Assembly (NCBI RefSeq): GCF_022352215.1
Contig: NZ_JAKRWF010000002.1
Coordinates: forward strand, 992,001-1,056,000
Source: Flavihumibacter cheonanensis
GTDB lineage: Bacteria; Bacteroidota; Bacteroidia; Chitinophagales; Chitinophagaceae
DNA: 64,000 nt
Direction of reading: 5' to 3'
The position numbers and the translations under genes were made by a program. This document shows, one piece after another, positions 1-64,000 of the stretch (positions are counted from its first letter, which is position 1; each line of letters opens with the position of its first letter). Under the pieces are notes generated by a model that did not search any database, had not been told where the DNA came from, and saw only the letters and a list, made by a program, of their open reading frames with translations.

Positions 1-22
1 CTTAATTTTTAAACCATCACGT

Positions 23-1294
23 ATGAAAAAGTTGAAACAATTTATGGTCGTTATCGCAATAGGCGCCATAGCGATTTCTTCCTGTAACCGGCACGATGCG
101 CCGGAAGTAATTAAAGACCCTTACTCCAACCAAGTTATCCTTGATTGGAATGAAGCAATTGTAATAGCCATGGGTGGTCCTTCTTATCAGCATTCCCTGC
201 TTGCATCAAGAATTGGTGCCATGGTGCACCTGGCTATGCATGATGCTATCAATGCGGCAAGACCTACCTATAGATCCTATGCTTATTTTGGGAAAAATGA
301 AAAAGCGGATCCAACTGTAGCAGCCGCTGTTGCAGCTCATGAAGTTTTGGTTGGTAATTTCCCGGATAAACAAAGCGCACTTGATTCTATTTTGAATGTA
401 TCTATTCAGCAGGTTCCGGATACGGATGCTAAAACAAATGGAATCGCATTAGGTAAGGCGGCAGCAGCAGCCATGCTTCAAATTCGGGCAGATGATGGTG
501 CTTTTCAGGATCCTATCGCCCCGATAGAGCCGTCTTCTTCAGCTGGAGTTTATCAGTTGGTTCCGCCTTTCAATTTCATTTTTGCCCCCCATTGGAAAAC
601 AATGAAATTATTCGGATTGCAGAAGCAGGACCAGTTTCGCTCCGTTCCTCCACCTGCTTTAAACAGCGATGAGTATACGGAGGCATTTAAGGAGGTTCAA
701 TTACGCGGACAGTTACAAAGTACTATTCGTACCGCTGAACAAACTGAGCAGGCACAATTCTGGTACGAATTTTCAGAGATGGGATGGAACAGGGTGGCCA
801 GGGTAGCGATAGCTGAGAAAAAATTGGGACTTATTGAATCCGCCAGAGTCATGGCACTGGTTAATATGGCGCTGGCTGATTCTTATACTGCAGGTTGGGA
901 TTCCAAGTTTCATTATAATTTATGGAGACCCTACACTGCTATCCGGAATGCGGGTCAGGATGGAAATACAGAAACTGTCGTAGATTTGACCTGGGATCCA
1001 CTGATGCCGACACCTCCGGTTCAGGATTACCCTTCTACCCATAGTGTACTTGGAAATGCTGGTGCTACCGTACTCACCAAGTTACTAGGCAAAAACACCG
1101 GCTTTAGTATGACTTCGACTACCGGTCCTGAAGGTTTGGTTAAGACTTTTGTTAGTTTCCTGGCGGCTGCTGATGAAAATGCAGATTCAAGAGTAAGTGC
1201 CGGAATTCATTTCCGTTTTGCCTGTGATGCAGGCCAGGAAATGGGAAATAAGATAGGAGACTATGTGGTCAACAACCATTTGCTTCCATTATGA
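23..1294 (+). CDS. Vanadium-dependent haloperoxidase / PAP2-superfamily lipoprotein
   Basis: A 423-residue exported protein. The N-terminus has a hydrophobic stretch ending in Ser-Ser-Cys21, a plausible lipobox, so it is probably anchored in the envelope. The three motifs of the vanadium-haloperoxidase/acid-phosphatase active site are in order: Lys295-x6-Arg302-Pro303, PSTH at 337-340 (family form PSGH) and Ser389-Arg390-x5-His396. Spacings of 33 and 48 residues fit the family. Family members bind vanadate or phosphate with these residues and either oxidise halides or hydrolyse phosphate esters; sequence alone does not say which. The TPR gene follows after 30 bp on the same strand and is probably co-transcribed. 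The ATG at 23 is the first possible start; the promoter lies outside the window. Confidence 0.85.
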   Translation: MKKLKQFMVVIAIGAIAISSCNRHDAPEVIKDPYSNQVILDWNEAIVIAMGGPSYQHSLLASRIGAMVHLAMHDAINAARPTYRSYAYFGKNEKADPTVAAAVAAHEVLVGNFPDKQSALDSILNVSIQQVPDTDAKTNGIALGKAAAAAMLQIRADDGAFQDPIAPIEPSSSAGVYQLVPPFNFIFAPHWKTMKLFGLQKQDQFRSVPPPALNSDEYTEAFKEVQLRGQLQSTIRTAEQTEQAQFWYEFSEMGWNRVARVAIAEKKLGLIESARVMALVNMALADSYTAGWDSKFHYNLWRPYTAIRNAGQDGNTETVVDLTWDPLMPTPPVQDYPSTHSVLGNAGATVLTKLLGKNTGFSMTSTTGPEGLVKTFVSFLAAADENADSRVSAGIHFRFACDAGQEMGNKIGDYVVNNHLLPL

Positions 1295-1324
1295 AACATT
1301 GTTAATCACTAAAACCCATTTATC

Positions 1325-3019
1325 ATGAAAAGTGTGCTTATACTGGCATTGTGCCTTGGGTTGGCTTATTTTTTCACCTCCGGGGAACCTGGTAGCAAAC
1401 AATATGAACCAGCTATATCCAGCATTCCCGTATTTTGTGCTCCTGCGCTTGATTGGTCATTGATGAGTGATGATCATGGGCCGCTTATTCGGGAATTTAA
1501 ATTGGTTCATTTAGCAATAGCTACCAAGGTGGATTCAGCCCAACTGTATTTTGACCAGGGATTGAGTCAGTTGTATGCTTTTAATCATGGAGAGGCGGGA
1601 AGATCCTTTAAAACCGCGATCCGCCTGGATCCAACTGCTGCAATGCCCTATTGGGGGCTTGCTATGGTGCTTGGGCCCAATTACAATGCTGCATTGAATC
1701 CCGGTGCATTAAAAGATATCAATGAAGCTATCCAAAATGCAAAGTCCCGAAGCCTGACTGCAACAGAATTGGAAAAGGGCCTGATTAATGCGCTGGCACT
1801 GCGTTTTCCAGCTACTCCGGTTGAAAACATGACCCCATACAATGCCGCATATGTAAAGGCAATGAAGGAATTGTATGAATTGCATCCTTCCAGTGAGGAG
1901 ATAGCGGTACTGTATATAGATGCACTGATGAATGAGCATCCCTGGAATTTCTGGCTAAAAGACGGAACAGCGCAACCATGGACCAGTCATACCGTTTCTG
2001 TAATTGAATCCGTATTGAAAAAATGGCCGGATCATCCCGGCGCCATTCATTATTATATTCATGCAACGGAAGCTTCCAGGGAACCAGAGAAAGCGCTTCC
2101 CTTTGCGGATAAACTGGCTTCATTAGTAAAGGGGAATGGTCACCTGGTACACATGCCTTCTCATACTTATATCCGTACAGGTGATTATCATAAAGGGGTA
2201 TTGGTAAATGAAGAAGCTTCCGCTTCAGATAGTGTGTATATAAGTCAGTGCCGTGCCCAGGGATTTTATCCAATGTTACTGTATCCGCATAATATTCATT
2301 TTCTGGCAGCCTGTGCCTTTTTGGAAGGAAGTTCAAAAAAAGCCATTGATGCAGCCTGGATGGTTTCGCGGAAGACTGATAAAAAAAACCTGGCAGAGAG
2401 CATCACGGTTCAGCATTTCTACAGTATCCCCTATTATGTGCTGGCCCAGCTAGAAAAATGGGAAGAAATTCTTCGGTTACCCATGCCCGGGGAGTCATTG
2501 AAGTATCCCAAAGCAATCTGGCACTATGCAAGAGGATTGGCGTTTGCGGGTAAATCGGATTATAAAAGTGCCAGCCTGGAACTTACTGCCCTGGAAAAAA
2601 TTGCTGCAGAGGGGACTTTAAAGGAGCAAATAATCTGGGATATGAACCCGGCCCAGCAATTGGTAGATATGGCGGTTCTCATTCTGAAAGGAGAACTGAA
2701 CGCCCGGCAGGGAAAACTGGATCTGGCCATAACACAATTCAAAGAGGCAATTCAACTGGAAGATCAGTTGAATTACAATGAACCACCTGACTGGTTTTTT
2801 TCCAATCGCTTACGATTAGGAAGCTGGTTGATAAAATCCGGCCAGTTTGTGGCAGCTGAGAAAGTGTATCGGGAGGACCTGGAAACCTTCCCGGAAAATG
2901 GATGGGCTTTACATGGCCTTCAAAAAGCGCTGACTGGCCAGGGGAAAATGGCTGAAGCAGGAGAAGTGCAATCCCGTTTCCAGAAAGCCTGGCAGTGGGC
3001 TGATATCACACTAAAATAA
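1325..3019 (+). CDS. TPR-repeat protein, probably exported
   Basis: A 564-residue protein with an N-terminal hydrophobic segment (about 3-20) that could be a signal peptide or anchor. TPR-like helical repeats are clear near residues 71-110 (FDQGLSQLYAFNHGEA) and in the last 110 residues, including a PENGWALHGL segment typical of these proteins. A conserved HMPSHTYIRTGDY motif lies at 276-288. TPR arrays bind proteins; no catalytic domain is visible. It follows the haloperoxidase-like gene by 30 bp, suggesting a joint role in the envelope, but the partner is not known. The next gene begins 55 bp downstream. Confidence 0.8.
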   Translation: MKSVLILALCLGLAYFFTSGEPGSKQYEPAISSIPVFCAPALDWSLMSDDHGPLIREFKLVHLAIATKVDSAQLYFDQGLSQLYAFNHGEAGRSFKTAIRLDPTAAMPYWGLAMVLGPNYNAALNPGALKDINEAIQNAKSRSLTATELEKGLINALALRFPATPVENMTPYNAAYVKAMKELYELHPSSEEIAVLYIDALMNEHPWNFWLKDGTAQPWTSHTVSVIESVLKKWPDHPGAIHYYIHATEASREPEKALPFADKLASLVKGNGHLVHMPSHTYIRTGDYHKGVLVNEEASASDSVYISQCRAQGFYPMLLYPHNIHFLAACAFLEGSSKKAIDAAWMVSRKTDKKNLAESITVQHFYSIPYYVLAQLEKWEEILRLPMPGESLKYPKAIWHYARGLAFAGKSDYKSASLELTALEKIAAEGTLKEQIIWDMNPAQQLVDMAVLILKGELNARQGKLDLAITQFKEAIQLEDQLNYNEPPDWFFSNRLRLGSWLIKSGQFVAAEKVYREDLETFPENGWALHGLQKALTGQGKMAEAGEVQSRFQKAWQWADITLK

Positions 3020-3074
3020 TTTTCGGTTGGTGTCAGTCAGATATAGGCACAATGTATTAACATCGTGGATACAT

Positions 3075-3428
3075 ATGGCTGACACCTTTTATATTAAGGA
3101 AGATTCTTTTTGGGCAAAACTGGCGGCCAAACGAATGAAAGCTGATAAGATGGCAATGGTACTGGGAAGAACTGTCCATCTTTACAACACACATCACCAG
3201 GAATTTCTGCGAAACAAACGCTGGTTGCGGCATGAATTGGCGCACATCCGGCAATTCCGGCAATATGGCTGGATCCGTTTCCTTTTTCTATACCTGGTGG
3301 AATCCGTTAGAAAAGGCTACTATATGAACCGTTTTGAAGTGGAGGCCCGCGAAGCAGAGCAGGATCCATTCCTGGAGGATAGGTATTCTTTCCTACCCAA
3401 TTTCGCCCAGTCAGAAAAACTAACCTGA
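3075..3428 (+). CDS. Small HELAH-motif metallopeptidase-like protein (DUF4157-like)
   Basis: A 117-residue protein with His53-Glu54-Leu-Ala-His57, a zincin HExxH motif, in the context RHELAHIRQF. A downstream Asn-Arg-Phe-Glu88-x-Glu90-Ala segment could supply a third zinc ligand, as in minimal gluzincin folds. No signal peptide is obvious, and a hydrophobic stretch (IRFLFLYLVES) lies just after the motif. The frame is open upstream to a TTG at 3027, but the ATG at 3075 gives a natural start (MADTFYIKEDSF). It ends one base before the end of convergent birA. Catalytic activity and substrate are unknown; the zinc site is inferred from the motif only. Confidence 0.65.
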   Translation: MADTFYIKEDSFWAKLAAKRMKADKMAMVLGRTVHLYNTHHQEFLRNKRWLRHELAHIRQFRQYGWIRFLFLYLVESVRKGYYMNRFEVEAREAEQDPFLEDRYSFLPNFAQSEKLT

Positions 3429-4172
3429 TTATACCCATTCTATTTCTCCGACCCGGAATCGGCGGTCGGTTTTATCCCTGGTCAGGAGCTCGCCGTTCGA
3501 ATCCACTCCAACTACCAGGCTTTCAAAAACAATCGTATTCTTGCGAAAGCGGCAGATTTTTCCTTTTCCGAACAGATAAGCTTGGTAATCTTCATGCAGT
3601 TTAGATCTTTTTCCATCTAGCAACTGCTTCCAGCGGAGCTCCAGGTTTTCAAATAGCTTACGGGTCTCCTCCATCAAATCATAGGTTTTTCCGGTTATCT
3701 GCCGAAGAGAAACCGGTTTCCGACCCGTTTCTTCAAATACCACCTGGTTTACGTTGATGCCAAGTCCAACTATAGCAAACTGCCATTCTGAACCAGACCA
3801 TTTGTTTTCGATCAGGATACCGCCTGCCTTTCTGTCACGCCAGAAAAGATCATTCGGCCACTTAACCCGGGTCTCCTCTCCGGTATGCTTCGCCAGCCAG
3901 TCGCGGGCTCCCAGCGCCATTGCCATACTTAGGTAAAACAGGTCCGAACTCGCCAGCTGACTGGTTTCCAACACTATACTTACCATGATATTGGTGGCTG
4001 GCTCACTTTGCCATTGTTTCCCTCTTTGTCCTTTTCCTGCTGTTTGTTCGAGTGCGAAATAAGCCGATCCATGTTCTGCCTTTCGTAACTGAACCTGGCC
4101 CATGGCATAGTTGTTGGAGCTGTCTACGGAGTCCAGAATAGTAAGCTTATGTCCTATAGGATAATGAGGCAT
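3429..4172 (-). CDS. birA: Biotin--[acetyl-CoA carboxylase] ligase
   Basis: Attaches biotin to the carboxyl-carrier protein of acetyl-CoA carboxylase through biotinyl-AMP. The 247-residue product has the ligase core: LDSVDSSNNYA near the start, the glycine-rich biotinyl-AMP loop GKGQRGKQW, and the KWPNDL motif followed by RKAGGILIE. There is no N-terminal DNA-binding helix-turn-helix, so this is the monofunctional type rather than an E. coli-like repressor. I start it at the ATG at 4172 (MPHYPIGHKL) because the frame upstream of it codes nothing typical of the family and would run into the divergent rsfS. The two genes are 80 bp apart. Confidence 0.9.
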   Translation of the reverse strand: MPHYPIGHKLTILDSVDSSNNYAMGQVQLRKAEHGSAYFALEQTAGKGQRGKQWQSEPATNIMVSIVLETSQLASSDLFYLSMAMALGARDWLAKHTGEETRVKWPNDLFWRDRKAGGILIENKWSGSEWQFAIVGLGINVNQVVFEETGRKPVSLRQITGKTYDLMEETRKLFENLELRWKQLLDGKRSKLHEDYQAYLFGKGKICRFRKNTIVFESLVVGVDSNGELLTRDKTDRRFRVGEIEWV

Positions 4173-4192
4173 AGGATTGCGCAAAAGATTAG

Positions 4193-4200
4193 TACTTTTG
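4193..4200 (+). promoter_or_regulatory. Candidate -7 promoter element for rsfS
   Basis: TACTTTTG matches the Bacteroidota TAnnTTTG -7 consensus and lies about 52 bp before the rsfS start, in the birA-rsfS divergent space. A TTG triplet at 4177-4179 is nearer than the usual -33 spacing, so support for the upstream half is weak. Confidence 0.35.
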
Positions 4201-4252
4201 ATCGGGACGAATGTAGTATTTTCAGTTTTTAGTTCACTAAAAGAATAGATTA

Positions 4253-4657
4253 TTGGAACCATTGTCAGCTTTAGCTTCACGTCAACGCAGTAGTGTGACT
4301 CGCCTTACCAAAAATTCCAAAATCCTGACCACCATCATAAAGGCTATCCAGGATAAGAAGGGAGAAAACATTGTTTCCCTGGATCTCAGAAAGATTCATG
4401 AAGCTGTTGCCGATTTCTTTGTGATCTGCGAGGCCAGCACCAATACACAGGTAAAAGCCATAGCCGATTCCGTTGAACAATCAGTAAAAGAAACCCTGGG
4501 AGAAGCGCCCTACCGGCATGAAGGCCAGCAATCAGCCCAATGGATATTAATCGACTATGTAAATGTGGTGGTGCATATTATGCAACCTGAAATCCGCCGC
4601 TTTTACAAACTGGAAGAAATGTGGAGCGATGCACCTATGACCAATTACGAGTCATAA
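4253..4657 (+). CDS. rsfS: Ribosomal silencing factor RsfS
   Basis: RsfS binds ribosomal protein L14 and blocks 30S-50S joining when nutrients are scarce. The 134-residue product carries the family signatures IIKAIQDKKGENIVSLDL, DFFVICEASTNTQVKAIAD, PYRHEGQQSAQWILIDY and VVVHIMQPEIRRFYKLEEMW. The gene has no ATG at its 5' end. I take the TTG at 4253; a TTG at 4262 and a GTG at 4295 are alternatives, giving up to 30 residues before the conserved core. It heads the run into ftsH, 64 bp downstream, an arrangement common in Bacteroidota. Confidence 0.88.
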   Translation: MEPLSALASRQRSSVTRLTKNSKILTTIIKAIQDKKGENIVSLDLRKIHEAVADFFVICEASTNTQVKAIADSVEQSVKETLGEAPYRHEGQQSAQWILIDYVNVVVHIMQPEIRRFYKLEEMWSDAPMTNYES

Positions 4658-4721
4658 GTTTAACCACTTCATTTGAACAAAGACGGCACATAAGCATTAA
4701 ATATTTATAGTTATCTAAAAT

Positions 4722-6740
4722 ATGTCACAAGAAGATCTGAAATCAAACGACAGGGGAGGATTTAACCGGATGAGGCCGAGAATGGATGGAGGTGGAAATG
4801 ATCCGCGCCGGGGACCCCGTTTTAATATTTACTGGGTGTGGGGAGCGCTGGCGGTAATCCTGCTTGGATTTAACCTGTTCAGTTCTTTTACTCCGGACGC
4901 CAAACGTATCAACTTTGATGTGTTTAAGGAAATGCTTGCTAAAGGTGATGTTGCCAAAATCGAGTTGATCAGCAATAAGAACCTGGTTCGTGTTTATATA
5001 AAACCCGACAGTCTTTCCAAACCTTTTTACAAGGAAAAATTACCGAAAGGGTTCAATGCTACCCTTAGTGATAAAGCCCCTCAATTCGAATTTACTATCG
5101 CCAAACCGGAAATCTTTACCGACGACCTGCGAGATTTTTATACTAAGAATCCCCAGGTGAATGAAGTGCCCCGATACGATGAAACAGAGGGCGACTGGTT
5201 AGCTCCTATCTTCCAGTTCGTATTGCCAATTTTCATTATCGTGCTTATCTGGGTACTCCTGATGCGGAAAATGGGCGGTGGTGCAGGCGGCGGTGCTGGT
5301 CCGGGTGGTATTTTCAATATAGGAAAGTCCAAGGCCCAGTTATTTGATAAGGGTACCAAAGTAAACATAACGTTCAACGATGTTGCGGGCCTCGATGAAG
5401 CTAAGGTGGAAGTAATGGAGATCGTTGATTTCCTTAAGAATCCAAAAAAATATACCAACCTGGGTGGAAAGATACCTAAAGGAGCATTACTGGTAGGCCC
5501 TCCGGGAACTGGTAAAACCCTGCTTGCAAAAGCAATGGCAGGAGAGGCGCAGGTACCTTTCTTCAGTTTGAGTGGTTCAGATTTCGTCGAAATGTTTGTG
5601 GGTGTAGGTGCCAGTCGGGTACGCGACCTGTTCAAGCAGGCCCGTGAAAAAGCGCCCTGTATCATTTTCATTGATGAGATTGATGCAATTGGTCGCGCAC
5701 GGGGTAAAAATGCGATCATGAGCAATGATGAAAGAGAAAGTACCCTGAACCAGTTGCTGGTTGAAATGGATGGATTCAGTGGAGAAAGCGGGATCATCGT
5801 ACTGGCTGCTACCAACCGTCCGGATGTATTGGACACCGCATTGTTGCGGCCTGGACGATTTGACCGTCAGATAACCATAGACAAGCCGGACGTAAAAGGT
5901 CGTGAAGCGATTTTTAAAGTGCACCTGAAACCAATCAAGGTTTCCGAGCAGGTGGATATTCATAAACTGGCAGAGCAGACTCCCGGATTTGCAGGAGCGG
6001 ATATCGCCAACATCTGTAACGAAGCCGCACTGATCGCTGCCCGTAAAGGCAAGGAAGCGGTGGACATGGGTGATTTCCAGGATGCGGTGGATCGTGTTAT
6101 CGGAGGATTAGAAAAGAAAAACAAGATTATCTCTCCTGATGAAAAAAAGATCATTGCTTACCATGAAGCAGGCCACGCTATCTGTGGCTGGTACCTGGAA
6201 CATGCGTATCCGCTATTGAAAGTAACCATTGTACCAAGAGGTACGGCAGCATTGGGATATGCACAATACACGCCGAAAGAACAGTATCTCTACAATACCG
6301 ATCAGTTACTGGATCAGATATGTATGACATTGGGCGGAAGGGCGGCTGAAGATATTTTCTTCAATAAAATTTCAACCGGTGCGCAGAATGACCTGCAGCA
6401 GATTACCCGGATAGCTTATTCCATGGTAACTGTATATGGAATGAATGAGAAAGTGGGGAATGTAAGTTTCTATGATCCACAAAATGAAAATTCTTTCACT
6501 AAGCCCTATTCAGAAGAAACTTCCAAACTCATTGACGAGGAAGTAAGAAAGCTGATAGATGTGGCTTATGACCGGACGAAGAAACTTCTTTCCGAGAAGA
6601 AACAGCAGGTGGAGATACTTGCAGAAAAATTATTGGATAAAGAAGTACTCTTCCAGAGTGACGTGGAGCAACTGATCGGAAAGCGTCCATATGAAGAAAA
6701 GAAAACACTGGAAGTGGACGAGTCACCGAGTATTGCCTGA
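4722..6740 (+). CDS. ftsH: ATP-dependent zinc metalloprotease FtsH
   Basis: Membrane-anchored AAA+ protease that degrades misfolded and regulatory membrane and cytosolic proteins. The 672-residue chain has a Gly/Arg-rich N-terminus, a first membrane helix at about 35-55, a periplasmic domain, and a second helix at about 160-182 followed by a Gly-rich linker. Walker A GPPGTGKT is at 259-266, Walker B IIFIDEID at 314-321, and the second region of homology ends in [11 protein letters not shown]. The zinc site is His481-Glu-Ala-Gly-His485, with Asp557 (STGAQND) as the likely third ligand. Length and motifs indicate an intact enzyme. The LUD gene starts 5 bp after the stop. Confidence 0.97.
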
Positions 6741-6745
6741 TAGTC

Positions 6746-7399
6746 ATGAAAGCGGCTGCATCCAAAGAATCAATTTTAAAAAAAATAAGGAAGGCGTTGA
6801 GTGAATCAACGCCTCTTCCATTTCCTTCCAGCGAAGGAAACAATTCCGTTTTTCAGCCTGCACCTGATGATCTTGATCTTTTATTTGCCGAGCAGTTCGG
6901 GAAATTACAGGGTAAGTTTGTTTTTTGTCTGAATCAGCAGGAGTTGGAATTACAACTGGCGCTGCTTGCCAAACAGAAAAATTTTCAGAAAATTTATTGC
7001 AGGGAAGAAGATTTGCGGGCAGGCATAACCGAAGAAGCGGTTCGTTCAGTTTTGCTGGAAGATCAGTCGCCTGAGGCTTTAAAGAATTGTGATGCCGCAA
7101 TTACAGGTTGTGAGTGCCTGGTAGCCAGAACCGGTACCATTGTTCTGAGCAGTGCACAGGCCAGTGGCCGTACCTCCAGTGTATATGCTCCGGTACATAT
7201 ATGCATAGCTACAACCAGTCAGTTGGTCTATGATATCAAAGACGGACTTCGGCTTTTGAAAGAAAAATATGGAACCAGTCTACCTTCCTTTATCAGCTTT
7301 GCCAGCGGCCCAAGTCGCACAGCAGATATTGAGAAAACATTGGTAGTGGGAGTTCATGGTCCGAAGGAAGTCTATCTTTTTCTTCTTGATAATTCTTAA
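6746..7399 (+). CDS. LUD-domain protein (LutC/YkgG-like)
   Basis: A 217-residue protein of the LUD family, whose best-known member LutC works with LutA and LutB in L-lactate oxidation. The family pattern is seen in DAAITGCECLVARTGTIVLSS followed by a Pro-His segment (YAPVHICIAT) and the C-terminal ISFASGPSRTADIEKTLVVGVHGPKEV. The segment SGPSRTADIE is the most diagnostic. No lutA or lutB lies next to it; instead it sits 5 bp after ftsH and 11 bp before a GGCT-like gene. The name therefore reflects the fold rather than a proven lactate role. Confidence 0.85.
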   Translation: MKAAASKESILKKIRKALSESTPLPFPSSEGNNSVFQPAPDDLDLLFAEQFGKLQGKFVFCLNQQELELQLALLAKQKNFQKIYCREEDLRAGITEEAVRSVLLEDQSPEALKNCDAAITGCECLVARTGTIVLSSAQASGRTSSVYAPVHICIATTSQLVYDIKDGLRLLKEKYGTSLPSFISFASGPSRTADIEKTLVVGVHGPKEVYLFLLDNS

Positions 7400-7410
7400 A
7401 CCTGTTATCC

Positions 7411-7821
7411 ATGTTATTGTTTGTCTACGGATCCCTGCGGAGGGGTTTTCATCATCCGGCTTACTCTTATATCAGCCAGCATTTTGATTTTGTTGCTGAA
7501 GGAAAAGTGCGCGGTGTATTATACGATATGGGAGAATATCCTGCGGCCATTCCTTCAATGGAGGACAACTGGATATTCGGAGAATTATACCGGTTAAAGC
7601 CGGAAGCAGACTGGGATTGGGCGATCGCCCAGCTGGATGATTATGAGGGAGTGGCTCCGGAGGAAGGTGAACCCGCCTTGTATAAAAGGGAGATTGCTAC
7701 TATTCAATCAGCCAATGGCCAATCCACCGAAGCCTGGATTTACTGGTTTAATGGTGATGTTACCGGAAGACCACTAATCCCAGGTGGTGATGTGTTGCAA
7801 TACCGGCGCGAAAAGGGATAA
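7411..7821 (+). CDS. Gamma-glutamylcyclotransferase-like (AIG2/GGCT) protein
   Basis: A 136-residue protein starting with the substrate-pocket motif FVYGSLRRGFHH, which is characteristic of the GGCT/AIG2 fold. A candidate catalytic acid is in the LDDYEGV segment (about 74-80), where the family has a conserved Glu, followed by the typical YKREIATI and AWIYWFNG strands. Enzymes of this fold cyclise gamma-glutamyl groups to 5-oxoproline; the exact substrate here cannot be told. It lies within the ftsH-mscS run, 11 bp after the LUD gene and 16 bp before lpxH. Confidence 0.8.
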   Translation: MLLFVYGSLRRGFHHPAYSYISQHFDFVAEGKVRGVLYDMGEYPAAIPSMEDNWIFGELYRLKPEADWDWAIAQLDDYEGVAPEEGEPALYKREIATIQSANGQSTEAWIYWFNGDVTGRPLIPGGDVLQYRREKG

Positions 7822-7824
7822 TAG

Positions 7825-7832
7825 TATATTTG
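7825..7832 (+). promoter_or_regulatory. Candidate -7 promoter element before lpxH
   Basis: TATATTTG, an exact TAnnTTTG match, ends five bases before the lpxH ATG at 7838. If used, transcription would start at or next to the start codon, giving an almost leaderless mRNA inside the gene run. No TTTG lies at the expected distance upstream. Confidence 0.35.
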
Positions 7833-7837
7833 CGGGC

Positions 7838-8596
7838 ATGCAACTGGAAGCTGGAAAGAAAATATATTTTATCTCGGATTTTCACCTGGGAGCGCCTGAT
7901 CATACGCAGAGTCTCATTCGTGAAAAAAAAATCGTTCAGTTTCTGAACCGGATTGAACCTGAGCTGGGGCAGTTGTTCATTGTAGGAGATCTCTTTGATT
8001 TCTGGTATGAGTACAAAACGGTGGTTCCAAAAGGATATGTGCGATTGTTGGGTAAACTCGCATCCCTTACTGATAAAGGTATACCGGTTCATTTTTTTGT
8101 AGGTAATCACGACATGTGGGTGGATGGTTATTTTGAACAGGAGCTCAATATTCCCGTCTATTACGAAGAGAAAAGGTTTGAATTCAACGGAAAGAAATTC
8201 CTGATTGGACATGGGGATGGATTGGGACCAGGAGATCACGGGTATAAATTCATCAAAAAAGTTTTCAGGAATAAATTTTGTCAGTGGTTGTTTGGAGCCT
8301 TACATCCCAGTTGGGGAATTGGGCTGGCTAATTATATGAGTCGTAAAAGTCGGGCGGCCACCGGACAGTCGGACGAAGTTTTTCTGGGTGAAGACAAGGA
8401 GTGGCTGATTCAATATTGCAAAGAGGTTTTGCAGAAAGAGAGTTTCGATTATTTTGTTTTTGGTCACCGCCACCTGCCCATTGATTTCAAATTGAATGAA
8501 CAGAGCCGTTATGTTAACCTGGGTGATTGGCTGCGCTATGATTCCTATGCTGTTTTTGACGGCACTACGTTATGTCTCGAATATTATACACCATGA
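7838..8596 (+). CDS. lpxH: UDP-2,3-diacylglucosamine pyrophosphatase (LpxH)
   Basis: Hydrolyses UDP-2,3-diacylglucosamine to lipid X in lipid A synthesis, acting at the inner face of the cytoplasmic membrane. The 252-residue calcineurin-like protein has the full metal site: ISDFHLG, GDLFDFW, GNHDMW, HGDGLG and FGHRHLP. The GDLFDFWYEYK segment is typical of LpxH rather than of generic phosphoesterases. The ATG at 7838 is chosen because the open frame upstream, to 7784, overlaps the previous gene and encodes no family residues. The stop overlaps the next start (ATGA), suggesting translational coupling. Confidence 0.88.
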   Translation: MQLEAGKKIYFISDFHLGAPDHTQSLIREKKIVQFLNRIEPELGQLFIVGDLFDFWYEYKTVVPKGYVRLLGKLASLTDKGIPVHFFVGNHDMWVDGYFEQELNIPVYYEEKRFEFNGKKFLIGHGDGLGPGDHGYKFIKKVFRNKFCQWLFGALHPSWGIGLANYMSRKSRAATGQSDEVFLGEDKEWLIQYCKEVLQKESFDYFVFGHRHLPIDFKLNEQSRYVNLGDWLRYDSYAVFDGTTLCLEYYTP

Positions 8597-9408
8597 GAAA
8601 CTTGTTATTACTGGGATTGTTGTTACTTCGGCTGTATGTACAGGCAGCTGATCCACATTTCCTGAATGACAGTTTTCGCCTGAAACAGGTGGTGGGAGAG
8701 AACCTTACGGGCTTTGCCGTGGATAATCTCGGTTATATGTACCTGTTAGATGCAACCGGACAGATGAAAAAACTTTCTCCCAAAGGTGATTCCATCAGCG
8801 TATTTAATGATGTTCGCAGGTATGGTAAGTTATACTCCATGGATGTTTCCAATCCGCTTAAAGTGTTGTTGTTCTATAAAGATTTTGGTACCATCGTAGT
8901 ATTGGACCGGTTTTTGAATAATCGCTTAACCATTGATCTTCGAAAGCACCAGATTTTCCAGGCAAAAGCAATTGCGCAATCTTTTGATAATGGAGTTTGG
9001 GTATATGATGAATTGGAAGGAAGGTTGAAAAGACTGGATGATAATGGTAACCTGATTGGTGAAACTGTGGATTTCAGGGTTATTGTGGATGACCCACCTT
9101 CACCTCAGTTCATTGCTGATGCAGGCAGGTTGGTTTATCTCTATGATCCTGCAAGAGGTCTTTTTGTACTGGATTATTTTGGTACACTTAAAAACAAAGT
9201 AGCATTAACCGGATGGACGGATTTACAGGTAATTGGGAACAGGGTATTGGGAAGGAAAGGGGGTATGTTGGAAAGTTATGTTCCCGGAAGTTTGGAGTTG
9301 AAGGAGCAGGCTGTTCCGGAACTGCTCGAAAAAGCAAGTAAAGTTCAGGTCAGCCTGGATCATCTGTATGTTTTAAAGCAAGGCAGGTTATTTATTTACA
9401 GTTTATAA
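8593..9408 (+). CDS. Exported protein of unknown function, possibly beta-propeller-like
   Basis: A 271-residue protein with a clear signal peptide (MRNLLLLGLLLLRLYVQAAD). After it come several short strand-rich units such as LTGFAVDNLGYMYLLDATG and YLYDPARGLFVLDYFG, which resemble blades of a beta-propeller. No catalytic motif is visible. The ATG at 8593 overlaps the lpxH stop by four bases, so it is likely translated with lpxH. The coupling suggests an envelope role, but I do not recognise the family. Confidence 0.7.
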   Translation: MRNLLLLGLLLLRLYVQAADPHFLNDSFRLKQVVGENLTGFAVDNLGYMYLLDATGQMKKLSPKGDSISVFNDVRRYGKLYSMDVSNPLKVLLFYKDFGTIVVLDRFLNNRLTIDLRKHQIFQAKAIAQSFDNGVWVYDELEGRLKRLDDNGNLIGETVDFRVIVDDPPSPQFIADAGRLVYLYDPARGLFVLDYFGTLKNKVALTGWTDLQVIGNRVLGRKGGMLESYVPGSLELKEQAVPELLEKASKVQVSLDHLYVLKQGRLFIYSL

Positions 9409-9421
9409 ATCGGATGTCAAC

Positions 9422-10510
9422 ATGAAGGAGGTTTTGGACTATGTTTTCCTTGAGAATACGGTTCGTGCGTATATCATCTGTTTAGGAACCATCCTGCTTG
9501 CCATTCTTTTTAAGCGCTATCTGTCCAGGGTATTATCACGTATAATTTTCAAAATCATTAAAAGCAGGTCCTGGAAAATTGATCAGCATTCATTTGTAGA
9601 GCTGGTTTTTCAGCCTATGCAGGTATTCCTGATTGTTTCGGTTACCATGATCGCGCTTGATAATCTGAAGTTTCCGGCCTTATTGAATATAAAGATCTAC
9701 CAGGTAGAAATCAGAGATATTCTTGCCAGTATTGCAAAAGGTATTTGGGTGATTATTTTTATCTGGTTACTACGCAGAATGATTGATTTCATTGCAATGC
9801 TGATGGAGCAAAGAGCCAATCTTACAGAAGATCTGGCAGACAACCAGATGGTTGTTTTTTTCAAGGAATTCTTTAAGACCGTTTTGGTTATAGTTGGTAT
9901 TCTGTTGGTTATCCGTTTTTCTTTCAATAAGGATATCACTACCTACCTGGCAGGTCTCTCTATCGTTGCGGGTGCTCTTGCCCTTGCTGCCCGCGAGAGT
10001 CTTGAGAATCTGATCGCTTCTTTTATCATTTTTTTCGACAAACCGTTTCACGTGGGTGATACGGTAAAAGTTCAGCAGATAACAGGTACGGTAGAACGAA
10101 TTGGCCTGAGGAGTACCAGGCTAAGAACGGATCAGAAAACCTATGTAAGCGTTCCCAATAAGCAGATGGTGGACAGCATTATGGATAATCTGAGTTTGCG
10201 TTCGCAGCGCAGGGCCGATTTAAGACTGGAACTTTCTTTGAAAACCTCTACCGTAAAACTGGACCATGCAGTGGCAGGTATTAAAACCATTCTAAGTCAT
10301 CCTGCGATTGAAAATTATTCCTGTTTGCTGAGTGATATTACAGCCAATGCATTTATCGTTACTGCCGAATATTATACCGGCATGATACCCATGGCTGAGT
10401 TCAATCAGTTGAAGCAGACCATCAACCTTGAAATATTACGTCTGCTCGAATCTATGGAAATTGAACTGGCAGGAGAAACACGTGAAGTGGTAGTAACAAA
10501 TCAACACTAA
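9422..10510 (+). CDS. Small-conductance mechanosensitive channel (MscS family)
   Basis: Opens under membrane tension to release solutes during osmotic downshift. The 362-residue protein has an N-terminal membrane helix (about 15-32), further helices to about residue 195, and the MscS pore-lining and beta-domain signature: ALALAARESLENLIASF, FFDKPFHVGDTVKV and GTVERIGLRSTRLRT. The cytoplasmic alpha/beta domain fills the rest. It is the last gene of the plus-strand run and ends one base before the convergent MerR-like gene, with no room for a separate terminator. Confidence 0.9.
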   Translation: MKEVLDYVFLENTVRAYIICLGTILLAILFKRYLSRVLSRIIFKIIKSRSWKIDQHSFVELVFQPMQVFLIVSVTMIALDNLKFPALLNIKIYQVEIRDILASIAKGIWVIIFIWLLRRMIDFIAMLMEQRANLTEDLADNQMVVFFKEFFKTVLVIVGILLVIRFSFNKDITTYLAGLSIVAGALALAARESLENLIASFIIFFDKPFHVGDTVKVQQITGTVERIGLRSTRLRTDQKTYVSVPNKQMVDSIMDNLSLRSQRRADLRLELSLKTSTVKLDHAVAGIKTILSHPAIENYSCLLSDITANAFIVTAEYYTGMIPMAEFNQLKQTINLEILRLLESMEIELAGETREVVVTNQH

Positions 10511-10511
10511 A

Positions 10512-11132
10512 TCAAAGATTCGCTTTCAATTCCAGCAGGAAAGCTTTCAACTGCTGCAGTTTCTGAATCACCTGGAACTGGTTTTCCATCTTTTTCTTTT
10601 GTCCTTTCAGGTGTTCTTTGGCGCCTTCCAGGGTAAACTTCCGAACGCGTACGAGGTGATAAATAAGATGAAGGAATTTTACATCCTCCGGCCGGTAAAA
10701 TCGGTCCCCTTTGCGGTTTTTCCGCGGTTTTAGCATGGACTCAAATTCATTGCTCCAGGTGCGGATCAGTGCCGGGTTCATCCGGAACATGTTGGCCACA
10801 TCACCGATACTATAATACTGTTTGGTGAACAATTCCTCGTCAGAGGGGATTTCAACCAGGTCGGCCTCGGCTGCTATTTCCTTTAATGATTTTCGCCCAC
10901 GTTTGCCCGGGGTGGCGGATTTCCAGGTTTTCTCCTTTTGTTTGCGGCCGGGTTTACGGCGTAGCGTGATCGCAGTTGCTTCAGTTGTCTGCTCAATTTT
11001 AACCGGGGCCTTTAATGTTGAAGCAGGCTCAGGCGAAATGGCATCCACCTCGGTGGTTAAGGTAGTTATCTCAGGAGTTTCTGGTTCCTGAAATCCAAAA
11101 TCTAAGGTGATTTGTTGATATGCCTTCGCCAT
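10512..11132 (-). CDS. MerR-family transcriptional regulator
   Basis: A 206-residue DNA-binding protein. The first 100 residues are low-complexity, rich in Glu, Thr and Lys, with a basic block (RRKPGRKQKEKTWK). The MerR winged helix follows: YYSIGDVANMFRMNPALIRTWSNEF, then RKGDRFYRPEDVKFLHLIYHLV, with the YRPEDV wing typical of the family. A short coiled tail ends the protein. No sensing cysteines are seen, so the ligand is unknown. The ATG at 11132 (MAKAYQQITLDFGF) is chosen over a possible start six codons upstream. It lies 44 bp downstream of the M23 peptidase and may share its transcript. Confidence 0.82.
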   Translation of the reverse strand: MAKAYQQITLDFGFQEPETPEITTLTTEVDAISPEPASTLKAPVKIEQTTEATAITLRRKPGRKQKEKTWKSATPGKRGRKSLKEIAAEADLVEIPSDEELFTKQYYSIGDVANMFRMNPALIRTWSNEFESMLKPRKNRKGDRFYRPEDVKFLHLIYHLVRVRKFTLEGAKEHLKGQKKKMENQFQVIQKLQQLKAFLLELKANL

Positions 11133-11176
11133 TGATGCATAAAGATACAATGGTCGTGCCGCAAAATGGTATCGCT

Positions 11177-12148
11177 TTAATCAAAACTTTGGTTACTCGC
11201 GGCAGCCATTTTAAGCAAACGATCGTACTGCTCGGGAGTAAGGTCGTTGTAAAAGAAATAAACGGGGTCGAGCCGTTTCCCGTTTTTGTGCACTTCATAA
11301 TGCAGGTGCGGACCGGTTGATTTTCCTGTACTTCCTACATAGCCGATAATCTCGCCACGTTTTACCCGTTGACCTGATTTGGCTTTGATCCGGTACATAT
11401 GTCCGTACAGGGTTTCATATCCGTATCCGTGATTTACAATGACATGGTTGCCATATCCGTTTCCGGTATTGCCTGCAAGTTTGATGGTTCCATTGGCAGT
11501 TGCATAAATCGGGGTTCCCTGTGGGGCTGCAAAATCAAGTCCCGCATGCATTTTTACAGTTTTATAAACCGGATCAATGCGGTAACCAAAACCGGAAGCG
11601 ATCCTTCGTAAATCTGAGTTGCTTACCGGTTGAATAGCAGGTGTAGCGGCCAGCAGAATCTCTTTGTTTTTAATAAATCCCTCGATATCATCGTAGGATT
11701 TATGCTGATAGGCAGCCCGCTTGATCAGGTTATTTAAGGTACCAACGATATCGGTATACAGCGCATCTGCGTCCATAGCCTGGACCAGCTGGATCTCTTT
11801 CTGCTTTTCCATTTCCTTTACTCTCGCGCTGTCGGGGATCGGGCTGGCCTCAAAAATGGAGCGGTAAATTTCATTATCTCTTTTCTCCAGCTCCGTCATC
11901 TGTTGCTTCAACTTACCTAGTTGCATGTTGAGCAGGTCGTAGTTGTCCCGGGCCCGCTCGTAATTCTGACGGAGGATTTTTTCTTTGGGAGAATCCAGGT
12001 ATTGAAAGGCGATGGAGACTATAATCAGGGCAGTAACCAGGGAGCCGGCTATAAAACCAAGGGCGCGAAGCAGCTTCACCCGAAGGGGGGTTTCAAGCTT
12101 CTCGTATCGAAGGGTTGTCGGGTTATAGTAATATTTGATTTTTTTCAT
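11177..12148 (-). CDS. M23-family (LytM) metallopeptidase, membrane-anchored
   Basis: A 323-residue peptidoglycan-cleaving enzyme or activator. A membrane helix at about 30-50 (LGFIAGSLVTALIIVSIAF) anchors it, followed by a coiled coil (about 57-95). The C-terminal LytM domain has His201-x3-Asp205 (HAGLD), a segment YGNHVIVNHGYGYETLYGH, and His281-Leu-His283 (GPHLHYEV). These are the zinc ligands and catalytic His of active M23 endopeptidases. The ATG at 12148 (MKKIKYYYNP) is chosen; 19 upstream codons would run through the alaS promoter region. Divergent from alaS with 103 bp between. Confidence 0.9.
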   Translation of the reverse strand: MKKIKYYYNPTTLRYEKLETPLRVKLLRALGFIAGSLVTALIIVSIAFQYLDSPKEKILRQNYERARDNYDLLNMQLGKLKQQMTELEKRDNEIYRSIFEASPIPDSARVKEMEKQKEIQLVQAMDADALYTDIVGTLNNLIKRAAYQHKSYDDIEGFIKNKEILLAATPAIQPVSNSDLRRIASGFGYRIDPVYKTVKMHAGLDFAAPQGTPIYATANGTIKLAGNTGNGYGNHVIVNHGYGYETLYGHMYRIKAKSGQRVKRGEIIGYVGSTGKSTGPHLHYEVHKNGKRLDPVYFFYNDLTPEQYDRLLKMAAASNQSFD

Positions 12149-12172
12149 ATATGCCTGCACAGCCCATTTCCT

Positions 12173-12180
12173 TAGCTTTG
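12173..12180 (+). promoter_or_regulatory. Candidate -7 promoter element for alaS
   Basis: TAGCTTTG matches TAnnTTTG in the alaS/M23 divergent space, about 70 bp before the alaS ATG. No clear -33 partner is seen. Confidence 0.35.
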
Positions 12181-12202
12181 CACCACTTTCACCGGCTTTG
12201 CG

Positions 12203-12210
12203 CAAATATA
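12203..12210 (-). promoter_or_regulatory. Candidate promoter for the M23 peptidase gene
   Basis: On the minus strand this reads TATATTTG, an exact -7 match, with a TTG (plus-strand CAA at 12234-12236) 23 bp upstream as a possible -33 element. The leader to the ATG at 12148 would be about 50 nt. It overlaps the transcribed region expected from the alaS promoter, so the two could interfere. Confidence 0.4.
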
Positions 12211-12251
12211 GCAGGCGCGGCGAAAAATACGCTCAAGAATCATTCCGAATT

Positions 12252-14867
12252 ATGTTGACAAGTGCTGAAATAAGAAAAGCGTTCCTTGATTTTTTTGCTT
12301 CCAAGGGACATGTAATAGTGCCATCTGCGCCAATTGTGGTGAAAAACGACCCTACCCTGATGTTCACCAATGCGGGTATGAACCAGTTCAAGGATTATTT
12401 CCTGGGAAATAAAAAAGCCCCTTATACCAGGGCAGCGGACACCCAGAAATGTTTACGTGTGAGTGGAAAGCACAACGACCTGGAAGAGGTTGGTGTGGAT
12501 ACCTACCACCATACCATGTTTGAAATGCTGGGTAACTGGAGTTTCGGAGATTATTTTAAGAAAGAAGCGATTGAATGGAGCTGGGAATTGCTGACAGAAG
12601 TATACAGGATACCAAAAGATCGGTTATACGTGACCGTTTTTGAAGGTGATCCCGCTGAGAATTTGCCTGCATCTACTGTTGCACTGGCGAAATGGAAGCA
12701 GCTGGTGGAGGTGGATCATATCGTGTATGGAAATAAAAAAGATAATTTCTGGGAAATGGGCGATACCGGTCCCTGTGGTCCCTGCAGTGAGATCCATGTG
12801 GATTGCCGTCCGGATGCAGAACGTGCGCAGGTACCAGGACGTGAACTTGTTAATAAGGATCATCCCCAGGTAATTGAAATCTGGAACAATGTATTTATTC
12901 AATACAACCGTAAGAAAGATGGTAGCCTGGAGCCACTACCTGCTACCCATGTAGATACAGGTATGGGATTTGAGCGACTGGTGCGGGTATTACAGGGTAA
13001 GCAATCGAACTATGATACGGATGTATTTACCGGAACGATTGCTGCGACGGAAAAAATCACCGGCAAGACCTATGGATTCAGCGATAATCGTGCTGATATT
13101 GCTTTTCGCGTGATTGCGGATCATATCCGTGCGATTGGATTTACGATTGCAGACGGACAGTTGCCTTCGAATACGGGTGCGGGTTATGTGATCCGCCGTA
13201 TTCTTCGCAGGGCGGTTCGTTATTACTATTCTTATCTTGATTACAAGCAGCCTTTATTGTTTCAATTGATGCCGGTATTGGGAAAACAATTTGAAACAGT
13301 ATTCCCGGAATTACAGCAACAGCTGGATTTCGTGACTAAGGTGGTAAAAGAAGAGGAGGAAGCATTCCTGCGAACGCTGGAGAAAGGATTGAAAAAAATG
13401 GATGATATAATGACTGGATCAGCAACTTCAATTGATGGTGCAGCTGCTTTTGAATTATACGACACTTATGGGTTCCCGTTAGATCTTACGATGTTGATTG
13501 CAAGGGAAAATAAATTGGAAGTAGATGAGGCCGGATTCAGGAAGGAAATGGAACAGCAGAAAGAACGGAGTCGCGCTGCAACTGTCGTAGATACCGAAGA
13601 CTGGGTAAGTTTCCAGGAAGATCAATCTTCAGTATTTGTAGGGTATGATCAGTTGGAAGTGGAGACAAAACTCATCCGGTACCGTAAGGTGAAAGCAAAG
13701 GGGAAAGAAGCTTACCAGTTGGTATTATCTGCAACCCCTTTTTATGCTGAAAGCGGCGGACAGGTTGGAGATACCGGGGTGTTGTCCTTTGAGGGTGAAG
13801 AAATCGCTGTAGTGGATACGAAAAAAGAAAATGATCTTATTATACATGTATCGGAAAAATTGCCGGTCAATATTACCGGTATTGTAACAGCGCGGGTGGA
13901 TGCTTCAAAGCGTCAGGAAACTGCAGTGCATCACTCCGCAACCCACCTTCTGCATGCAGCCCTGCGCGGGGTATTGGGTACACATGTGGCACAGAAGGGA
14001 TCGCTGGTAAACTCAAGGCAATTGCGATTCGATTTTTCGCATTTCGCAAAACTAAGTGAGGAAGAATTGGCGCAAATTGAAGCAATGGTGAATGAAAAAA
14101 TCCGGGAGAACTGGCCGGTTCTAATCCGGGAAATGCCAAAAGAAGAAGCAATAACCGCTGGCGCGATGGCACTCTTCGGGGAGAAATATGCCGACCTGGT
14201 GCGGGTGGTTACGATTGACCCAAAGTATTCCATTGAACTATGTGGGGGAACACATGTAAAAGCGACGGGTGAACTGGGGTATTTTAAAATTGTAAGTGAA
14301 TCTGCTGTGGCAGCCGGAGTACGCAGAATGGAAGCAGTTGCCGGAGGTGCATTTTCAAGTTGGCTGACAGAGCAGGTGGATCAATTGGAGTCGGTGAAGA
14401 TGGCATTTAAAAATCCAAAGGAGCTAACTAAATCAGTTGAGGCCGCGCTGGCAGAAAATGCCCAGTTAAAAAAGCAACTGGAATCCCTCGAAAACCGTGC
14501 CCTGGTTGGTATCCGGAATGAGTTGCTGAAGAAAGATGAAATCGTAAACGGCATAACGTTTATAGGCGATATCGTAGAAGTAGGCAATGCAGATGCGCTT
14601 AAAAAACTATGTTTTGATTTGAAAAATAACCTGAACGATTATTTGGTGGTATTGGCTGCCAATATTGGCGGTAAACCATCCGTAGCGATATCCATTGCGG
14701 ATACGGTGGTGGCTGCCCGTGGTCTGGATGCAGGTAAACTTATTAAGGAAAAAGTGGCGCCTCTGATCAAGGGTGGGGGTGGAGGACAGAAAAACCTGGC
14801 AACTGCCGGTGGACAGGATGCCAGCAACCTGCCTGCGGTAATTGCCGCCATTCGTTCCCTGCTCTGA
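12252..14867 (+). CDS. alaS: Alanine--tRNA ligase
   Basis: Charges tRNA-Ala and clears mischarged Ser and Gly. The 871-residue length is normal. The class II catalytic core opens with RKAFLDFFASKGH, NDPTLMFTNAGMNQFK and HHTMFEMLGNWSFGDYF. The editing domain zinc site is seen in His561-Ser-Ala-Thr-His565 and in Cys664-Gly-Gly-Thr-His668. The C-terminal DHHA1 domain ends with the GGGGGQKNLATAGGQD segment. I start at the ATG at 12252 (MLTSAEIRKA); the open frame continues upstream to 12135 but that stretch overlaps the divergent promoter and the M23 start. Confidence 0.97.
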   Translation: MLTSAEIRKAFLDFFASKGHVIVPSAPIVVKNDPTLMFTNAGMNQFKDYFLGNKKAPYTRAADTQKCLRVSGKHNDLEEVGVDTYHHTMFEMLGNWSFGDYFKKEAIEWSWELLTEVYRIPKDRLYVTVFEGDPAENLPASTVALAKWKQLVEVDHIVYGNKKDNFWEMGDTGPCGPCSEIHVDCRPDAERAQVPGRELVNKDHPQVIEIWNNVFIQYNRKKDGSLEPLPATHVDTGMGFERLVRVLQGKQSNYDTDVFTGTIAATEKITGKTYGFSDNRADIAFRVIADHIRAIGFTIADGQLPSNTGAGYVIRRILRRAVRYYYSYLDYKQPLLFQLMPVLGKQFETVFPELQQQLDFVTKVVKEEEEAFLRTLEKGLKKMDDIMTGSATSIDGAAAFELYDTYGFPLDLTMLIARENKLEVDEAGFRKEMEQQKERSRAATVVDTEDWVSFQEDQSSVFVGYDQLEVETKLIRYRKVKAKGKEAYQLVLSATPFYAESGGQVGDTGVLSFEGEEIAVVDTKKENDLIIHVSEKLPVNITGIVTARVDASKRQETAVHHSATHLLHAALRGVLGTHVAQKGSLVNSRQLRFDFSHFAKLSEEELAQIEAMVNEKIRENWPVLIREMPKEEAITAGAMALFGEKYADLVRVVTIDPKYSIELCGGTHVKATGELGYFKIVSESAVAAGVRRMEAVAGGAFSSWLTEQVDQLESVKMAFKNPKELTKSVEAALAENAQLKKQLESLENRALVGIRNELLKKDEIVNGITFIGDIVEVGNADALKKLCFDLKNNLNDYLVVLAANIGGKPSVAISIADTVVAARGLDAGKLIKEKVAPLIKGGGGGQKNLATAGGQDASNLPAVIAAIRSLL

Positions 14868-15024
14868 TCTAACACGCCGCAATGCCATGGCGGGTGCTAC
14901 TCTATCTGGGCGTATACCAACCTACCAGGGAGGGTACAGTTCTATCATGACCGAACAGTGCCTCACACATTGGTAAACCCATCGGTCCCCGACCGATGAT
15001 AGGGAAATTAACATTTCCGAAATG

Positions 15025-15055
15025 TTTCGTAGATTGAAAACTTCTCCTATATTTG
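15025..15055 (+). promoter_or_regulatory. Candidate promoter for the PDZ protein gene
   Basis: TATATTTG at 15048-15055 is an exact -7 match. TTTC at 15025-15028 stands 19 bp upstream, one base from the TTTG-N19-TAnnTTTG Bacteroidota consensus. Predicted transcription start is about 15060, some 16 bp before the ATG. This is the best-formed promoter seen in the window. Confidence 0.5.
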
Positions 15056-15075
15056 ATCTACGAAAATCACCGTAA

Positions 15076-16146
15076 ATGAAAAATAATATGAAAGCGATTC
15101 AGTTTGCAGCCGCTGGTTTAGGGATACTGATGGTTATGGCACAGCCGGCATCTGCCCAGCAAAAGGAAAAGGAAGGACTTGGGGAATATGATCAGATCAT
15201 TATTAAGAGGAAAGGGGAGAAGGGAGACAAGGGGGACAAAGGAGACAAGGGAGACAAAGGAGGCAAGGATGTGAAGCTGACGATTGTCATTAAGGATGAT
15301 AAGGTGGAAGTAAATGGCAAACCCCTGGCTGAATTTAATAACGATGAAATAGCCATTCTTAAGAAGAATATCATTGTAAGGGATGGAAATACCATGCGGG
15401 TGACTATACCAAGGCAACCACGATCCCCTTTTCAGGATGGTGGTTTGCAGGGCCGGGTCGAGGAAGACAGGATCATTGAATTCCGGGGTATGAACAAGGC
15501 ATTTCTAGGTGTGTCAACTGAAAAATCGGAACGCGGGGCGGTCATTATGGAGGTAACAGAAGGAAGTGCAGCGGAGAAAGCCGGACTTAAAAAGGGTGAT
15601 ATTATTACCAAAATAAACGATATCAAAATTGAATCACCCCAGGCGCTTACCGATGCCATAGGAAAATTCAAACCGGAAGAAAAGATCAAAATAGGGTACT
15701 TGAGGGATGGAAAATCAGCTGAGCTGGTAGCCACCCTGGGTCAGCGGGCATCGTCATTCAGTTTTAATGGCAGAGAGCCCATGGTTATACCTTTTGATAA
15801 TGAAGAATTTAATTTGGAAGGCTTTAGAGGGCGGAATTTCAATTTTAACTGGAATGAAAATCAGCCTAAACTAGGCATCAAGGCACAGGATACTGAAGAT
15901 GGTAAAGGAGTAAAAGTGTTGGAGGTGGATGAGGAATCAGCGGCTGCAAAAGCCGGTATTAAAGAAGGGGATATCATTACTTCCTTTGATGGCAAATCAA
16001 TTAATAGTGTGAATGAACTGGTCGATGGCAACCGTGCTGCACGTGAAGCTAAAAAGCTCACCCTTCCCATCGAATACCTGCGTGATGGTAAATCACAAAA
16101 GGTAGAACTCAAAGTTCCCCGCAAACTTCGCACTGCAGAACTTTGA
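15076..16146 (+). CDS. Exported double-PDZ protein with a collagen-like segment
   Basis: A 356-residue protein with a signal peptide (cleavage likely after ASAQ, about 25-28). Residues 47-64 form six Gly-x-Lys triplets (GEK, then four GDK, then GGK), a collagen-like run coded by a purine repeat. Two PDZ domains follow at about 140-220 and 262-345, each with the carboxylate-binding start (AFLGVSTE, PKLGIKAQ) and the AGLKKGDII / AGIKEGDII loop. No protease domain is present, unlike HtrA, so it is probably a periplasmic adaptor or scaffold. An intrinsic terminator follows at 16166. A second ATG at 15088 could also be used. Confidence 0.85.
   Translation: MKNNMKAIQFAAAGLGILMVMAQPASAQQKEKEGLGEYDQIIIKRKGEKGDKGDKGDKGDKGGKDVKLTIVIKDDKVEVNGKPLAEFNNDEIAILKKNIIVRDGNTMRVTIPRQPRSPFQDGGLQGRVEEDRIIEFRGMNKAFLGVSTEKSERGAVIMEVTEGSAAEKAGLKKGDIITKINDIKIESPQALTDAIGKFKPEEKIKIGYLRDGKSAELVATLGQRASSFSFNGREPMVIPFDNEEFNLEGFRGRNFNFNWNENQPKLGIKAQDTEDGKGVKVLEVDEESAAAKAGIKEGDIITSFDGKSINSVNELVDGNRAAREAKKLTLPIEYLRDGKSQKVELKVPRKLRTAEL
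15207..15269 (+). repeat. In-frame purine repeat (units like GGAGACAAG)
   Basis: About 60 bp made only of purine-rich 9-bp-like units (GGGAGACAAG, GGGGGACAAAGGAGACAA, GACAAAGGAGGCAA) inside the PDZ gene. It codes the Gly-x-Lys run. A close relative lies inside the oxidoreductase gene at 61634-61678. Confidence 0.8.
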
Positions 16147-16165
16147 CCCTCAAAAACAGTGAAAT

Positions 16166-16203
16166 AAAGGGTGGTGCCGGATTTCCGGTACCCACCCTTT
16201 TCA
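16166..16203 (+). terminator. Intrinsic terminator after the PDZ gene
   Basis: A 9-bp outer stem AAAGGGTGG / CCACCCTTT is extended by an inner TGCCGG / CCGGTA stem with an ATTT loop and one bulged C, followed by a short T run. It lies 20 bp after the stop at 16146. Confidence 0.7.
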
Positions 16204-16206
16204 TAT

Positions 16207-16269
16207 CCGTGTTCCTTTGTCCCTTCTTCCATTCTTCCCTCTTCCATTCCTCCATTCTCTCATTCCCCC
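16207..16269 (+). repeat. Pyrimidine-rich low-complexity repeat upstream of gatB
   Basis: Some 60 bp of C/T-rich units (TTCCATTC, TTCCCTCTTCC, CCTCCATTCTC). The complementary strand reads as degenerate GAATGGAAGA units and includes GGGACAAAGGA (16213-16223), an 11-mer also found in the in-gene repeats at 15.2 and 61.6 kb. Confidence 0.65.
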
Positions 16270-16277
16270 TACCTTTG
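16270..16277 (+). promoter_or_regulatory. Candidate -7 promoter element for gatB
   Basis: TACCTTTG matches TAnnTTTG and ends four bases before the gatB ATG at 16282. If used, the mRNA would be essentially leaderless. The -33 region falls in the pyrimidine repeat and has no TTG. Confidence 0.4.
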
Positions 16278-16281
16278 CGCC

Positions 16282-17757
16282 ATGGAAGCAAGCATTCGGG
16301 AAGCACCGATTCAACTGGAGGATAAATATGAACTGGTCATAGGATTGGAAGTACATGCCCAATTATCCACGCAAACCAAATTGTTTTGCGGTGATTCTGC
16401 CAGCTTTGGGGGGGCACCCAATACCCACATCAGTCCGATTACACTTGCTTACCCGGGAACGCTGCCCAGGCTTAATCAGGAAGCCATGGTGGCGGCGGTG
16501 AAAATGGGCCTTGCCTGTGGTTGCAGAATCACAGAGACCAACTGGTTTGCCAGAAAACATTATTTCTACCCGGATTTACCCAAAGGATACCAGACTTCTC
16601 AGCATATCAATAATATTTGCCAGGGTGGTGAAGTAAAGATCCAGGTAAATGGCGTGGAGCGCGCCGTAAAGCTGCATCATATCCACCTGGAGGAAGATGC
16701 CGGCAAAAGCATTCACGATGCGCATCCTGAAAAGACAGCAATCGATCACAACCGGGCAGGTGTGCCACTGATTGAAATCGTATCCGAACCTGACATGTAT
16801 AGTGCAGAAGAAGCATACGCTTTTGTAACCGAGATCCGGAAGCTGGTACGTTTTCTGGGTATATGTGATGGAAATATGGAAGAGGGGAGCATGCGTTGTG
16901 ATGCCAATATTTCTATCCGCCCAAGGGGAGAAAAAAAGTTGGGGACCAAAGTAGAGGTTAAAAACCTGAACTCCATTCGAAATGTAAAGAGAGCGATCGA
17001 AATAGAAGCGCAGCGTATGATGGAAATGGCTGAGCGGGGAGAAACCATTCAGCAACAAACCAGAAGTTTTGATGTGGAACGAATGATAACCTTCTCTCTT
17101 AGATCCAAAGAGGAAGCAAACGATTATCGCTATTTCCCCGATCCGGATCTGCCGCCATTTGTGATATCAGCTGCTCAACTGGAGTCTATTCGCAGTGGGA
17201 TGCCAGAATTACCGGATGCCATCCAGCAGCGTTATATGAAAGACTACCAGCTACCCGCATACGATGCCAGATTACTAAGTGATGAAAAAGAATTGGTTCA
17301 CTATTTTGAAGCAACCATTCAATTCACAAAACAATACAAAGCTGTTGCAAACTGGATACTGGGTCCCATCAAAGCCTGGCTGAATGAAAATAATCTGAAC
17401 ATTGATCAGTTTAAACTGGAACCTTCGCAACTGGCCAGGCTGGTAGAATTGGTACATTCCGGTAAGATTAGTTTTTCTTCAGCCTCTTCCCGTTTATTTC
17501 CAAGATTGCTGGAGCAGCCTGCTGCTGATCCTGTTACTCTTGCGACCTCCCTTCAGTTGTTGCAGGATGCCGGCGAAGACCAGATCGAACAATGGGTTGC
17601 TGAAGTATTATCAAAAATGCCTGAAAAAGTAGCTGAATACAAAAAAGGTAAAAAAGGACTGATTGGTTTATTCATGGGAGAAGTGAAAAAAGTATCGAAA
17701 GGAAAAGCAGATCCCAAAACAACAACAGCAGTATTAGAGCAAAAACTAAATCAATAA
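16282..17757 (+). CDS. gatB: Asp/Glu-tRNA amidotransferase subunit B
   Basis: Subunit B of the GatCAB complex, which converts Glu-tRNA(Gln) and/or Asp-tRNA(Asn) to the amidated forms. The 491-residue protein begins with YELVIGLEVHAQLSTQTKLFC and contains the conserved FARKHYFYPDLPKGYQTSQ, NRAGVPLIEIVSEPD, GSMRCDANISIRP and DYRYFPDPDLPP segments. The C-terminal YqeY-like tail (KGLIGLFMGEVKK) is complete. The start is the ATG at 16282; the open frame upstream to 16171 only translates the pyrimidine repeat. gatA and gatC are not in the window. The thioredoxin-like gene follows by 10 bp. Confidence 0.95.
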   Translation: MEASIREAPIQLEDKYELVIGLEVHAQLSTQTKLFCGDSASFGGAPNTHISPITLAYPGTLPRLNQEAMVAAVKMGLACGCRITETNWFARKHYFYPDLPKGYQTSQHINNICQGGEVKIQVNGVERAVKLHHIHLEEDAGKSIHDAHPEKTAIDHNRAGVPLIEIVSEPDMYSAEEAYAFVTEIRKLVRFLGICDGNMEEGSMRCDANISIRPRGEKKLGTKVEVKNLNSIRNVKRAIEIEAQRMMEMAERGETIQQQTRSFDVERMITFSLRSKEEANDYRYFPDPDLPPFVISAAQLESIRSGMPELPDAIQQRYMKDYQLPAYDARLLSDEKELVHYFEATIQFTKQYKAVANWILGPIKAWLNENNLNIDQFKLEPSQLARLVELVHSGKISFSSASSRLFPRLLEQPAADPVTLATSLQLLQDAGEDQIEQWVAEVLSKMPEKVAEYKKGKKGLIGLFMGEVKKVSKGKADPKTTTAVLEQKLNQ

Positions 17758-17767
17758 TTAAGTGCGT

Positions 17768-18952
17768 ATGAAAATTTCCCGTTCAATAAACAGCATGGTT
17801 GTTATCCTGCTGGTGATTCTGGCATCCTGCCAGACCAAAAAGGCCGGAGGTGATTTTTCGGTTACAGTTAAGTTTACTAATGCAGATAAGCTAACTCCAA
17901 TGCCTAACCGTAGAATTCAAATTGAAGAAATTCCATTTGGATCTGATGCGGTTCCGGTTATTCTGGATTCTGCCACAATAAAAGATGCATCAGGTACTGT
18001 TACATTAAATGCAAAGGCAAAAGAAGAGGGGGTATACGAAGTTTCGGTAGATGATGGACCTGTTTTTCTGGTAGTGAATGATGCGGAAGAAATCACTGTG
18101 GAATTGGATATGTCTAAAAGGGAGAGGAACTATTCAGTTGCAGGATCTCCGGCCAGCAAGCAAATTCAGGATCTTATCAATGAGTACAGTGATCGCAGTT
18201 TACAGATTAATTATGTATTCGCACAACTGGACAGTATAAAATCATTCCCCGGTTCGGATACTATGGTATTGGAACTCACGGATAAAAAAAATAAACTAAT
18301 TGCTGATCTTACAGGTTATGTAAAAGGTGTGGTTAGTAAAAGTGAAAGTCCGGCTGTAAGTATGTTTACCCTGGGACTCGCTTCTCAGATAGTTCCAAGA
18401 AATGAATTTGAACAGATACTAACGGAAACGGTTAACCGCTTTCCTGCATATGGAAGTCTACAGTCGGTGAAAAAAACATTTGATCAGCAGAAAGCCCAGT
18501 TGGAAGAAATGGAGAAAAGACAGTCGGCCAAAAGCCTGGTTGGTAAACCTGCACCTGAACTTACCATGCCGGACGAAAATGGAAAGCCCATATCTATATC
18601 TGGTTTCAAAGGAAAATATGTGTTGGTAGATTTCTGGGCCAGTTGGTGCGGTCCATGCAGAAAAGAAAATCCCAATGTGGTTAGAGCCTATGATAAATTC
18701 CGTGAAAAAAACTTTACCATTTTAGGTGTATCATTGGATAAAAGCAGGGAAGACTGGCTGCAGGCTATTAAAGATGATCAACTAACCTGGTCGCATATGA
18801 GTGATCTGAAGTTCTGGGATAGTGAATCTGTGAAAGTGTATGGGTTTGAAGGAATTCCCTACAATGTATTAATTGACCCCAATGGAATTATCGTTGCAGA
18901 GAATTTACGCGGACCTGATTTGGAGAATAAATTGTTGGAAGTATTGAAGTAA
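17768..18952 (+). CDS. TlpA/ResA-like thioredoxin-fold lipoprotein
   Basis: A 394-residue envelope protein. The signal peptide ends in a lipobox (ILAS-Cys21). The N-terminal third is a beta-rich domain like the DUF4369 domain often found before Bacteroidota thioredoxins, then a helical linker. The C-terminal domain has the redox motif Cys294-Gly-Pro-Cys297 in VDFWASWCGPCRKEN, and the cis-proline region FEGIPYNVLIDPNG. It probably reduces or isomerises disulfides outside the cytoplasm. The ATG at 17768 is preferred over a GTG two codons upstream. A strong terminator follows. Confidence 0.9.
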   Translation: MKISRSINSMVVILLVILASCQTKKAGGDFSVTVKFTNADKLTPMPNRRIQIEEIPFGSDAVPVILDSATIKDASGTVTLNAKAKEEGVYEVSVDDGPVFLVVNDAEEITVELDMSKRERNYSVAGSPASKQIQDLINEYSDRSLQINYVFAQLDSIKSFPGSDTMVLELTDKKNKLIADLTGYVKGVVSKSESPAVSMFTLGLASQIVPRNEFEQILTETVNRFPAYGSLQSVKKTFDQQKAQLEEMEKRQSAKSLVGKPAPELTMPDENGKPISISGFKGKYVLVDFWASWCGPCRKENPNVVRAYDKFREKNFTILGVSLDKSREDWLQAIKDDQLTWSHMSDLKFWDSESVKVYGFEGIPYNVLIDPNGIIVAENLRGPDLENKLLEVLK

Positions 18953-18970
18953 CTGAATTACCATTCAAAT

Positions 18971-19000
18971 AAAAAAGGAACCAATGTTGGTTCCTTTTTT
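18971..19000 (+). terminator. Intrinsic terminator after the thioredoxin-like gene
   Basis: A 13-bp perfect stem, AAAAAAGGAACCA / TGGTTCCTTTTTT, with an ATGT loop and a six-T tail, 18 bp after the stop codon. Confidence 0.85.
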
Positions 19001-19214
19001 CATTCAATAAACTATTCAAGAAATTTTGAATTCATTCACATTTCTATTCTGATTGGCATGAATAAATAACATAAATTTTAATAGGTAAAATAAGCGTATT
19101 ATACAGTAAAAATACAATAATGATAGAAACAACTATGTATTGTACCATAAACAATTAACCTTAGTTTAAATATTGTGTGTTTAATTTGTTAATTCCAGTA
19201 AAATTTTTAAACAC

Positions 19215-19313
19215 ATGAGAACGTTACGCCGTAGTGAGAGCAGTGCTCTATCCACAATACCCTCCGATCAAATTATCTTGAATAAAATTTCTGGTTTGTT
19301 AAACCAGATTTAA
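19215..19313 (+). CDS. Possible 32-residue leader peptide before susC
   Basis: The frame starts at the ATG at 19215 (MRTLRRSESSALSTIPSD) and ends with TAA at 19311-19313. Its last base is the first base of an ATG in frame with susC (TAATG). The N-terminus is basic and the rest unremarkable. The hairpin at 19290-19308 covers its last codons. It could be a regulatory leader peptide or chance; coding is not proven. Confidence 0.25.
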   Translation: MRTLRRSESSALSTIPSDQIILNKISGLLNQI

Positions 19314-19384
19314 TGCAGCTATTCAAGTTTTCGCCTGTCATACTATTTAACAAAGATTTTTTTTTAATCAAACACACAATGTAC

Positions 19385-22300
19385 ATGAGAAAAATGCTCT
19401 GCATGCTTTTGTGCATGGTTGTCCTGGCAGGGCAACTATGGGCACAATCCCGAACTATTACGGGTCGGGTAACTGATGCATCCGGCAATCCTGTTGCCAA
19501 TGCATCGGTGGTGGTTAAGGGTACAACCACAGGTACTACCACCAATGAAGATGGTACCTATTCCATTAACATTCCTGCAACTGCAAGATCACTGGTAATT
19601 TCCGGTGTAGGTTTCAGTGAATTTGAACAACGCATTGGTGATGGAAATACCATCAATGCTGTATTAAAAGCTTCTGATACAGATTTACAGGAAGTGGTAG
19701 TTGTTGGTTATAGCAATACCACTAAAGAAGCCTTTACCGGATCTGCAAAAGTAGTTTCTGCGCAGGCTTTGACTAACAAAAACACTTCAAACGTTTCACA
19801 GGCCCTTGCCGGTGAAGTTGCTGGTGTTCGGGTAATCAATACCACTGGACAGCCTGGTGCTGCTGCAACTATCCGTATTCGTGGTATTGGTTCAGTAAAT
19901 GGAAACCGTGCTCCGCTTTATGTGATTGATGGTGTTCCTTATGATGGAAACCTCAACGCGATCAATATGGGCGACGTAGAATCTACAACTGTATTGAAAG
20001 ATGCGGCTGCTACTGCGATCTATGGTGCACGTGGTGCGAATGGTGTTATCATCATTACAACCAAAAATGGTCGTAGCAAGCAACCGTTCATCGAAATTGA
20101 CGGTAGATTGGGTACCAACTTTTCTCTGCTTCCCCGTCATGATAAGATTACCAGTCCGGAAGATTATATTGGGTTAAGCTGGCAGGCACTTTACAACCAG
20201 GGTCGTGCACTTAACAATGCTGATCCTACTGCCTATGCTAACACCCGTTTATTCTCTACATCTGGCATTGATCCTGACTATAACATGTGGAATGTTGCCA
20301 GTGGTGCAGAATTGATTGATCCTGCAACTGGTAAAGTTCGTTCCGGTGTTTCACGTCGTTTTAATCCTGAGGTTTGGGAAGATTATGCATTCCAGCCATC
20401 TACCCGTCAGGAAGCGAATGTGCGTCTTGGTGGAGGTAATGCAAAATCAAACTATTATACATCTTTAGGTTACCTTAAAGATGTTGGTTATTCTATTAAT
20501 TCCGATTTCCAGCGTTTATCTGCCAGAATGAATGTGAATCAGGAAATCCGCAGTTGGTTAACTGCAAGCATGAACATTGGTTATGCGAATACCACCACTA
20601 ATCAGAATGGTCAGGGTAGCAGTTCCAACAGTATTTTCTGGTTTGTTGATAACATTCCTTCTATTTACCCTCTGTACATGAAGGATGCGGCCGGAAATAA
20701 TATTCCTGATCCAATTTATGGTGGTAGTCAATTTGATTATGGTGAATCAGGACGTAAGTTTGGTTCTCTAACCAATGCGATTGCAGATGCAACATTCAAT
20801 ACTGTTAAGAGCCGTAGAAACGAACTGAATGGTAATACCAATATCAAGGTAAACTTCACTAAGTATCTTTCTTTTGAAACAAGACTGGGTGTTCAGTATT
20901 ACAACAACTCTTTCGTTAACCTGCTGAATAAGTTCTATGGTTCAGCTGCCGGACAAAATGGTTCTATCTATCAGTCCAGAACAGAATTGTTGAATACCAA
21001 CCTGCTGAAAATGTTGCGCTTTAACAAAGCTTATGGCAATCACAGCATTGAAGCATTGGCAGCTCATGAAGCAACTGACTGGAGACAATCATTTGCTGAT
21101 GCAAGCAGATACAACCTGGTGTCTAATACCAGCGAAGAATTAAACAACGGTGTAGTTTCTACCCCTTCAACTTCTTACACAAATAACTTCAAACTGGAAA
21201 GTTATTTTGCGCAGTTGAACTATAACTACGATGCTACTTATTACCTGTCAGCAACTATTCGTCGTGATGGTTCTTCCCGCTTCCTGAATGATAAGTGGGG
21301 TAATTTCGGTTCAGTTGGTTTGGGCTGGATTGTTTCCAATGCTGCATTCATGGACAAACAGAAAGTGTTTGACTTCCTGAAATTGAAAGCGAGCTATGGA
21401 CTTATTGGTGAGCAGGAAGGTGTAGGTTTCTATCCTGGTTACGATCGTTTCAACGTTGATAACCTGAATAATAACCCAGCCTTTGCCTTCTCAACAAAAG
21501 GTAACCCTGATCTGACCTGGGAAACATCTCAGATGTTCCAGACTGGTATTGAATTCCGTTTGGGAAATTACCTGACAGGTTCTGTGGATTACTATATCAA
21601 GAACACCAATGATCTGATCTTCGATCGTCGTGTAGGTCCTTCAAGTGGTTTTGCACTGATCAAAGTAAACGATGGTAAACTTCGCAACCAGGGTCTTGAG
21701 TGGGATCTTACTGCTCACCTGCTGAAAAAGAAGGATTACTATTTCGATCTGGGCATCAATGGTGAACACTTTAAGAATACCATTACACAGATGCCAATCG
21801 ATCCTTCAACCGGTTTACCAAAAGCGATCGACAACCAATCTCCTTATGGTTGGGCAAAAGGTGGCTCCGTATTCGATTTTTACATGCGTAATTTCGAAGG
21901 TGTGGATCCTGCAGACGGACTTTCAACCTGGACCGTTTTCTATGATGATTTAAATAATGATAATACCTTCCAGGCTGGAGAGCAGGTAACTGACCTCGTT
22001 GCTTTCCTCGCTGCCAATCCTGATAAGGATGGCGCATTGAAGCAGAGCATTACTAAAACATATTCTCAGGCTACTCAGTATTTTGTTGGAAAATCAAGTA
22101 TCCCAACCATTCGTGGTGGTATCAACCTGAGAGGTGGCTGGAAGCAATTTGACATTGCTATTCAGTTCCTGTACACTCTGGGTGGATATGCAATTGATGG
22201 AGCTTATCAGAGTTTGATGAACAACGGACTGGTAGGTGGAAATAACTGGCATAAAGATCAGTTCAAAGCTTGGACTGAACCCGGCCAGGTTACCAATGTT

Positions 22301-22591
22301 CCCCGTTTGTCTAACCAGCAGGATGCAAACGCTAATGCTACCTCTACCCGTTTCCTTACAAAGGCATCTGCACTCGGATTGAATAATATCCGTTTGGGTT
22401 ACAATCTGCCTAAGTCTTTGAACAATCGCCTGGGTATTGCTGATGCAGGATTCTTCGTATCAGGTGATAACCTGTGGATCCGTTCTGCACGTCGTGGTTT
22501 CAACCCCACTGTTTCAGAAACTGGTGGTTCCAGCATTTACACTTATGCGCCCTTGTCTACACTTACTGTAGGTATGCGTGTTAAATTATAA
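19385..22591 (+). CDS. SusC/RagA-family TonB-dependent outer membrane receptor (pair 1)
   Basis: Imports oligosaccharides or peptides through the outer membrane with the lid lipoprotein coded next. The 1068-residue protein has a signal peptide (MRKMLCMLLCMVVLAGQLWA), a carboxypeptidase-regulatory-like beta-sandwich (ITGRVTDASGNPVANASVVV), then the plug with the SusC signatures PLYVIDGVPYDG and TVLKDAAATAIYGARGANGV, and a long barrel. The ATG at 19385 is chosen because the other two susC genes here also begin MRK; ATGs at 19379 and 19313 are in frame upstream. Substrate is unknown. susD follows by 17 bp. Confidence 0.93.
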   Translation: MRKMLCMLLCMVVLAGQLWAQSRTITGRVTDASGNPVANASVVVKGTTTGTTTNEDGTYSINIPATARSLVISGVGFSEFEQRIGDGNTINAVLKASDTDLQEVVVVGYSNTTKEAFTGSAKVVSAQALTNKNTSNVSQALAGEVAGVRVINTTGQPGAAATIRIRGIGSVNGNRAPLYVIDGVPYDGNLNAINMGDVESTTVLKDAAATAIYGARGANGVIIITTKNGRSKQPFIEIDGRLGTNFSLLPRHDKITSPEDYIGLSWQALYNQGRALNNADPTAYANTRLFSTSGIDPDYNMWNVASGAELIDPATGKVRSGVSRRFNPEVWEDYAFQPSTRQEANVRLGGGNAKSNYYTSLGYLKDVGYSINSDFQRLSARMNVNQEIRSWLTASMNIGYANTTTNQNGQGSSSNSIFWFVDNIPSIYPLYMKDAAGNNIPDPIYGGSQFDYGESGRKFGSLTNAIADATFNTVKSRRNELNGNTNIKVNFTKYLSFETRLGVQYYNNSFVNLLNKFYGSAAGQNGSIYQSRTELLNTNLLKMLRFNKAYGNHSIEALAAHEATDWRQSFADASRYNLVSNTSEELNNGVVSTPSTSYTNNFKLESYFAQLNYNYDATYYLSATIRRDGSSRFLNDKWGNFGSVGLGWIVSNAAFMDKQKVFDFLKLKASYGLIGEQEGVGFYPGYDRFNVDNLNNNPAFAFSTKGNPDLTWETSQMFQTGIEFRLGNYLTGSVDYYIKNTNDLIFDRRVGPSSGFALIKVNDGKLRNQGLEWDLTAHLLKKKDYYFDLGINGEHFKNTITQMPIDPSTGLPKAIDNQSPYGWAKGGSVFDFYMRNFEGVDPADGLSTWTVFYDDLNNDNTFQAGEQVTDLVAFLAANPDKDGALKQSITKTYSQATQYFVGKSSIPTIRGGINLRGGWKQFDIAIQFLYTLGGYAIDGAYQSLMNNGLVGGNNWHKDQFKAWTEPGQVTNVPRLSNQQDANANATSTRFLTKASALGLNNIRLGYNLPKSLNNRLGIADAGFFVSGDNLWIRSARRGFNPTVSETGGSSIYTYAPLSTLTVGMRVKL

Positions 22592-22608
22592 TTTGTAAAA
22601 AAAGCAAA

Positions 22609-24105
22609 ATGAGAACTAGAAATATAATTACTGCCCTTGTGATCGGTTCTACGATCTTCACTGGTTGTAAAAAAGAGTTTTTGGATACCGATGCAACAGA
22701 GTTTGTAACGGACCGCGGACTTGCTGAAGCGGTTGCCCTGGATCCAAATCTGCTGAACGGTAACATTGCCGGTTTGTACACAACCATGTACACTGCCTTC
22801 ATTGGTGGAACTACGCAGCATGATGACTTTGGTCAGAAAAGTGTGGATATCTACACCGATATGTTAAGTAGCGATATGGCTCTCGGTGCGTTGAACTATG
22901 GATGGTATTCCAACGTTGCGCGCTATCAATCGTCTCTCGATTTTACGAGGATTGATAATTATCATCCCTGGCGGTACTATTATCGTATAATTTTCGGGGC
23001 TAACCTGATTATAGACGCATTGGGTGGTACAGATGCAAATCCCACAGAAACCAATGAGCGTCATCTGATGGGGCAAGCAAAAGCAATGAGAGCCTATGCA
23101 TATTTTTATCTGTCCAATATCTATTCAAAAGAATATGGTACCGGATCAGAAAAAAGCATTCCGCTTTATACAAGTGCTACCCAGTTGAATCAGCCAAGAG
23201 TAACTTCTCAGAAGATTTACAATCTCATTGTAGATGATTTAACGAAGGCAATTGATTACCTGAGTGATTTTGAACGTACAACAAAAGATCAGGTAAATGC
23301 AGATGTTGCTAAAGGTCTACTGGCCTATGCGCTAGCTTCAAGGGGACAGGCTGGTGACTGGGCTCAGGTTGAAACTTTAACTCAGGAAATTATTGATGCA
23401 GGTTTCCCATTGACAACCCGTGCTCAAACTGTGGCGGTATTGTCTGGTACAACTGTTACCAATCCTGAGTCTGGTTTTAATAACGTAGCTACTCCAAGTT
23501 GGATCTGGGGAGTTGATATTAATCTGCAGAGTGATCTTGACCTGGTTTCCTGGTGGGGACAGATGGATATTTATACCTATAGTTATGCTTGGGCTGGTGA
23601 TCCCAAAGTTATGGACAAAGGTTTATTTGATTCAATGCGTCCCGATGATATCCGTAGAGGCCAATTCGATGCTGCATTAAGACCGCGTAACAAATTCTTC
23701 GATCCTAGAAGAGTAATTGGTGGTCAACGTAATATCGAAACTGACTATATCTATATGAGAGCTGATGAGTTCTATATGCTAAATGCAGAAGCAAAGGCCT
23801 ATCAGAATAAAGATGCTGAAGCTATTACCCGGTTAAAGGAAATTCTTGAAAACCGTTTGGATGACGTAGATTACCTGGATGCGCTTTCTGGTCAGGCATT
23901 AAAAGATGAGATTTACAAACAAACACGTCTTGAATTCTGGGGTGAGGGTAAAGGTTATCTGGCAATGAAGCGGAACAAAGCAACCAATACGCGTGGATCG
24001 AATCACCTGTTCTTTGCAGGAGAATCTTTCCCCTACAATGCGGATGAGTTGACATTCCCGATTCCTCAACAGGAAGTAATCAACAACCCGAATTTGAATA
24101 ATTAA
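22609..24105 (+). CDS. SusD/RagB-family lipoprotein (pair 1)
   Basis: Surface lipoprotein that captures substrate and closes over the SusC barrel. The 498-residue protein has a lipobox ending in FTG-Cys20 followed by KKEFLDTD, the usual start of this family. The helical TPR-like core includes GQAKAMRAYAYFYLSNIYS and the C-terminal RLEFWGEGKGYLAMKR and LTFPIPQQEV segments. It is paired with the upstream susC and terminated by the bidirectional hairpin at 24121. Confidence 0.92.
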   Translation: MRTRNIITALVIGSTIFTGCKKEFLDTDATEFVTDRGLAEAVALDPNLLNGNIAGLYTTMYTAFIGGTTQHDDFGQKSVDIYTDMLSSDMALGALNYGWYSNVARYQSSLDFTRIDNYHPWRYYYRIIFGANLIIDALGGTDANPTETNERHLMGQAKAMRAYAYFYLSNIYSKEYGTGSEKSIPLYTSATQLNQPRVTSQKIYNLIVDDLTKAIDYLSDFERTTKDQVNADVAKGLLAYALASRGQAGDWAQVETLTQEIIDAGFPLTTRAQTVAVLSGTTVTNPESGFNNVATPSWIWGVDINLQSDLDLVSWWGQMDIYTYSYAWAGDPKVMDKGLFDSMRPDDIRRGQFDAALRPRNKFFDPRRVIGGQRNIETDYIYMRADEFYMLNAEAKAYQNKDAEAITRLKEILENRLDDVDYLDALSGQALKDEIYKQTRLEFWGEGKGYLAMKRNKATNTRGSNHLFFAGESFPYNADELTFPIPQQEVINNPNLNN

Positions 24106-24120
24106 GCTATTCGGAATAAT

Positions 24121-24153
24121 AAAAAAGGCGGCCTTTTTAGAGCCGCCTTTTTT
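24121..24153. terminator. Bidirectional terminator between convergent susD genes
   Basis: A 12-bp perfect stem AAAAAAGGCGGC / GCCGCCTTTTTT with a 9-base loop. The A and T runs on both sides serve both strands. It ends susD pair 1 (plus) and susD pair 2 (minus). Confidence 0.85.
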
Positions 24154-24167
24154 ATTTCCCCCAATTA

Positions 24168-25583
24168 TTAATAACCTGGATTCTGCTGAGACTTAATATT
24201 TGGATTCGCATCCGTTTCTCTCTGTGGAATAGGCAACAGACGCTTATCAAAGGGATAAGGAATGTTACGTGCATTTGCAGGAAAATTAGCACTCCGTACA
24301 ATTGGTCTTTTCAGTCGGTTCAGATCATGAAAACGATCTCCTTCCGTAGCTAATTCTTTACGGCGTTCGGTCAGAATATCTTCCAGCAATGCAGCTCCTG
24401 TTGAAGTATATCCGGTGAAGCTTGGATCACGACGGGTTGCAATGAAATTCAGGAAATCTCTTGCCTCTGTTTCGTTTGTGGAAAGAGAAGCTTCAGCTGC
24501 AATGAGATAAACTTCACTCATACGCAAAACTTTGGTATCATCGCGGTCAGTTTGAATATTGGTGTACTTATTTACGAAAACAGCAGGTAAACCACCGCGG
24601 GTTCCAGCACTGTATAAACCTTTCCGTACATCTGTATCAGTGAATAGTGCATACAGATCATCTGCTAGTAGCATATCTCCGTAACCTTGTTGATTATAGA
24701 TATAGCCAAGCGCATCAAAAGCAAGATTTCCAACTGCATCCATTGTTACTTCAAACAGCGTTTCTGTTTTATTGGTACCTGCCAAAGGGGCTGGGTTTCT
24801 CCAATATGCAATATAATTCGCAGCAGTAACAACACTATATCCGCTATTATTGATAACATCCAGTGCAGCAGTACGTGCGGCAGCCATATTACCCATTGTA
24901 AGATGAACTTTTGCTTCCAATGCTTTTGCAGCATATTTGCTAAACTGCAAAGAACCAGGTGAAAGCGTCATCTTGTTATAGGCTTCAGATAGATCACTCA
25001 GAATCTGAGTATAAACTTCGCCCACGGTATTTCTGCCGGGTTTGGAGTTGATATCATAGGAAGTCACTAGAGGAACCCCCAGAGCACCTGGATCATCTGT
25101 ATAAGGCTTTGCGAAAAAGCGCACCAGGTTGAAATACATCAGCGCCCGGATTGCATGTGCTTCCCCACGATACTGATCAATTGCAGGAGTTCCGGTTGGA
25201 GCTGATGCGATGATATTATTGGCACGCAAAATAACCGAATAGGATTGAGCCCACATCCCATCGGCGTTTCCATCTGTAACAGGTTGTTCAAAGCGATTAT
25301 ACAAAGTATAACGGTTGCTGTTTTGAACAGACTGGTACACGTTGTCACCCAACAGATCACCTAATACAGGACCAGAGCGACCAAAAATGTCTACTCCTCT
25401 CATACCTGCATACGTTCCTCTCAGTGCTACCTGCATATCAGCTTCGGTAGTGATTGCGGAAGCAGCTGGTAAAGAAGTGTAGGGTTCCAGATCCAGGAAT
25501 TCTTTTTTACAGGAACTAAATGTGGTAACAGCCACCCCTAGTGCCATTGCAATGACTATATGATTTGTTTTTATAATTTTCAT
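24168..25583 (-). CDS. SusD/RagB-family lipoprotein (pair 2)
   Basis: A 471-residue substrate-binding lipoprotein. The signal peptide ends TTFSS-Cys25-KKEFLDLEPY. The core has YRGEAHAIRALMYFNLVRFFAKPY, and the C-terminus has TERRKELATEGDRFHDLNRLKR and KRLLPIPQRETDANP, all family hallmarks. It lies 17 bp downstream of its susC. Substrate is not predictable from the sequence, and no degradative enzyme is nearby. Confidence 0.92.
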   Translation of the reverse strand: MKIIKTNHIVIAMALGVAVTTFSSCKKEFLDLEPYTSLPAASAITTEADMQVALRGTYAGMRGVDIFGRSGPVLGDLLGDNVYQSVQNSNRYTLYNRFEQPVTDGNADGMWAQSYSVILRANNIIASAPTGTPAIDQYRGEAHAIRALMYFNLVRFFAKPYTDDPGALGVPLVTSYDINSKPGRNTVGEVYTQILSDLSEAYNKMTLSPGSLQFSKYAAKALEAKVHLTMGNMAAARTAALDVINNSGYSVVTAANYIAYWRNPAPLAGTNKTETLFEVTMDAVGNLAFDALGYIYNQQGYGDMLLADDLYALFTDTDVRKGLYSAGTRGGLPAVFVNKYTNIQTDRDDTKVLRMSEVYLIAAEASLSTNETEARDFLNFIATRRDPSFTGYTSTGAALLEDILTERRKELATEGDRFHDLNRLKRPIVRSANFPANARNIPYPFDKRLLPIPQRETDANPNIKSQQNPGY

Positions 25584-25600
25584 AACCTGTGTTTTTGTGA

Positions 25601-28600
25601 TTAGAAGCCAATATTTAATCCAACAGTTACGGTTTTGGGGATGAATACTTCCAGGTTGGTTTCACTGGAAACACCTGCTTCCGGATCAAACGGCATGTTC
25701 TCGTCCTTTACCCATGTCCAAAGATTTGTACCCCTTGCATAAAAGAAGATACTGTTCATTTTCAGACGATCTGTAACTGATTTCGGAATAGTATACCCCA
25801 ACTGAATATTTCTGAGGCGAATGAAGTCGCCTTTTGCAAGATAGAAAGTAGAGAAGTTCTGAGCTAGTCTGTTACCATTAAATACATATCTTGGAACATC
25901 TGTAACATCACCAGGCTGCTGCCAGCGATCCAATTGGCGAACCACTTTGTTAAACGCACCACCGTTACCACTACCCATATAGAAACCACCCCATGTGTCC
26001 CGAACGTAGTTTCCGAAATTGTAGTAAAACTGAGCTTCCAAAGAAATTCCCTTGAAATTGAACGTATTGGTGAAAGCACCAAACATTTTCGGAGTTGCCG
26101 ATCCATAATCAGCAGTACGCAGTGCAGTATTCCAGTTATTGGTTGTTTCTCCCTTTGTATCATCTACATACCATAGCGGGTCACCATTAGCGGGATCTAC
26201 ACCGGCATACTGACGAACATAAAAAGTCTGGAAATCATATCCAACTCGGCGAATAAATACGCCAGTTACGATATCTGCATCATTAACCAGTGCAGTGATT
26301 CTGTTTTTGTTGGTTGCAAAGTTGAAGTTCACATTCCAGTTGAAGTTGCGACTTTGCACCGGTATTGCATTCAGTGTTACTTCCACACCTTTGTTTTCCA
26401 TAGCACCGATGTTCTTAGTTACCCCGCCAAAACCGGTTGTTAAGGAAGTCGGTTCATTCAACAAAAGATTTGAAGTCTTTCTTACATAATAGTCTACACT
26501 ACCTGAAATTCTGTTATTAAACACACCGAAGTCTAATCCGATGTTCAGTGGTTTGTTCAATTCCCATGTCAGGTCCAGGTTACCCGGGTTATTGGGTGCA
26601 CTACCTGGCAATTGGTTATAGTTCACTCCAAATCCATAGGTTGGTCTCCAATCGTAGTTACCAATACCAGCGTTACCATTCACACCATAAGAGGCACGGA
26701 GTTTTAACTGGCTTATGAAATCCACATTTTTCATGAAAGCTTCCTGATCAACGTTCCAGCTGAATCCAAGGCTCCAGAAATTACCAAAACGATTATTGGG
26801 ACCAAAGCGGGATGATCCATCGCGACGACCACTTGCACTTATCACATAACGATCTTTGTAATTCACGTTCATTACAGAGAATACGGAATTAAATGCATAA
26901 TCAGAAGCATCTTGTTGTGCAGCAATAGGAGTTGCACCAACTGAAGCAACAATCAGGTCAGATGTTGGCGGGAAGCCCTGACTTTGTACGTTCGTGAAAT
27001 ATCCTTTTGATTTTTGGGCTTCATAACCAAGTTTGAAGTCCAGATAGAAGTCCTCATCCTTATTCAGGTTCTGCTTATAATCAAGGTAGTTGGTTATACT
27101 GAGGTTGGAATAACGTGTATAACGACTGAACGCGCGACCATTAACATTGAATCCATCTCCATGGAAGGGGTTATTATACTGATCTTCTTCCAGAATATTG
27201 TAGTCAATACCTCCACGGCTGGTAAATTTCAGATTTTTGAGAATCTGGTATTCGGCCATCAGGTTGGAACGGAGAGAGAACTGATTCAGGTTTCTTTTGT
27301 CCAATTCAGCAGTTGCTATGGTGTTGTGCAATGCACCTGGACCAAAATCTGGTGCGGTAATATTCAAGCTGCCGTCTTCTTTTCTGGCCGCTCTCGACGG
27401 CAGCAGGAAATAAGAACTCAGAATCGGGTTACCAAATGCTCCACCATTCAGCGGTGCATTTTGATTGATATATGCCGCGCTGGTATTGAGAGTGAATTTC
27501 AGTTTCTCTGTCGCTTTATTGGTAATTGTGGCATTACCGGTATAACGCTTAAAATCAGACTGTACAGTAAGTCCTTGCTGGCGGAAATAACCACCTGAAA
27601 CAAAGAAGCTGGTACGATCATTACCGCCGCTAGCACTCAGGTTAACCTGCTGCTGATCTGCTCTCCTTGTTACATTGTCCAGCCAGTTAAAATCTACCCC
27701 GTTTCCAAATCCGAAGTTGGCTGTCATTACACCATCTACGTTGGCTGGAGCAATACCAAAGTTGATCAACCCTTCACGGGTAAGATCAAAGTACTGGCTA
27801 GCATTTAATGGTTTGTATTTTTCATTCTGGTATGCAATATCGCTGGTACCTGCTTCCAGATCAACATTGAATTTGGTTTTCCCTGCTTTTCCTTTTTTGG
27901 TAGTAATAAGGATTACCCCATTCGCAGCCCGCGATCCATAAATGGAAGCGGCAGAGGCATCTTTTAATACGGAAATACTTTCAATGTCATTCGGGTTCAG
28001 ACTGTTCAATGCATTGGAAGAAGTGGTCAGACGGCTGAGATCACCAGTATTAATCGGGTTACCATCAATAACCCAAAGGGGAGCAGCACTTGCATTAATT
28101 GAACCAATACCACGAATCCGGATCTGCTGAATAGAACCAGGGTTACCACTTCCCTGAACGGATTGCAGACCGGGTATAGCACCCTGCAAAGCACGGTCTA
28201 CGGAAGTAAATGGCCTGTTTGCTACTTCATCACCTTTTATGGTATTAATAGCACCGGTAATTTCCGGCTTTTTCTGGGTACCATAGGCCACGACAACTAC
28301 TTCCTGAAGTTTCTGATCCAGGGAAGTAAAAGAGATGTTGAATACATTCGAACTTCCGATACGCTGTTCTATGGATTCATAACCCACAGCAGAAAATACC
28401 AATACTTTAGCTGTTTCGGGAACATTCAGGCTGAAGGAGCCGTTGTCATTGGTGGTGGTACCGATGCTGGTACCTTTCACGAGGATGGATGCATTTGCCA
28501 CAGGGGCACCTGTTGCATCCGTGATTCTGCCCGTAAGTGTACGGGACTGAGCAAAAGCATTGCTCATCACTACGAGCACGCATAGAAGCGCGCATAGCAA

Positions 28601-28609
28601 TTTTCTCAT
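25601..28609 (-). CDS. SusC/RagA-family TonB-dependent outer membrane receptor (pair 2)
   Basis: A 1002-residue receptor. Signal peptide MRKLLCALLCVLVVMSNAFA, regulatory-like domain (LTGRITDATGAPVANASILV), plug with PLWVIDGNPINTG and SVLKDASAASIYGSRAANGV, then the barrel, ending in TVTVGLNIGF. It is the shortest of the three SusC proteins here. There is no N-terminal FecR-interacting (STN) domain, so it is not the type that signals to an anti-sigma factor. It probably heads a two-gene transcript with the downstream susD. Confidence 0.93.
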   Translation of the reverse strand: MRKLLCALLCVLVVMSNAFAQSRTLTGRITDATGAPVANASILVKGTSIGTTTNDNGSFSLNVPETAKVLVFSAVGYESIEQRIGSSNVFNISFTSLDQKLQEVVVVAYGTQKKPEITGAINTIKGDEVANRPFTSVDRALQGAIPGLQSVQGSGNPGSIQQIRIRGIGSINASAAPLWVIDGNPINTGDLSRLTTSSNALNSLNPNDIESISVLKDASAASIYGSRAANGVILITTKKGKAGKTKFNVDLEAGTSDIAYQNEKYKPLNASQYFDLTREGLINFGIAPANVDGVMTANFGFGNGVDFNWLDNVTRRADQQQVNLSASGGNDRTSFFVSGGYFRQQGLTVQSDFKRYTGNATITNKATEKLKFTLNTSAAYINQNAPLNGGAFGNPILSSYFLLPSRAARKEDGSLNITAPDFGPGALHNTIATAELDKRNLNQFSLRSNLMAEYQILKNLKFTSRGGIDYNILEEDQYNNPFHGDGFNVNGRAFSRYTRYSNLSITNYLDYKQNLNKDEDFYLDFKLGYEAQKSKGYFTNVQSQGFPPTSDLIVASVGATPIAAQQDASDYAFNSVFSVMNVNYKDRYVISASGRRDGSSRFGPNNRFGNFWSLGFSWNVDQEAFMKNVDFISQLKLRASYGVNGNAGIGNYDWRPTYGFGVNYNQLPGSAPNNPGNLDLTWELNKPLNIGLDFGVFNNRISGSVDYYVRKTSNLLLNEPTSLTTGFGGVTKNIGAMENKGVEVTLNAIPVQSRNFNWNVNFNFATNKNRITALVNDADIVTGVFIRRVGYDFQTFYVRQYAGVDPANGDPLWYVDDTKGETTNNWNTALRTADYGSATPKMFGAFTNTFNFKGISLEAQFYYNFGNYVRDTWGGFYMGSGNGGAFNKVVRQLDRWQQPGDVTDVPRYVFNGNRLAQNFSTFYLAKGDFIRLRNIQLGYTIPKSVTDRLKMNSIFFYARGTNLWTWVKDENMPFDPEAGVSSETNLEVFIPKTVTVGLNIGF

Positions 28610-28915
28610 CAGTGTATGTGTTTGGTTAAAAAATAAACAAGCTACCAGTTCAGAAATTGGATTTTACGGTAAGGAACATGCCTTATTTTTTCGAGGATGG
28701 GGTTCTTATCAAGAGCTTAACAATATACGCAGGTAAAAGTTGATAAAAAAGGGGTAAAAATAAAATTAATGCGCGTTTAATTAAAATATATACCATTGAT
28801 TATTTCGCTAAACAAACCAAAGAATGATACTAATAATACTGGTCGAATTAAAGAATGGTCAAAAAAAAGAGGCTGCTCGATTGATACAGCCTCTTTTACA
28901 GATAAAAAAATTACG
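28610..28915. other. Intergenic region between the two minus-strand Sus pairs
   Basis: 306 bp holding the terminator of pair 3 (28865-28897) and, on the minus strand, the promoter region of pair 2. That region is AT-rich with a TATATTTT sequence near 28790, close to but not matching the -7 consensus, and TTTG-like triplets upstream. No gene is seen. Confidence 0.5.
28865..28897 (-). terminator. Intrinsic terminator after susD pair 3
   Basis: Minus-strand hairpin AAAAGAGGCTG / CAGCCTCTTTT (11 bp, 11-base loop) followed by an eight-T run on the minus strand (A at 28861-28868). It starts 18 bp after the susD stop. Confidence 0.85.
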
Positions 28916-30370
28916 TTAATTGTCTTCACACAGGCTATTCAATAATAGTTCTGTTGAAGAAATTGGCCAGATATATTCCTGTTGGGTTGGCTGAACTGCA
29001 CTAACCCCGGGTTTTGCAGGAAGTGCCAGTCCTAACCTGGTAATATCCTGTCCAGCTAGCCCTTCACCGAGAAATTCAATTCTTCTTTCCGTCAGGATGG
29101 CATTTGCCAGATCTTCAGATGTAGCAAAATCTCCTGCTACAAAGGTGGTAGTTGCGTCAGAGCGCTGGCGAACCGCATTCAGCAAAGCAATAGCGCGGGC
29201 ATCTACAGTGTTTGTGCTCCTGGTAATGGCTTCTGCCAAACTCAATAATACCTCCGGATAACGGATAACAGGAGCCCAATCGGTAAAAGGAGCCGCTTTA
29301 GGGTATTTATTCAGGTATTGCTTACCACCGGATGTTACAATCAGGGCTCTGCGCGCATCGGTATCTTTCCAGCCGGTATTGGAAATAATTCCGGTAGATA
29401 ACAGAGAGTATTCTCCATTTCCTCCGTTCATGGCTGCAGAACCATAATAGTAACCCAACTGGTTCTGTGTGCCCGGAGCTTCTACATCACTGAAGGGCAT
29501 GGATAGAATGGATTCAGTTGTTGTATAGTTTGAATACAGCGTTGCAACATTCGCCTGTAGTGCATGTGCCACACCACTAGGAGCTGTAAAGGGAGCAGCT
29601 GCACTTACAATCTTATTTGCTTCCGTGATTACATCTGAATAACGTTGCATTGCAAGATAAACGCGAGTCTTGAACGCGATTGCTGTGTTCTTGTGCGCCC
29701 TTGTTGTATTCAAAGCTGCGGTGGTATAATTGGTCGGAAGATTTTGTTCTGCATAATCCAGATCAGCCAATATTTGAGTATAAACTTCTGCTACCGTACT
29801 TCTAGCCAGATCATAATTTCCGGAACCAGTATTGGGCGTCAAACGCAATGGTACTCCTGGCTTACTTCCATTTCCATCCCAAAACGGGCGGGCATACAAC
29901 TGCAATAATGCATAGTAAGACATCGCACGAACAAAGCGGGCTTCAGCTCTAAAGTTATTCGCTTTGGCATCACCCACCACACTGGCTCCCTTTGTATCCA
30001 TACCCGCCAGGAAGACGTTAGCCAGGTTAATCGCGTAATAAGCACGTGACCAAACAGCTTGAACGGAATTACTTGAACTATTACTTGGTGTGTAATTCCA
30101 AACATCAAACCCTGTTACAACGTTAGTTCTGTCGTTTTGAAAGTCTCCACCACGTATATCATTAAAAATTTGGTAGCGACCTCCATACATTCCTGCGTTC
30201 TTGATAGTTGCATAAATGGCGTTTACCTGGCCGACAATCCGAACCTCGCTATCAAATGCAGATAAATCAGATACTACGTTGGTTGGAACGGGTTCAAGAT
30301 CTTCTTTTTTACATCCGGCCAATTGAATTACACCAATTGCAATGGCCGCGTATAATAATTTCTTTTTCAT
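28916..30370 (-). CDS. SusD/RagB-family lipoprotein (pair 3)
   Basis: A 484-residue lipoprotein with the signal peptide ending QLAG-Cys20-KKEDLEPVP. The core includes NFRAEARFVRAMSYYALLQLYARPF, and the C-terminus has TERRIEFLGEGLAGQDITRLG and EYIWPISSTEL. It pairs with the susC 19 bp upstream. Like the other two SusD proteins it shows no catalytic domain. Confidence 0.92.
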   Translation of the reverse strand: MKKKLLYAAIAIGVIQLAGCKKEDLEPVPTNVVSDLSAFDSEVRIVGQVNAIYATIKNAGMYGGRYQIFNDIRGGDFQNDRTNVVTGFDVWNYTPSNSSSNSVQAVWSRAYYAINLANVFLAGMDTKGASVVGDAKANNFRAEARFVRAMSYYALLQLYARPFWDGNGSKPGVPLRLTPNTGSGNYDLARSTVAEVYTQILADLDYAEQNLPTNYTTAALNTTRAHKNTAIAFKTRVYLAMQRYSDVITEANKIVSAAAPFTAPSGVAHALQANVATLYSNYTTTESILSMPFSDVEAPGTQNQLGYYYGSAAMNGGNGEYSLLSTGIISNTGWKDTDARRALIVTSGGKQYLNKYPKAAPFTDWAPVIRYPEVLLSLAEAITRSTNTVDARAIALLNAVRQRSDATTTFVAGDFATSEDLANAILTERRIEFLGEGLAGQDITRLGLALPAKPGVSAVQPTQQEYIWPISSTELLLNSLCEDN

Positions 30371-30389
30371 TTTCTTGTTAGATTTTGGG

Positions 30390-33300
30390 TTAGAATCCTA
30401 CGTTCATTCCTACGATTACTCCACGCTGGTTACCTACAGTATTTCTGTCTATACCCTGGTTGATGTTGCCGGTACCGTTGGATGAAACTTCAGGATCTGG
30501 ACCAGGATATTGTGTACCTATCCAAAGGTTATTTCCTGCTACATAGAAGCGCAGATTGTTAATTTTAACCCGACTGGTAACTGCCATTGGCAAATTGTAA
30601 GCAAGTGTGAGTGTTCTTAACTTGATAAAATCACCTTTGAATACATTAATGTCAAGAGGGAATGCTGATCCGTTTGAAACGTTATCTCCAAAGTAAGACT
30701 TAGGCATATCTGTTACATCACCGGATTTTGTCCAGGCTCTCAAAACATCAGTTGAGTTGTTCCAGAAACGCTGATCACGTAATCCTGCATACGTACCCCA
30801 ATACACATAGTTTCCTCCCTGGAAGGTGAAGAGTGTATTCAGTTCAAAATTTTTATAACGGAAGGTGTTATCAAAACCACCAAAAAACTTGGGGAGTGTG
30901 TTTTTGTAAACAACAGCATCTGCAGAGCTAATGGTTGGAGCAGCTGTTCCATCCTCATACTCAAACCGGAAACCTGTTGTTCCTGCAGGTATTACATGCT
31001 GGAACAATACACGATCACCGTCCTTATTGATAAAAATCCGGCGACCGGTTGCTGGATCAACACCAGCAGTACGTGTAACGAATAACATACCCAGCGATTC
31101 ACCTACAACAGTGATACTGGGCGACTCAAGTCCGCCGGTTGCAGCAATAATATTGGTTAAACCTGGAGCAAGAGAGGTAACCTCGTTTTTGTTGAAGGTT
31201 ATATTGAAATTAGCTGTCCAGGTGAAATCCTTTTTCTGAACCGGAACAAAATTCAAAGCAATTTCAACTCCTTTGTTGTACATAGTTCCAACGTTTGTTG
31301 GAATATTACTGGGCAAACCTGCTGAAGGTGGTGTTGGAACGTTCAAAATCAACCCGTCTACATCATTTTTGTAGTACGTTACTTCACCTGTAATCCGGTC
31401 ATTCAGCAATCCAAAATTAATACCGATATCTGTTTTGGTACTGGATTCCCAACCCAGGTTGGGGTTTCCTGCCTGATTAAATACAAGTGTACCATTCCCA
31501 CCATAAAGACCTGATCCAAAAGTAGAAAGTGAAGCATATTGACCAAGTCCGTCAATATTACCAACCTTACCATAACTACCCCTGATTCTCAGACTGCTGA
31601 AAATTTTATTCAATCCCGCATCTTCGAAGAATTTCTCATTGTTTACGTCCCATCCAGCAGATACTCCCCAGAAGTTACCCCATTTGTTATTTTGTCCCAA
31701 CTGAGAAGCTCCATCTCTACGGAGGTTTGCAGCCAGGTAGTATTTGTTAGCGAAGTTGTAGGTCAGTCTTCCGAAATAGGATAACAGATAACTTTCGCCA
31801 ATACCCAATCCGGAAGCATTCGGTGTTCTCCAACCTCCCTGGATGTTAATGAAGTCTGGATCGTTAGCACCAATCCGGTTCAGACCGTAACTTTTGTTAT
31901 CACTCTTTTGCTGCTCGGTTCCAACAAGAGCACTGAAGTTATGATTTTCTCCTACAGTCTGATCATATTGGAGTGTGTTGGACCATACCCAACGTTTATT
32001 CTGATTATATACAGATGTAGCACTACCTCCGTTTGAAAAACCCTCACCCGAGATAGGAGACCAGTAGGTTTCATTGTCTACATACAAATAATCAATATTG
32101 TATTGTGAACGGAAGGTTACACCTTTAACTGGTTTGATTTGAACATAAGCATTTCCCAATAGACGGTTAACCTCTGAATTACCTCTGTTCTGATCCAGCT
32201 GAATCACTGGGTTGTTAAATCCTACCTGTCCAACTTTATTATTCATTACACCAATAAGGGCACCTGAATAGTTATAGGTTCCATCATTGTTATAAGGAGA
32301 AACATTCGGTGCAGTAATCAAAGGCACGCGACCAAGACCTGCTGTTGCGAATGCGTCCCCTAATGAACCCGAACTCACAGCAGAAAGGTTCTTTTCATTG
32401 GAGAATTGAATTTTAGTACCAACTGAGATGGCTTTATTAACTTTATGATCAACATTCATCAAAGCTGACATGCGCTTAAAATCATTTCGCTGAATGATAC
32501 CTTCTTGTTCGGTATAAGCTATTGAAGTATAATATTTGGTAGACTCATTTCCGCCTGACATACTCAGGGAATTGTTATGAGAAAACCCAGTGCGGTATAC
32601 ATAATCATACCAGTTTGTATTAATTGGCTGACCATCTGGTCCTTCTGTTAATGCAAATTGGTTGGTAGCTGAAAACAATCCGGCATTTGTTAAGGACTGG
32701 TTCTTGTATTCAGTATACTGAAACGCATCCAGTAGTTCTGGTAAGCGCTGCACTTTACTCCAACCAACCCAGCTGTCAAGATTTACTTTGGGGCGACCAG
32801 ATTTTCCTTTTTTGGTTGTTACAAAGATTACTCCATTCGCAGCTCTTGATCCATAAATAGCCGAAGCCGCCGCATCTTTTGCGATATCAATGCTTTCAAT
32901 GTCATTTGGGTTCAGCGAAGCCAAGGCATTACCTGCTGCAGAAGTTGAACTGGCATCTCCTGAATAAACCGGAATACCATCAATAACAATCAATGGCTGT
33001 GAAGAAAGAGAGATGGAGTTTGTACCACGAACCCGGAAAACCGGTGGTGCGTTCAAAACCCCACTTGGAATCACAACCTGTAAACCTGGAGCTCTTCCGC
33101 CTAATGCCTGGTCGAAGCTTTGAACAGGACGGTTGGCAACAGCGTCTCCTTTCACATTGGCAATGTTTCCGGTTACTTCTTTTCTTTTAATTGCGGTTCC
33201 GTAACCCACAACAACCACTTCCTGCAAATCTCTATCTTCTGTAGAAAGTGAAATGTTGAATAAACCCCGGTTACCAATAGTGATTTCCTGAGATTGGCTT

Positions 33301-33527
33301 CCAATGGCCGAAAACACCAATACCTTTGCATTAGGAGGGAGCGTTAATGAAAAAGTACCATCTTCTCCGGTTGTAGTACCTACCGAAGTTCCTTTAACCA
33401 AAACAGATGCATTGGCTACTGCATTGCCGCTTGCATCTGTCACTTTTCCGGTCACCGTGCGTGACTGGGCCAATAGTTGACTATTGAGCATAATGATGCC
33501 CAATAACAACAGGACGAATTTTCTCAT
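30390..33527 (-). CDS. SusC/RagA-family TonB-dependent outer membrane receptor (pair 3)
   Basis: A 1045-residue receptor. Signal peptide MRKFVLLLLGIIMLNSQLLA, regulatory-like domain (VTGKVTDASGNAVANASVLV), plug with PLIVIDGIPVYSG and DIAKDAAASAIYGSRAANGV, and a barrel ending in GVIVGMNVGF. The N-terminal domain is very similar to those of the other two SusC proteins here, whereas the barrels differ, as expected for receptors with different ligands. No STN domain is present. Confidence 0.93.
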   Translation of the reverse strand: MRKFVLLLLGIIMLNSQLLAQSRTVTGKVTDASGNAVANASVLVKGTSVGTTTGEDGTFSLTLPPNAKVLVFSAIGSQSQEITIGNRGLFNISLSTEDRDLQEVVVVGYGTAIKRKEVTGNIANVKGDAVANRPVQSFDQALGGRAPGLQVVIPSGVLNAPPVFRVRGTNSISLSSQPLIVIDGIPVYSGDASSTSAAGNALASLNPNDIESIDIAKDAAASAIYGSRAANGVIFVTTKKGKSGRPKVNLDSWVGWSKVQRLPELLDAFQYTEYKNQSLTNAGLFSATNQFALTEGPDGQPINTNWYDYVYRTGFSHNNSLSMSGGNESTKYYTSIAYTEQEGIIQRNDFKRMSALMNVDHKVNKAISVGTKIQFSNEKNLSAVSSGSLGDAFATAGLGRVPLITAPNVSPYNNDGTYNYSGALIGVMNNKVGQVGFNNPVIQLDQNRGNSEVNRLLGNAYVQIKPVKGVTFRSQYNIDYLYVDNETYWSPISGEGFSNGGSATSVYNQNKRWVWSNTLQYDQTVGENHNFSALVGTEQQKSDNKSYGLNRIGANDPDFINIQGGWRTPNASGLGIGESYLLSYFGRLTYNFANKYYLAANLRRDGASQLGQNNKWGNFWGVSAGWDVNNEKFFEDAGLNKIFSSLRIRGSYGKVGNIDGLGQYASLSTFGSGLYGGNGTLVFNQAGNPNLGWESSTKTDIGINFGLLNDRITGEVTYYKNDVDGLILNVPTPPSAGLPSNIPTNVGTMYNKGVEIALNFVPVQKKDFTWTANFNITFNKNEVTSLAPGLTNIIAATGGLESPSITVVGESLGMLFVTRTAGVDPATGRRIFINKDGDRVLFQHVIPAGTTGFRFEYEDGTAAPTISSADAVVYKNTLPKFFGGFDNTFRYKNFELNTLFTFQGGNYVYWGTYAGLRDQRFWNNSTDVLRAWTKSGDVTDMPKSYFGDNVSNGSAFPLDINVFKGDFIKLRTLTLAYNLPMAVTSRVKINNLRFYVAGNNLWIGTQYPGPDPEVSSNGTGNINQGIDRNTVGNQRGVIVGMNVGF

Positions 33528-33709
33528 GTGCGTTTAGTTTTGACTAGAAATTAAAAGAGTGTTAAAAATAAAGACAATTGATGAACGGTAAATGATGCAT
33601 GTTAAACGGTTTGAAATAGAAAATTTTGGTAAATGATCCAGATTTTACAGTACAAAAAAAATTATATATATATCTAATTGTAAAGCAGTTTGTTTATTTG
33701 AATAAACAA

Positions 33710-33740
33710 AAAAGGAGACTCTTTTAATGAGTCTCCTTTT
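33710..33740 (-). terminator. Intrinsic terminator after the MMPL transporter
   Basis: A 12-bp perfect stem, AAAAGGAGACTC / GAGTCTCCTTTT, with a 7-base loop. On the minus strand it ends in a T run and lies 28 bp after the transporter's stop codon. The remaining bases up to 33528 form the susC pair 3 upstream region, including a short AT-dinucleotide run at 33661-33674. Confidence 0.85.
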
Positions 33741-33768
33741 GGAAATTTCTAATAAAATTCTAATCTGT

Positions 33769-36096
33769 TTAAGATTTTTTTCGCCCTTTTGTAAGATCAA
33801 TTAACAGGGCAGGAAGCAGTACCAGGTTGGTTATGGTTGCAATAACAAGGGTCAGGGAGGTCAACCAGCCCAATCCCTGGGTACCCCCAAATCCACTGAA
33901 ACAGAAGATCACAAAGCCTGCAATCAACACCAGGGATGTATAGATAATACTGATTCCCGTAGAATGAATGGTTTCGATCACCACCTGCTGGCGCTCTTTC
34001 TCAGATCCGCCCTGCTCCTGTTTGTAGTTTACCAGGAAGCGTATGGTGATATCAATGGCAATTCCCAATGCCACACTGAAAATCAAAACAGTGGAGGGTT
34101 TCAGCGCCACTCCCGCCCAGCCCATAATGCCGGCGGTTATAATCAGAGGCACTACATTGGGGATCAGGGAACATAATAGAATACGGCCATTTTTGAAAAG
34201 GTATAACATACAGAGCGCAATCAACAGAAAAGCCCAGAAGATACTTTCCTTTAACCCGTTGATGATAAATGTACTGCCCTCCAAAAAAGTAATGCTACTA
34301 CCGGTCAGGGTTACCTGATACTGACTGGTATCAAAATACTGATCGGTTTTGGTCTGTATTTCATTCAGGATTTCCGGCAATCGCTTACTGCCCACATCTT
34401 TCATATTCACGCTGATACGGGTCATCTGTTTATCCTCATCCATAAAGGAACGCACCAACTGACCCATCTGATCTCCCTTGTCTTCCGAACCTTTCATATT
34501 AAGGTAGCCGGCCAGAAAACTGATGTCAAAACTGTTAGGTAAACCATAGTTACTGCTGTCACCATCATAATATGCCTGCCGCGCAAATTTCATTCCTTCC
34601 ACTACCGATAATGGCCTTGCCATTTCCGGTAAACTGCTGATAAATCCTGATAAGGAATCAATCCGCTCAAACAATTGCAAGGGCTGCCGGCGCAGGCCAT
34701 TTTTGATTTTGGTATCCACTACAATTTCTAGTGGCATCACACCTCCGAAATTCTGTTCAAAGAATTTCAGATCGGTATAAATTCTGTCTGTTTTAGGAAG
34801 GTCATCAACAATAAAACCTTCTGATTTAAGTCGGAGTATGCCCAATACTGCAACAATCGTAACAGCCAGGGTGGTGCCATAAATCAGCTTCCGGTGATTG
34901 AGCGACCAGCGTTCCAGTCGGTCAAGTACAGCCTGCAGCCACCTGTTTTCCAGATACCGCGTATGCCTGTTTTTGGGTGCGGGCAGATAACTCAGCACCA
35001 CCGGAATGAAAATGAAAGAAATTAAAAAGATCACCATGATGCTGATACCTGCCACCACACCAAATTCTTTCAGCACCGCACTTCGCGTTAGTGCAAAAAC
35101 TGCAAAGCCAATCGCAGCAGCGATATTGCAGAACAGCGTCACAATCCCCATTTTTCCTACCATGGTCCGGATTGCTTCTTTTTGAACGCCTGTCTCATTC
35201 CAGGATACATGGTATTTGTTGAGGAAGTATATACAATTCGGTATTCCAATCACCACAATCAGCGGTGGAATTAGCGCGGTAAGTAAGGTAATTTTATATC
35301 CGATCAAAACCTGAATCCCAACACTCCAGATTACGCCCATAATTACTACTGCCAGGGAGATTAAGGTGGCACTGATACTTCGGAAGAATAACAATAGTAT
35401 TACTGCAGATAAGGCAAGTGATCCAATCAGCAGCCATTTCATTTCACGCGCAATCCTGTCAGCGATCTGGGTACGTATGAGGGGCAATCCACTATAATGA
35501 ATGTCCAACTGATGCGCCTTACCAAATGCATCTACCCTGCTGACAATATCCTCAATGATTTTTGTCCGGGCCGGAGATGCCATCAAGTCCCGGTTCATGC
35601 CCAATGCCATCAACCAGCTATTGGTTTCCGGATTATAAAGAAGTCCGCGATAAAATGGCAGACTCCGGAACAATGCCTGCGCGCTGTCCAGTTCTGCCTG
35701 GCTGACTGTGGTATCGGGAAATATGCGTTGCGATTGCAGGCGCTCTGAAACGGGGTCCTTCACCAGGTTCACGGCACCCGGAATACCCAGGATGTTTTCT
35801 ACCCCCCTGATTTTTTTCAGGTCTTTCTGCAGGAGGCGATAGGACTCAAATATCGGTTGGCTAAAGAGTTGATCGGTTTGAATGCCAACCACTACCAGGT
35901 TGCCATCTTCTCCAAACTGTTTTTTAAATGCGATATAGGCCTGGTATTTCGGATTATCGGTGGGAATTGCCTTGGCGAATTCATAACTCATTTCCACCTT
36001 GCTGGCATGATATCCCATAAAGCCGGTAGCCAGCAGCAGGACCAGAATCAATACCAATCTGTTTTTCAATACAAAAGAACCCAGTTGATGCCACAT
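33769..36096 (-). CDS. RND-superfamily MMPL-type transporter
   Basis: A 775-residue inner-membrane protein with two similar halves. Each has one membrane helix, a large periplasmic loop and a block of helices (about 225-385 and 610-775). Typical segments are IGSLALSAVILLLFF, GIPNCIYFLNKYH and VALGIAIDITIRFLVNY, the last carrying the acidic residue usual in the proton path of RND pumps. Relatives export lipids or hydrophobic compounds; the cargo here is unknown. The ATG at 36096 (MWHQLGSFVLKNR) is preferred over a TTG six codons upstream. Divergent from porZ with 96 bp between. Confidence 0.85.
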   Translation of the reverse strand: MWHQLGSFVLKNRLVLILVLLLATGFMGYHASKVEMSYEFAKAIPTDNPKYQAYIAFKKQFGEDGNLVVVGIQTDQLFSQPIFESYRLLQKDLKKIRGVENILGIPGAVNLVKDPVSERLQSQRIFPDTTVSQAELDSAQALFRSLPFYRGLLYNPETNSWLMALGMNRDLMASPARTKIIEDIVSRVDAFGKAHQLDIHYSGLPLIRTQIADRIAREMKWLLIGSLALSAVILLLFFRSISATLISLAVVIMGVIWSVGIQVLIGYKITLLTALIPPLIVVIGIPNCIYFLNKYHVSWNETGVQKEAIRTMVGKMGIVTLFCNIAAAIGFAVFALTRSAVLKEFGVVAGISIMVIFLISFIFIPVVLSYLPAPKNRHTRYLENRWLQAVLDRLERWSLNHRKLIYGTTLAVTIVAVLGILRLKSEGFIVDDLPKTDRIYTDLKFFEQNFGGVMPLEIVVDTKIKNGLRRQPLQLFERIDSLSGFISSLPEMARPLSVVEGMKFARQAYYDGDSSNYGLPNSFDISFLAGYLNMKGSEDKGDQMGQLVRSFMDEDKQMTRISVNMKDVGSKRLPEILNEIQTKTDQYFDTSQYQVTLTGSSITFLEGSTFIINGLKESIFWAFLLIALCMLYLFKNGRILLCSLIPNVVPLIITAGIMGWAGVALKPSTVLIFSVALGIAIDITIRFLVNYKQEQGGSEKERQQVVIETIHSTGISIIYTSLVLIAGFVIFCFSGFGGTQGLGWLTSLTLVIATITNLVLLPALLIDLTKGRKKS

Positions 36097-36177
36097 GAAC
36101 AGGAGGTTTTGCAATTATAGCACGCAAAGAAAACCATTTTACAGCTATTAATCGGTTAAAAGCCGGACCGAAGCGGT

Positions 36178-36185
36178 TAACTTTG
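36178..36185 (+). promoter_or_regulatory. Candidate -7 promoter element for the porZ-like gene
   Basis: TAACTTTG matches TAnnTTTG and ends seven bases before the ATG at 36193, predicting a very short leader. No TTG is seen at -33. Confidence 0.4.
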
Positions 36186-36192
36186 ACTTCTT

Positions 36193-38373
36193 ATGCGTTC
36201 CCGCTGCCTCGTATTCGTATTGATTTTCCTGCTTTCAACTGCCTGTTTTGCTCAACCCATTGGTACCTGGCAGGACCATTTATCCTACCAATCCGCGATC
36301 GCGGTGGGTACAGGCGATAGTAAACTGGTTGTGGCAAGTCCATGGGCGCTCTTTACATATGATCCCCAGAACGAAACCTTCTCCCGCTTTTCCAAGATCA
36401 ATGGATTATCAGAATCGGGCATTGAAACCATTTACATCGATGGATCTCTGACAATCATAGCGTACTCAAATGGTCAGATCGATTTGCTGGAAGATGGTAA
36501 AACTAGAACTGTAAATACCCTTCGACTCAGCAATATTGCGGCAGATAAAAAAGTGAATGCAATCTGGAAGGAAAATGACCGTTGCCTGCTGGCTACCGGC
36601 TTTGGAATTGCTGTATTGAATATCGAAAAAGCAGAAATCGGGGATGTATATCTGATCGCTAACGGTGGAGTCTATTCGAAAATAAACAGTATCGCGGCAA
36701 GCACTGGCTATTATTATGCAGCTGGCGAGCAAGGTCTTTACCGGGCTTCCCGTTCTGCAACAAATCTCGCAGATTTTCGCAACTGGACCCTCTTGAGCGG
36801 ATTGCCCGCCGGAGCAGTACAGAAGGTGTTGGTATGGCGAAATGAGCTATACGTACAAATCGGAAATCAACTCTTTAAGGAGGAGGCAGGCGGTTTCAAT
36901 TCCATCTACCAGGACAACTGGCAATGGCAGGAAGTTGATACCAGTTCATCGGAAATATTACTGGCCCAACGTACTAACGGTGCTGCACGTGTGCAGCTAA
37001 TAAATAATACCGGACAGGTTCAAACTACATTAACTCATCCGTTGATTCAATGGCCTTATCAAACAGTTTATTTTCAGGAACAGTATTGGGTGGCCGACTC
37101 CTTAAACGGGCTGATAAATTATGATGGTAATTTTGTTGATCGACTGTATCCTAATTCACCAGCTGGAATAGGAACAGGCGGACTGGTGGCAGGAGCTTCA
37201 GGCTGGTGGATGGCAAATGAAAATCGCTTAAGCCGTTTTCTTGATGGAAACTGGCAACTATCATCCACGTTTGAAGCTATTGGTCCATTACTGGAAACTG
37301 GTGACGGGGGACTTTGGGTGGGATCAAGGAATGCAGGACTGGGTCTGTTAAGGGAAGGCAACCTGCAGGTTTTTCGGGAAGAATTGCTGGGAGAATCGGT
37401 TCAGGAGCCAGAGGGGTATAAAGTAGGCGGACTCGCATTGGATGCGGCCGGACAACTTTGGATCAGCAATGATGAAGCAGCAAGGGGGCTGGTGGTAAGA
37501 AGGCCGGATGGAACCCACCAGTCATTTGAGATTCCCTTTTTTTATCCCTCACTTCGGGTAAAGGAGATCGTTATAGATGAACTGGATCAGAAATGGATTG
37601 CTTCTCCGGGAAATGGACTCTTTTGTCTGAATGCCACGAATGAGCAATGGCGGTTCTTCCAGGCAGGTACCGGAAATGGTAATCTGCCTTCGAATGAAGT
37701 GCTCAGTCTTGCACGGGATCAGTTTGGTTTTATCTGGATCGGTACCGCAGATGGTATTGGAATCATACAATGTGCCAGCCAGGTTTTTTCAGGGGATGCT
37801 TGCGAAGCAATTTTGCCGGTTGTGCAATCCGATAATTTTGCCGGTTTCCTTTTTAAGGGAGAAGCTGTTCAGACTATTGCTGTTGATGGAGCAAATAGAA
37901 AATGGATCGGTACAAAAAATGGCGCATGGCTGATCAGTGCGGGTGGTGAACAAACCCTGTTAAGATTTACGACCGCGAATAGCCCCTTGCCGGATAATGA
38001 TATTCGTAAGATTGCAATTGATCCTACAACCGGAGCAGTATTGATATCAACTGCAAAAGGGTTAATGAGCTATCAGTCAACCGCAACCGAAGGAGGCCGA
38101 ACCAATACTAACGTACTGGTATATCCGAATCCAGTTCCTCCCGGATATACAGGAACGATTGCCATTCGTGGCCTGGTGAACAATGCAGTGGTGAAGATTA
38201 CTGAATTGAATGGCAGGTTGATTTACCAGGGACGCGCACTAGGCGGACAGTTTATCTGGAATGGGTTAGACCTGAACGGTAAGAAAGTGGCAACGGGAGT
38301 TTATCCGGTTTGGATCAGTAATGATGGAAGAACCGAGCAGGCAGTTACCAAAATTGTTTTCATTCAACAATAG
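36193..38373 (+). CDS. porZ: PorZ-like type IX secretion protein with T9SS sorting domain
   Basis: A 726-residue exported protein (signal peptide to FAQ, about residue 20). It begins with PIGTWQDHLSYQSAIAV, the usual start of the PorZ-type propeller. It continues with repeated two-component-regulator-like blades (GGLWVGSRNAGLGLL, FGFIWIGTADGIGII, NRKWIGTKNGAWLI) and ends in a T9SS C-terminal domain (VLVYPNPVPPGYTG ... TGVYPVWISNDG). PorZ sits on the cell surface and helps attach lipopolysaccharide to T9SS cargo. It could instead be a generic T9SS cargo with a propeller; position directly before recO favours PorZ. recO starts 2 bp after its stop. Confidence 0.68.
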   Translation: MRSRCLVFVLIFLLSTACFAQPIGTWQDHLSYQSAIAVGTGDSKLVVASPWALFTYDPQNETFSRFSKINGLSESGIETIYIDGSLTIIAYSNGQIDLLEDGKTRTVNTLRLSNIAADKKVNAIWKENDRCLLATGFGIAVLNIEKAEIGDVYLIANGGVYSKINSIAASTGYYYAAGEQGLYRASRSATNLADFRNWTLLSGLPAGAVQKVLVWRNELYVQIGNQLFKEEAGGFNSIYQDNWQWQEVDTSSSEILLAQRTNGAARVQLINNTGQVQTTLTHPLIQWPYQTVYFQEQYWVADSLNGLINYDGNFVDRLYPNSPAGIGTGGLVAGASGWWMANENRLSRFLDGNWQLSSTFEAIGPLLETGDGGLWVGSRNAGLGLLREGNLQVFREELLGESVQEPEGYKVGGLALDAAGQLWISNDEAARGLVVRRPDGTHQSFEIPFFYPSLRVKEIVIDELDQKWIASPGNGLFCLNATNEQWRFFQAGTGNGNLPSNEVLSLARDQFGFIWIGTADGIGIIQCASQVFSGDACEAILPVVQSDNFAGFLFKGEAVQTIAVDGANRKWIGTKNGAWLISAGGEQTLLRFTTANSPLPDNDIRKIAIDPTTGAVLISTAKGLMSYQSTATEGGRTNTNVLVYPNPVPPGYTGTIAIRGLVNNAVVKITELNGRLIYQGRALGGQFIWNGLDLNGKKVATGVYPVWISNDGRTEQAVTKIVFIQQ

Positions 38374-38375
38374 TT

Positions 38376-39113
38376 ATGAATTTTCATACCAAAGGAGTTG
38401 TGTTACGGACAGTAAAGTATGGAGAAACAAGCGTGATTGTTTCCATCTTTACTGAATTGTTTGGTATGCAATCGTACATTGTTAATGGCGTACGTTCCTC
38501 TTCAAAAAAGGCAGGAACCAAATCCAACCTGTTTCAGCCTACGGCTTTACTCGACCTGGTGGTGTATCACAATGAACAGAAAAACCTGCAACGCATTAAA
38601 GAGCACCGTTGGGCAGTATTGTATGAACATCTTTTCTTTGATGTTTTCAAGGGAGCGGTGGCAACCTATATGGTAGAATTATTGCAGAAATGCCTTAAGC
38701 AACCGGAGCCCAACCCGGATCTCTTTTATTTCATGGAGGATGCATTATTGCACCTGGATAAAGCGAGTCCGAAAATGGTTGCTAACTATCCCCTTTTTTT
38801 CTCCTTGCACCTCGCTAATTTTTTCGGATTCCGGCTGGTAGATGAATACGATGAAACACATACTATACTGGATCTTCAGGAGGGTATGTTTTTGAATCAG
38901 CATCCGACACATACGTTTTACCTGGAGGGGTTCAATAGTGAAGTAATAGCTACCTTCTTACGTGTTATGCAACCGGAAGAATTAAGCCAGGTTCATTTAC
39001 CCGTGAGTACCCGAAGATACCTGTTACAGCAACTGGAATTGTACTATGCGCTTCATGTCAGTGATTTTGGGCAGCTGAGGTCTATGGCGGTATTGCAGGA
39101 AGTATTGGGTTAA
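38376..39113 (+). CDS. recO: DNA repair protein RecO
   Basis: Acts with RecR to load RecA on gaps coated with single-strand binding protein. The 245-residue protein begins with the OB-fold segment TKGVVLRTVKYGETSVIVSIFTELFG, followed by the helical domain (YMVELLQKC, PLFFSLHLANFFGF). The four-cysteine zinc site of some RecO proteins is absent, which is common. It ends with its stop codon overlapping that of the convergent amidohydrolase by four bases. It starts 2 bp after porZ and is probably co-transcribed. Confidence 0.88.
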   Translation: MNFHTKGVVLRTVKYGETSVIVSIFTELFGMQSYIVNGVRSSSKKAGTKSNLFQPTALLDLVVYHNEQKNLQRIKEHRWAVLYEHLFFDVFKGAVATYMVELLQKCLKQPEPNPDLFYFMEDALLHLDKASPKMVANYPLFFSLHLANFFGFRLVDEYDETHTILDLQEGMFLNQHPTHTFYLEGFNSEVIATFLRVMQPEELSQVHLPVSTRRYLLQQLELYYALHVSDFGQLRSMAVLQEVLG

Positions 39114-40252
39114 AGTAGCCGCGTTACCTTCCAGTCGTTCAAAGCAATCACTCCTGGTGTTTTGCCTTTTTCAAAACTTCCCAGATGACTATCCATATTT
39201 AATGCCTTTGCTCCATTGAGGGTAGCCCATTGAAGCAGGTGTTCCAACGGAATTTCCGGATAGCAGCCTGCCAGAAGTTTTAATTCTTCGGTTATGGATA
39301 ACTGGTAGTTAGAAGCCAGGCTGTCGGTGCCGATTACAATTTTATCAAGCTGTGATTTTAACAAGAACCCGGGCGGCATACTTTGATTGATGTATTGGTT
39401 GGCACCCGGACAAACGCAAAAAAAAGTTTCGTTGATTGGTTGCTGTTGCAGGAAGGCAAGATCATCCGGACTGGTTACAACATTGTGTACCAGTATCAGT
39501 TTCGCTGCCTTGTTCAGATGGGGGAGTACGGCCTGCAGACTGGTGATGCCGGGTGCTTGAAAGAAATCAATGTTTACTCCAATTGAGGTGAAGAGATCCC
39601 GCAAGGGGGATTGGCCACTGATAAAAAAATCATTCTCTGCTTCTGATTCCTGGTTGTGCATGGAAAGCAGGGTACCGGGATCAAAGTCGTTGATCAGTTG
39701 AAACAGTTCAGGTGAAACAGAATAGGGCGCATGGGGTGTTATGCTGGCGGGACCAATCTCACGGAATTTTTCCCAAACAGTCCGGGCTTGTTCAAACCGG
39801 TTTTGGGCTGTGGCACCAATGAAACCACTTACTTCTACAAAGCTGTGGTAGTTCAGCCTGCTCGATTTTTTTGTCTCCAGGCTATGCAGGGTATTACAGA
39901 TATCACCAACGGCTACGATGCCTTCCAAATGCATTTGCTGGTCTGTCTGATAGCTGGCTTCCTGGATGGCTTCAATGGCGGCCTGTCGGTGGTTCATCAC
40001 GTTCAGCAGAAAGGGGATCATGCCAGTTTGAGGTGGGATTTTTCCTGCCATATGACTGAGTTCCAGGTGACAGTGTGCATTTATAAATCCCGGGGAAATG
40101 ATTCCATCTACGGGTTGAATATCATCACCAGCCTCTGCAATTGAAACGATTGCTTCAACCTGCCCATTGGATTGGGTGATGAGTACGGAATCCTGCGGAG
40201 CCCAGGATTTTCCGGTAAAAAGTTTTGTTCCCCGAAACTTTCGATATGCCAT
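39110..40252 (-). CDS. Amidohydrolase (cytosine deaminase/TRZ-ATZ type)
   Basis: A 380-residue metal-dependent hydrolase. The metal site is seen in His60-Cys-His62 (INAHCHLELSH), in LLSMHNQESEAEND, in LILVHNVV and in the Asp of VIGTDSLASN. A conserved ITPHAPYSVS segment completes the TIM-barrel pattern. Such enzymes deaminate purine or pyrimidine-like compounds; aminodeoxyfutalosine deaminase of the alternative menaquinone pathway is one possibility, but no other menaquinone gene is present to support it. It is convergent with recO and divergent from prfA (54 bp). Confidence 0.8.
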   Translation of the reverse strand: MAYRKFRGTKLFTGKSWAPQDSVLITQSNGQVEAIVSIAEAGDDIQPVDGIISPGFINAHCHLELSHMAGKIPPQTGMIPFLLNVMNHRQAAIEAIQEASYQTDQQMHLEGIVAVGDICNTLHSLETKKSSRLNYHSFVEVSGFIGATAQNRFEQARTVWEKFREIGPASITPHAPYSVSPELFQLINDFDPGTLLSMHNQESEAENDFFISGQSPLRDLFTSIGVNIDFFQAPGITSLQAVLPHLNKAAKLILVHNVVTSPDDLAFLQQQPINETFFCVCPGANQYINQSMPPGFLLKSQLDKIVIGTDSLASNYQLSITEELKLLAGCYPEIPLEHLLQWATLNGAKALNMDSHLGSFEKGKTPGVIALNDWKVTRLL

Positions 40253-40266
40253 GCCTGCTTTTCTGT

Positions 40267-40274
40267 TAATTTTG
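40267..40274 (+). promoter_or_regulatory. Candidate -7 promoter element for prfA
   Basis: TAATTTTG matches TAnnTTTG, 32 bp before the prfA ATG, predicting a leader of about 27 nt. A -33 partner at the right distance is not seen. Confidence 0.35.
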
Positions 40275-40306
40275 CCAACCTTTTCCCGGTATAAAAGTAA
40301 GCAACT

Positions 40307-41377
40307 ATGTTAGACAAGCTGGAAGCGATTGAGGCTAGATTTAAAGACCTGGGTGTGGCGCTGACCAACCCTGAAATCGTGGGAGACAATAAGAAGTTCA
40401 GTGCCCTGAGCAAAGAATACCGCAGCCTGGAAAAGATTGTTGAACAATACAACCAGTATAAGTCAGTTTTGTCTGATGTTGAAACCTACCGGGAGGCGCT
40501 GGCAGGAGATGATGAGGAATTGCGTGAACTCGCCAAGGAAGAACTACCTGTGCTTGAGGAAAAGGAAGAAAAGCTGCGTGCGGCCATCCGCCAAATGCTG
40601 ATACCAAAGGATCCTCAGGATGAAAAAAACGCCATTCTTGAAATACGTGCCGGAACAGGTGGCGATGAAGCTTCTTTATTTGCCGGAGATCTGCTGAATA
40701 TGTACCTGCGTTATTGCAACAGTAAAGGCTGGAAAACAGCTATCCTGAGCGAAAATGAGGGAACTGTTGGAGGTTATAAAGAAGTGAATGTGGAGGTGAT
40801 TGGAGATGATGTGTATGGCACAATGAAATTTGAATCAGGTGTACACCGGGTGCAGCGGGTGCCGGCAACTGAAGCAAGCGGAAGAGTGCATACCAGTGCC
40901 GCAACTGTGGCAGTAATGCCGGAAGCAGAGGAAGTGGATGTGGAAATCCGGGATGCGGATGTCAAAATGGAAACTGCCCGAAGTGGCGGAGCCGGTGGTC
41001 AGAATGTGAATAAGGTGGAAACCAAAGTAATGCTCACGCATATTCCAACCGGAACGGTAGTGATTTGTCAGACAGAAAGAACCCAGCTGGCCAACCGGGA
41101 AAAAGCCATGCAAATGCTCAGAACCAAACTCTATGAAGAGCAGGTGCGCAAGCAGGAAGAAGAAATTTCCCGCCACCGGAAAAGCCTGGTAAGCAGTGGG
41201 GATCGCAGTGCAAAAATCAGAACGTATAATTTTCCTCAAGGTAGAGTAACAGACCACAGAATCAACTACACAGCATACAACCTCGACGCTGTTTTGAATG
41301 GCGATATCCAGGAATTTATTGATCGTTTACAGTTTGCAGAGAACGCAGAAAAAATGACGCAGCAACAGGGAAATTAA
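40307..41377 (+). CDS. prfA: Peptide chain release factor 1
   Basis: Recognises UAA and UAG stop codons and triggers peptide release. The 356-residue protein has the codon-reading tripeptide Pro186-Ala-Thr188 (PxT form of RF1, not the SPF of RF2) and the catalytic Gly230-Gly-Gln232 in [14 protein letters not shown]. The helical N-terminus and the C-terminal [10 protein letters not shown] are complete. No terminator is seen directly after it; the next strong one is at 41784. Confidence 0.97.
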
Positions 41378-41579
41378 TTTTGTTTTTACCGAATTAATGT
41401 GGTAAATTCAGTAGGTGATCGGGTGAATTGAAATTGCTGTTGTTTTTACTTCTTTTTCTATCATTTTTTACGGATAATACCCTGAATAGGGTATATCAAA
41501 CGTTTGCGTAATCCCTACGAAAGCAGTCGTGATGCGGGCTCCGTGTTAATTATTTTAAAAATCAAATTGGGTCTGATTA

Positions 41580-41812
41580 AATAGCGGAGATACTGTCGTT
41601 ACTTTGTGTTATCAACGAAAGAGAGAAAGAGAAAAGTAGAGATTGGTAAATTTCAAAGTTCTTTAACGATTCAAAGCACACTATTTGGTTAGTTTGATCG
41701 TTTAGTATAATAGAAATTAGATTCAACGTTTTTGACTCTCACTTAAGCAGTCAATTTTCTCATAAGCAGTTAGTTTTGGTTACGGCCCCTGTTTCCACAG
41801 GGGCCTTTTTTT
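41580..41812 (+). ncRNA. Possible non-coding RNA or rRNA-leader-like transcript
   Basis: The perfect terminator at 41784-41812 lies more than 400 bp after prfA with no gene between, so something else may be transcribed up to it. Upstream are a promoter-like TTACTTTG at 41599-41606 (one mismatch to -7) and a boxA-like GTTCTTTAACG. I do not recognise 6S, tmRNA, RNase P or SRP RNA. It might equally be a long prfA 3' UTR or an rRNA-leader remnant. Confidence 0.3.
41784..41812 (+). terminator. Strong intrinsic terminator
   Basis: A 9-bp GC-rich perfect stem, GGCCCCTGT / ACAGGGGCC, with a TTCC loop, followed by seven T. It is the strongest plus-strand terminator in the window but follows no gene closely. 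Confidence 0.85.
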
Positions 41813-41815
41813 ATG

Positions 41816-41882
41816 GTGAAAAGTGAAAGGTGAAAAGTGAAAGAAGGTGAGACGACAGATGTGAGAAGTGAAACGTGAAAAC
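41816..41882 (+). repeat. GTGAGAC-type repeat, copy 1 (diverged)
   Basis: Tandem-like units GGTGAAAAGTGAAA, then GTGAGACGACAGATGTGAGA and AGTGAAACGTGAAAAC. The second part differs by one base in 20 from the core at 56238-56257. It runs up to the stop codon of the vanZ-like gene (41882-41884). Confidence 0.75.
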
Positions 41883-42289
41883 TATGTGAAAGGGGGGCGT
41901 TTTATTTTTTTGGTGAACCAGAGTCCGGCGATGAGTCCGGCAATTGCACCGATACCATCTGCAAGGGCATCCAACCAATCAAAATCCCGGTGAATCAAAG
42001 GCGAGGCCTGCATGAACTCCACAATAATTCCATCTCCTATTGCCAGTAATACAATTATAAAATTCCAGGTTCTTTTTTGGTGAGGGTTGAGATCGTCTTT
42101 CAGGTTAAAGAAAACAACCCAACTTCCTACCATTATAAAATAGAGGCCGAAATGAACAATCTTATCGGCATGAGGAATAAGCTCGATTTTTTCTTTGCCG
42201 AAACTGCCTCCTGGTAGCAGCAGGAGGAAATGAACAAAAACAAGTAATACTAAAGGGAATGTTCGTCTTTCAAAAAACGAGTGCAACAT
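41882..42289 (-). CDS. VanZ-like membrane protein
   Basis: A 135-residue protein with about four membrane helices. It shows the VanZ family pattern: a conserved segment HADKIVHFGLYFIMVGSW, then GDGIIVEFMQASPLIHRDFDWLDALADGIGAIAG. The role of VanZ-like proteins outside teicoplanin resistance is not known. It is the last gene of the minus-strand run gcvH-sigma-anti-sigma-vanZ, 10 bp after the anti-sigma gene. Its stop codon abuts a GTGAGAC-type repeat. Confidence 0.85.
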   Translation of the reverse strand: MLHSFFERRTFPLVLLVFVHFLLLLPGGSFGKEKIELIPHADKIVHFGLYFIMVGSWVVFFNLKDDLNPHQKRTWNFIIVLLAIGDGIIVEFMQASPLIHRDFDWLDALADGIGAIAGLIAGLWFTKKIKRPPFT

Positions 42290-42299
42290 GAAAATGTAA

Positions 42300-43115
42300 T
42301 TATACTTTTCCTAACACATACATAGCTGTCAGCGTAGGACTCTGACTGCCGCCTGCATTTTCCAGGGTGATAGCAAAAGCTTCTGCACTTGGAATATTTT
42401 TCATTTTCACCAAACCATCTCCTGGTTCTAAATCAATTACACCAGCATCTACAGGTTTACCATTAACGATTGCCCACAATTGATATTGTTTTCCAGGTTC
42501 AGGTTTCGGTAATTGGTTAACCAACAGGTAAACTTCCGCAGCATTTTTATCCCAATACACAGTGGTTAAACTATTCGTGTTATTTACAGCTGTCATTTTA
42601 ATTGGCTGTACATTGGGATTTTTGATCCTGCTCAAATCCGTTTCCAGTTCATTCAAACGGGTTTGGATGCTATTGTTATTCTCAGCGAGCTGCTGCTGTT
42701 GGGCAAGCAGATCTTTATACAAGGAATCAGATTGTTGATACCGGTTGTACAGGTAAATATTCAGGACTGCACTTCCAGCCAGCAATATAACCGAAGCAGC
42801 TACGAGGTATTTTTTCCAACCGACACCAGAGTACGCCTCCGGAGTTGGCAGTTCAACAACTGGGGCGGGCTGAGTGAGAGAACCTGATTCAGGTTGGGTG
42901 ATTTTTTCAAAAATGGAATCGCGCAGGGCAGGAGGAGGTGCAACCGCACCGGCCATGGCACTGGCTTCCAGGCTGGCTTCAAAGGCATCGCGTGCAGCCC
43001 GAACTTCAGGATAGGCAGCGCACATACGCTCCAGTTCCTGTTGCTCCGCCTGATCTGCGAGTCCCAGTACACAGCTTTCAATGCTGCCACTTTCTATGTA
43101 TTCCTGCACATTCAC
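42300..43115 (-). CDS. Anti-sigma factor (RskA-type)
   Basis: A 271-residue membrane protein that should hold the adjacent ECF sigma factor inactive. The cytoplasmic N-terminus (YIESGSIESCVLGLADQAEQQELERMCAAYPEV) is the anti-sigma domain, a single membrane helix lies at about 103-123, then a coiled linker, and the periplasmic RskA-like domain has NQLPKPEPGKQYQLWAIVNG and FAITLENAGGSQSPT. The start is a GTG (43115) overlapping the sigma-factor stop in GTGA, indicating translational coupling. Confidence 0.88.
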   Translation of the reverse strand: MNVQEYIESGSIESCVLGLADQAEQQELERMCAAYPEVRAARDAFEASLEASAMAGAVAPPPALRDSIFEKITQPESGSLTQPAPVVELPTPEAYSGVGWKKYLVAASVILLAGSAVLNIYLYNRYQQSDSLYKDLLAQQQQLAENNNSIQTRLNELETDLSRIKNPNVQPIKMTAVNNTNSLTTVYWDKNAAEVYLLVNQLPKPEPGKQYQLWAIVNGKPVDAGVIDLEPGDGLVKMKNIPSAEAFAITLENAGGSQSPTLTAMYVLGKV

Positions 43116-43651
43116 GTTAAAAATTTTCTAAGTTGCAGCAAGGCGGCACGGATTCTCGTTTTCACGGTTCCCAGGGGGATTTCCAGCAGCTTTGCTATTT
43201 CCTCATGCGTATATCCTTTCAGATAAGCCAGATCGATTAATACCCGGTGCTCTTCTTTCAATTGCCCGATTACTTTCGATAAGCCTATATGATCCAGTGA
43301 AGGATTAGTTCCCTCCGGCTGAATATGTACGTCAGAATCCAGTTCCCGGTTTTTCTGGCTGTTCTGGTAGGCTTTGGATCGGGTCATGTCAATGGCCGCA
43401 TTCCTGGCGATATTGAGCATCCAGGTAAATAATCTTCCCTTCGATGCATCATAAGTCTCCATTCTTCGCCAGATGTTTACAAAAACTTCCTGTAAAACAT
43501 CTGAAGCGAGGGCCTGATCAGGAATAATTTGAAGTATCACACCATTTAAGGCACCTGCATAATGATCATACAGATACTTAAAAGCAGTCTCCTCTTTTTG
43601 CCGGAGCAATTGAACCAGTTCTGGTTCTGTGTATGTGTTAGCAGTTGTCAA
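43112..43651 (-). CDS. ECF RNA polymerase sigma factor
   Basis: A 179-residue sigma-70-family factor. Region 2 is seen in SDVLQEVFVNIWRRMETYD and GRLFTWMLNIARNAAIDMTR. Region 4 helix-turn-helix is LKGYTHEEIAKLLEIPLGTVKTRIR. The stop overlaps the anti-sigma start. The gene starts 7 bp after gcvH, so sigma and anti-sigma are probably read from the gcvH transcript as well as any promoter of their own; none was identified. Confidence 0.92.
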   Translation of the reverse strand: MTTANTYTEPELVQLLRQKEETAFKYLYDHYAGALNGVILQIIPDQALASDVLQEVFVNIWRRMETYDASKGRLFTWMLNIARNAAIDMTRSKAYQNSQKNRELDSDVHIQPEGTNPSLDHIGLSKVIGQLKEEHRVLIDLAYLKGYTHEEIAKLLEIPLGTVKTRIRAALLQLRKFLT

Positions 43652-43658
43652 GAAGGAA

Positions 43659-44036
43659 TTATCCGATCAGTGTCTTATAACCTTCCGAATCCAGCAGGGC
43701 ATCCACATCAGCCGGATTGGAAACTGTCATTTTAATCATCCAGCCTTCACCATAGGGGTCGGAGTTCACCAGCTCTGGGTTGGCAGCAAGGGCGGGATTT
43801 ACTTCGTTAATGGTTCCACTTACAGGCAAGAACAGATCTGATACGGTTTTAACAGCTTCTACTGTACCAAATACAGCTTCTGCATCCAGGTTTTTACCAA
43901 CTGTTTCGATTTCCACATATACAATATCACCCAATTCCCCCTGAGCGAAATCAGTGATGCCAATGGTTGCAATATTTCCTTCCAATTTGATCCATTCGTG
44001 ATCTTTCGTATACTTTAATGCTGCAGGGATATTCAT
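43659..44036 (-). CDS. gcvH: Glycine cleavage system H protein
   Basis: Lipoyl carrier of the glycine cleavage system, shuttling the aminomethyl group between P, T and L proteins. The 125-residue protein has the lipoylation site Lys63 in [17 protein letters not shown], preceded by [17 protein letters not shown], and ends normally. The other gcv genes are not in the window. It heads the run to sigma, anti-sigma and vanZ-like. Confidence 0.96.
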
Positions 44037-44066
44037 GTCTTGACGTTTTGTGCTGCAAAATATGGA

Positions 44067-44100
44067 GAATTATGAATTATGAAGTATGAATTATGAATTA
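44067..44100 (+). repeat. GAATTATGAAT-type low-complexity repeat
   Basis: About four and a half units of GAATTAT/GAAGTAT between gcvH and the cyclophilin gene. The last three bases (TTA) are the stop codon of the minus-strand cyclophilin gene. Confidence 0.75.
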
Positions 44101-44805
44101 GGGGCGGCGTATTAGCCGGACTTTCTTAATCACCACTGGCTCAAGGGGGCGATCCCCACCTGTACGACCACTGGTTTTTACTGCGGCGATGGAATCCACC
44201 ACCTCCAGGCCAGTGATCACTTCTCCAAAGATCGTATAGGCCTGATCCAGGTGAGGAGCTCCACCAATTGTTTTGTAAACAGCCCTGTGCTCCACAGGTA
44301 GTTTCCGGCCATTCAGGCGATTGATTTCTACCGAGTCCAGGGACTGATCGGTAAACACCCTGCCCTGTACAATATAAAACTGGCTGCCACTACTGGCTCT
44401 TTCAGGATTCACATGATCGCCCATACGGGCAGCTGCCAGCACTCCCTTGCGGTGAAAGTACTGCGGACGGATTTCAGCCGGAATAGTATATCCGGGCCCA
44501 CCACTTCCCAGCTTAGCCGTATCAGCAGCTTTTCTGGATTTGGGGTCCCCTGCCTGAATCATAAAGTCCGGAATCACCCGGTGGAATTGAATGCCATCAT
44601 AAAAACCGGATCTTACCAGGCGGATGAAATTATCACGATGATGAGGGGTTTCGTTGTATAATCGTAGCCGTATGGTACCCTTGCTGGTTTGTAGCTCCAC
44701 ATCCCGGTTCTGAAATCTTTTAGGGATAGGAGCCCCCGCTTTGGGACTGCAACCTATTATTAGAGCACCTAACACCAGGCAGCAGGTAATCAACCTACAA
44801 CTCAT
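44098..44805 (-). CDS. Cyclophilin-type peptidyl-prolyl isomerase, lipoprotein
   Basis: Assists folding by cis-trans isomerising proline bonds outside the cytoplasm. From the ATG at 44805 the 235-residue protein has a lipobox (LIIG-Cys19). The cyclophilin core has FHRVIPDFMIQAGDP, RKGVLAAARMGD and SSGSQFYIV, the last being the typical active-site strand; the C-terminus has the YTIFGEVITGLEVVDSI segment. An ATG eight codons upstream (44829) is also possible. It overlaps the upstream unknown gene by 11 bp. Confidence 0.9.
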   Translation of the reverse strand: MSCRLITCCLVLGALIIGCSPKAGAPIPKRFQNRDVELQTSKGTIRLRLYNETPHHRDNFIRLVRSGFYDGIQFHRVIPDFMIQAGDPKSRKAADTAKLGSGGPGYTIPAEIRPQYFHRKGVLAAARMGDHVNPERASSGSQFYIVQGRVFTDQSLDSVEINRLNGRKLPVEHRAVYKTIGGAPHLDQAYTIFGEVITGLEVVDSIAAVKTSGRTGGDRPLEPVVIKKVRLIRRP

Positions 44806-45139
44806 TTTTATCAAAGTAGAGTAAAACATGATCTTTTAAAAAGAGTTCCTGTTCATTCGGAGGCAGAATTGGCAGGTCTTTCAATTGCCTGAAATGAGGC
44901 CAGCCATCGGGATCGCGCCCTTCCAGTTCATAATAGCCGCTTTGAGCCAGTAGGCTGCATACAGCCACATGCATCAGATCCTGTTTTTGCTCCTTGCTGA
45001 ATTTCTCCTTTACTTCTCCCAGTTCCTGTATCCCGATCAGGAATAAAATCGTTTCCATATCTGGCTTCTTACCGAAACGCTCCACCAGCTTAGCTTCCAG
45101 GTTCCACCAGCGTACCTGTAAATCGTCCTGTACATTCAT
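44795..45139 (-). CDS. Conserved protein of unknown function
   Basis: A 114-residue soluble protein (VRWWNLEAKLVERFGKKPDMETILFLIGIQELG) with no signal peptide, membrane helix or known motif. Codon pattern and tight overlap with the cyclophilin gene support it as real. It is divergent from serS, with 53 bp between. Function is not recognised. Confidence 0.7.
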   Translation of the reverse strand: MNVQDDLQVRWWNLEAKLVERFGKKPDMETILFLIGIQELGEVKEKFSKEQKQDLMHVAVCSLLAQSGYYELEGRDPDGWPHFRQLKDLPILPPNEQELFLKDHVLLYFDKNEL

Positions 45140-45167
45140 GGTACAAAGATAACCGGACGGGTCACTT

Positions 45168-45175
45168 ATATTTGC
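45168..45175 (+). promoter_or_regulatory. Candidate -7 promoter element for serS
   Basis: TATATTTG is an exact TAnnTTTG match ending 17 bp before the serS ATG. No -33 TTG is seen in the space shared with the divergent gene. Confidence 0.4.
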
Positions 45176-45192
45176 GTCAAATTCAAAAAGAG

Positions 45193-46461
45193 ATGTTACA
45201 GGTGAATTTTATCAGGCAGAACGCGGATTTCGTGAAGGAAAGACTGGCCGTAAAACATTTTTCCCAGTTGAACCTCGTGGATGAGCTGATTGCGCTGGAT
45301 GAAAAAAGAAGAAAACTCCAGTTTGAGCGGGATGAATTGCAAAGCAGGGTGAATGCGGCATCCAAGGAAATCGGTAACCTGATGAAATCGGCCAAAAAGG
45401 AAGAAGCGGAGGCACTCAAGGCGGAAGTGGCTGCCATCAAAATACAAATGGATGATACTTCTGAACTGGCTGACCTGGAGGCCGCGGTTCATGGCATCCT
45501 GGTACAACTTCCCAATCTGCCGGCTGCAGAAGTGCCTGTTGGTCGCACTCCGGAAGAAAATGTTGTGGTTCGGGAAGGAGGCGTGAAGCCTGTTCTGGCT
45601 GCAGGATCCAAGCCCCACTGGGACCTGGTATCACAGTATGGCTTGATTGATTTTGAACTGGGTAACAAGATTACCGGCAGTGGTTTCCCTGTATATAAAA
45701 ACCAGGGAGCCAAATTGCAACGTGCACTGATCAGTTATTTTCTGGATTATAATACGGCTGCGGGTTATGTAGAATACCTGCCTCCACATATGGTAAATGA
45801 AGCATCTGCTTACGGAACTGGCCAATTGCCCGATAAAGAAGGACAGATGTATCATGCTACCGCTGATAATTTTTACCTGATTCCAACAGCCGAAGTTCCG
45901 GTTACCAATATTTACCGCGATGAGATTCTGAACGCGAATGAACTTCCTGTGAAGATGACGGCCTATACACCCTGCTTCAGAAGAGAGGCAGGTAGTTATG
46001 GAAAGGATGTTCGTGGTTTAAACAGACTGCACCAGTTTGATAAAGTGGAAGTAGTACAACTGGTTCATCCTGAAACTAGCTACCAGGTATTGGAAGAAAT
46101 GGTTTTGCATGTTGAGAAGCTCTTACAAAGCCTGGAACTTCCTTATCGCATTCTTCGGTTATGCGGCGGCGATATGGGCTTCACATCAGCACTCACCTAT
46201 GATTTTGAAGTGTACAGTGCTGCCCAGGAAAAATGGCTGGAAGTGAGTTCTGTTTCCAATTTTGAAGCCTATCAGACCAACCGTATGAAAATCCGGTTCA
46301 AAGATGAAAAAGGCAAAACACAATTGCTGCATTCTTTGAATGGTAGTTCTATGGCGCTGCCGCGTATCGTAGCAGCATTGCTGGAGAACAATCAAACCCC
46401 GGAGGGAATAAAATTACCCAAAGCTGTACAGCCTTATTTTGGTGGTGAATGGATTAAATAA
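45193..46461 (+). CDS. serS: Serine--tRNA ligase
   Basis: Charges tRNA-Ser. The 422-residue protein has the N-terminal tRNA-binding coiled coil (about 25-100) and the class II motifs: motif 2 FRREAGSYGKDVRGLNRLHQF and motif 3 LNGSSMALPRIVAALLENNQ. The ATG at 45193 (MLQVNFIRQNADFVKERL) is the family-typical start; the frame continues seven codons further to a TTG inside the promoter element. A good terminator follows. Confidence 0.96.
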   Translation: MLQVNFIRQNADFVKERLAVKHFSQLNLVDELIALDEKRRKLQFERDELQSRVNAASKEIGNLMKSAKKEEAEALKAEVAAIKIQMDDTSELADLEAAVHGILVQLPNLPAAEVPVGRTPEENVVVREGGVKPVLAAGSKPHWDLVSQYGLIDFELGNKITGSGFPVYKNQGAKLQRALISYFLDYNTAAGYVEYLPPHMVNEASAYGTGQLPDKEGQMYHATADNFYLIPTAEVPVTNIYRDEILNANELPVKMTAYTPCFRREAGSYGKDVRGLNRLHQFDKVEVVQLVHPETSYQVLEEMVLHVEKLLQSLELPYRILRLCGGDMGFTSALTYDFEVYSAAQEKWLEVSSVSNFEAYQTNRMKIRFKDEKGKTQLLHSLNGSSMALPRIVAALLENNQTPEGIKLPKAVQPYFGGEWIK

Positions 46462-46481
46462 TTCATGTCTAATCTTCTTGT

Positions 46482-46510
46482 AAATCCGTGGACAACCACG
46501 GATTTTTTTT
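46482..46510 (+). terminator. Intrinsic terminator after serS
   Basis: A 10-bp stem AAATCCGTGG / CCACGGATTT with an ACAA loop and a run of eight T, 20 bp after the serS stop. Confidence 0.85.
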
Positions 46511-46620
46511 GCTGCATTCAATAGAATATTTCTAATTCTGGTAACATAATGGGAGGTTAAATATTGCCGGAGTATTGCAGGTATGAAATACATATCAGAT
46601 TTTGAGTGAAATTTTATTTT

Positions 46621-47238
46621 ATGAAAAAAATAGTTACTTTTTTAATGGTCTCCTTATGTACTTTCCTGGTTGCAAATGCCCAGGTACCTAAAGGGAGTAT
46701 TTTATTTGGAGGATCTGCCGGATTTGGATCTTCTTCCAGTTCCTTTTCTGGTTCAGGTGCCAATAACAGCAGCTCCAATTTTTCTCTGGCTCCGCGCATC
46801 AGCTATGCTGTAGCGTCCAACACTTTGATCAGTATGCGGACAGGTATTAATTTGTCGCAGACCAAATATGATAATGGACAAAAGACCAATAACCGTGCAT
46901 TTGATCTTGGCGTATTTGGTAAAAAATTATTTCCTTTTAAAAATGGATTTGGCTGGTATCCCGAAGTTGGGGTCTGGGGAAATATGGGCAAATATGAATC
47001 CAGAACTGCAAATGGTACAATATATACAACCAAAGGCAGCGAGTTTTTGACAGGGATTACCCCCGGACTATTTTACCAGCCCTCTGGCAAAGTTCTTATC
47101 AATATTGAGTTTGGAGGAATACGATATAATTATTCCAGAATTGAAAACGATATTGATAATTCAGTTACGAAGAATAATGGGATTAACCTGAACCTTTTCC
47201 AGTCTTTCCAACTGGGCTTTGATATAATTATCAAATAG
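46621..47238 (+). CDS. Outer membrane beta-barrel protein
   Basis: A 205-residue protein with a signal peptide (cleavage likely after VANA, near residue 21). The rest is a chain of alternating beta strands (SLAPRISYAVASNTLISMRTG, KVLINIEFGGIRYNY) and it ends in a hydrophobic/aromatic strand (FQLGFDIIIK), typical of small OmpW/OMP_b-brl type barrels. The ligand or role is unknown. The ATG at 46621 is preferred over a GTG five codons upstream. Confidence 0.75.
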   Translation: MKKIVTFLMVSLCTFLVANAQVPKGSILFGGSAGFGSSSSSFSGSGANNSSSNFSLAPRISYAVASNTLISMRTGINLSQTKYDNGQKTNNRAFDLGVFGKKLFPFKNGFGWYPEVGVWGNMGKYESRTANGTIYTTKGSEFLTGITPGLFYQPSGKVLINIEFGGIRYNYSRIENDIDNSVTKNNGINLNLFQSFQLGFDIIIK

Positions 47239-47287
47239 GTTTAAACTTTCGGACTGGAATTTGATCTTATTAGGAAAATAGGATCTT

Positions 47288-48703
47288 TTGAAAGTATCGC
47301 AAACAGCTCTACAGCATCTGGCCTGGCGTGCAGGATTTGGTCCGGCTGCCGCAGACCTGCCACAAATCCGAAAGGCAAAACCTGCTGATTTCCGAAAGCA
47401 GTTTCTCCAGGAATCGTTTAACGAGCCTTCTGATTTGAAGGCAGTCGATAATCCTTTTGCCGGTATGACACTGCCGGAGATTTCTAAAAAACTAAAGGAC
47501 GCTGGTGAAGAAGATAAAAAACAATTGAGGAATTTTCACCAGGAAGGGATTAAAAAATTGAATCGGCTCTGGATAAAGGAAATGATCAGCAGCAAAGCTC
47601 AACTCAGGGAGAAGATGGCTTTTTTCTGGCATGATCATTTTGCCTGCCGAACTGGTAATGCGATGCATCTGCAACAGTATCTTCAGGTAATTAGAAGCCA
47701 TGCATTGGGAAAGTTCCCGGATTTGTTGATGGCCGTTAGTAAGTCTGCGGCTATGATCAATTATCTGAATGCTAATCAGAACCGAAAAAACAGTCCGAAT
47801 GAAAATTTTGCCAGAGAAGTAATGGAATTGTTTACTGTCGGAAAGGGCAATTATTCAGAAGAGGATATCAAAGAAGCAGCGCGGGCTTTTACCGGATGGA
47901 ATGCAACCTATACGGGGGATTTTATTTTCAGAGAAGGTCAACATGATGCGGGAAGCAAACGGATATTTGGTCAAACTGGTAATTTCACAGGTGAAGATGT
48001 GCTCAAACTATTGGTGAAGCAAAAAGCAACAGCGCGTTTTCTGACTGAAAAGGTCTACCGTTTTTTTGTAAATGAGGAGCTCGATGAAAAAATTGTCTCC
48101 TCACTCTCCAATGGATTTTATGCATCCGGATATGATATTGGTCAATTGATGCAAACCATATTTTCTTCAGACTGGTTTTATCAGAAGAAAAATATCGGCA
48201 ACCGGATTAAATCTCCGATTGAATTATGGGTTGGAATCAACCGGCAGTTGCCAATGGAATTTGGAAACCAGGATGCTGGAATGAGTTTTCAACGCATCAT
48301 GGGACAAGTACTTTTTAATCCTCCCAATGTAGCTGGTTGGCCATCCGGTAGAGCCTGGATTGATAGCAGTTCATTGATGTACCGTTTGCAGCTGCCCAGG
48401 ATACTTAGTGCCGGAACAGATTTTACTGTTAGTCCTAAAGCAGATGATGATGTTCAGATGGGTAAAGTTGCAAAACCCGCTAAAGGGCTAGTTGCACAGA
48501 TTCGCTGGCCTCTTTTTTTACAGGCTTTTTCCGGAGTGGAGAACAAGGATGCAGAAACAGCACTAAGTACCTTCCTGCTTCAAACAGAAAAGGCACCATC
48601 AACCCTTATGCTGGAAAAATACAGTAAACACAACAGCAGAGAATCACTTCTTTCTAGCCGGACCATACTGCTGATGCAGAGTCCCGAATATCAATTATGT
48701 TAA
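47288..48703 (+). CDS. DUF1800 family protein
   Basis: A 471-residue protein of the DUF1800 family, whose biochemical role is not established. Family segments are LAWRAGFGP near the start, FWHDHFACR, NENFAREVMELFTVGKGNYSEEDIKEAARAFTGW and FNPPNVAGWPSGRAWIDSS. No ATG is available at the 5' end; the TTG at 47288 is the most likely start. It is followed 12 bp later by a DUF1501 gene, the usual partner, so the two products probably work together at the cell surface or in the periplasm. Confidence 0.85.
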   Translation: MKVSQTALQHLAWRAGFGPAAADLPQIRKAKPADFRKQFLQESFNEPSDLKAVDNPFAGMTLPEISKKLKDAGEEDKKQLRNFHQEGIKKLNRLWIKEMISSKAQLREKMAFFWHDHFACRTGNAMHLQQYLQVIRSHALGKFPDLLMAVSKSAAMINYLNANQNRKNSPNENFAREVMELFTVGKGNYSEEDIKEAARAFTGWNATYTGDFIFREGQHDAGSKRIFGQTGNFTGEDVLKLLVKQKATARFLTEKVYRFFVNEELDEKIVSSLSNGFYASGYDIGQLMQTIFSSDWFYQKKNIGNRIKSPIELWVGINRQLPMEFGNQDAGMSFQRIMGQVLFNPPNVAGWPSGRAWIDSSSLMYRLQLPRILSAGTDFTVSPKADDDVQMGKVAKPAKGLVAQIRWPLFLQAFSGVENKDAETALSTFLLQTEKAPSTLMLEKYSKHNSRESLLSSRTILLMQSPEYQLC

Positions 48704-48715
48704 TACCTTGTTGCT

Positions 48716-49912
48716 ATGTTAATTAAGAGAAGATCATTTATAAAAGGTACCGGACTTGCAACCGCATCTTTACTGATGCCCCGTTTTCTGCATGCATTTG
48801 ATGCAGATGAGAAAGTAGCTCCAGGAAATAAGGTGTTGGTGGTTTTGCAGCTCAGCGGTGGCAATGATGGCTTAAATACCGTGATTCCTTATGGTAATGA
48901 TATTTATTATAAATCCAGACCTGGAATTGCCATTGCAAAAGAAAAAGCGATTCGCCTGACAGATGATGCAGGCTTGCATCCATCACTGAATTATTTGGGA
49001 AAGTTGTTCGAGGATGGAGCCCTGGGTATTCTCAATAATGTTGGGTATCCGGAACCCGATCGTTCTCATTTCAGAAGCATGGATATCTGGCAGAGCGCAA
49101 GTGGAGCAAAAGAATATTGGCAAACAGGATGGTTGGGCAGATTCCTGGATGAACAATGCAGGAACTGCGAACATTCTACACAGGCCATTGAGATTGATGA
49201 TATGTTGAGCCTGGCATTAAAGGGGAAAACAAAAAATGGGTTTGCGTTTAAGGATCCGCGTAAGTTATACCAGGCGGGGCGTTCTCCTCTATTTCAGGAT
49301 TTTTTAAATGCGCATGATCAGGAGCATGCAGAGCATACGGTATCCTATCTCTACAAGACATTGGCAGATACCAAAAAAAGTACTGCCTACATCTATGAAC
49401 ATAGTCAGCAGCTGACTACCGGCCTGTATCCAAACCATGAACTGGGCCGCAATTTGAAAACAATTGCTTCCCTGATTCTATCTGATATAAATACTCAGGT
49501 GTATTATGTTTCCATTGGAAGTTTTGATACACATGTGGGACAGGATGTTCAGCAATCCCGTTTGTTCAAACAGATTAATGAAGCATTGGAGGCTTTTGTA
49601 ACGGATCTCAAAAAGAACAACCGCTTTGAAGATGTATTGATCATGAGTTTTTCAGAATTCGGAAGAAGAGTGGCGCAGAATGCAAGCAGGGGAACCGATC
49701 ATGGCAGTGCCAATAACATGTTTTTTATTTCAGGAGGCTTGAAGCAGAAAGGCTTACTGAATGAACTGGATGATTTAACGTCTCTGAAACTTGGAGACCT
49801 TCAATATAAGGTAGATTTCCGACGGGTATATGCCACGGTGCTGGAGAACTGGTTAAACGTAAAAGCGGAGCCGATTCTTGGCAATGCCTTTGAACCGCTC
49901 CGCTTTGTATAA
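48716..49912 (+). CDS. DUF1501 family protein with Tat-type signal
   Basis: A 398-residue protein with a twin-arginine signal (KRRSFIKGTG then a hydrophobic stretch), so it is exported folded, perhaps with a cofactor. The family core is VLVVLQLSGGNDGLNTVIPY, SIGSFDTHVGQ, and FSEFGRRVAQNASRGTDHG, which resembles the alkaline-phosphatase/sulfatase metal site. Substrate is unknown. It pairs with the DUF1800 gene upstream. The palindrome at 49921 follows its stop. Confidence 0.85.
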   Translation: MLIKRRSFIKGTGLATASLLMPRFLHAFDADEKVAPGNKVLVVLQLSGGNDGLNTVIPYGNDIYYKSRPGIAIAKEKAIRLTDDAGLHPSLNYLGKLFEDGALGILNNVGYPEPDRSHFRSMDIWQSASGAKEYWQTGWLGRFLDEQCRNCEHSTQAIEIDDMLSLALKGKTKNGFAFKDPRKLYQAGRSPLFQDFLNAHDQEHAEHTVSYLYKTLADTKKSTAYIYEHSQQLTTGLYPNHELGRNLKTIASLILSDINTQVYYVSIGSFDTHVGQDVQQSRLFKQINEALEAFVTDLKKNNRFEDVLIMSFSEFGRRVAQNASRGTDHGSANNMFFISGGLKQKGLLNELDDLTSLKLGDLQYKVDFRRVYATVLENWLNVKAEPILGNAFEPLRFV

Positions 49913-49920
49913 TTGGTTAT

Positions 49921-49951
49921 CTCACCCGTCCGGTGCCACCGGACGGGTGAG
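49921..49951. terminator. 31-bp palindrome between convergent genes
   Basis: Two perfect 15-bp GC-rich arms (CTCACCCGTCCGGTG and its complement) around a single central C. It lies 9 bp after the DUF1501 stop and 8 bp before the DUF1080 stop. There is no T tract, so it may stop transcription from both sides only as a strong hairpin or protect 3' ends. Confidence 0.65.
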
Positions 49952-49958
49952 GGGAGGA

Positions 49959-50696
49959 TCAGAGTTTACGAACCCAGATATTCCGGAAACTCACCGGATT
50001 GCCATGATCCTGGAGTTTGATCCCCATGGGGCCATGTTTTTTGTAGGTTGCAATTCCGATGTATTCTGTTGCACCAGCAATGCTGGTATTGTTCTGAATC
50101 AGCACCCCATTGTGTAACACAGTAATTCTTGCTGGTGATTTCAGCATACCGTTCTCAAGAAAGCGGGGCGCAGTAAAAATAACATCATAAGTCTGCCATT
50201 CACCCGGACCTTTACTCGCATTCACCATCGGCATGGTTTGCTTGTAAATGCTTCCTGCCTGGCCATTTGAATAGGTGGTGTTGCCATAACTATCCAGTAC
50301 CTGCAACTCGTATTGTTCCATCAGGAAAACGCCACTATTACCTCTGCCCTGGCCTTCACTTTCTACCTTTGCCGGTGTTCTCCATTCGATATGCAGTTGA
50401 AAATCTTCAAAGACCTGCTTGGTTTTGATATCACCGGAACCTGCCTTTACTGTGAAGATGCCATTTTCTACTACCCATGCAGCGGGACTGGAACCATCTT
50501 TTGCACTCACCCATTCAGAGAGATTTTTGCCATCAAAGAGCACGATGGCATCTGATGGCGCCTGTTGCGCTGAACCTGGATTAATAATCGGTGGAACCGG
50601 ATTCCATTGCTCTGTAAGTTTGGGATCTTTCTGTGCAAAACAGGCACTGAAGCTGAAGCCTGCCAGGAGGCATGCTGATAAAATTTGTTTTTTCAT
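49959..50696 (-). CDS. DUF1080 (3-keto-disaccharide hydrolase-like) protein
   Basis: A 245-residue exported protein. The signal peptide ends near CFAQ. The jelly-roll domain shows the family pattern IVLFDGKNLSEWVS, FEDFQLHIEWRTP, GRGNSGVFLMEQYELQVLDSY and the C-terminal GPMGIKLQDHGNPVSFRNIWVRKL. Some members hydrolyse 3-keto-glycosides; others have unknown activity. It is convergent with the DUF1501 gene and 71 bp downstream of the PKD/lectin gene. Confidence 0.87.
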   Translation of the reverse strand: MKKQILSACLLAGFSFSACFAQKDPKLTEQWNPVPPIINPGSAQQAPSDAIVLFDGKNLSEWVSAKDGSSPAAWVVENGIFTVKAGSGDIKTKQVFEDFQLHIEWRTPAKVESEGQGRGNSGVFLMEQYELQVLDSYGNTTYSNGQAGSIYKQTMPMVNASKGPGEWQTYDVIFTAPRFLENGMLKSPARITVLHNGVLIQNNTSIAGATEYIGIATYKKHGPMGIKLQDHGNPVSFRNIWVRKL

Positions 50697-50767
50697 ATTA
50701 CTTGCTTGCGTATCGTTGAGGAATAAGTGTGAAATCTGTTTTTAAAAATAAGCAATCCGGCCCAGTT

Positions 50768-52723
50768 TTACCGGATCAATTGCAAACTGCCTTTTTTCCT
50801 GTAGGCATTGCCGTTATAGTCCTCACCGCTGATCATCCAAACATAAGTTCCTGCAGGTTGATCAATTCCACCCAGGCGACCATCCCAACCGCCGGCATTT
50901 AAACCCTCATACACCAGTTGTCCAAGGCGGTTGAAAATCCTGAAATAATAGACCTGTTTCATTCCAATTGCCAGGAAACTGAATCGATCATTTTTACCAT
51001 CACCATTGGGTGTAAAAGCGTTGGGTACATAGAGATCCGGCCCTTTGAATACCCGAACAAATAAGGAATCTGTGGTTGCACAACCCGCATCTGTAAAAGC
51101 TGTTAATACCAGTGTGGTTGGCCGGTCCAGAATGGCAACCGGATTTGGGAGAGAAGGATCGGATAGCTGTCCGGCTGGCGACCAATTGTAATATTGACCT
51201 CCTGATCCATTTAACTGCAATGGCTGGTTGATAGCAACTACAGTATCTCTGCCTGCATTGGCATTGGTTTGGAAAAAGCTGGCGATATGTTGTACTGGTT
51301 CACTCCAGCAACCATTTGCTCCTTTTCCTCTTACGGATAATGGGAAATCACCATTAACAGTGCTTCTAAGTGTAATTCGATTTTGGGTGGAGGAACCAAT
51401 CAATGAGTTCCAGGCCCATTCAACTACAGGATTGGCTGATAAGGTTGAATTGGCTATGAGTATTATTTCATCTCCCACACAAGCAGCACTTATGGGTGGT
51501 AATAATTCGATTTCAGGTTGATCCAGCAGATGAACGATTTTTTCGACCGTTGCAGATTCACATCCTTCTTTTGTTTTCACACGTAAACGAACAGGAACCT
51601 GTGCTGGCCCGGGTACCCTGATCTCCGGAGGAGCCTGCCCGTTAAATGGCTGGCCATTAATGACCCAGTTCCATTCAGTGATACTTCCAAATTCCACATA
51701 AGAGCGGTCAAAGGGTTGAATTACCTCCGAACCACAGATCGTATCGGGCACCAGGAAATCTGGTTCCGGAATAGAGCCAATGGTGATGATCTGTTTAAAG
51801 GTATCTGACCAGCATCCATTATTGGCCAACACAACTGAGGAAACAGTATAGTTGCCCGGATTTTGATAAAAATGTGGAGGCGGATTTTTATCCGTGTAGG
51901 TAGTACCATCCCCAAAATCCCAATGCCAACCAACGATAGTTCCAAAAGAGGTGGATTGATCGACGAGTTGGATTTCCTGTGGTGCACAGGTCTCCACGCT
52001 AGGCAATTGTGTAAAGTTGGATTTCAACGAAGTACAAAACCGATGTTCATTGTTAGCACCTCCGGTGGCTGAAGTAAAACCCCAGAATACCATTGGATCA
52101 TTTCCGAAAACCTCTGCAACCAAATTGATCGTATCTGATACCCGTAACTGGTCATCAATAAAGGCTGATAAAATGAAAAGATTGGCATCCCACCGGATAC
52201 GGAGCACATGCCACTGACAATCTTCAATATTGTTACTGAAGGCAGAGGCGGCTACTGGACCGGCCAGGTTATTGGAACTGTTATGATTGTTATCGCCATT
52301 TTTCTGTATGCTGATATGGTCAAAATCCGGGTCAGCATTGTCTGTATTTTGCCATGTATCAATGGCAATGCCGACGGAGGGTTGTACACCCTGGAAGCCA
52401 ATTCCGCCACCCTGTGATCCAATATTGGTTGCAATGGGCTGGAGAACAAAGACCATTCCATCAGCTCCATCGGGGTCCTTACAGCCCAGAAATACATCAA
52501 ACCGATATTCAAAGGATTCTTGAAGGTTGATTTTATTGATATTCCAAACTGAGCCGGATTGTGTGTTGGTAGCAGATGTAAGTGTATAACAGTTGCAATT
52601 TTCCTTGAAGGCCGATCCGTTGATGTGGTAGGGGGAGTCAACAATGGATTGGGCTTTTACAGAACAGGCAAGACAAATAAGCAACAGAGCGTTGGCCAGG
52701 TATAACAGAAATCGTTTACTCAC
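50768..52723 (-). CDS. Secreted lectin/PKD protein with T9SS gliding-type sorting domain
   Basis: A 651-residue secreted or surface protein. After a signal peptide comes an L-type lectin-like domain (about 35-245: GSVWNINKINLQESFEYRFDV, GGIGFQGVQPSVGIAIDTWQN, FDHISI). PKD-like domains follow (VGWHWDFGDGTTYTD and two or more later ones). The last 90 residues, starting LYVPNAFTPNGDGKNDRFSF, are the gliding-motility-associated type B sorting domain, which sends cargo through the type IX system. It may bind polysaccharide outside the cell. No enzyme domain is seen. Confidence 0.85.
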   Translation of the reverse strand: MSKRFLLYLANALLLICLACSVKAQSIVDSPYHINGSAFKENCNCYTLTSATNTQSGSVWNINKINLQESFEYRFDVFLGCKDPDGADGMVFVLQPIATNIGSQGGGIGFQGVQPSVGIAIDTWQNTDNADPDFDHISIQKNGDNNHNSSNNLAGPVAASAFSNNIEDCQWHVLRIRWDANLFILSAFIDDQLRVSDTINLVAEVFGNDPMVFWGFTSATGGANNEHRFCTSLKSNFTQLPSVETCAPQEIQLVDQSTSFGTIVGWHWDFGDGTTYTDKNPPPHFYQNPGNYTVSSVVLANNGCWSDTFKQIITIGSIPEPDFLVPDTICGSEVIQPFDRSYVEFGSITEWNWVINGQPFNGQAPPEIRVPGPAQVPVRLRVKTKEGCESATVEKIVHLLDQPEIELLPPISAACVGDEIILIANSTLSANPVVEWAWNSLIGSSTQNRITLRSTVNGDFPLSVRGKGANGCWSEPVQHIASFFQTNANAGRDTVVAINQPLQLNGSGGQYYNWSPAGQLSDPSLPNPVAILDRPTTLVLTAFTDAGCATTDSLFVRVFKGPDLYVPNAFTPNGDGKNDRFSFLAIGMKQVYYFRIFNRLGQLVYEGLNAGGWDGRLGGIDQPAGTYVWMISGEDYNGNAYRKKGSLQLIR

Positions 52724-52738
52724 AGAGTATGAAAATAA

Positions 52739-52776
52739 AAAAAAGCACCTGCCTCACAAAGAACAGGTGCTTTTTT
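52739..52776. terminator. Terminator downstream of the small conserved gene
   Basis: A 13-bp stem AAAAAAGCACCTG / CAGGTGCTTTTTT with a 12-base loop. T runs exist on both strands. On the minus strand it ends the 67-residue gene at 52795. Confidence 0.8.
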
Positions 52777-52794
52777 ATTCGTTGAGTTGGAAAA

Positions 52795-52998
52795 TTACCA
52801 GCCTTGTTTAGCGATGCCGGCTTTAATAGCAGCAAGGGCTTTCTCTTCACCCAGCATGGTAGTAAGTTTGTTACCCTTACCATCATTACCCTGTGCCATA
52901 TAACCGCCTCTGGCAGTTTTAGTGATCACTGCGTCTTTGATCTCTACACCTTTTTCCTTGGTCTTTACGTTATATGCGGTCAATTTGATATCTGCCAT
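52795..52998 (-). CDS. Small conserved protein of unknown function (67 residues)
   Basis: A compact, basic protein (DIKLTAYNVKTKEKGVEIKDAV, then GGYMAQGNDGKGNKLTTMLGEEKALAAIKAG). It has no signal peptide. The Gly/Lys middle and the helical C-terminus suggest a small folded domain. It has its own terminator and stands 106 bp from gyrB, so it is probably a separate unit. I cannot assign a function. Confidence 0.75.
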   Translation of the reverse strand: MADIKLTAYNVKTKEKGVEIKDAVITKTARGGYMAQGNDGKGNKLTTMLGEEKALAAIKAGIAKQGW

Positions 52999-53104
52999 GT
53001 TTTAAAAATTTTAAATGAACAATAGGGTTAAAACGCGCGCACAAGCTAGCCAAAAAATCTTAGAATGACCCTGATACGCGGATATAAATAGGAAAATTTT
53101 AATA

Positions 53105-55093
<1,989 letters not shown>

Positions 55094-55129
55094 TCAATAC
55101 GCTTAAATGGTAGAAAAAAAGACTATTGG

Positions 55130-55137
55130 CAAATGTA
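55130..55137 (-). promoter_or_regulatory. Candidate -7 promoter element for gyrB
   Basis: On the minus strand this reads TACATTTG, an exact TAnnTTTG match, about 45 bp before the gyrB ATG. The position expected for -33 falls inside the repeat at 55148-55207. Confidence 0.4.
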
Positions 55138-55147
55138 CGGAAAAGAG

Positions 55148-55207
55148 GTCAGATGTGAGACGTGAGACGTCAGAAGTGAGAAGTCAGACGTGAGACGTGA
55201 GAAGGGG
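55148..55207 (+). repeat. GTGAGAC-type repeat, copy 2
   Basis: About 60 bp of GTCAGATGTGAGACGTGAGA-like units ending GACGTGAGACGTGAGAAGGG. It lies between gyrB and the AraC gene, in the same orientation as the copy at 56238. Confidence 0.85.
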
Positions 55208-55255
55208 CATGCAGATCCAGAAATGACAGAGGGATGACAGGTGGAGGGGGGATTG

Positions 55256-56236
55256 ATGGCGGACCATTTACCTGAACTTGCCTATTTTTGCCCGTTGATG
55301 TTTCAGTCGCCTGATATATTATCCATAGCCCGGAAAGCGCCGGTGATGTACAATGAGTTGGAACTACTGTACCAAAAGGAGCAGCAAATTCCTGGTTCTG
55401 TGCATTACACTATCCACCGCTACCGGAAAAACATTGCTTTTGAGATGGATGATACAGGTTTCCTGGTGTATCACCGGGTGCCGGCGGATGAGAAACAGAA
55501 TTACCTTGAGTTACGCTTTTGTATTGCTGGTAATATGTATTGCCGTCAGTATCAGACTGAGTGCGATAGCTGCCGGGTTACCCAAACCCCTGCCTGTGAG
55601 CATCGCACCCCTAGTGTGGATGTGATGAGTTTTGTATTCAGTCCGGCTCATTTATCGCAGTTTGTTGGCTCCGGCAACATGAACTCCCTCCAGGATGATA
55701 TCATCCGGTTTCGACATCGAACTACCTTTTCAAAGGCATTATCACTTTGCAGCCGGACACGCTCAGTATTGGAAACCCTGTTGAATCACCAGTACAATGG
55801 TTCAATGGAGAATATCTTCATCAATGCGCAGATGCAGATGTTGCTATTGTTCAGCCTGGATTGTATGGTAGGAGAGAAGGAAGAAATCGCCTTCTCCTGT
55901 AAATTCCTGGCCAATGACAATGACCGGGTGAAAATTGAAAAGGCACGCGAATTATTACTACAACATATTGGTGAACCGATCACCATTAAAGAACTCAGCA
56001 AAAAAGTCGCCATCAATGAATGTTACCTGAAAAAGGGTTTCAAGGAAATGTATGGCACTACGGTTTTTGATTTCTACCAGAGCCAGCGCATGGAGCATGC
56101 CCGCTATCTGCTCTACGAAAAAGGCCTCAGTGTCACCGAAGTTTCCATGATGCTCGGCTATTCTTCTATCTCCCATTTTTCAACAGCGTTTAAGAAGCAT
56201 ACGGGGATTAAGCCGTGTGAACTGTTACTCCATTGA
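55256..56236 (+). CDS. AraC-family transcriptional regulator
   Basis: A 326-residue regulator. The N-terminal part (about 1-225) has several Cys (FCIAGNMYCRQYQTECDSC) and no recognisable cupin motif. The C-terminal AraC DNA-binding domain (about 228-325) has KARELLLQHIGEPITIKELSKKVAINECYLKKGFKEMYG and the second helix-turn-helix LSVTEVSMMLGYSSISHFSTAFKKHTG. The ATG at 55256 is preferred, with the purine-rich GGAGGGGGGATT before it. GTGAGAC-type repeats lie on both sides. Target genes are unknown. Confidence 0.87.
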   Translation: MADHLPELAYFCPLMFQSPDILSIARKAPVMYNELELLYQKEQQIPGSVHYTIHRYRKNIAFEMDDTGFLVYHRVPADEKQNYLELRFCIAGNMYCRQYQTECDSCRVTQTPACEHRTPSVDVMSFVFSPAHLSQFVGSGNMNSLQDDIIRFRHRTTFSKALSLCSRTRSVLETLLNHQYNGSMENIFINAQMQMLLLFSLDCMVGEKEEIAFSCKFLANDNDRVKIEKARELLLQHIGEPITIKELSKKVAINECYLKKGFKEMYGTTVFDFYQSQRMEHARYLLYEKGLSVTEVSMMLGYSSISHFSTAFKKHTGIKPCELLLH

Positions 56237-56237
56237 G

Positions 56238-56281
56238 GTGAGACGTCAGATGTGAGAAGTGAGACGTGAGATGTGAGACGG
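56238..56281 (+). repeat. GTGAGAC-type repeat, copy 3 (left inverted arm)
   Basis: Starts one base after the AraC stop and reaches the stop codon of the four-helix-bundle gene. Its first 34 bases (56238-56271), beginning GTGAGACGTCAGATGTGAGA, match the complement of 56713-56746 with one mismatch. Confidence 0.9.
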
Positions 56282-56650
56282 TTAATCTGATGATTCGGAT
56301 TGTTTAATTAAGTTTGAGAGAAGAGCAAAACAATGATTCATCAGGCTGGAGATGGATGTATTGGAGGCTGCATTAAAATACCCCAGGTGATAACTAATTT
56401 CAAGGGCGGCATCAACCTCAATTAAAGATGCTCTGGCGATTTCATAAAATCGAATTCTTTCCTTGACAGTTTTTCTTGCGGCGCCTTCTGCAATATTTAG
56501 AAAAACTGAAACTGCTGCTCTACGAATTTGTTGTGTAATTCCAAATTTTTCAACTTCAGGAAATAATCTGGTGATTTTATAGCATTCTATTGCACAATCT
56601 CGTGCAATTTGAAAGACAGTAAGCTTTTGATGTTTTAGTTCTAATAACAT
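56282..56650 (-). CDS. Four-helix bundle protein (23S rRNA intervening-sequence family)
   Basis: A 122-residue protein with the family signatures ECYKITRLFPEVEKFGITQQIRRAAVSVFLNIAEGAARKTVKERIRFYEIARASLIEVDAALEI in shortened view: FPEVEKFGITQQIRRAAVS and LNIAEGAARKT. It is all helical. The family is named for proteins coded inside 23S rRNA spacers; the biochemical role is not established. The ATG at 56650 is chosen because the open frame upstream, to a GTG at 56725, only translates the right repeat arm and hairpin. It is not in an rRNA gene here. Confidence 0.85.
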   Translation of the reverse strand: MLLELKHQKLTVFQIARDCAIECYKITRLFPEVEKFGITQQIRRAAVSVFLNIAEGAARKTVKERIRFYEIARASLIEVDAALEISYHLGYFNAASNTSISSLMNHCFALLSNLIKQSESSD

Positions 56651-56685
56651 AGCCCTATATTTCCCATAAAGAAAATATAGGGCTA
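56650..56685. repeat. 13-bp perfect hairpin at the four-helix-bundle start
   Basis: TAGCCCTATATTT (56650-56662) and AAATATAGGGCTA (56673-56685) with a 10-base loop. The left arm touches the ATG of the gene, so on the mRNA the hairpin lies right in front of the start codon. Confidence 0.8.
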
Positions 56686-56712
56686 TTAATTCTGGTAGAG
56701 TGTTTTCACCCT

Positions 56713-56757
56713 TCTCACGTCTCACGTCTCACATCTGACGTCTCACTTTTCACCTCC
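56713..56757 (-). repeat. GTGAGAC-type repeat, copy 4 (right inverted arm)
   Basis: The complement begins GTGAGACGTCAGATGTGAGA at 56746 and continues outward as GGTGAAAAGTGA, which also occurs at 41816-41827. It contains the ferritin stop codon (56743-56745). Confidence 0.9.
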
Positions 56758-57246
56758 CCTATATGCCATAATATCCCTATCAAACAAATACAACCCACTC
56801 TTATCCTCTCCAATCAACTCCAGTTTTTCATTAAGGGTGCGGGCGGTACGCTCTTCTTCCATTTGTTCGGTTACATACCACTGTAAGAAATTGTGGGTGG
56901 CATAATCCTTTTCGGAAAGGGAAAGGTGTACAATATCATTGATGCTGTTGCTGACTTTGATTTCGTGTTTGAGAAATTCGGCGAATGCAGATTGTAGACT
57001 GCGAAAAGTGAGGATGGGTTGTTCAAGTGGGGGTACCATCGCGAATCCACCGCGTTCATTGATAAAGCCCATGAGTTTGAGCATATGCATTCTTTCTTCA
57101 TCTGCCTGTTTGTAAAAGAAGGCAGCAACTCCTTGTAGTCCGGGTTGAATATCGGCCCAGGAAGCCATTGCCAGGTAAGCCTGCGAAGATTCGGCTTCCA
57201 TCTGCACTTGTTTATTCAGGGCATCCTGCATTGTTTTTGAGAGCAT
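56743..57246 (-). CDS. Ferritin
   Basis: Iron-storage protein that forms 24-mer shells. The 167-residue chain has the ferroxidase-site residues in the usual places: Glu17 (QMEAESSQAYLAMA), Glu50 and His53 (EERMH), a Glu in the FLKHEIKVSNSIND helix, and the WYVTEQMEEE helix. Length and sequence fit bacterial non-heme ferritin (FtnA type). The last codons (GGEK and stop) are written in the start of the GTGAGAC repeat, so the extreme C-terminus may have been altered by it. It follows anmK by 33 bp on the same strand. Confidence 0.92.
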   Translation of the reverse strand: MLSKTMQDALNKQVQMEAESSQAYLAMASWADIQPGLQGVAAFFYKQADEERMHMLKLMGFINERGGFAMVPPLEQPILTFRSLQSAFAEFLKHEIKVSNSINDIVHLSLSEKDYATHNFLQWYVTEQMEEERTARTLNEKLELIGEDKSGLYLFDRDIMAYRGGEK

Positions 57247-57279
57247 ACATCTATTTTTCTGGAAGATACAAAATTGGCC

Positions 57280-58482
57280 TCATCCTGGGAAACTCAATTT
57301 GCCCATCGATACGGTTGGAATACCATTTCGACCTTCACCAAAATTCACCCGGCCACCTGTCAGCCATTCATTCGCCAACACAGCAAACAGGACTGCTTCT
57401 TTGGCATCGGGATCAATGCCTAGCGCACTCGTATCTTTAAATTGTATACCGGGAAGTAAGTTGCGCAGGTTGTTCATCAACACCGGGTTGTGCATACCGC
57501 CACCACTTACATAAAAATGAAAATCGGAGGGCGCATCGATTTGTGATTTCACTGCCTGGGCTATACCTTCTGCCGAAAACCGGTTTAAGGTTGCCATGAT
57601 ATCCGCTTCTGAAATTGCTGATGTTCCAGCCTTTCGTTTTGCTGCATCCAGGTAAGCCAGATTAAACAATTCCGGTCCGGTTGTTTTAGGAAAGGGCTGC
57701 TCAAAAAAGGGATGATCCAATAATGCCTGCAGGAGTTTTTCGTTTATGCGTCCCTGTGAGGCAAGCTGTCCATTGGAATCGTAATAAGTACCCGGATGCA
57801 CTTTCTGTATAAACGCATCCATCAGGGTATTGCCTGTACCGGTATCAGAGCAGAATACGCGGTCGGGGTTCAGGTCGCCGGGTAAAAAAGTGAAATTGGC
57901 TATGCCGCCAATATTCAGCAAGATCCTGTTTTCACCGGCTTTGGAAAAAATCAGGTAATCGCCATAGGCAGCAAGGGGAGCGCCTTCACCTCCTCCTGCA
58001 ATATGTTTCTGCCGAAAATCGCTGATGGTGATAATGCCGGTTCTTACTGCCAGGTGATCGCCATCGCCCAATTGCAGGGTGCCATTTCCGAATTTCTCAA
58101 TCCCGTGTAAGGATTTGGGTGCGTGAAAGATTGTTTGCCCATGACTCGCAACAATGTCGATCTCTTCGGGTGAAATCCCCCATTTTTTTAATGCCTGGGC
58201 AATCAGATCTGCATGCTGCTCAGCTATCCAGCCATTCAGCAGACAGAGTTTTTGCAAATCCACCTGGGATTTTGAAAATACCGAGGCAATTTCTTCTTTG
58301 AATTCCGCTCCATACGGCAAGGTGATAAACTGCTCTAACCGGATCTCAGTATCCATTCCATTCCCCCTGAACCGGCACAGGGCGATGTCCAACCCATCTA
58401 CAGATGTGCCTGACATGAGCCCGATGATCCTCCTTTCCGGACGGGAAGCAATCCGGTACAACTTATCTAAATACTGATTCAT
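57280..58482 (-). CDS. anmK: Anhydro-N-acetylmuramic acid kinase
   Basis: Opens and phosphorylates 1,6-anhydro-MurNAc from cell-wall turnover to MurNAc-6-phosphate. The 400-residue protein has the ATP/substrate motif IIGLMSGTSVDGLDIALCRF, VASHGQTIFHAP, HIAGGGEGAPL, ILLNIGGIANFTF and the VFCSDTGTGNTLMD segment of the family. It is divergent from murQ, the next enzyme of the same pathway, with 133 bp between. Confidence 0.96.
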   Translation of the reverse strand: MNQYLDKLYRIASRPERRIIGLMSGTSVDGLDIALCRFRGNGMDTEIRLEQFITLPYGAEFKEEIASVFSKSQVDLQKLCLLNGWIAEQHADLIAQALKKWGISPEEIDIVASHGQTIFHAPKSLHGIEKFGNGTLQLGDGDHLAVRTGIITISDFRQKHIAGGGEGAPLAAYGDYLIFSKAGENRILLNIGGIANFTFLPGDLNPDRVFCSDTGTGNTLMDAFIQKVHPGTYYDSNGQLASQGRINEKLLQALLDHPFFEQPFPKTTGPELFNLAYLDAAKRKAGTSAISEADIMATLNRFSAEGIAQAVKSQIDAPSDFHFYVSGGGMHNPVLMNNLRNLLPGIQFKDTSALGIDPDAKEAVLFAVLANEWLTGGRVNFGEGRNGIPTVSMGKLSFPG

Positions 58483-58537
58483 AAGCAGAAATTTAGTGGT
58501 TAAACAGCCTGTTTTTGCGGAAATATTCCTGAATATA

Positions 58538-58549
58538 CATAAATTTATG
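58538..58549. promoter_or_regulatory. Palindrome in the anmK-murQ space
   Basis: CATAAATTTATG is a perfect 12-bp palindrome, roughly central in the 133-bp divergent region. It could be an operator for both genes; there is no direct proof. Confidence 0.25.
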
Positions 58550-58615
58550 CAATTATATGCAGGTATGTGCGGTTATATACTGCATTATGGGCAACTATTT
58601 TTCAACTACAAATGC

Positions 58616-59437
58616 ATGGCTTACCAACGAATTACAGAACAAACATCGAACTACCGGCATCTCGAAACCTGGAGCATGGGGGAGATCCTGCGTACCATTA
58701 ATAAAGAAGACAAATCTGTGCCGGATGCTATTGAAGAAGTGATCCCCTACATAGAGGCATTTGTAGAAGCTACCAGTGATCGCATGCTGGCGGGCGGTCG
58801 CCTTTTTTATGTGGGAGCTGGTACCTCCGGGCGACTCGGCATCCTGGATGCAGCTGAATGTCCGCCTACCTTTGGAGTGCCCCCTACCCTGATCATTGGT
58901 ATCATTGCCGGTGGCAACAAAGCCATCCAGCAGGCAGTCGAAAATGCAGAGGATGATAGCGATCAGGCCTGGCTGGACCTTGCCCATTATAAGCCAACTG
59001 AAAGGGACACCATCCTGGGAATCGCGGCCAGTGGTTCCACGCCCTATGTTATTGGCGCCCTGAAAAAAGCCAGGGAAATGGGTTTGCTGACCGGCAGCCT
59101 TTGTTGTAATCCCGATAGTCCCATTAGTGCCTGGGCAGATTATCCCATCGAATGTGTAGTAGGACCAGAATTTCTCACAGGCAGCACACGTATGAAAAGT
59201 GGAACCGCGCAAAAACTGATCCTGAATATGATTTCCACTTCCTTAATGATTGCACTCGGCCGGGTGGAAGACAACAAAATGGTGAACATGCAACTGACCA
59301 ATCAGAAACTGATCGATCGCGGCACCAAAATGATCATGGAAAAAACCGGCCTCACAGAATACGAGCAGGCAAAGCGTGCCCTGTTAAAGTATGGTTCAGT
59401 AAAAAACGCAATGCAATCTATTAGTATCGATATTTGA
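58616..59437 (+). CDS. murQ: N-acetylmuramic acid 6-phosphate etherase
   Basis: Cleaves the lactyl ether of MurNAc-6-phosphate to give GlcNAc-6-phosphate and D-lactate. The 273-residue SIS-fold protein has FYVGAGTSGRLGILDAAECPPTFG, IIAGGNKAI, GIAASGSTPYVIGAL, and GPEFLTGSTRMKSGTAQKLILNM. I use the ATG at 58616 (MAYQRITEQTSNY), the normal family start; the frame extends 40 codons upstream through the promoter region. Together with anmK it completes anhydro-MurNAc recycling to GlcNAc-6-phosphate. Confidence 0.95.
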   Translation: MAYQRITEQTSNYRHLETWSMGEILRTINKEDKSVPDAIEEVIPYIEAFVEATSDRMLAGGRLFYVGAGTSGRLGILDAAECPPTFGVPPTLIIGIIAGGNKAIQQAVENAEDDSDQAWLDLAHYKPTERDTILGIAASGSTPYVIGALKKAREMGLLTGSLCCNPDSPISAWADYPIECVVGPEFLTGSTRMKSGTAQKLILNMISTSLMIALGRVEDNKMVNMQLTNQKLIDRGTKMIMEKTGLTEYEQAKRALLKYGSVKNAMQSISIDI

Positions 59438-59454
59438 TTTCAAACGCAGTCATC

Positions 59455-62400
59455 ATGCAACCGGCCAGTCCGCACTATTCTTTCAACACCTTACAGGCTT
59501 CCTTATCAGGCGATCTGTATTTTGATGATTCCTCCGAACACCGCGCGGTACGAATGGCTTATGCAACTGATGCATCCGTATACCAGGAATTGCCAATTGC
59601 GGTTGCTCTTCCCCGTGAGGAAGCCGACCTGGTAAAGCTGGTAACTTTTTGCCGGGATGCGGAATTGCCTATGATACCCCGAACAGCCGGTACTTCCTTA
59701 GCCGGACAAGTTGTAGGAAATGGATTGGTGATTGACTTATCACGCTACATGAATGCCCTGCTGGAAGTAAACAAGGAAGAAAAATGGGTACGCGTGCAGC
59801 CAGGCATCGAACGCGATGTGCTGAATGAATTACTCCTGCCGTATGGATTGTTTTTTGGTCCCGAGACTTCCACCTCCAACCGTGCCATGATTGGTGGTAT
59901 GATTGGTAACAATTCCTGCGGCTTGCATTCTATGGTTTGGGGCGCTACGCGCGATCATGTGCTGGAATTAAAAGTCATTCTTTCCAATGGGGAAGAAGCT
60001 GTTGTGGGGGCATTGGATGCAGCGGGACTCGAATCAAAACTTGCTAAGCCCGGACTAGAAGGAGATATCTACCGAGCTATGCACCAGTTGTTAGGGGATG
60101 AGGCCAACCAGGCTGCTATTAAAGAAGGTTATCCCGCTCAAAAAGTAGTGCGCAGAAATTCAGGGTATGCTTTGGATGCTTTGCTGGATGCGGAACCTTA
60201 TGGCGGATCAGCTTCGTTTAATCTTTGCCGTTTGATTGCAGGATCAGAAGGCACGCTCGCGATGATCTCCGAGGCCAAACTCAACTTACTTGAATTACCA
60301 CCAAAAGAGAAGGGATTGGTTTGTGTGCATTGCAGCAGTTTGAAAGAATCGCTCCTTGTAAACCTGGTTGCGATTAAACATGGCTGTTATGCCAGTGAAC
60401 TGGTGGATGATGTGATATTGAGCTTCACCAAAAATCACCGCGAGCAACAGAAGAACCGGTTTTTTATAGAAGGGGATCCCGCTGCGCTATTGATGATCGA
60501 ATTCATGGAGCAGGAAGTGGAGCCTATGAAAGTAAAAGCAGCCGCTTTTATAGATGAATTGAAATCCTTGCAACTGGGATATGCGTATCCGTTATTAACA
60601 GGATCATCTATTAATAAAGCATGGGATTTGCGCAAAGCGGGACTTGGATTACTTCGCAATATCCAGGGGGATGCACAACCGGTGAACCTGATAGAAGACT
60701 GTGCCGTAGCGCCAGAGGATTTACCTCATTATATTGAAGACCTGCAGGAATTGCTGAACTCCATGAATTTGAAAGCATCTTACTATGCGCATGCAGGAGC
60801 AGGTGAATTGCATGTGGAGCCTTTGATCAATCTGAAATCAGAGGAGGGGAGGGTACAGTTCCGGGAATTGTTGGCGCGTACTGCAGCCATCGTTAAGAAA
60901 TACAAGGGATCCTTAAGTGGTGAACATGGGGATGGTCGGTTGAGAGGGGAATTTATTCCCTTTATGATGGGCGATCGCTGTTATGAATTATGCAAGGAAA
61001 CCAAAACCATATTTGATCCGAAGCAGTTGTTCAATCCGGGTAAAATTACAGATGCCCCTCCGATGGATGCAGCTTTCCGGATGCCAGCCAAACCTGCCGC
61101 AACCAAAGTAGCAACCCATTTTAATTTCGACCGGGAGGGAGGCATACTTGCTTTAGCAGAGAAATGTTCCGGATCAGGCGACTGCCGGAAAACGCATCGG
61201 GCAGGAGGTACCATGTGCCCGAGTTATATGGCCACCAGATTTGAAAAAGATACCACCCGGGCCAGGGCCAATGTACTAAGACAATTTCTAACTACAGATA
61301 CCAGTGCAAAGGCCTTTGATCACAAAGAGATTCATGCGGCGATGGATTTGTGTTTATCCTGCAAGGGATGTAAAGCTGAATGTCCGTCTAGTGTGGATGT
61401 TTCCAAACTGAAAGCGGAATTTCTTCAACAGTACTATGAACTGCATGGGGTGCCACTGAAGGCGCGATTGATAGGAGAGTTCCCGGCATTAACAGCACTG
61501 GCGAGTAAGTTTCCCGGGGTATACAATTGGTCGATGAAGCAGGGGATATTCAGTAAATCGCTGAAGAAGATCCTGCATATGTCGGAGCATAGAGAGTTGC
61601 CCGCATTATATAAGTTTACGTTGAAAGAATGGGCAGGGAAAAGGGGGACAAAGGAGGCAAAGGAGGCAGGGAGACGGGTCTATTTCTTCTGTGATGAGTT
61701 TACGAATTACAATGATGTAGAAACTGGCATCAAGTGTATTGAATTACTGGAGCGCCTGGGCTATGAGGTGATCCTTCCAAAGCATATTGAAAGTGGACGC
61801 ACGCATTTATCAAAGGGAATGGTAAAACGGGCAAAGGAGATAGCAACAAAAAATGTACAGTTGCTGGAGCCGATATTAGCAGATGATTATCCAATCATTG
61901 GGTTGGAGCCATCGGCAATTTTGAGCTTTCGCGATGAGTACCTGGACCTCGTGCCTGCTTCCTTATTGGAGCAGGCCAAAAAGCTGGCTGCCAAATCATT
62001 CCTGGTTGAGGAGTTCCTGGCCAGGGAAGCTGCGAGCGGCAGGATTGGTCCGGCTCAATTCCATTCGGATAAAAAAGAAATCATCGTACACGGGCATTGT
62101 CATCAGAAAGCATTGTCTTCGGTGTCCTATGTGATGGATATTTTATCAATTCCCGCAAACTATGTGGCAACCGCGGTGAATTCGGGCTGTTGTGGTATGG
62201 CAGGATCCTTTGGCTATGATAAGGAGCATTATGAAGTCTCCATGCAAATCGGGGAGCTGGTCTTATTTCCAGCGGTACGGAAGCAGTCTGCCAATACCTT
62301 AATCGCAGCCTCGGGAACCAGTTGCAGGCACCAGATCAAAGATGGCACCGGAAGAGTGGCGATGCATCCGGTGGAGATATTGTATGATGCGTTGGTGTAA
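59455..62400 (+). CDS. FAD-linked oxidase with 4Fe-4S and cysteine-rich domains
   Basis: A 981-residue fused oxidoreductase of the D-lactate/glycolate dehydrogenase type. The FAD-binding domain (about 45-230) has PRTAGTSLAGQVVG and MIGGMIGNNSCGLHSM. The substrate-binding domain follows, with SGEHGDGRLRGEF. Fe-S ligands include Cys571, Cys577 and Cys588 and the cluster Cys633-x2-Cys636-x2-Cys639-x3-Cys643. The C-terminal heterodisulfide-type domain has HGHCHQKAL and NSGCCGMAGSFGYD. D-lactate from MurQ is a plausible substrate, given that the gene starts 17 bp after murQ, but this is inference. A purine repeat codes residues 727-741. Confidence 0.88.
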   Translation: MQPASPHYSFNTLQASLSGDLYFDDSSEHRAVRMAYATDASVYQELPIAVALPREEADLVKLVTFCRDAELPMIPRTAGTSLAGQVVGNGLVIDLSRYMNALLEVNKEEKWVRVQPGIERDVLNELLLPYGLFFGPETSTSNRAMIGGMIGNNSCGLHSMVWGATRDHVLELKVILSNGEEAVVGALDAAGLESKLAKPGLEGDIYRAMHQLLGDEANQAAIKEGYPAQKVVRRNSGYALDALLDAEPYGGSASFNLCRLIAGSEGTLAMISEAKLNLLELPPKEKGLVCVHCSSLKESLLVNLVAIKHGCYASELVDDVILSFTKNHREQQKNRFFIEGDPAALLMIEFMEQEVEPMKVKAAAFIDELKSLQLGYAYPLLTGSSINKAWDLRKAGLGLLRNIQGDAQPVNLIEDCAVAPEDLPHYIEDLQELLNSMNLKASYYAHAGAGELHVEPLINLKSEEGRVQFRELLARTAAIVKKYKGSLSGEHGDGRLRGEFIPFMMGDRCYELCKETKTIFDPKQLFNPGKITDAPPMDAAFRMPAKPAATKVATHFNFDREGGILALAEKCSGSGDCRKTHRAGGTMCPSYMATRFEKDTTRARANVLRQFLTTDTSAKAFDHKEIHAAMDLCLSCKGCKAECPSSVDVSKLKAEFLQQYYELHGVPLKARLIGEFPALTALASKFPGVYNWSMKQGIFSKSLKKILHMSEHRELPALYKFTLKEWAGKRGTKEAKEAGRRVYFFCDEFTNYNDVETGIKCIELLERLGYEVILPKHIESGRTHLSKGMVKRAKEIATKNVQLLEPILADDYPIIGLEPSAILSFRDEYLDLVPASLLEQAKKLAAKSFLVEEFLAREAASGRIGPAQFHSDKKEIIVHGHCHQKALSSVSYVMDILSIPANYVATAVNSGCCGMAGSFGYDKEHYEVSMQIGELVLFPAVRKQSANTLIAASGTSCRHQIKDGTGRVAMHPVEILYDALV
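61634..61678 (+). repeat. In-frame purine repeat inside the oxidoreductase gene
   Basis: Purine-rich AGGGGGACAAAGGAGGCAAA-like units coding the lysine/alanine/glycine-rich segment AGKRGTKEAKEAGRR (727-741). It shares AAGGGGGACAAAGGAG and GACAAAGGAGGCAA with the repeat in the PDZ gene at 15.2 kb. Confidence 0.75.
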
Positions 62401-62423
62401 GGAACTGAATACGTTGCTGGTTT

Positions 62424-62963
62424 TCATGCTTTATTTGGTCGCTGCTGCAGATAGGGTAAGTCAATTTCAAAGAGGCAACAGTTTGGTTCGGTTTGGTAAT
62501 GACCTGGCAATGTTGCGGTATCTGTCAGTTTGAACATTCCTAAAAAATCAAAACCTGCCGATGTGTAGTGCTCAATCAATTTTGTGTTATTACCCAAAGT
62601 GTCTAAACGTACAAATTGTTTTCCCAAATCTTTGGCGTATTGCTTTGACCAGTCTACTATTTTATCTATGTACCTGTTACCCCGGAAATTAGGGTTATTG
62701 CATATTCGGTGAATGTAAATTGAATTGTCTTGATCTCTGTCGCCCCAAATTTCTTTATCTGAAAATGTAATGGTCCAATTGCAAACAATTACATTATCAA
62801 TAACAATTTTCCATTGCCGGTTTTCAGCTATTTCCCGCTCTATAAACGATTTTTCAAACCTGGGCCAGACCACCATTTTTCTTTGAATTTGAAGATTTCT
62901 GGCTGCTTCATAAAGGTTTAAAATTTCATCAGCGTCCGTTACTATGCAATTTGTAATGCTCAT
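62424..62963 (-). CDS. GNAT-family N-acetyltransferase
   Basis: A 179-residue acyltransferase-like protein. The acetyl-CoA-binding region is recognised as IYIHRICNNPNFRGNRYIDKIVDW, and the C-terminal GNAT pattern as LDTLGNNTKLIEHYTSAGFDFLG. Substrate is unknown. The start ATG overlaps the stop of the Ada-like gene in ATGA, so the two are translated together. The region looks more AT-rich than most of the window. Confidence 0.82.
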   Translation of the reverse strand: MSITNCIVTDADEILNLYEAARNLQIQRKMVVWPRFEKSFIEREIAENRQWKIVIDNVIVCNWTITFSDKEIWGDRDQDNSIYIHRICNNPNFRGNRYIDKIVDWSKQYAKDLGKQFVRLDTLGNNTKLIEHYTSAGFDFLGMFKLTDTATLPGHYQTEPNCCLFEIDLPYLQQRPNKA

Positions 62964-63814
62964 AATCTATTTTCTTCATTAATTTTTGTTGCTTCCCAAC
63001 CTATGATTGCCGTTTTTCTTATGCTACCCCACAGGTAGTTACCTAAGTTTCCTGTAGACTGTATTACACGATGACAGGGAATTAAGAATGCTACTGGATT
63101 GCAACTGATAGCGGTACCTACTGCCCTTGAAGCAGTTGGATTTTCAATTTCACTAGCAATTGATCCATACGTTGCAAGTTTTCCAAAAGGGATTTTTAAA
63201 AGCGTTTGCCATACTTTTAACTGAAAGGCAGTTCCTTTCAGGTGAAGTTTTATTTGGTTGAGCTTTAACCAATCCTGTGTAAAAATACCAAGCGCATTTT
63301 GTTGGTTTTTATCCACCATTTGTCTGAATTGAGCATTGGGAAAATGCTTTTGCATTGTTTTAAAGGCAGGTGCTTCATCATCAGCAAATGCCATATAACA
63401 AATACCCTTTTTTGTAGAAGCCACAAGTATGGTTCCGAAAGGACTTTCTGAATAACTGTAATTGATTTCCAGTTCTTTTCCTCCGTTTTTATATTCGGCA
63501 GGTGTCATGCCTTCAATACTAATAAACAAATCGTGCAACCTTCCTGTGCCTGAAAGCCCTGCTTCATAGGCAGCCTCTGAAACTGTCGCTTTTTTTTCTT
63601 TTAAAAGTGTTTTAGCATATTCAACGGTAGTATATTGAAGGAATTTCTTGGGGCTGGTTCCTGCCCAATCGCTAAAAAGTCGTTGAAAATGAAATGAACT
63701 TAAATGAACCTTTTCAGCAACTTCGTCAAGATTAGGTTGATCTTTAAAATTTTTCTGAATATACTCAATTGCTGTTGCAATTCTTTTGTAATTAATGGCC
63801 TGTTGTTCATCCAT
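62960..63814 (-). CDS. Ada-like AraC regulator / O6-methylguanine-DNA methyltransferase
   Basis: A 284-residue bifunctional protein. Residues 1-110 are an AraC-type DNA-binding domain (LDEVAEKVHLSSFHFQRLFSDWAG, VSEAAYEAGLSGTGRLHDLF). The C-terminal domain is the methyltransferase: FQLKVWQTLLKIPFGKLATYGSIA, AVGTAISCNPVAFLIPCHRVIQSTG, with Cys247 as methyl acceptor. The N-terminal four-cysteine phosphotriester domain of E. coli Ada is absent, so methyl-sensing by that route is unlikely. It is coupled to the GNAT gene downstream. Confidence 0.92.
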   Translation of the reverse strand: MDEQQAINYKRIATAIEYIQKNFKDQPNLDEVAEKVHLSSFHFQRLFSDWAGTSPKKFLQYTTVEYAKTLLKEKKATVSEAAYEAGLSGTGRLHDLFISIEGMTPAEYKNGGKELEINYSYSESPFGTILVASTKKGICYMAFADDEAPAFKTMQKHFPNAQFRQMVDKNQQNALGIFTQDWLKLNQIKLHLKGTAFQLKVWQTLLKIPFGKLATYGSIASEIENPTASRAVGTAISCNPVAFLIPCHRVIQSTGNLGNYLWGSIRKTAIIGWEATKINEENRL

Positions 63815-63850
63815 TTTTAGGAAACTTTAAAGTACAAATATCTTACGATA

Positions 63851-64000
63851 ATGGAATTCAAAAAACCCGAAACTTGCTATTATTGGTGTAAGCTGCGGTA
63901 TAATACCCCAGGAAGCGTAGTTGCCAATTTGCTAAGCCAATTGTTATTTTCATATCTATTTATCGTGACAATATTGGTTCTGACAGCACTATTTTATACC
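63851..64000 (+). CDS. 5' part of a membrane protein gene cut by the window end
   Basis: An ATG at 63851 opens a frame without stops to the last base (50 codons). It reads MEFKKPETCYYWCKLRY, then a hydrophobic helix (LLSQLLFSYLFIVTILVLTALF). It is divergent from the Ada-like gene, 36 bp away. The family cannot be told from this piece, and coding is likely but not certain. Confidence 0.4.
   Translation, partial: MEFKKPETCYYWCKLRYNTPGSVVANLLSQLLFSYLFIVTILVLTALFYT

Follow-up and report, generated by a model that had tools for sequence, protein, structure and literature searches.

A Probable Small Mobile Element Carrying an S23 Gene between Inverted Heptamer Arrays in Flavihumibacter cheonanensis

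Anatomy of the Element at the AraC-Ferritin Junction

The DNA analysed is a stretch of 64,000 nucleotides from F. cheonanensis, a member of the Chitinophagaceae, here called the window, in which a small element lies between the ends of two convergent genes. To its left is a gene encoding an AraC-type regulator (55241-56236, forward strand; HTH_18, 3e-21), the stop codon of which touches the left arm of the element, one base before its paired segment. To its right is a ferritin gene (56743-57246, reverse strand; PF00210, 2.2e-37), and the ferritin stop at 56743-56745 falls within the right arm, so that the element occupies the position between two convergent stops given in the original prediction. 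Over 34 bp the arms (56238-56271 and 56713-56746) show 97% complementarity, with the single mismatch already reported, and the pairing extends to 41 nt at 90%, giving the locus an inverted-flank score of 31.5. Both arms are tandem heptamers of the GTGAGAN type (GTGAGAC and variants); repeat analysis delimits the left array to 56235-56281 on the forward strand (GTGAGAC, GTCAGAT, GTGAGAA, GTGAGAC, GTGAGAT) and the right array, made of the same heptamers on the other strand, to 56705-56756. The last codons and stop of the ferritin gene (56743-56760) are written by the right arm, and the insertion seems to have re-coded the ferritin C-terminus.

Between the arms is an open reading frame of the 23S rRNA intervening-sequence (IVS) family, hereafter S23, as had been proposed, with matches to Pfam 23S_rRNA_IVP (PF05635) at 1.1e-29 and to TIGR02436 at 4e-28. 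It spans 56282-56725 on the reverse strand when counted from the first start codon; the likely start is the ATG at 56650, giving a gene at 56282-56650 and a protein of 122 amino acids that is modelled with a pLDDT of 91.6. The description of the element as having almost no spare sequence was slightly off, since about 55 nt separate this ATG from the right arm and hold a second hairpin directly before the S23 start (56649-56686, reverse strand), perfect over 14 bp with a fold z-score of -5.67. By eye, one pair of this hairpin is altered on both sides in G004. The S23 gene otherwise fills the element, Pfam and NCBIfam matches are to the IVP and four helix bundle families only, and no transposase of its own was found, in keeping with the earlier reading.

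The RNA of the whole element is predicted to fold with the arms closed into a stem (z -7.07). The element resembles an rRNA IVS in that an S23 protein is encoded and terminal inverted repeats form a long predicted stem around its reading frame; it does not lie within a 23S rRNA gene, its neighbours being the AraC and ferritin genes, and an Rfam scan of 55000-57500 gave no match. Comparison of the S23 gene with that of F. fluminis (dN 0.032, dS 0.291) indicates purifying selection, and its dS resembles that of the AraC gene (0.320), with ferritin at 0.807 in the same comparison.

Occupied and Empty Junctions in Related Genomes

The AraC-ferritin junction was compared across 12 genomes, including G000, which we take to be the source genome, and G004, of the same genus, the S23 stretch of which is identical to that of F. 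fluminis RY-1 (L207). Five have an empty junction, with gaps of 57, 44, 43, 22 and 33 bp (G002, G007, G001, G011 and G003, respectively), four carry an S23 element (G000, G004, G008 and G014, the source genome included), and three are filled with other sequence (G009, G006 and G017). The empty sites support the original suggestion of a free-standing IVS relative that spreads between genes, and the pattern named in advance as evidence against it, the same gene and repeats in all relatives with no empty sites and no other copies, was not found. In G008 and G014 the junction holds a different S23 gene, 56% and 52% identical to that of the window, in the opposite orientation and with GTGAAAG arms. 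Despite the different S23 gene, G008 has flanking proteins that are 98-99% identical, with a flank dS of about 0.7.

The proposed genome-wide search with the arm and the protein bore out the prediction in part: the arm sequence is multi-copy and two other PF05635 genes occur in the source genome, one of them below the family cut-off, but no second whole copy of the element was recovered. The S23 genes of one genome are diverse and are not recent copies of each other, and copying of whole elements within a genome is therefore not seen. The second S23 element of the source genome (PF05635 match below cut-off, 29.5 bits) has TATGAATT-type arms in G000, G004 and G008, and its site is empty in G002, where 29 bp separate two convergent genes. 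Concerted evolution of the two arms of an element was considered and set aside, as the G000 and G004 arms are no more similar within a genome than between the two.

Gene-Less Heptamer Arrays

The arm sequence GTGAGAYGTGAGAY, allowing up to one mismatch, occurs in 162 + 156 copies in the source genome vs. 2 for the reversed pattern; because it is so dispersed, the arms are ruled out as a terminal-repeat pair unique to the window element. The source genome contains many intergenic arrays of tandem 7-mers, as described for dispersed tandem heptamer repeats, and 20 of 33 gene-less arrays examined start within 25 nt of a stop codon. Three lie on the forward strand of the window. A GTGAGAC array 1 kb upstream of the element (55144-55202) is GTGAAAG-rich at the same place in G008 and G014 and absent in G002, a GTGAAAG array was found by array scan at 41816-41842, and an ATGAATT array at 44067-44100 is of the same flavour as the source genome's second S23 element. 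This last array agrees in type with the arms of that element in four genomes, both being ATGAATT in G000, G004 and G008 and GAAGTT in G014 (shared flavour was compared for L178 near 5685 vs. window 44067-44100 and for L290 vs. L011), as if the array flavours within one genome were changing together.

The heptamers are unevenly distributed among genomes. GTGAGAY pairs number 102 in G000, 209 in G004, 53 in G005, 39 in G008, 167 in G049 and 11 in G018; of 59 genomes, the source genome among them, 50 have none. GTGAAAR pairs are highest in G008 (369; reversed control 28) and G014 (212; control 10), the two genomes in which the ferritin-junction S23 gene has GTGAAAR-type arms, followed by G000 (194), G005 (75) and G004 (69), and are near the reversed control in G034 (36 vs. 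25) and G038 (20 vs. 13). GGTGAAT pairs are found in G017 (109), G011 (70), G013 (58), G012 (35), G049 (29) and G014 (22), with at most 6 in others. In G002, where both S23 sites are empty, no GTGAGAY, GTGAAAR or ATGAATT pair was found.

Among 36 genomes of the family, the presence of an S23 gene with arms matching under lax criteria is associated with 10 or more arrays (Fisher p 0.0028, 0.024 and 0.04). Many arrays also occur without an S23 gene of matching arms (GTGAGAY in G049, G005 and G008; GGTGAAT in G014, G017 and G049; GTGAAAR in G000 and G005), and some genomes have a matching S23 gene and few arrays. Sampled stretches contained 2 arrays in 520 kb from six S23-free genomes, 1 in 240 kb from three genomes with one or two S23 genes, and 49 in 480 kb from five S23-rich genomes, 41 of the 49 coming from G022 and G049. 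In one gene-less pair of G022 an unrelated interior is enclosed by exactly the 32-nt arm found in an S23 element, and other gene-less pairs of this genome carry variants of S23-element arms. A nested inverted repeat starting AACGCAGATTTTCA is present within two heptamer-armed pairs of G022 (L344:2100-2420 and L344:15700-15960).

S23 Loci as a Class

Three sets of S23 loci were collected, with inverted flanks defined as a score of 14 or more. Set 1 comprises 114 order-level loci from 42 genomes, a subset of the matches listed, reduced to 113 by the removal of one with a short flank. Set 2 began as 80 loci of the window's subfamily. Two of them, L207 and L239, duplicated set-1 loci and were removed, no other identical pair being found, and two more had short flanks, leaving 76 that include Melioribacteraceae, Ignavibacteriales and a Candidatus Scalindua record. 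The plasmid set consists of 16 records fetched of 27 with a match, 15 cyanobacterial and one from Gemmatimonadota.

Inverted flanks were present at 85 of 113 set-1 loci, vs. 25 of 1089 swapped pairs and none of 300 random flank pairs from relatives. Arrays of period 7 lie beside 56 of these loci, on both sides in 29, compared with 17 loci for period 8 and at most 3 for periods 3-6 and 9-13; exceptions are 28/113 loci without a clear inverted repeat and 57/113 without a period-7 array at the threshold used. The corresponding figures are 65/76 and 57/76 in set 2, where swapped pairs score highly (215/901) because the loci share a motif, and 14/16 (swapped 20/240) and 11/16 in the plasmid set. 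Arms of period 8, such as AATTTGAA, account for the 17 loci in G022 and other genomes, and period-8 arrays are likewise raised in S23-rich genomes (17 vs. 1). Four of five rRNA motifs, searched with no positive control, had no match in other S23 loci, a weak result as to whether these loci lie in rRNA.

Arm motif and protein were compared at 183 loci (107 from set 1), using pairs from different genomes, a match being a score of 14 or more. For every bin below 35% protein identity, the share of pairs with matching arms was 0.8-2.3%, rising to 4.0% at 35-40% identity, 12.6% at 40-45%, 16.1% at 45-50%, 30.4% at 50-60% and 65.5% above 60%, where the high-identity pairs include orthologous loci of close species. 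Restricted to set 1, the highest bin (at least 50% identity) reached 32.9%, with a Mantel r of 0.251 that was equalled in 0/2000 permutations. Cluster consensus motifs differ, including GTGAATN (92 loci, the window's cluster), GCTNTNA, GNCNACG, NAATTNA and GGTNTTA, and some S23 clusters have no clear consensus. Gene and arm motif thus descend together; as the two are linked, their association is evidence of common descent and not of binding.

The 145 loci with inverted flanks most often lie between neighbours that point in the S23 direction (109), with 9 between opposite-pointing neighbours, 15 between convergent and 6 between divergent ones, and 6 unclassed. Since ordinary genes between co-directional neighbours give 411:103, and small genes 44:14, the sense excess of 109:9 is modest (p 0.0012 and 0.0038), and orientation was no longer treated as a strong signal once this control was applied. 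In 103 of 124 loci the start of the 5' arm lies no more than 15 nt from the upstream stop, vs. 8 of 44 spacers of ordinary small genes, a signal that is inflated because arms of the window's subfamily hold stop codons and so pull in the ends of upstream reading frames.

Junctions on Cyanobacterial Plasmids

Empty and occupied sites were also found on cyanobacterial plasmids at about 98% identity. Nothing is inserted at the best junction in N. linckia and M. diplosiphon, nor, judging by matched length, in four further records; T. variabilis and Scytonema carry an S23 element there. At the same junction Nostoc C052 carries a truncated S23 gene (residues 1-40, 72.5% identical), and Brasilonema a weak heptamer hairpin (score 12.5) without S23. 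The insert is flanked on both sides by the 5-bp GTAAT, which includes the stop codon, at this one junction in the two occupied records, a possible 5-bp target-site duplication. Two related plasmids of Nostoc ATCC 53789 carry S23 elements in two different junctions of one gene run, each serving as the empty site of the other; a TTCTA duplication there is doubtful, as these bases may be part of the end of the element itself. A fourth junction, with flanks 97% identical, carries the S23 element in N. edaphicum and a heptamer hairpin (score 21) lacking the gene in Nostoc 53789. Some plasmid S23 elements lie in CRISPR operons (L301, L303 and L306), in the orders cas6-S23-cas4 and cas10/cmr2-S23-cmr3. 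In Picosynechococcus PCC 7002 the cmr2-cmr3 junction has no insert. Taken across genomes, comparison shows that elements, decayed remnants and gene-less hairpins are gained and lost at the same junctions, and in this way shows mobility.

Proposed Explanation and Alternatives

The window element is probably one copy of a widespread small mobile class with the organization heptamer arm, S23 gene, inverted heptamer arm. Such an element lands at gene ends, usually in or beside a stop codon and mostly in the sense of its host genes, with which it would be transcribed, and its arms can pair in the RNA as a long stem, like an rRNA intervening sequence. The S23 protein may recognise its own heptamer, in RNA or DNA, and promote its spread, that of gene-less arrays included. 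RNase III could excise the stem from the transcript, as reported for rRNA IVSs, and insertion might be carried out by an enzyme supplied in trans, which, by analogy with Avd, could be a reverse transcriptase acting on the excised RNA, the least certain step. Comparison shows the gain and loss, the pairing of motif with protein and the landing sites, while heptamer recognition, the RNA stage and the inserting enzyme are steps that we infer.

A broader reading is put forward tentatively, and we would hold it with somewhat less than even confidence: S23 proteins may be the specificity factors of a cross-phylum mobile class without a recognisable nuclease or polymerase, each subfamily spreading its own 7-nt motif as arms, gene-less arrays and hairpins, possibly through RNA and a partnership with a reverse transcriptase resembling that of Avd. 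The rRNA IVSs and many heptamer repeats of Bacteroidota, Cyanobacteriota and Xanthomonas would then be members or footprints of this class.

The strongest rival, although unlikely, is DNA transposition by the transposase of another element, in which the arms serve as terminal repeats, S23 is carried along as cargo or assists by binding DNA, the gene-less hairpins are MITE-like and there is no RNA stage. The terminal inverted repeats, the one possible GTAAT duplication and the gene-less hairpins with arms resembling those of S23 elements are all expected from it; however, no conserved terminal sequence is common to the subfamilies, arm length and repeat number vary, the gene-less pairs of G022 have unrelated interiors, unlike the usual copies of a MITE, and a search for Y1, the only transposase type searched, gave weak matches at most within the genus.

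Cassette exchange by homologous recombination, in which S23 genes would be exchanged or inverted between heptamer arrays that provide the landing homology, would account for the different, oppositely oriented S23 genes of G000 and G008 at one junction and for the Nostoc junction at which hairpin and element alternate between near-identical flanks. We consider it a poor candidate, given that the empty sites have no array with which to recombine and that the arm motif changes along with the gene and is not fixed to the site.

That S23 is instead part of a settled regulatory system, binding heptamer arrays at message 3' ends so that apparent mobility is slow gain and loss, is highly improbable: arrays do begin near stop codons (20/33), the window S23 gene is under purifying selection and some array places are common to four species, but the clean pairs of empty and occupied sites, about 98% identical, the finding of different S23 genes at a single site and a decayed S23 remnant all argue against it. 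Equally hard to credit is the view that the arrays are ordinary replication-slippage microsatellites with S23 genes merely nearby, for although array lengths and variants change fast between species and the available text of PMC4692102 cites a polymerase-footprint idea for period 7, the motif tracks the protein subfamily, the arms are paired and inverted, and arrays are scarce in the sampled S23-free genomes (2 in 520 kb).

If the preferred reading of a mobile S23 element is correct, a gene known from rRNA inserts is also carried by mobile elements that lie between ordinary bacterial genes, and these may account for some of the enigmatic 7-letter repeats found throughout bacterial genomes. Two old puzzles would meet here, the origin and movement of rRNA IVSs and the abundance of tandem heptamers between bacterial genes, and should S23 read the heptamer and drive its spread, both could be tested with one small gene. 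The class would be one of mobile elements without a recognised transposase of their own, and would provide numerous natural pairs of protein and motif from which to learn how nucleic acid might be read by a four-helix bundle.

Comparison with Known Systems

In REP/RAYT systems, a gene is flanked by repeats that are also found dispersed without it, and the S23 element is alike in being bracketed by repeats that also occur gene-less. It differs in that its repeats are heptamer arrays and in that G000, G004, G005 and G008 have no Y1 transposase over the cut-off; the best Y1 (HUH) match in G000 reaches 22.3 bits vs. a cut-off of 23, placing the element outside this group, and within the genus only G007 and G014 exceed the cut-off, weakly (24.8 and 25.3 bits).

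The S23 model superimposes on XCC0516 with a TM of 0.91 and on Avd of diversity-generating retroelements (4DWL, 8UBE) with a TM of 0.76, which indicates the same fold, with Foldseek E-values of 0.15 or more that are not significant. Homology between 2GSC and Avd is noted in the available text of PMC10053308. Unlike diversity-generating retroelements, the S23 element has no known template and variable repeats.

Dispersed tandem heptamer repeats are also known as STRRs. Heptamers are the most abundant intergenic tandem repeats in many prokaryotes, and the accessible part of the same source sees no clear clue to their function (PMC6344855). Examples in the portions available include GGGAATC in Xanthomonas and GGGGA(C/T)T in Nostoc, described apart from S23 (PMC4692102), and TAACTGA, along with heptamer repeats in Beggiatoaceae, Cyanobacteria and Bacteroidetes, again described apart from S23 (PMC4679880). 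The likeness extends to intergenic tandem 7-mers, their frequent position towards the 3' end of the upstream gene and, in Xanthomonas, their common arrangement as inverted pairs, whereas the available text of PMC4692102, PMC4679880 and PMC6344855 makes no mention of S23.

Within the literature covered, which took in few subscription journals and no preprints, no paper on S23 genes with heptamer arms outside rRNA was found, and the only one to join an S23 gene with heptamers, as far as the available texts go, concerns an IVS within rRNA (PMC4990558). IVP reading frames are likewise described within inserts in both 16S and 23S rRNA genes of CPR bacteria in the accessible text of PMC11270868. The window element differs from 23S rRNA IVSs in that it lies in DNA between protein-coding genes and has related gene-less repeats dispersed in the genome. 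In the Coxiella burnetii rRNA IVS, according to the available text, tandem GACAGAT heptamers lie ahead of the S23 start, the first of them being the site of RNase III cleavage (PMC4990558); as in the window element, the S23 gene of this type of IVS sits in the loop of a stem formed by terminal inverted repeats, with heptamers preceding the gene.
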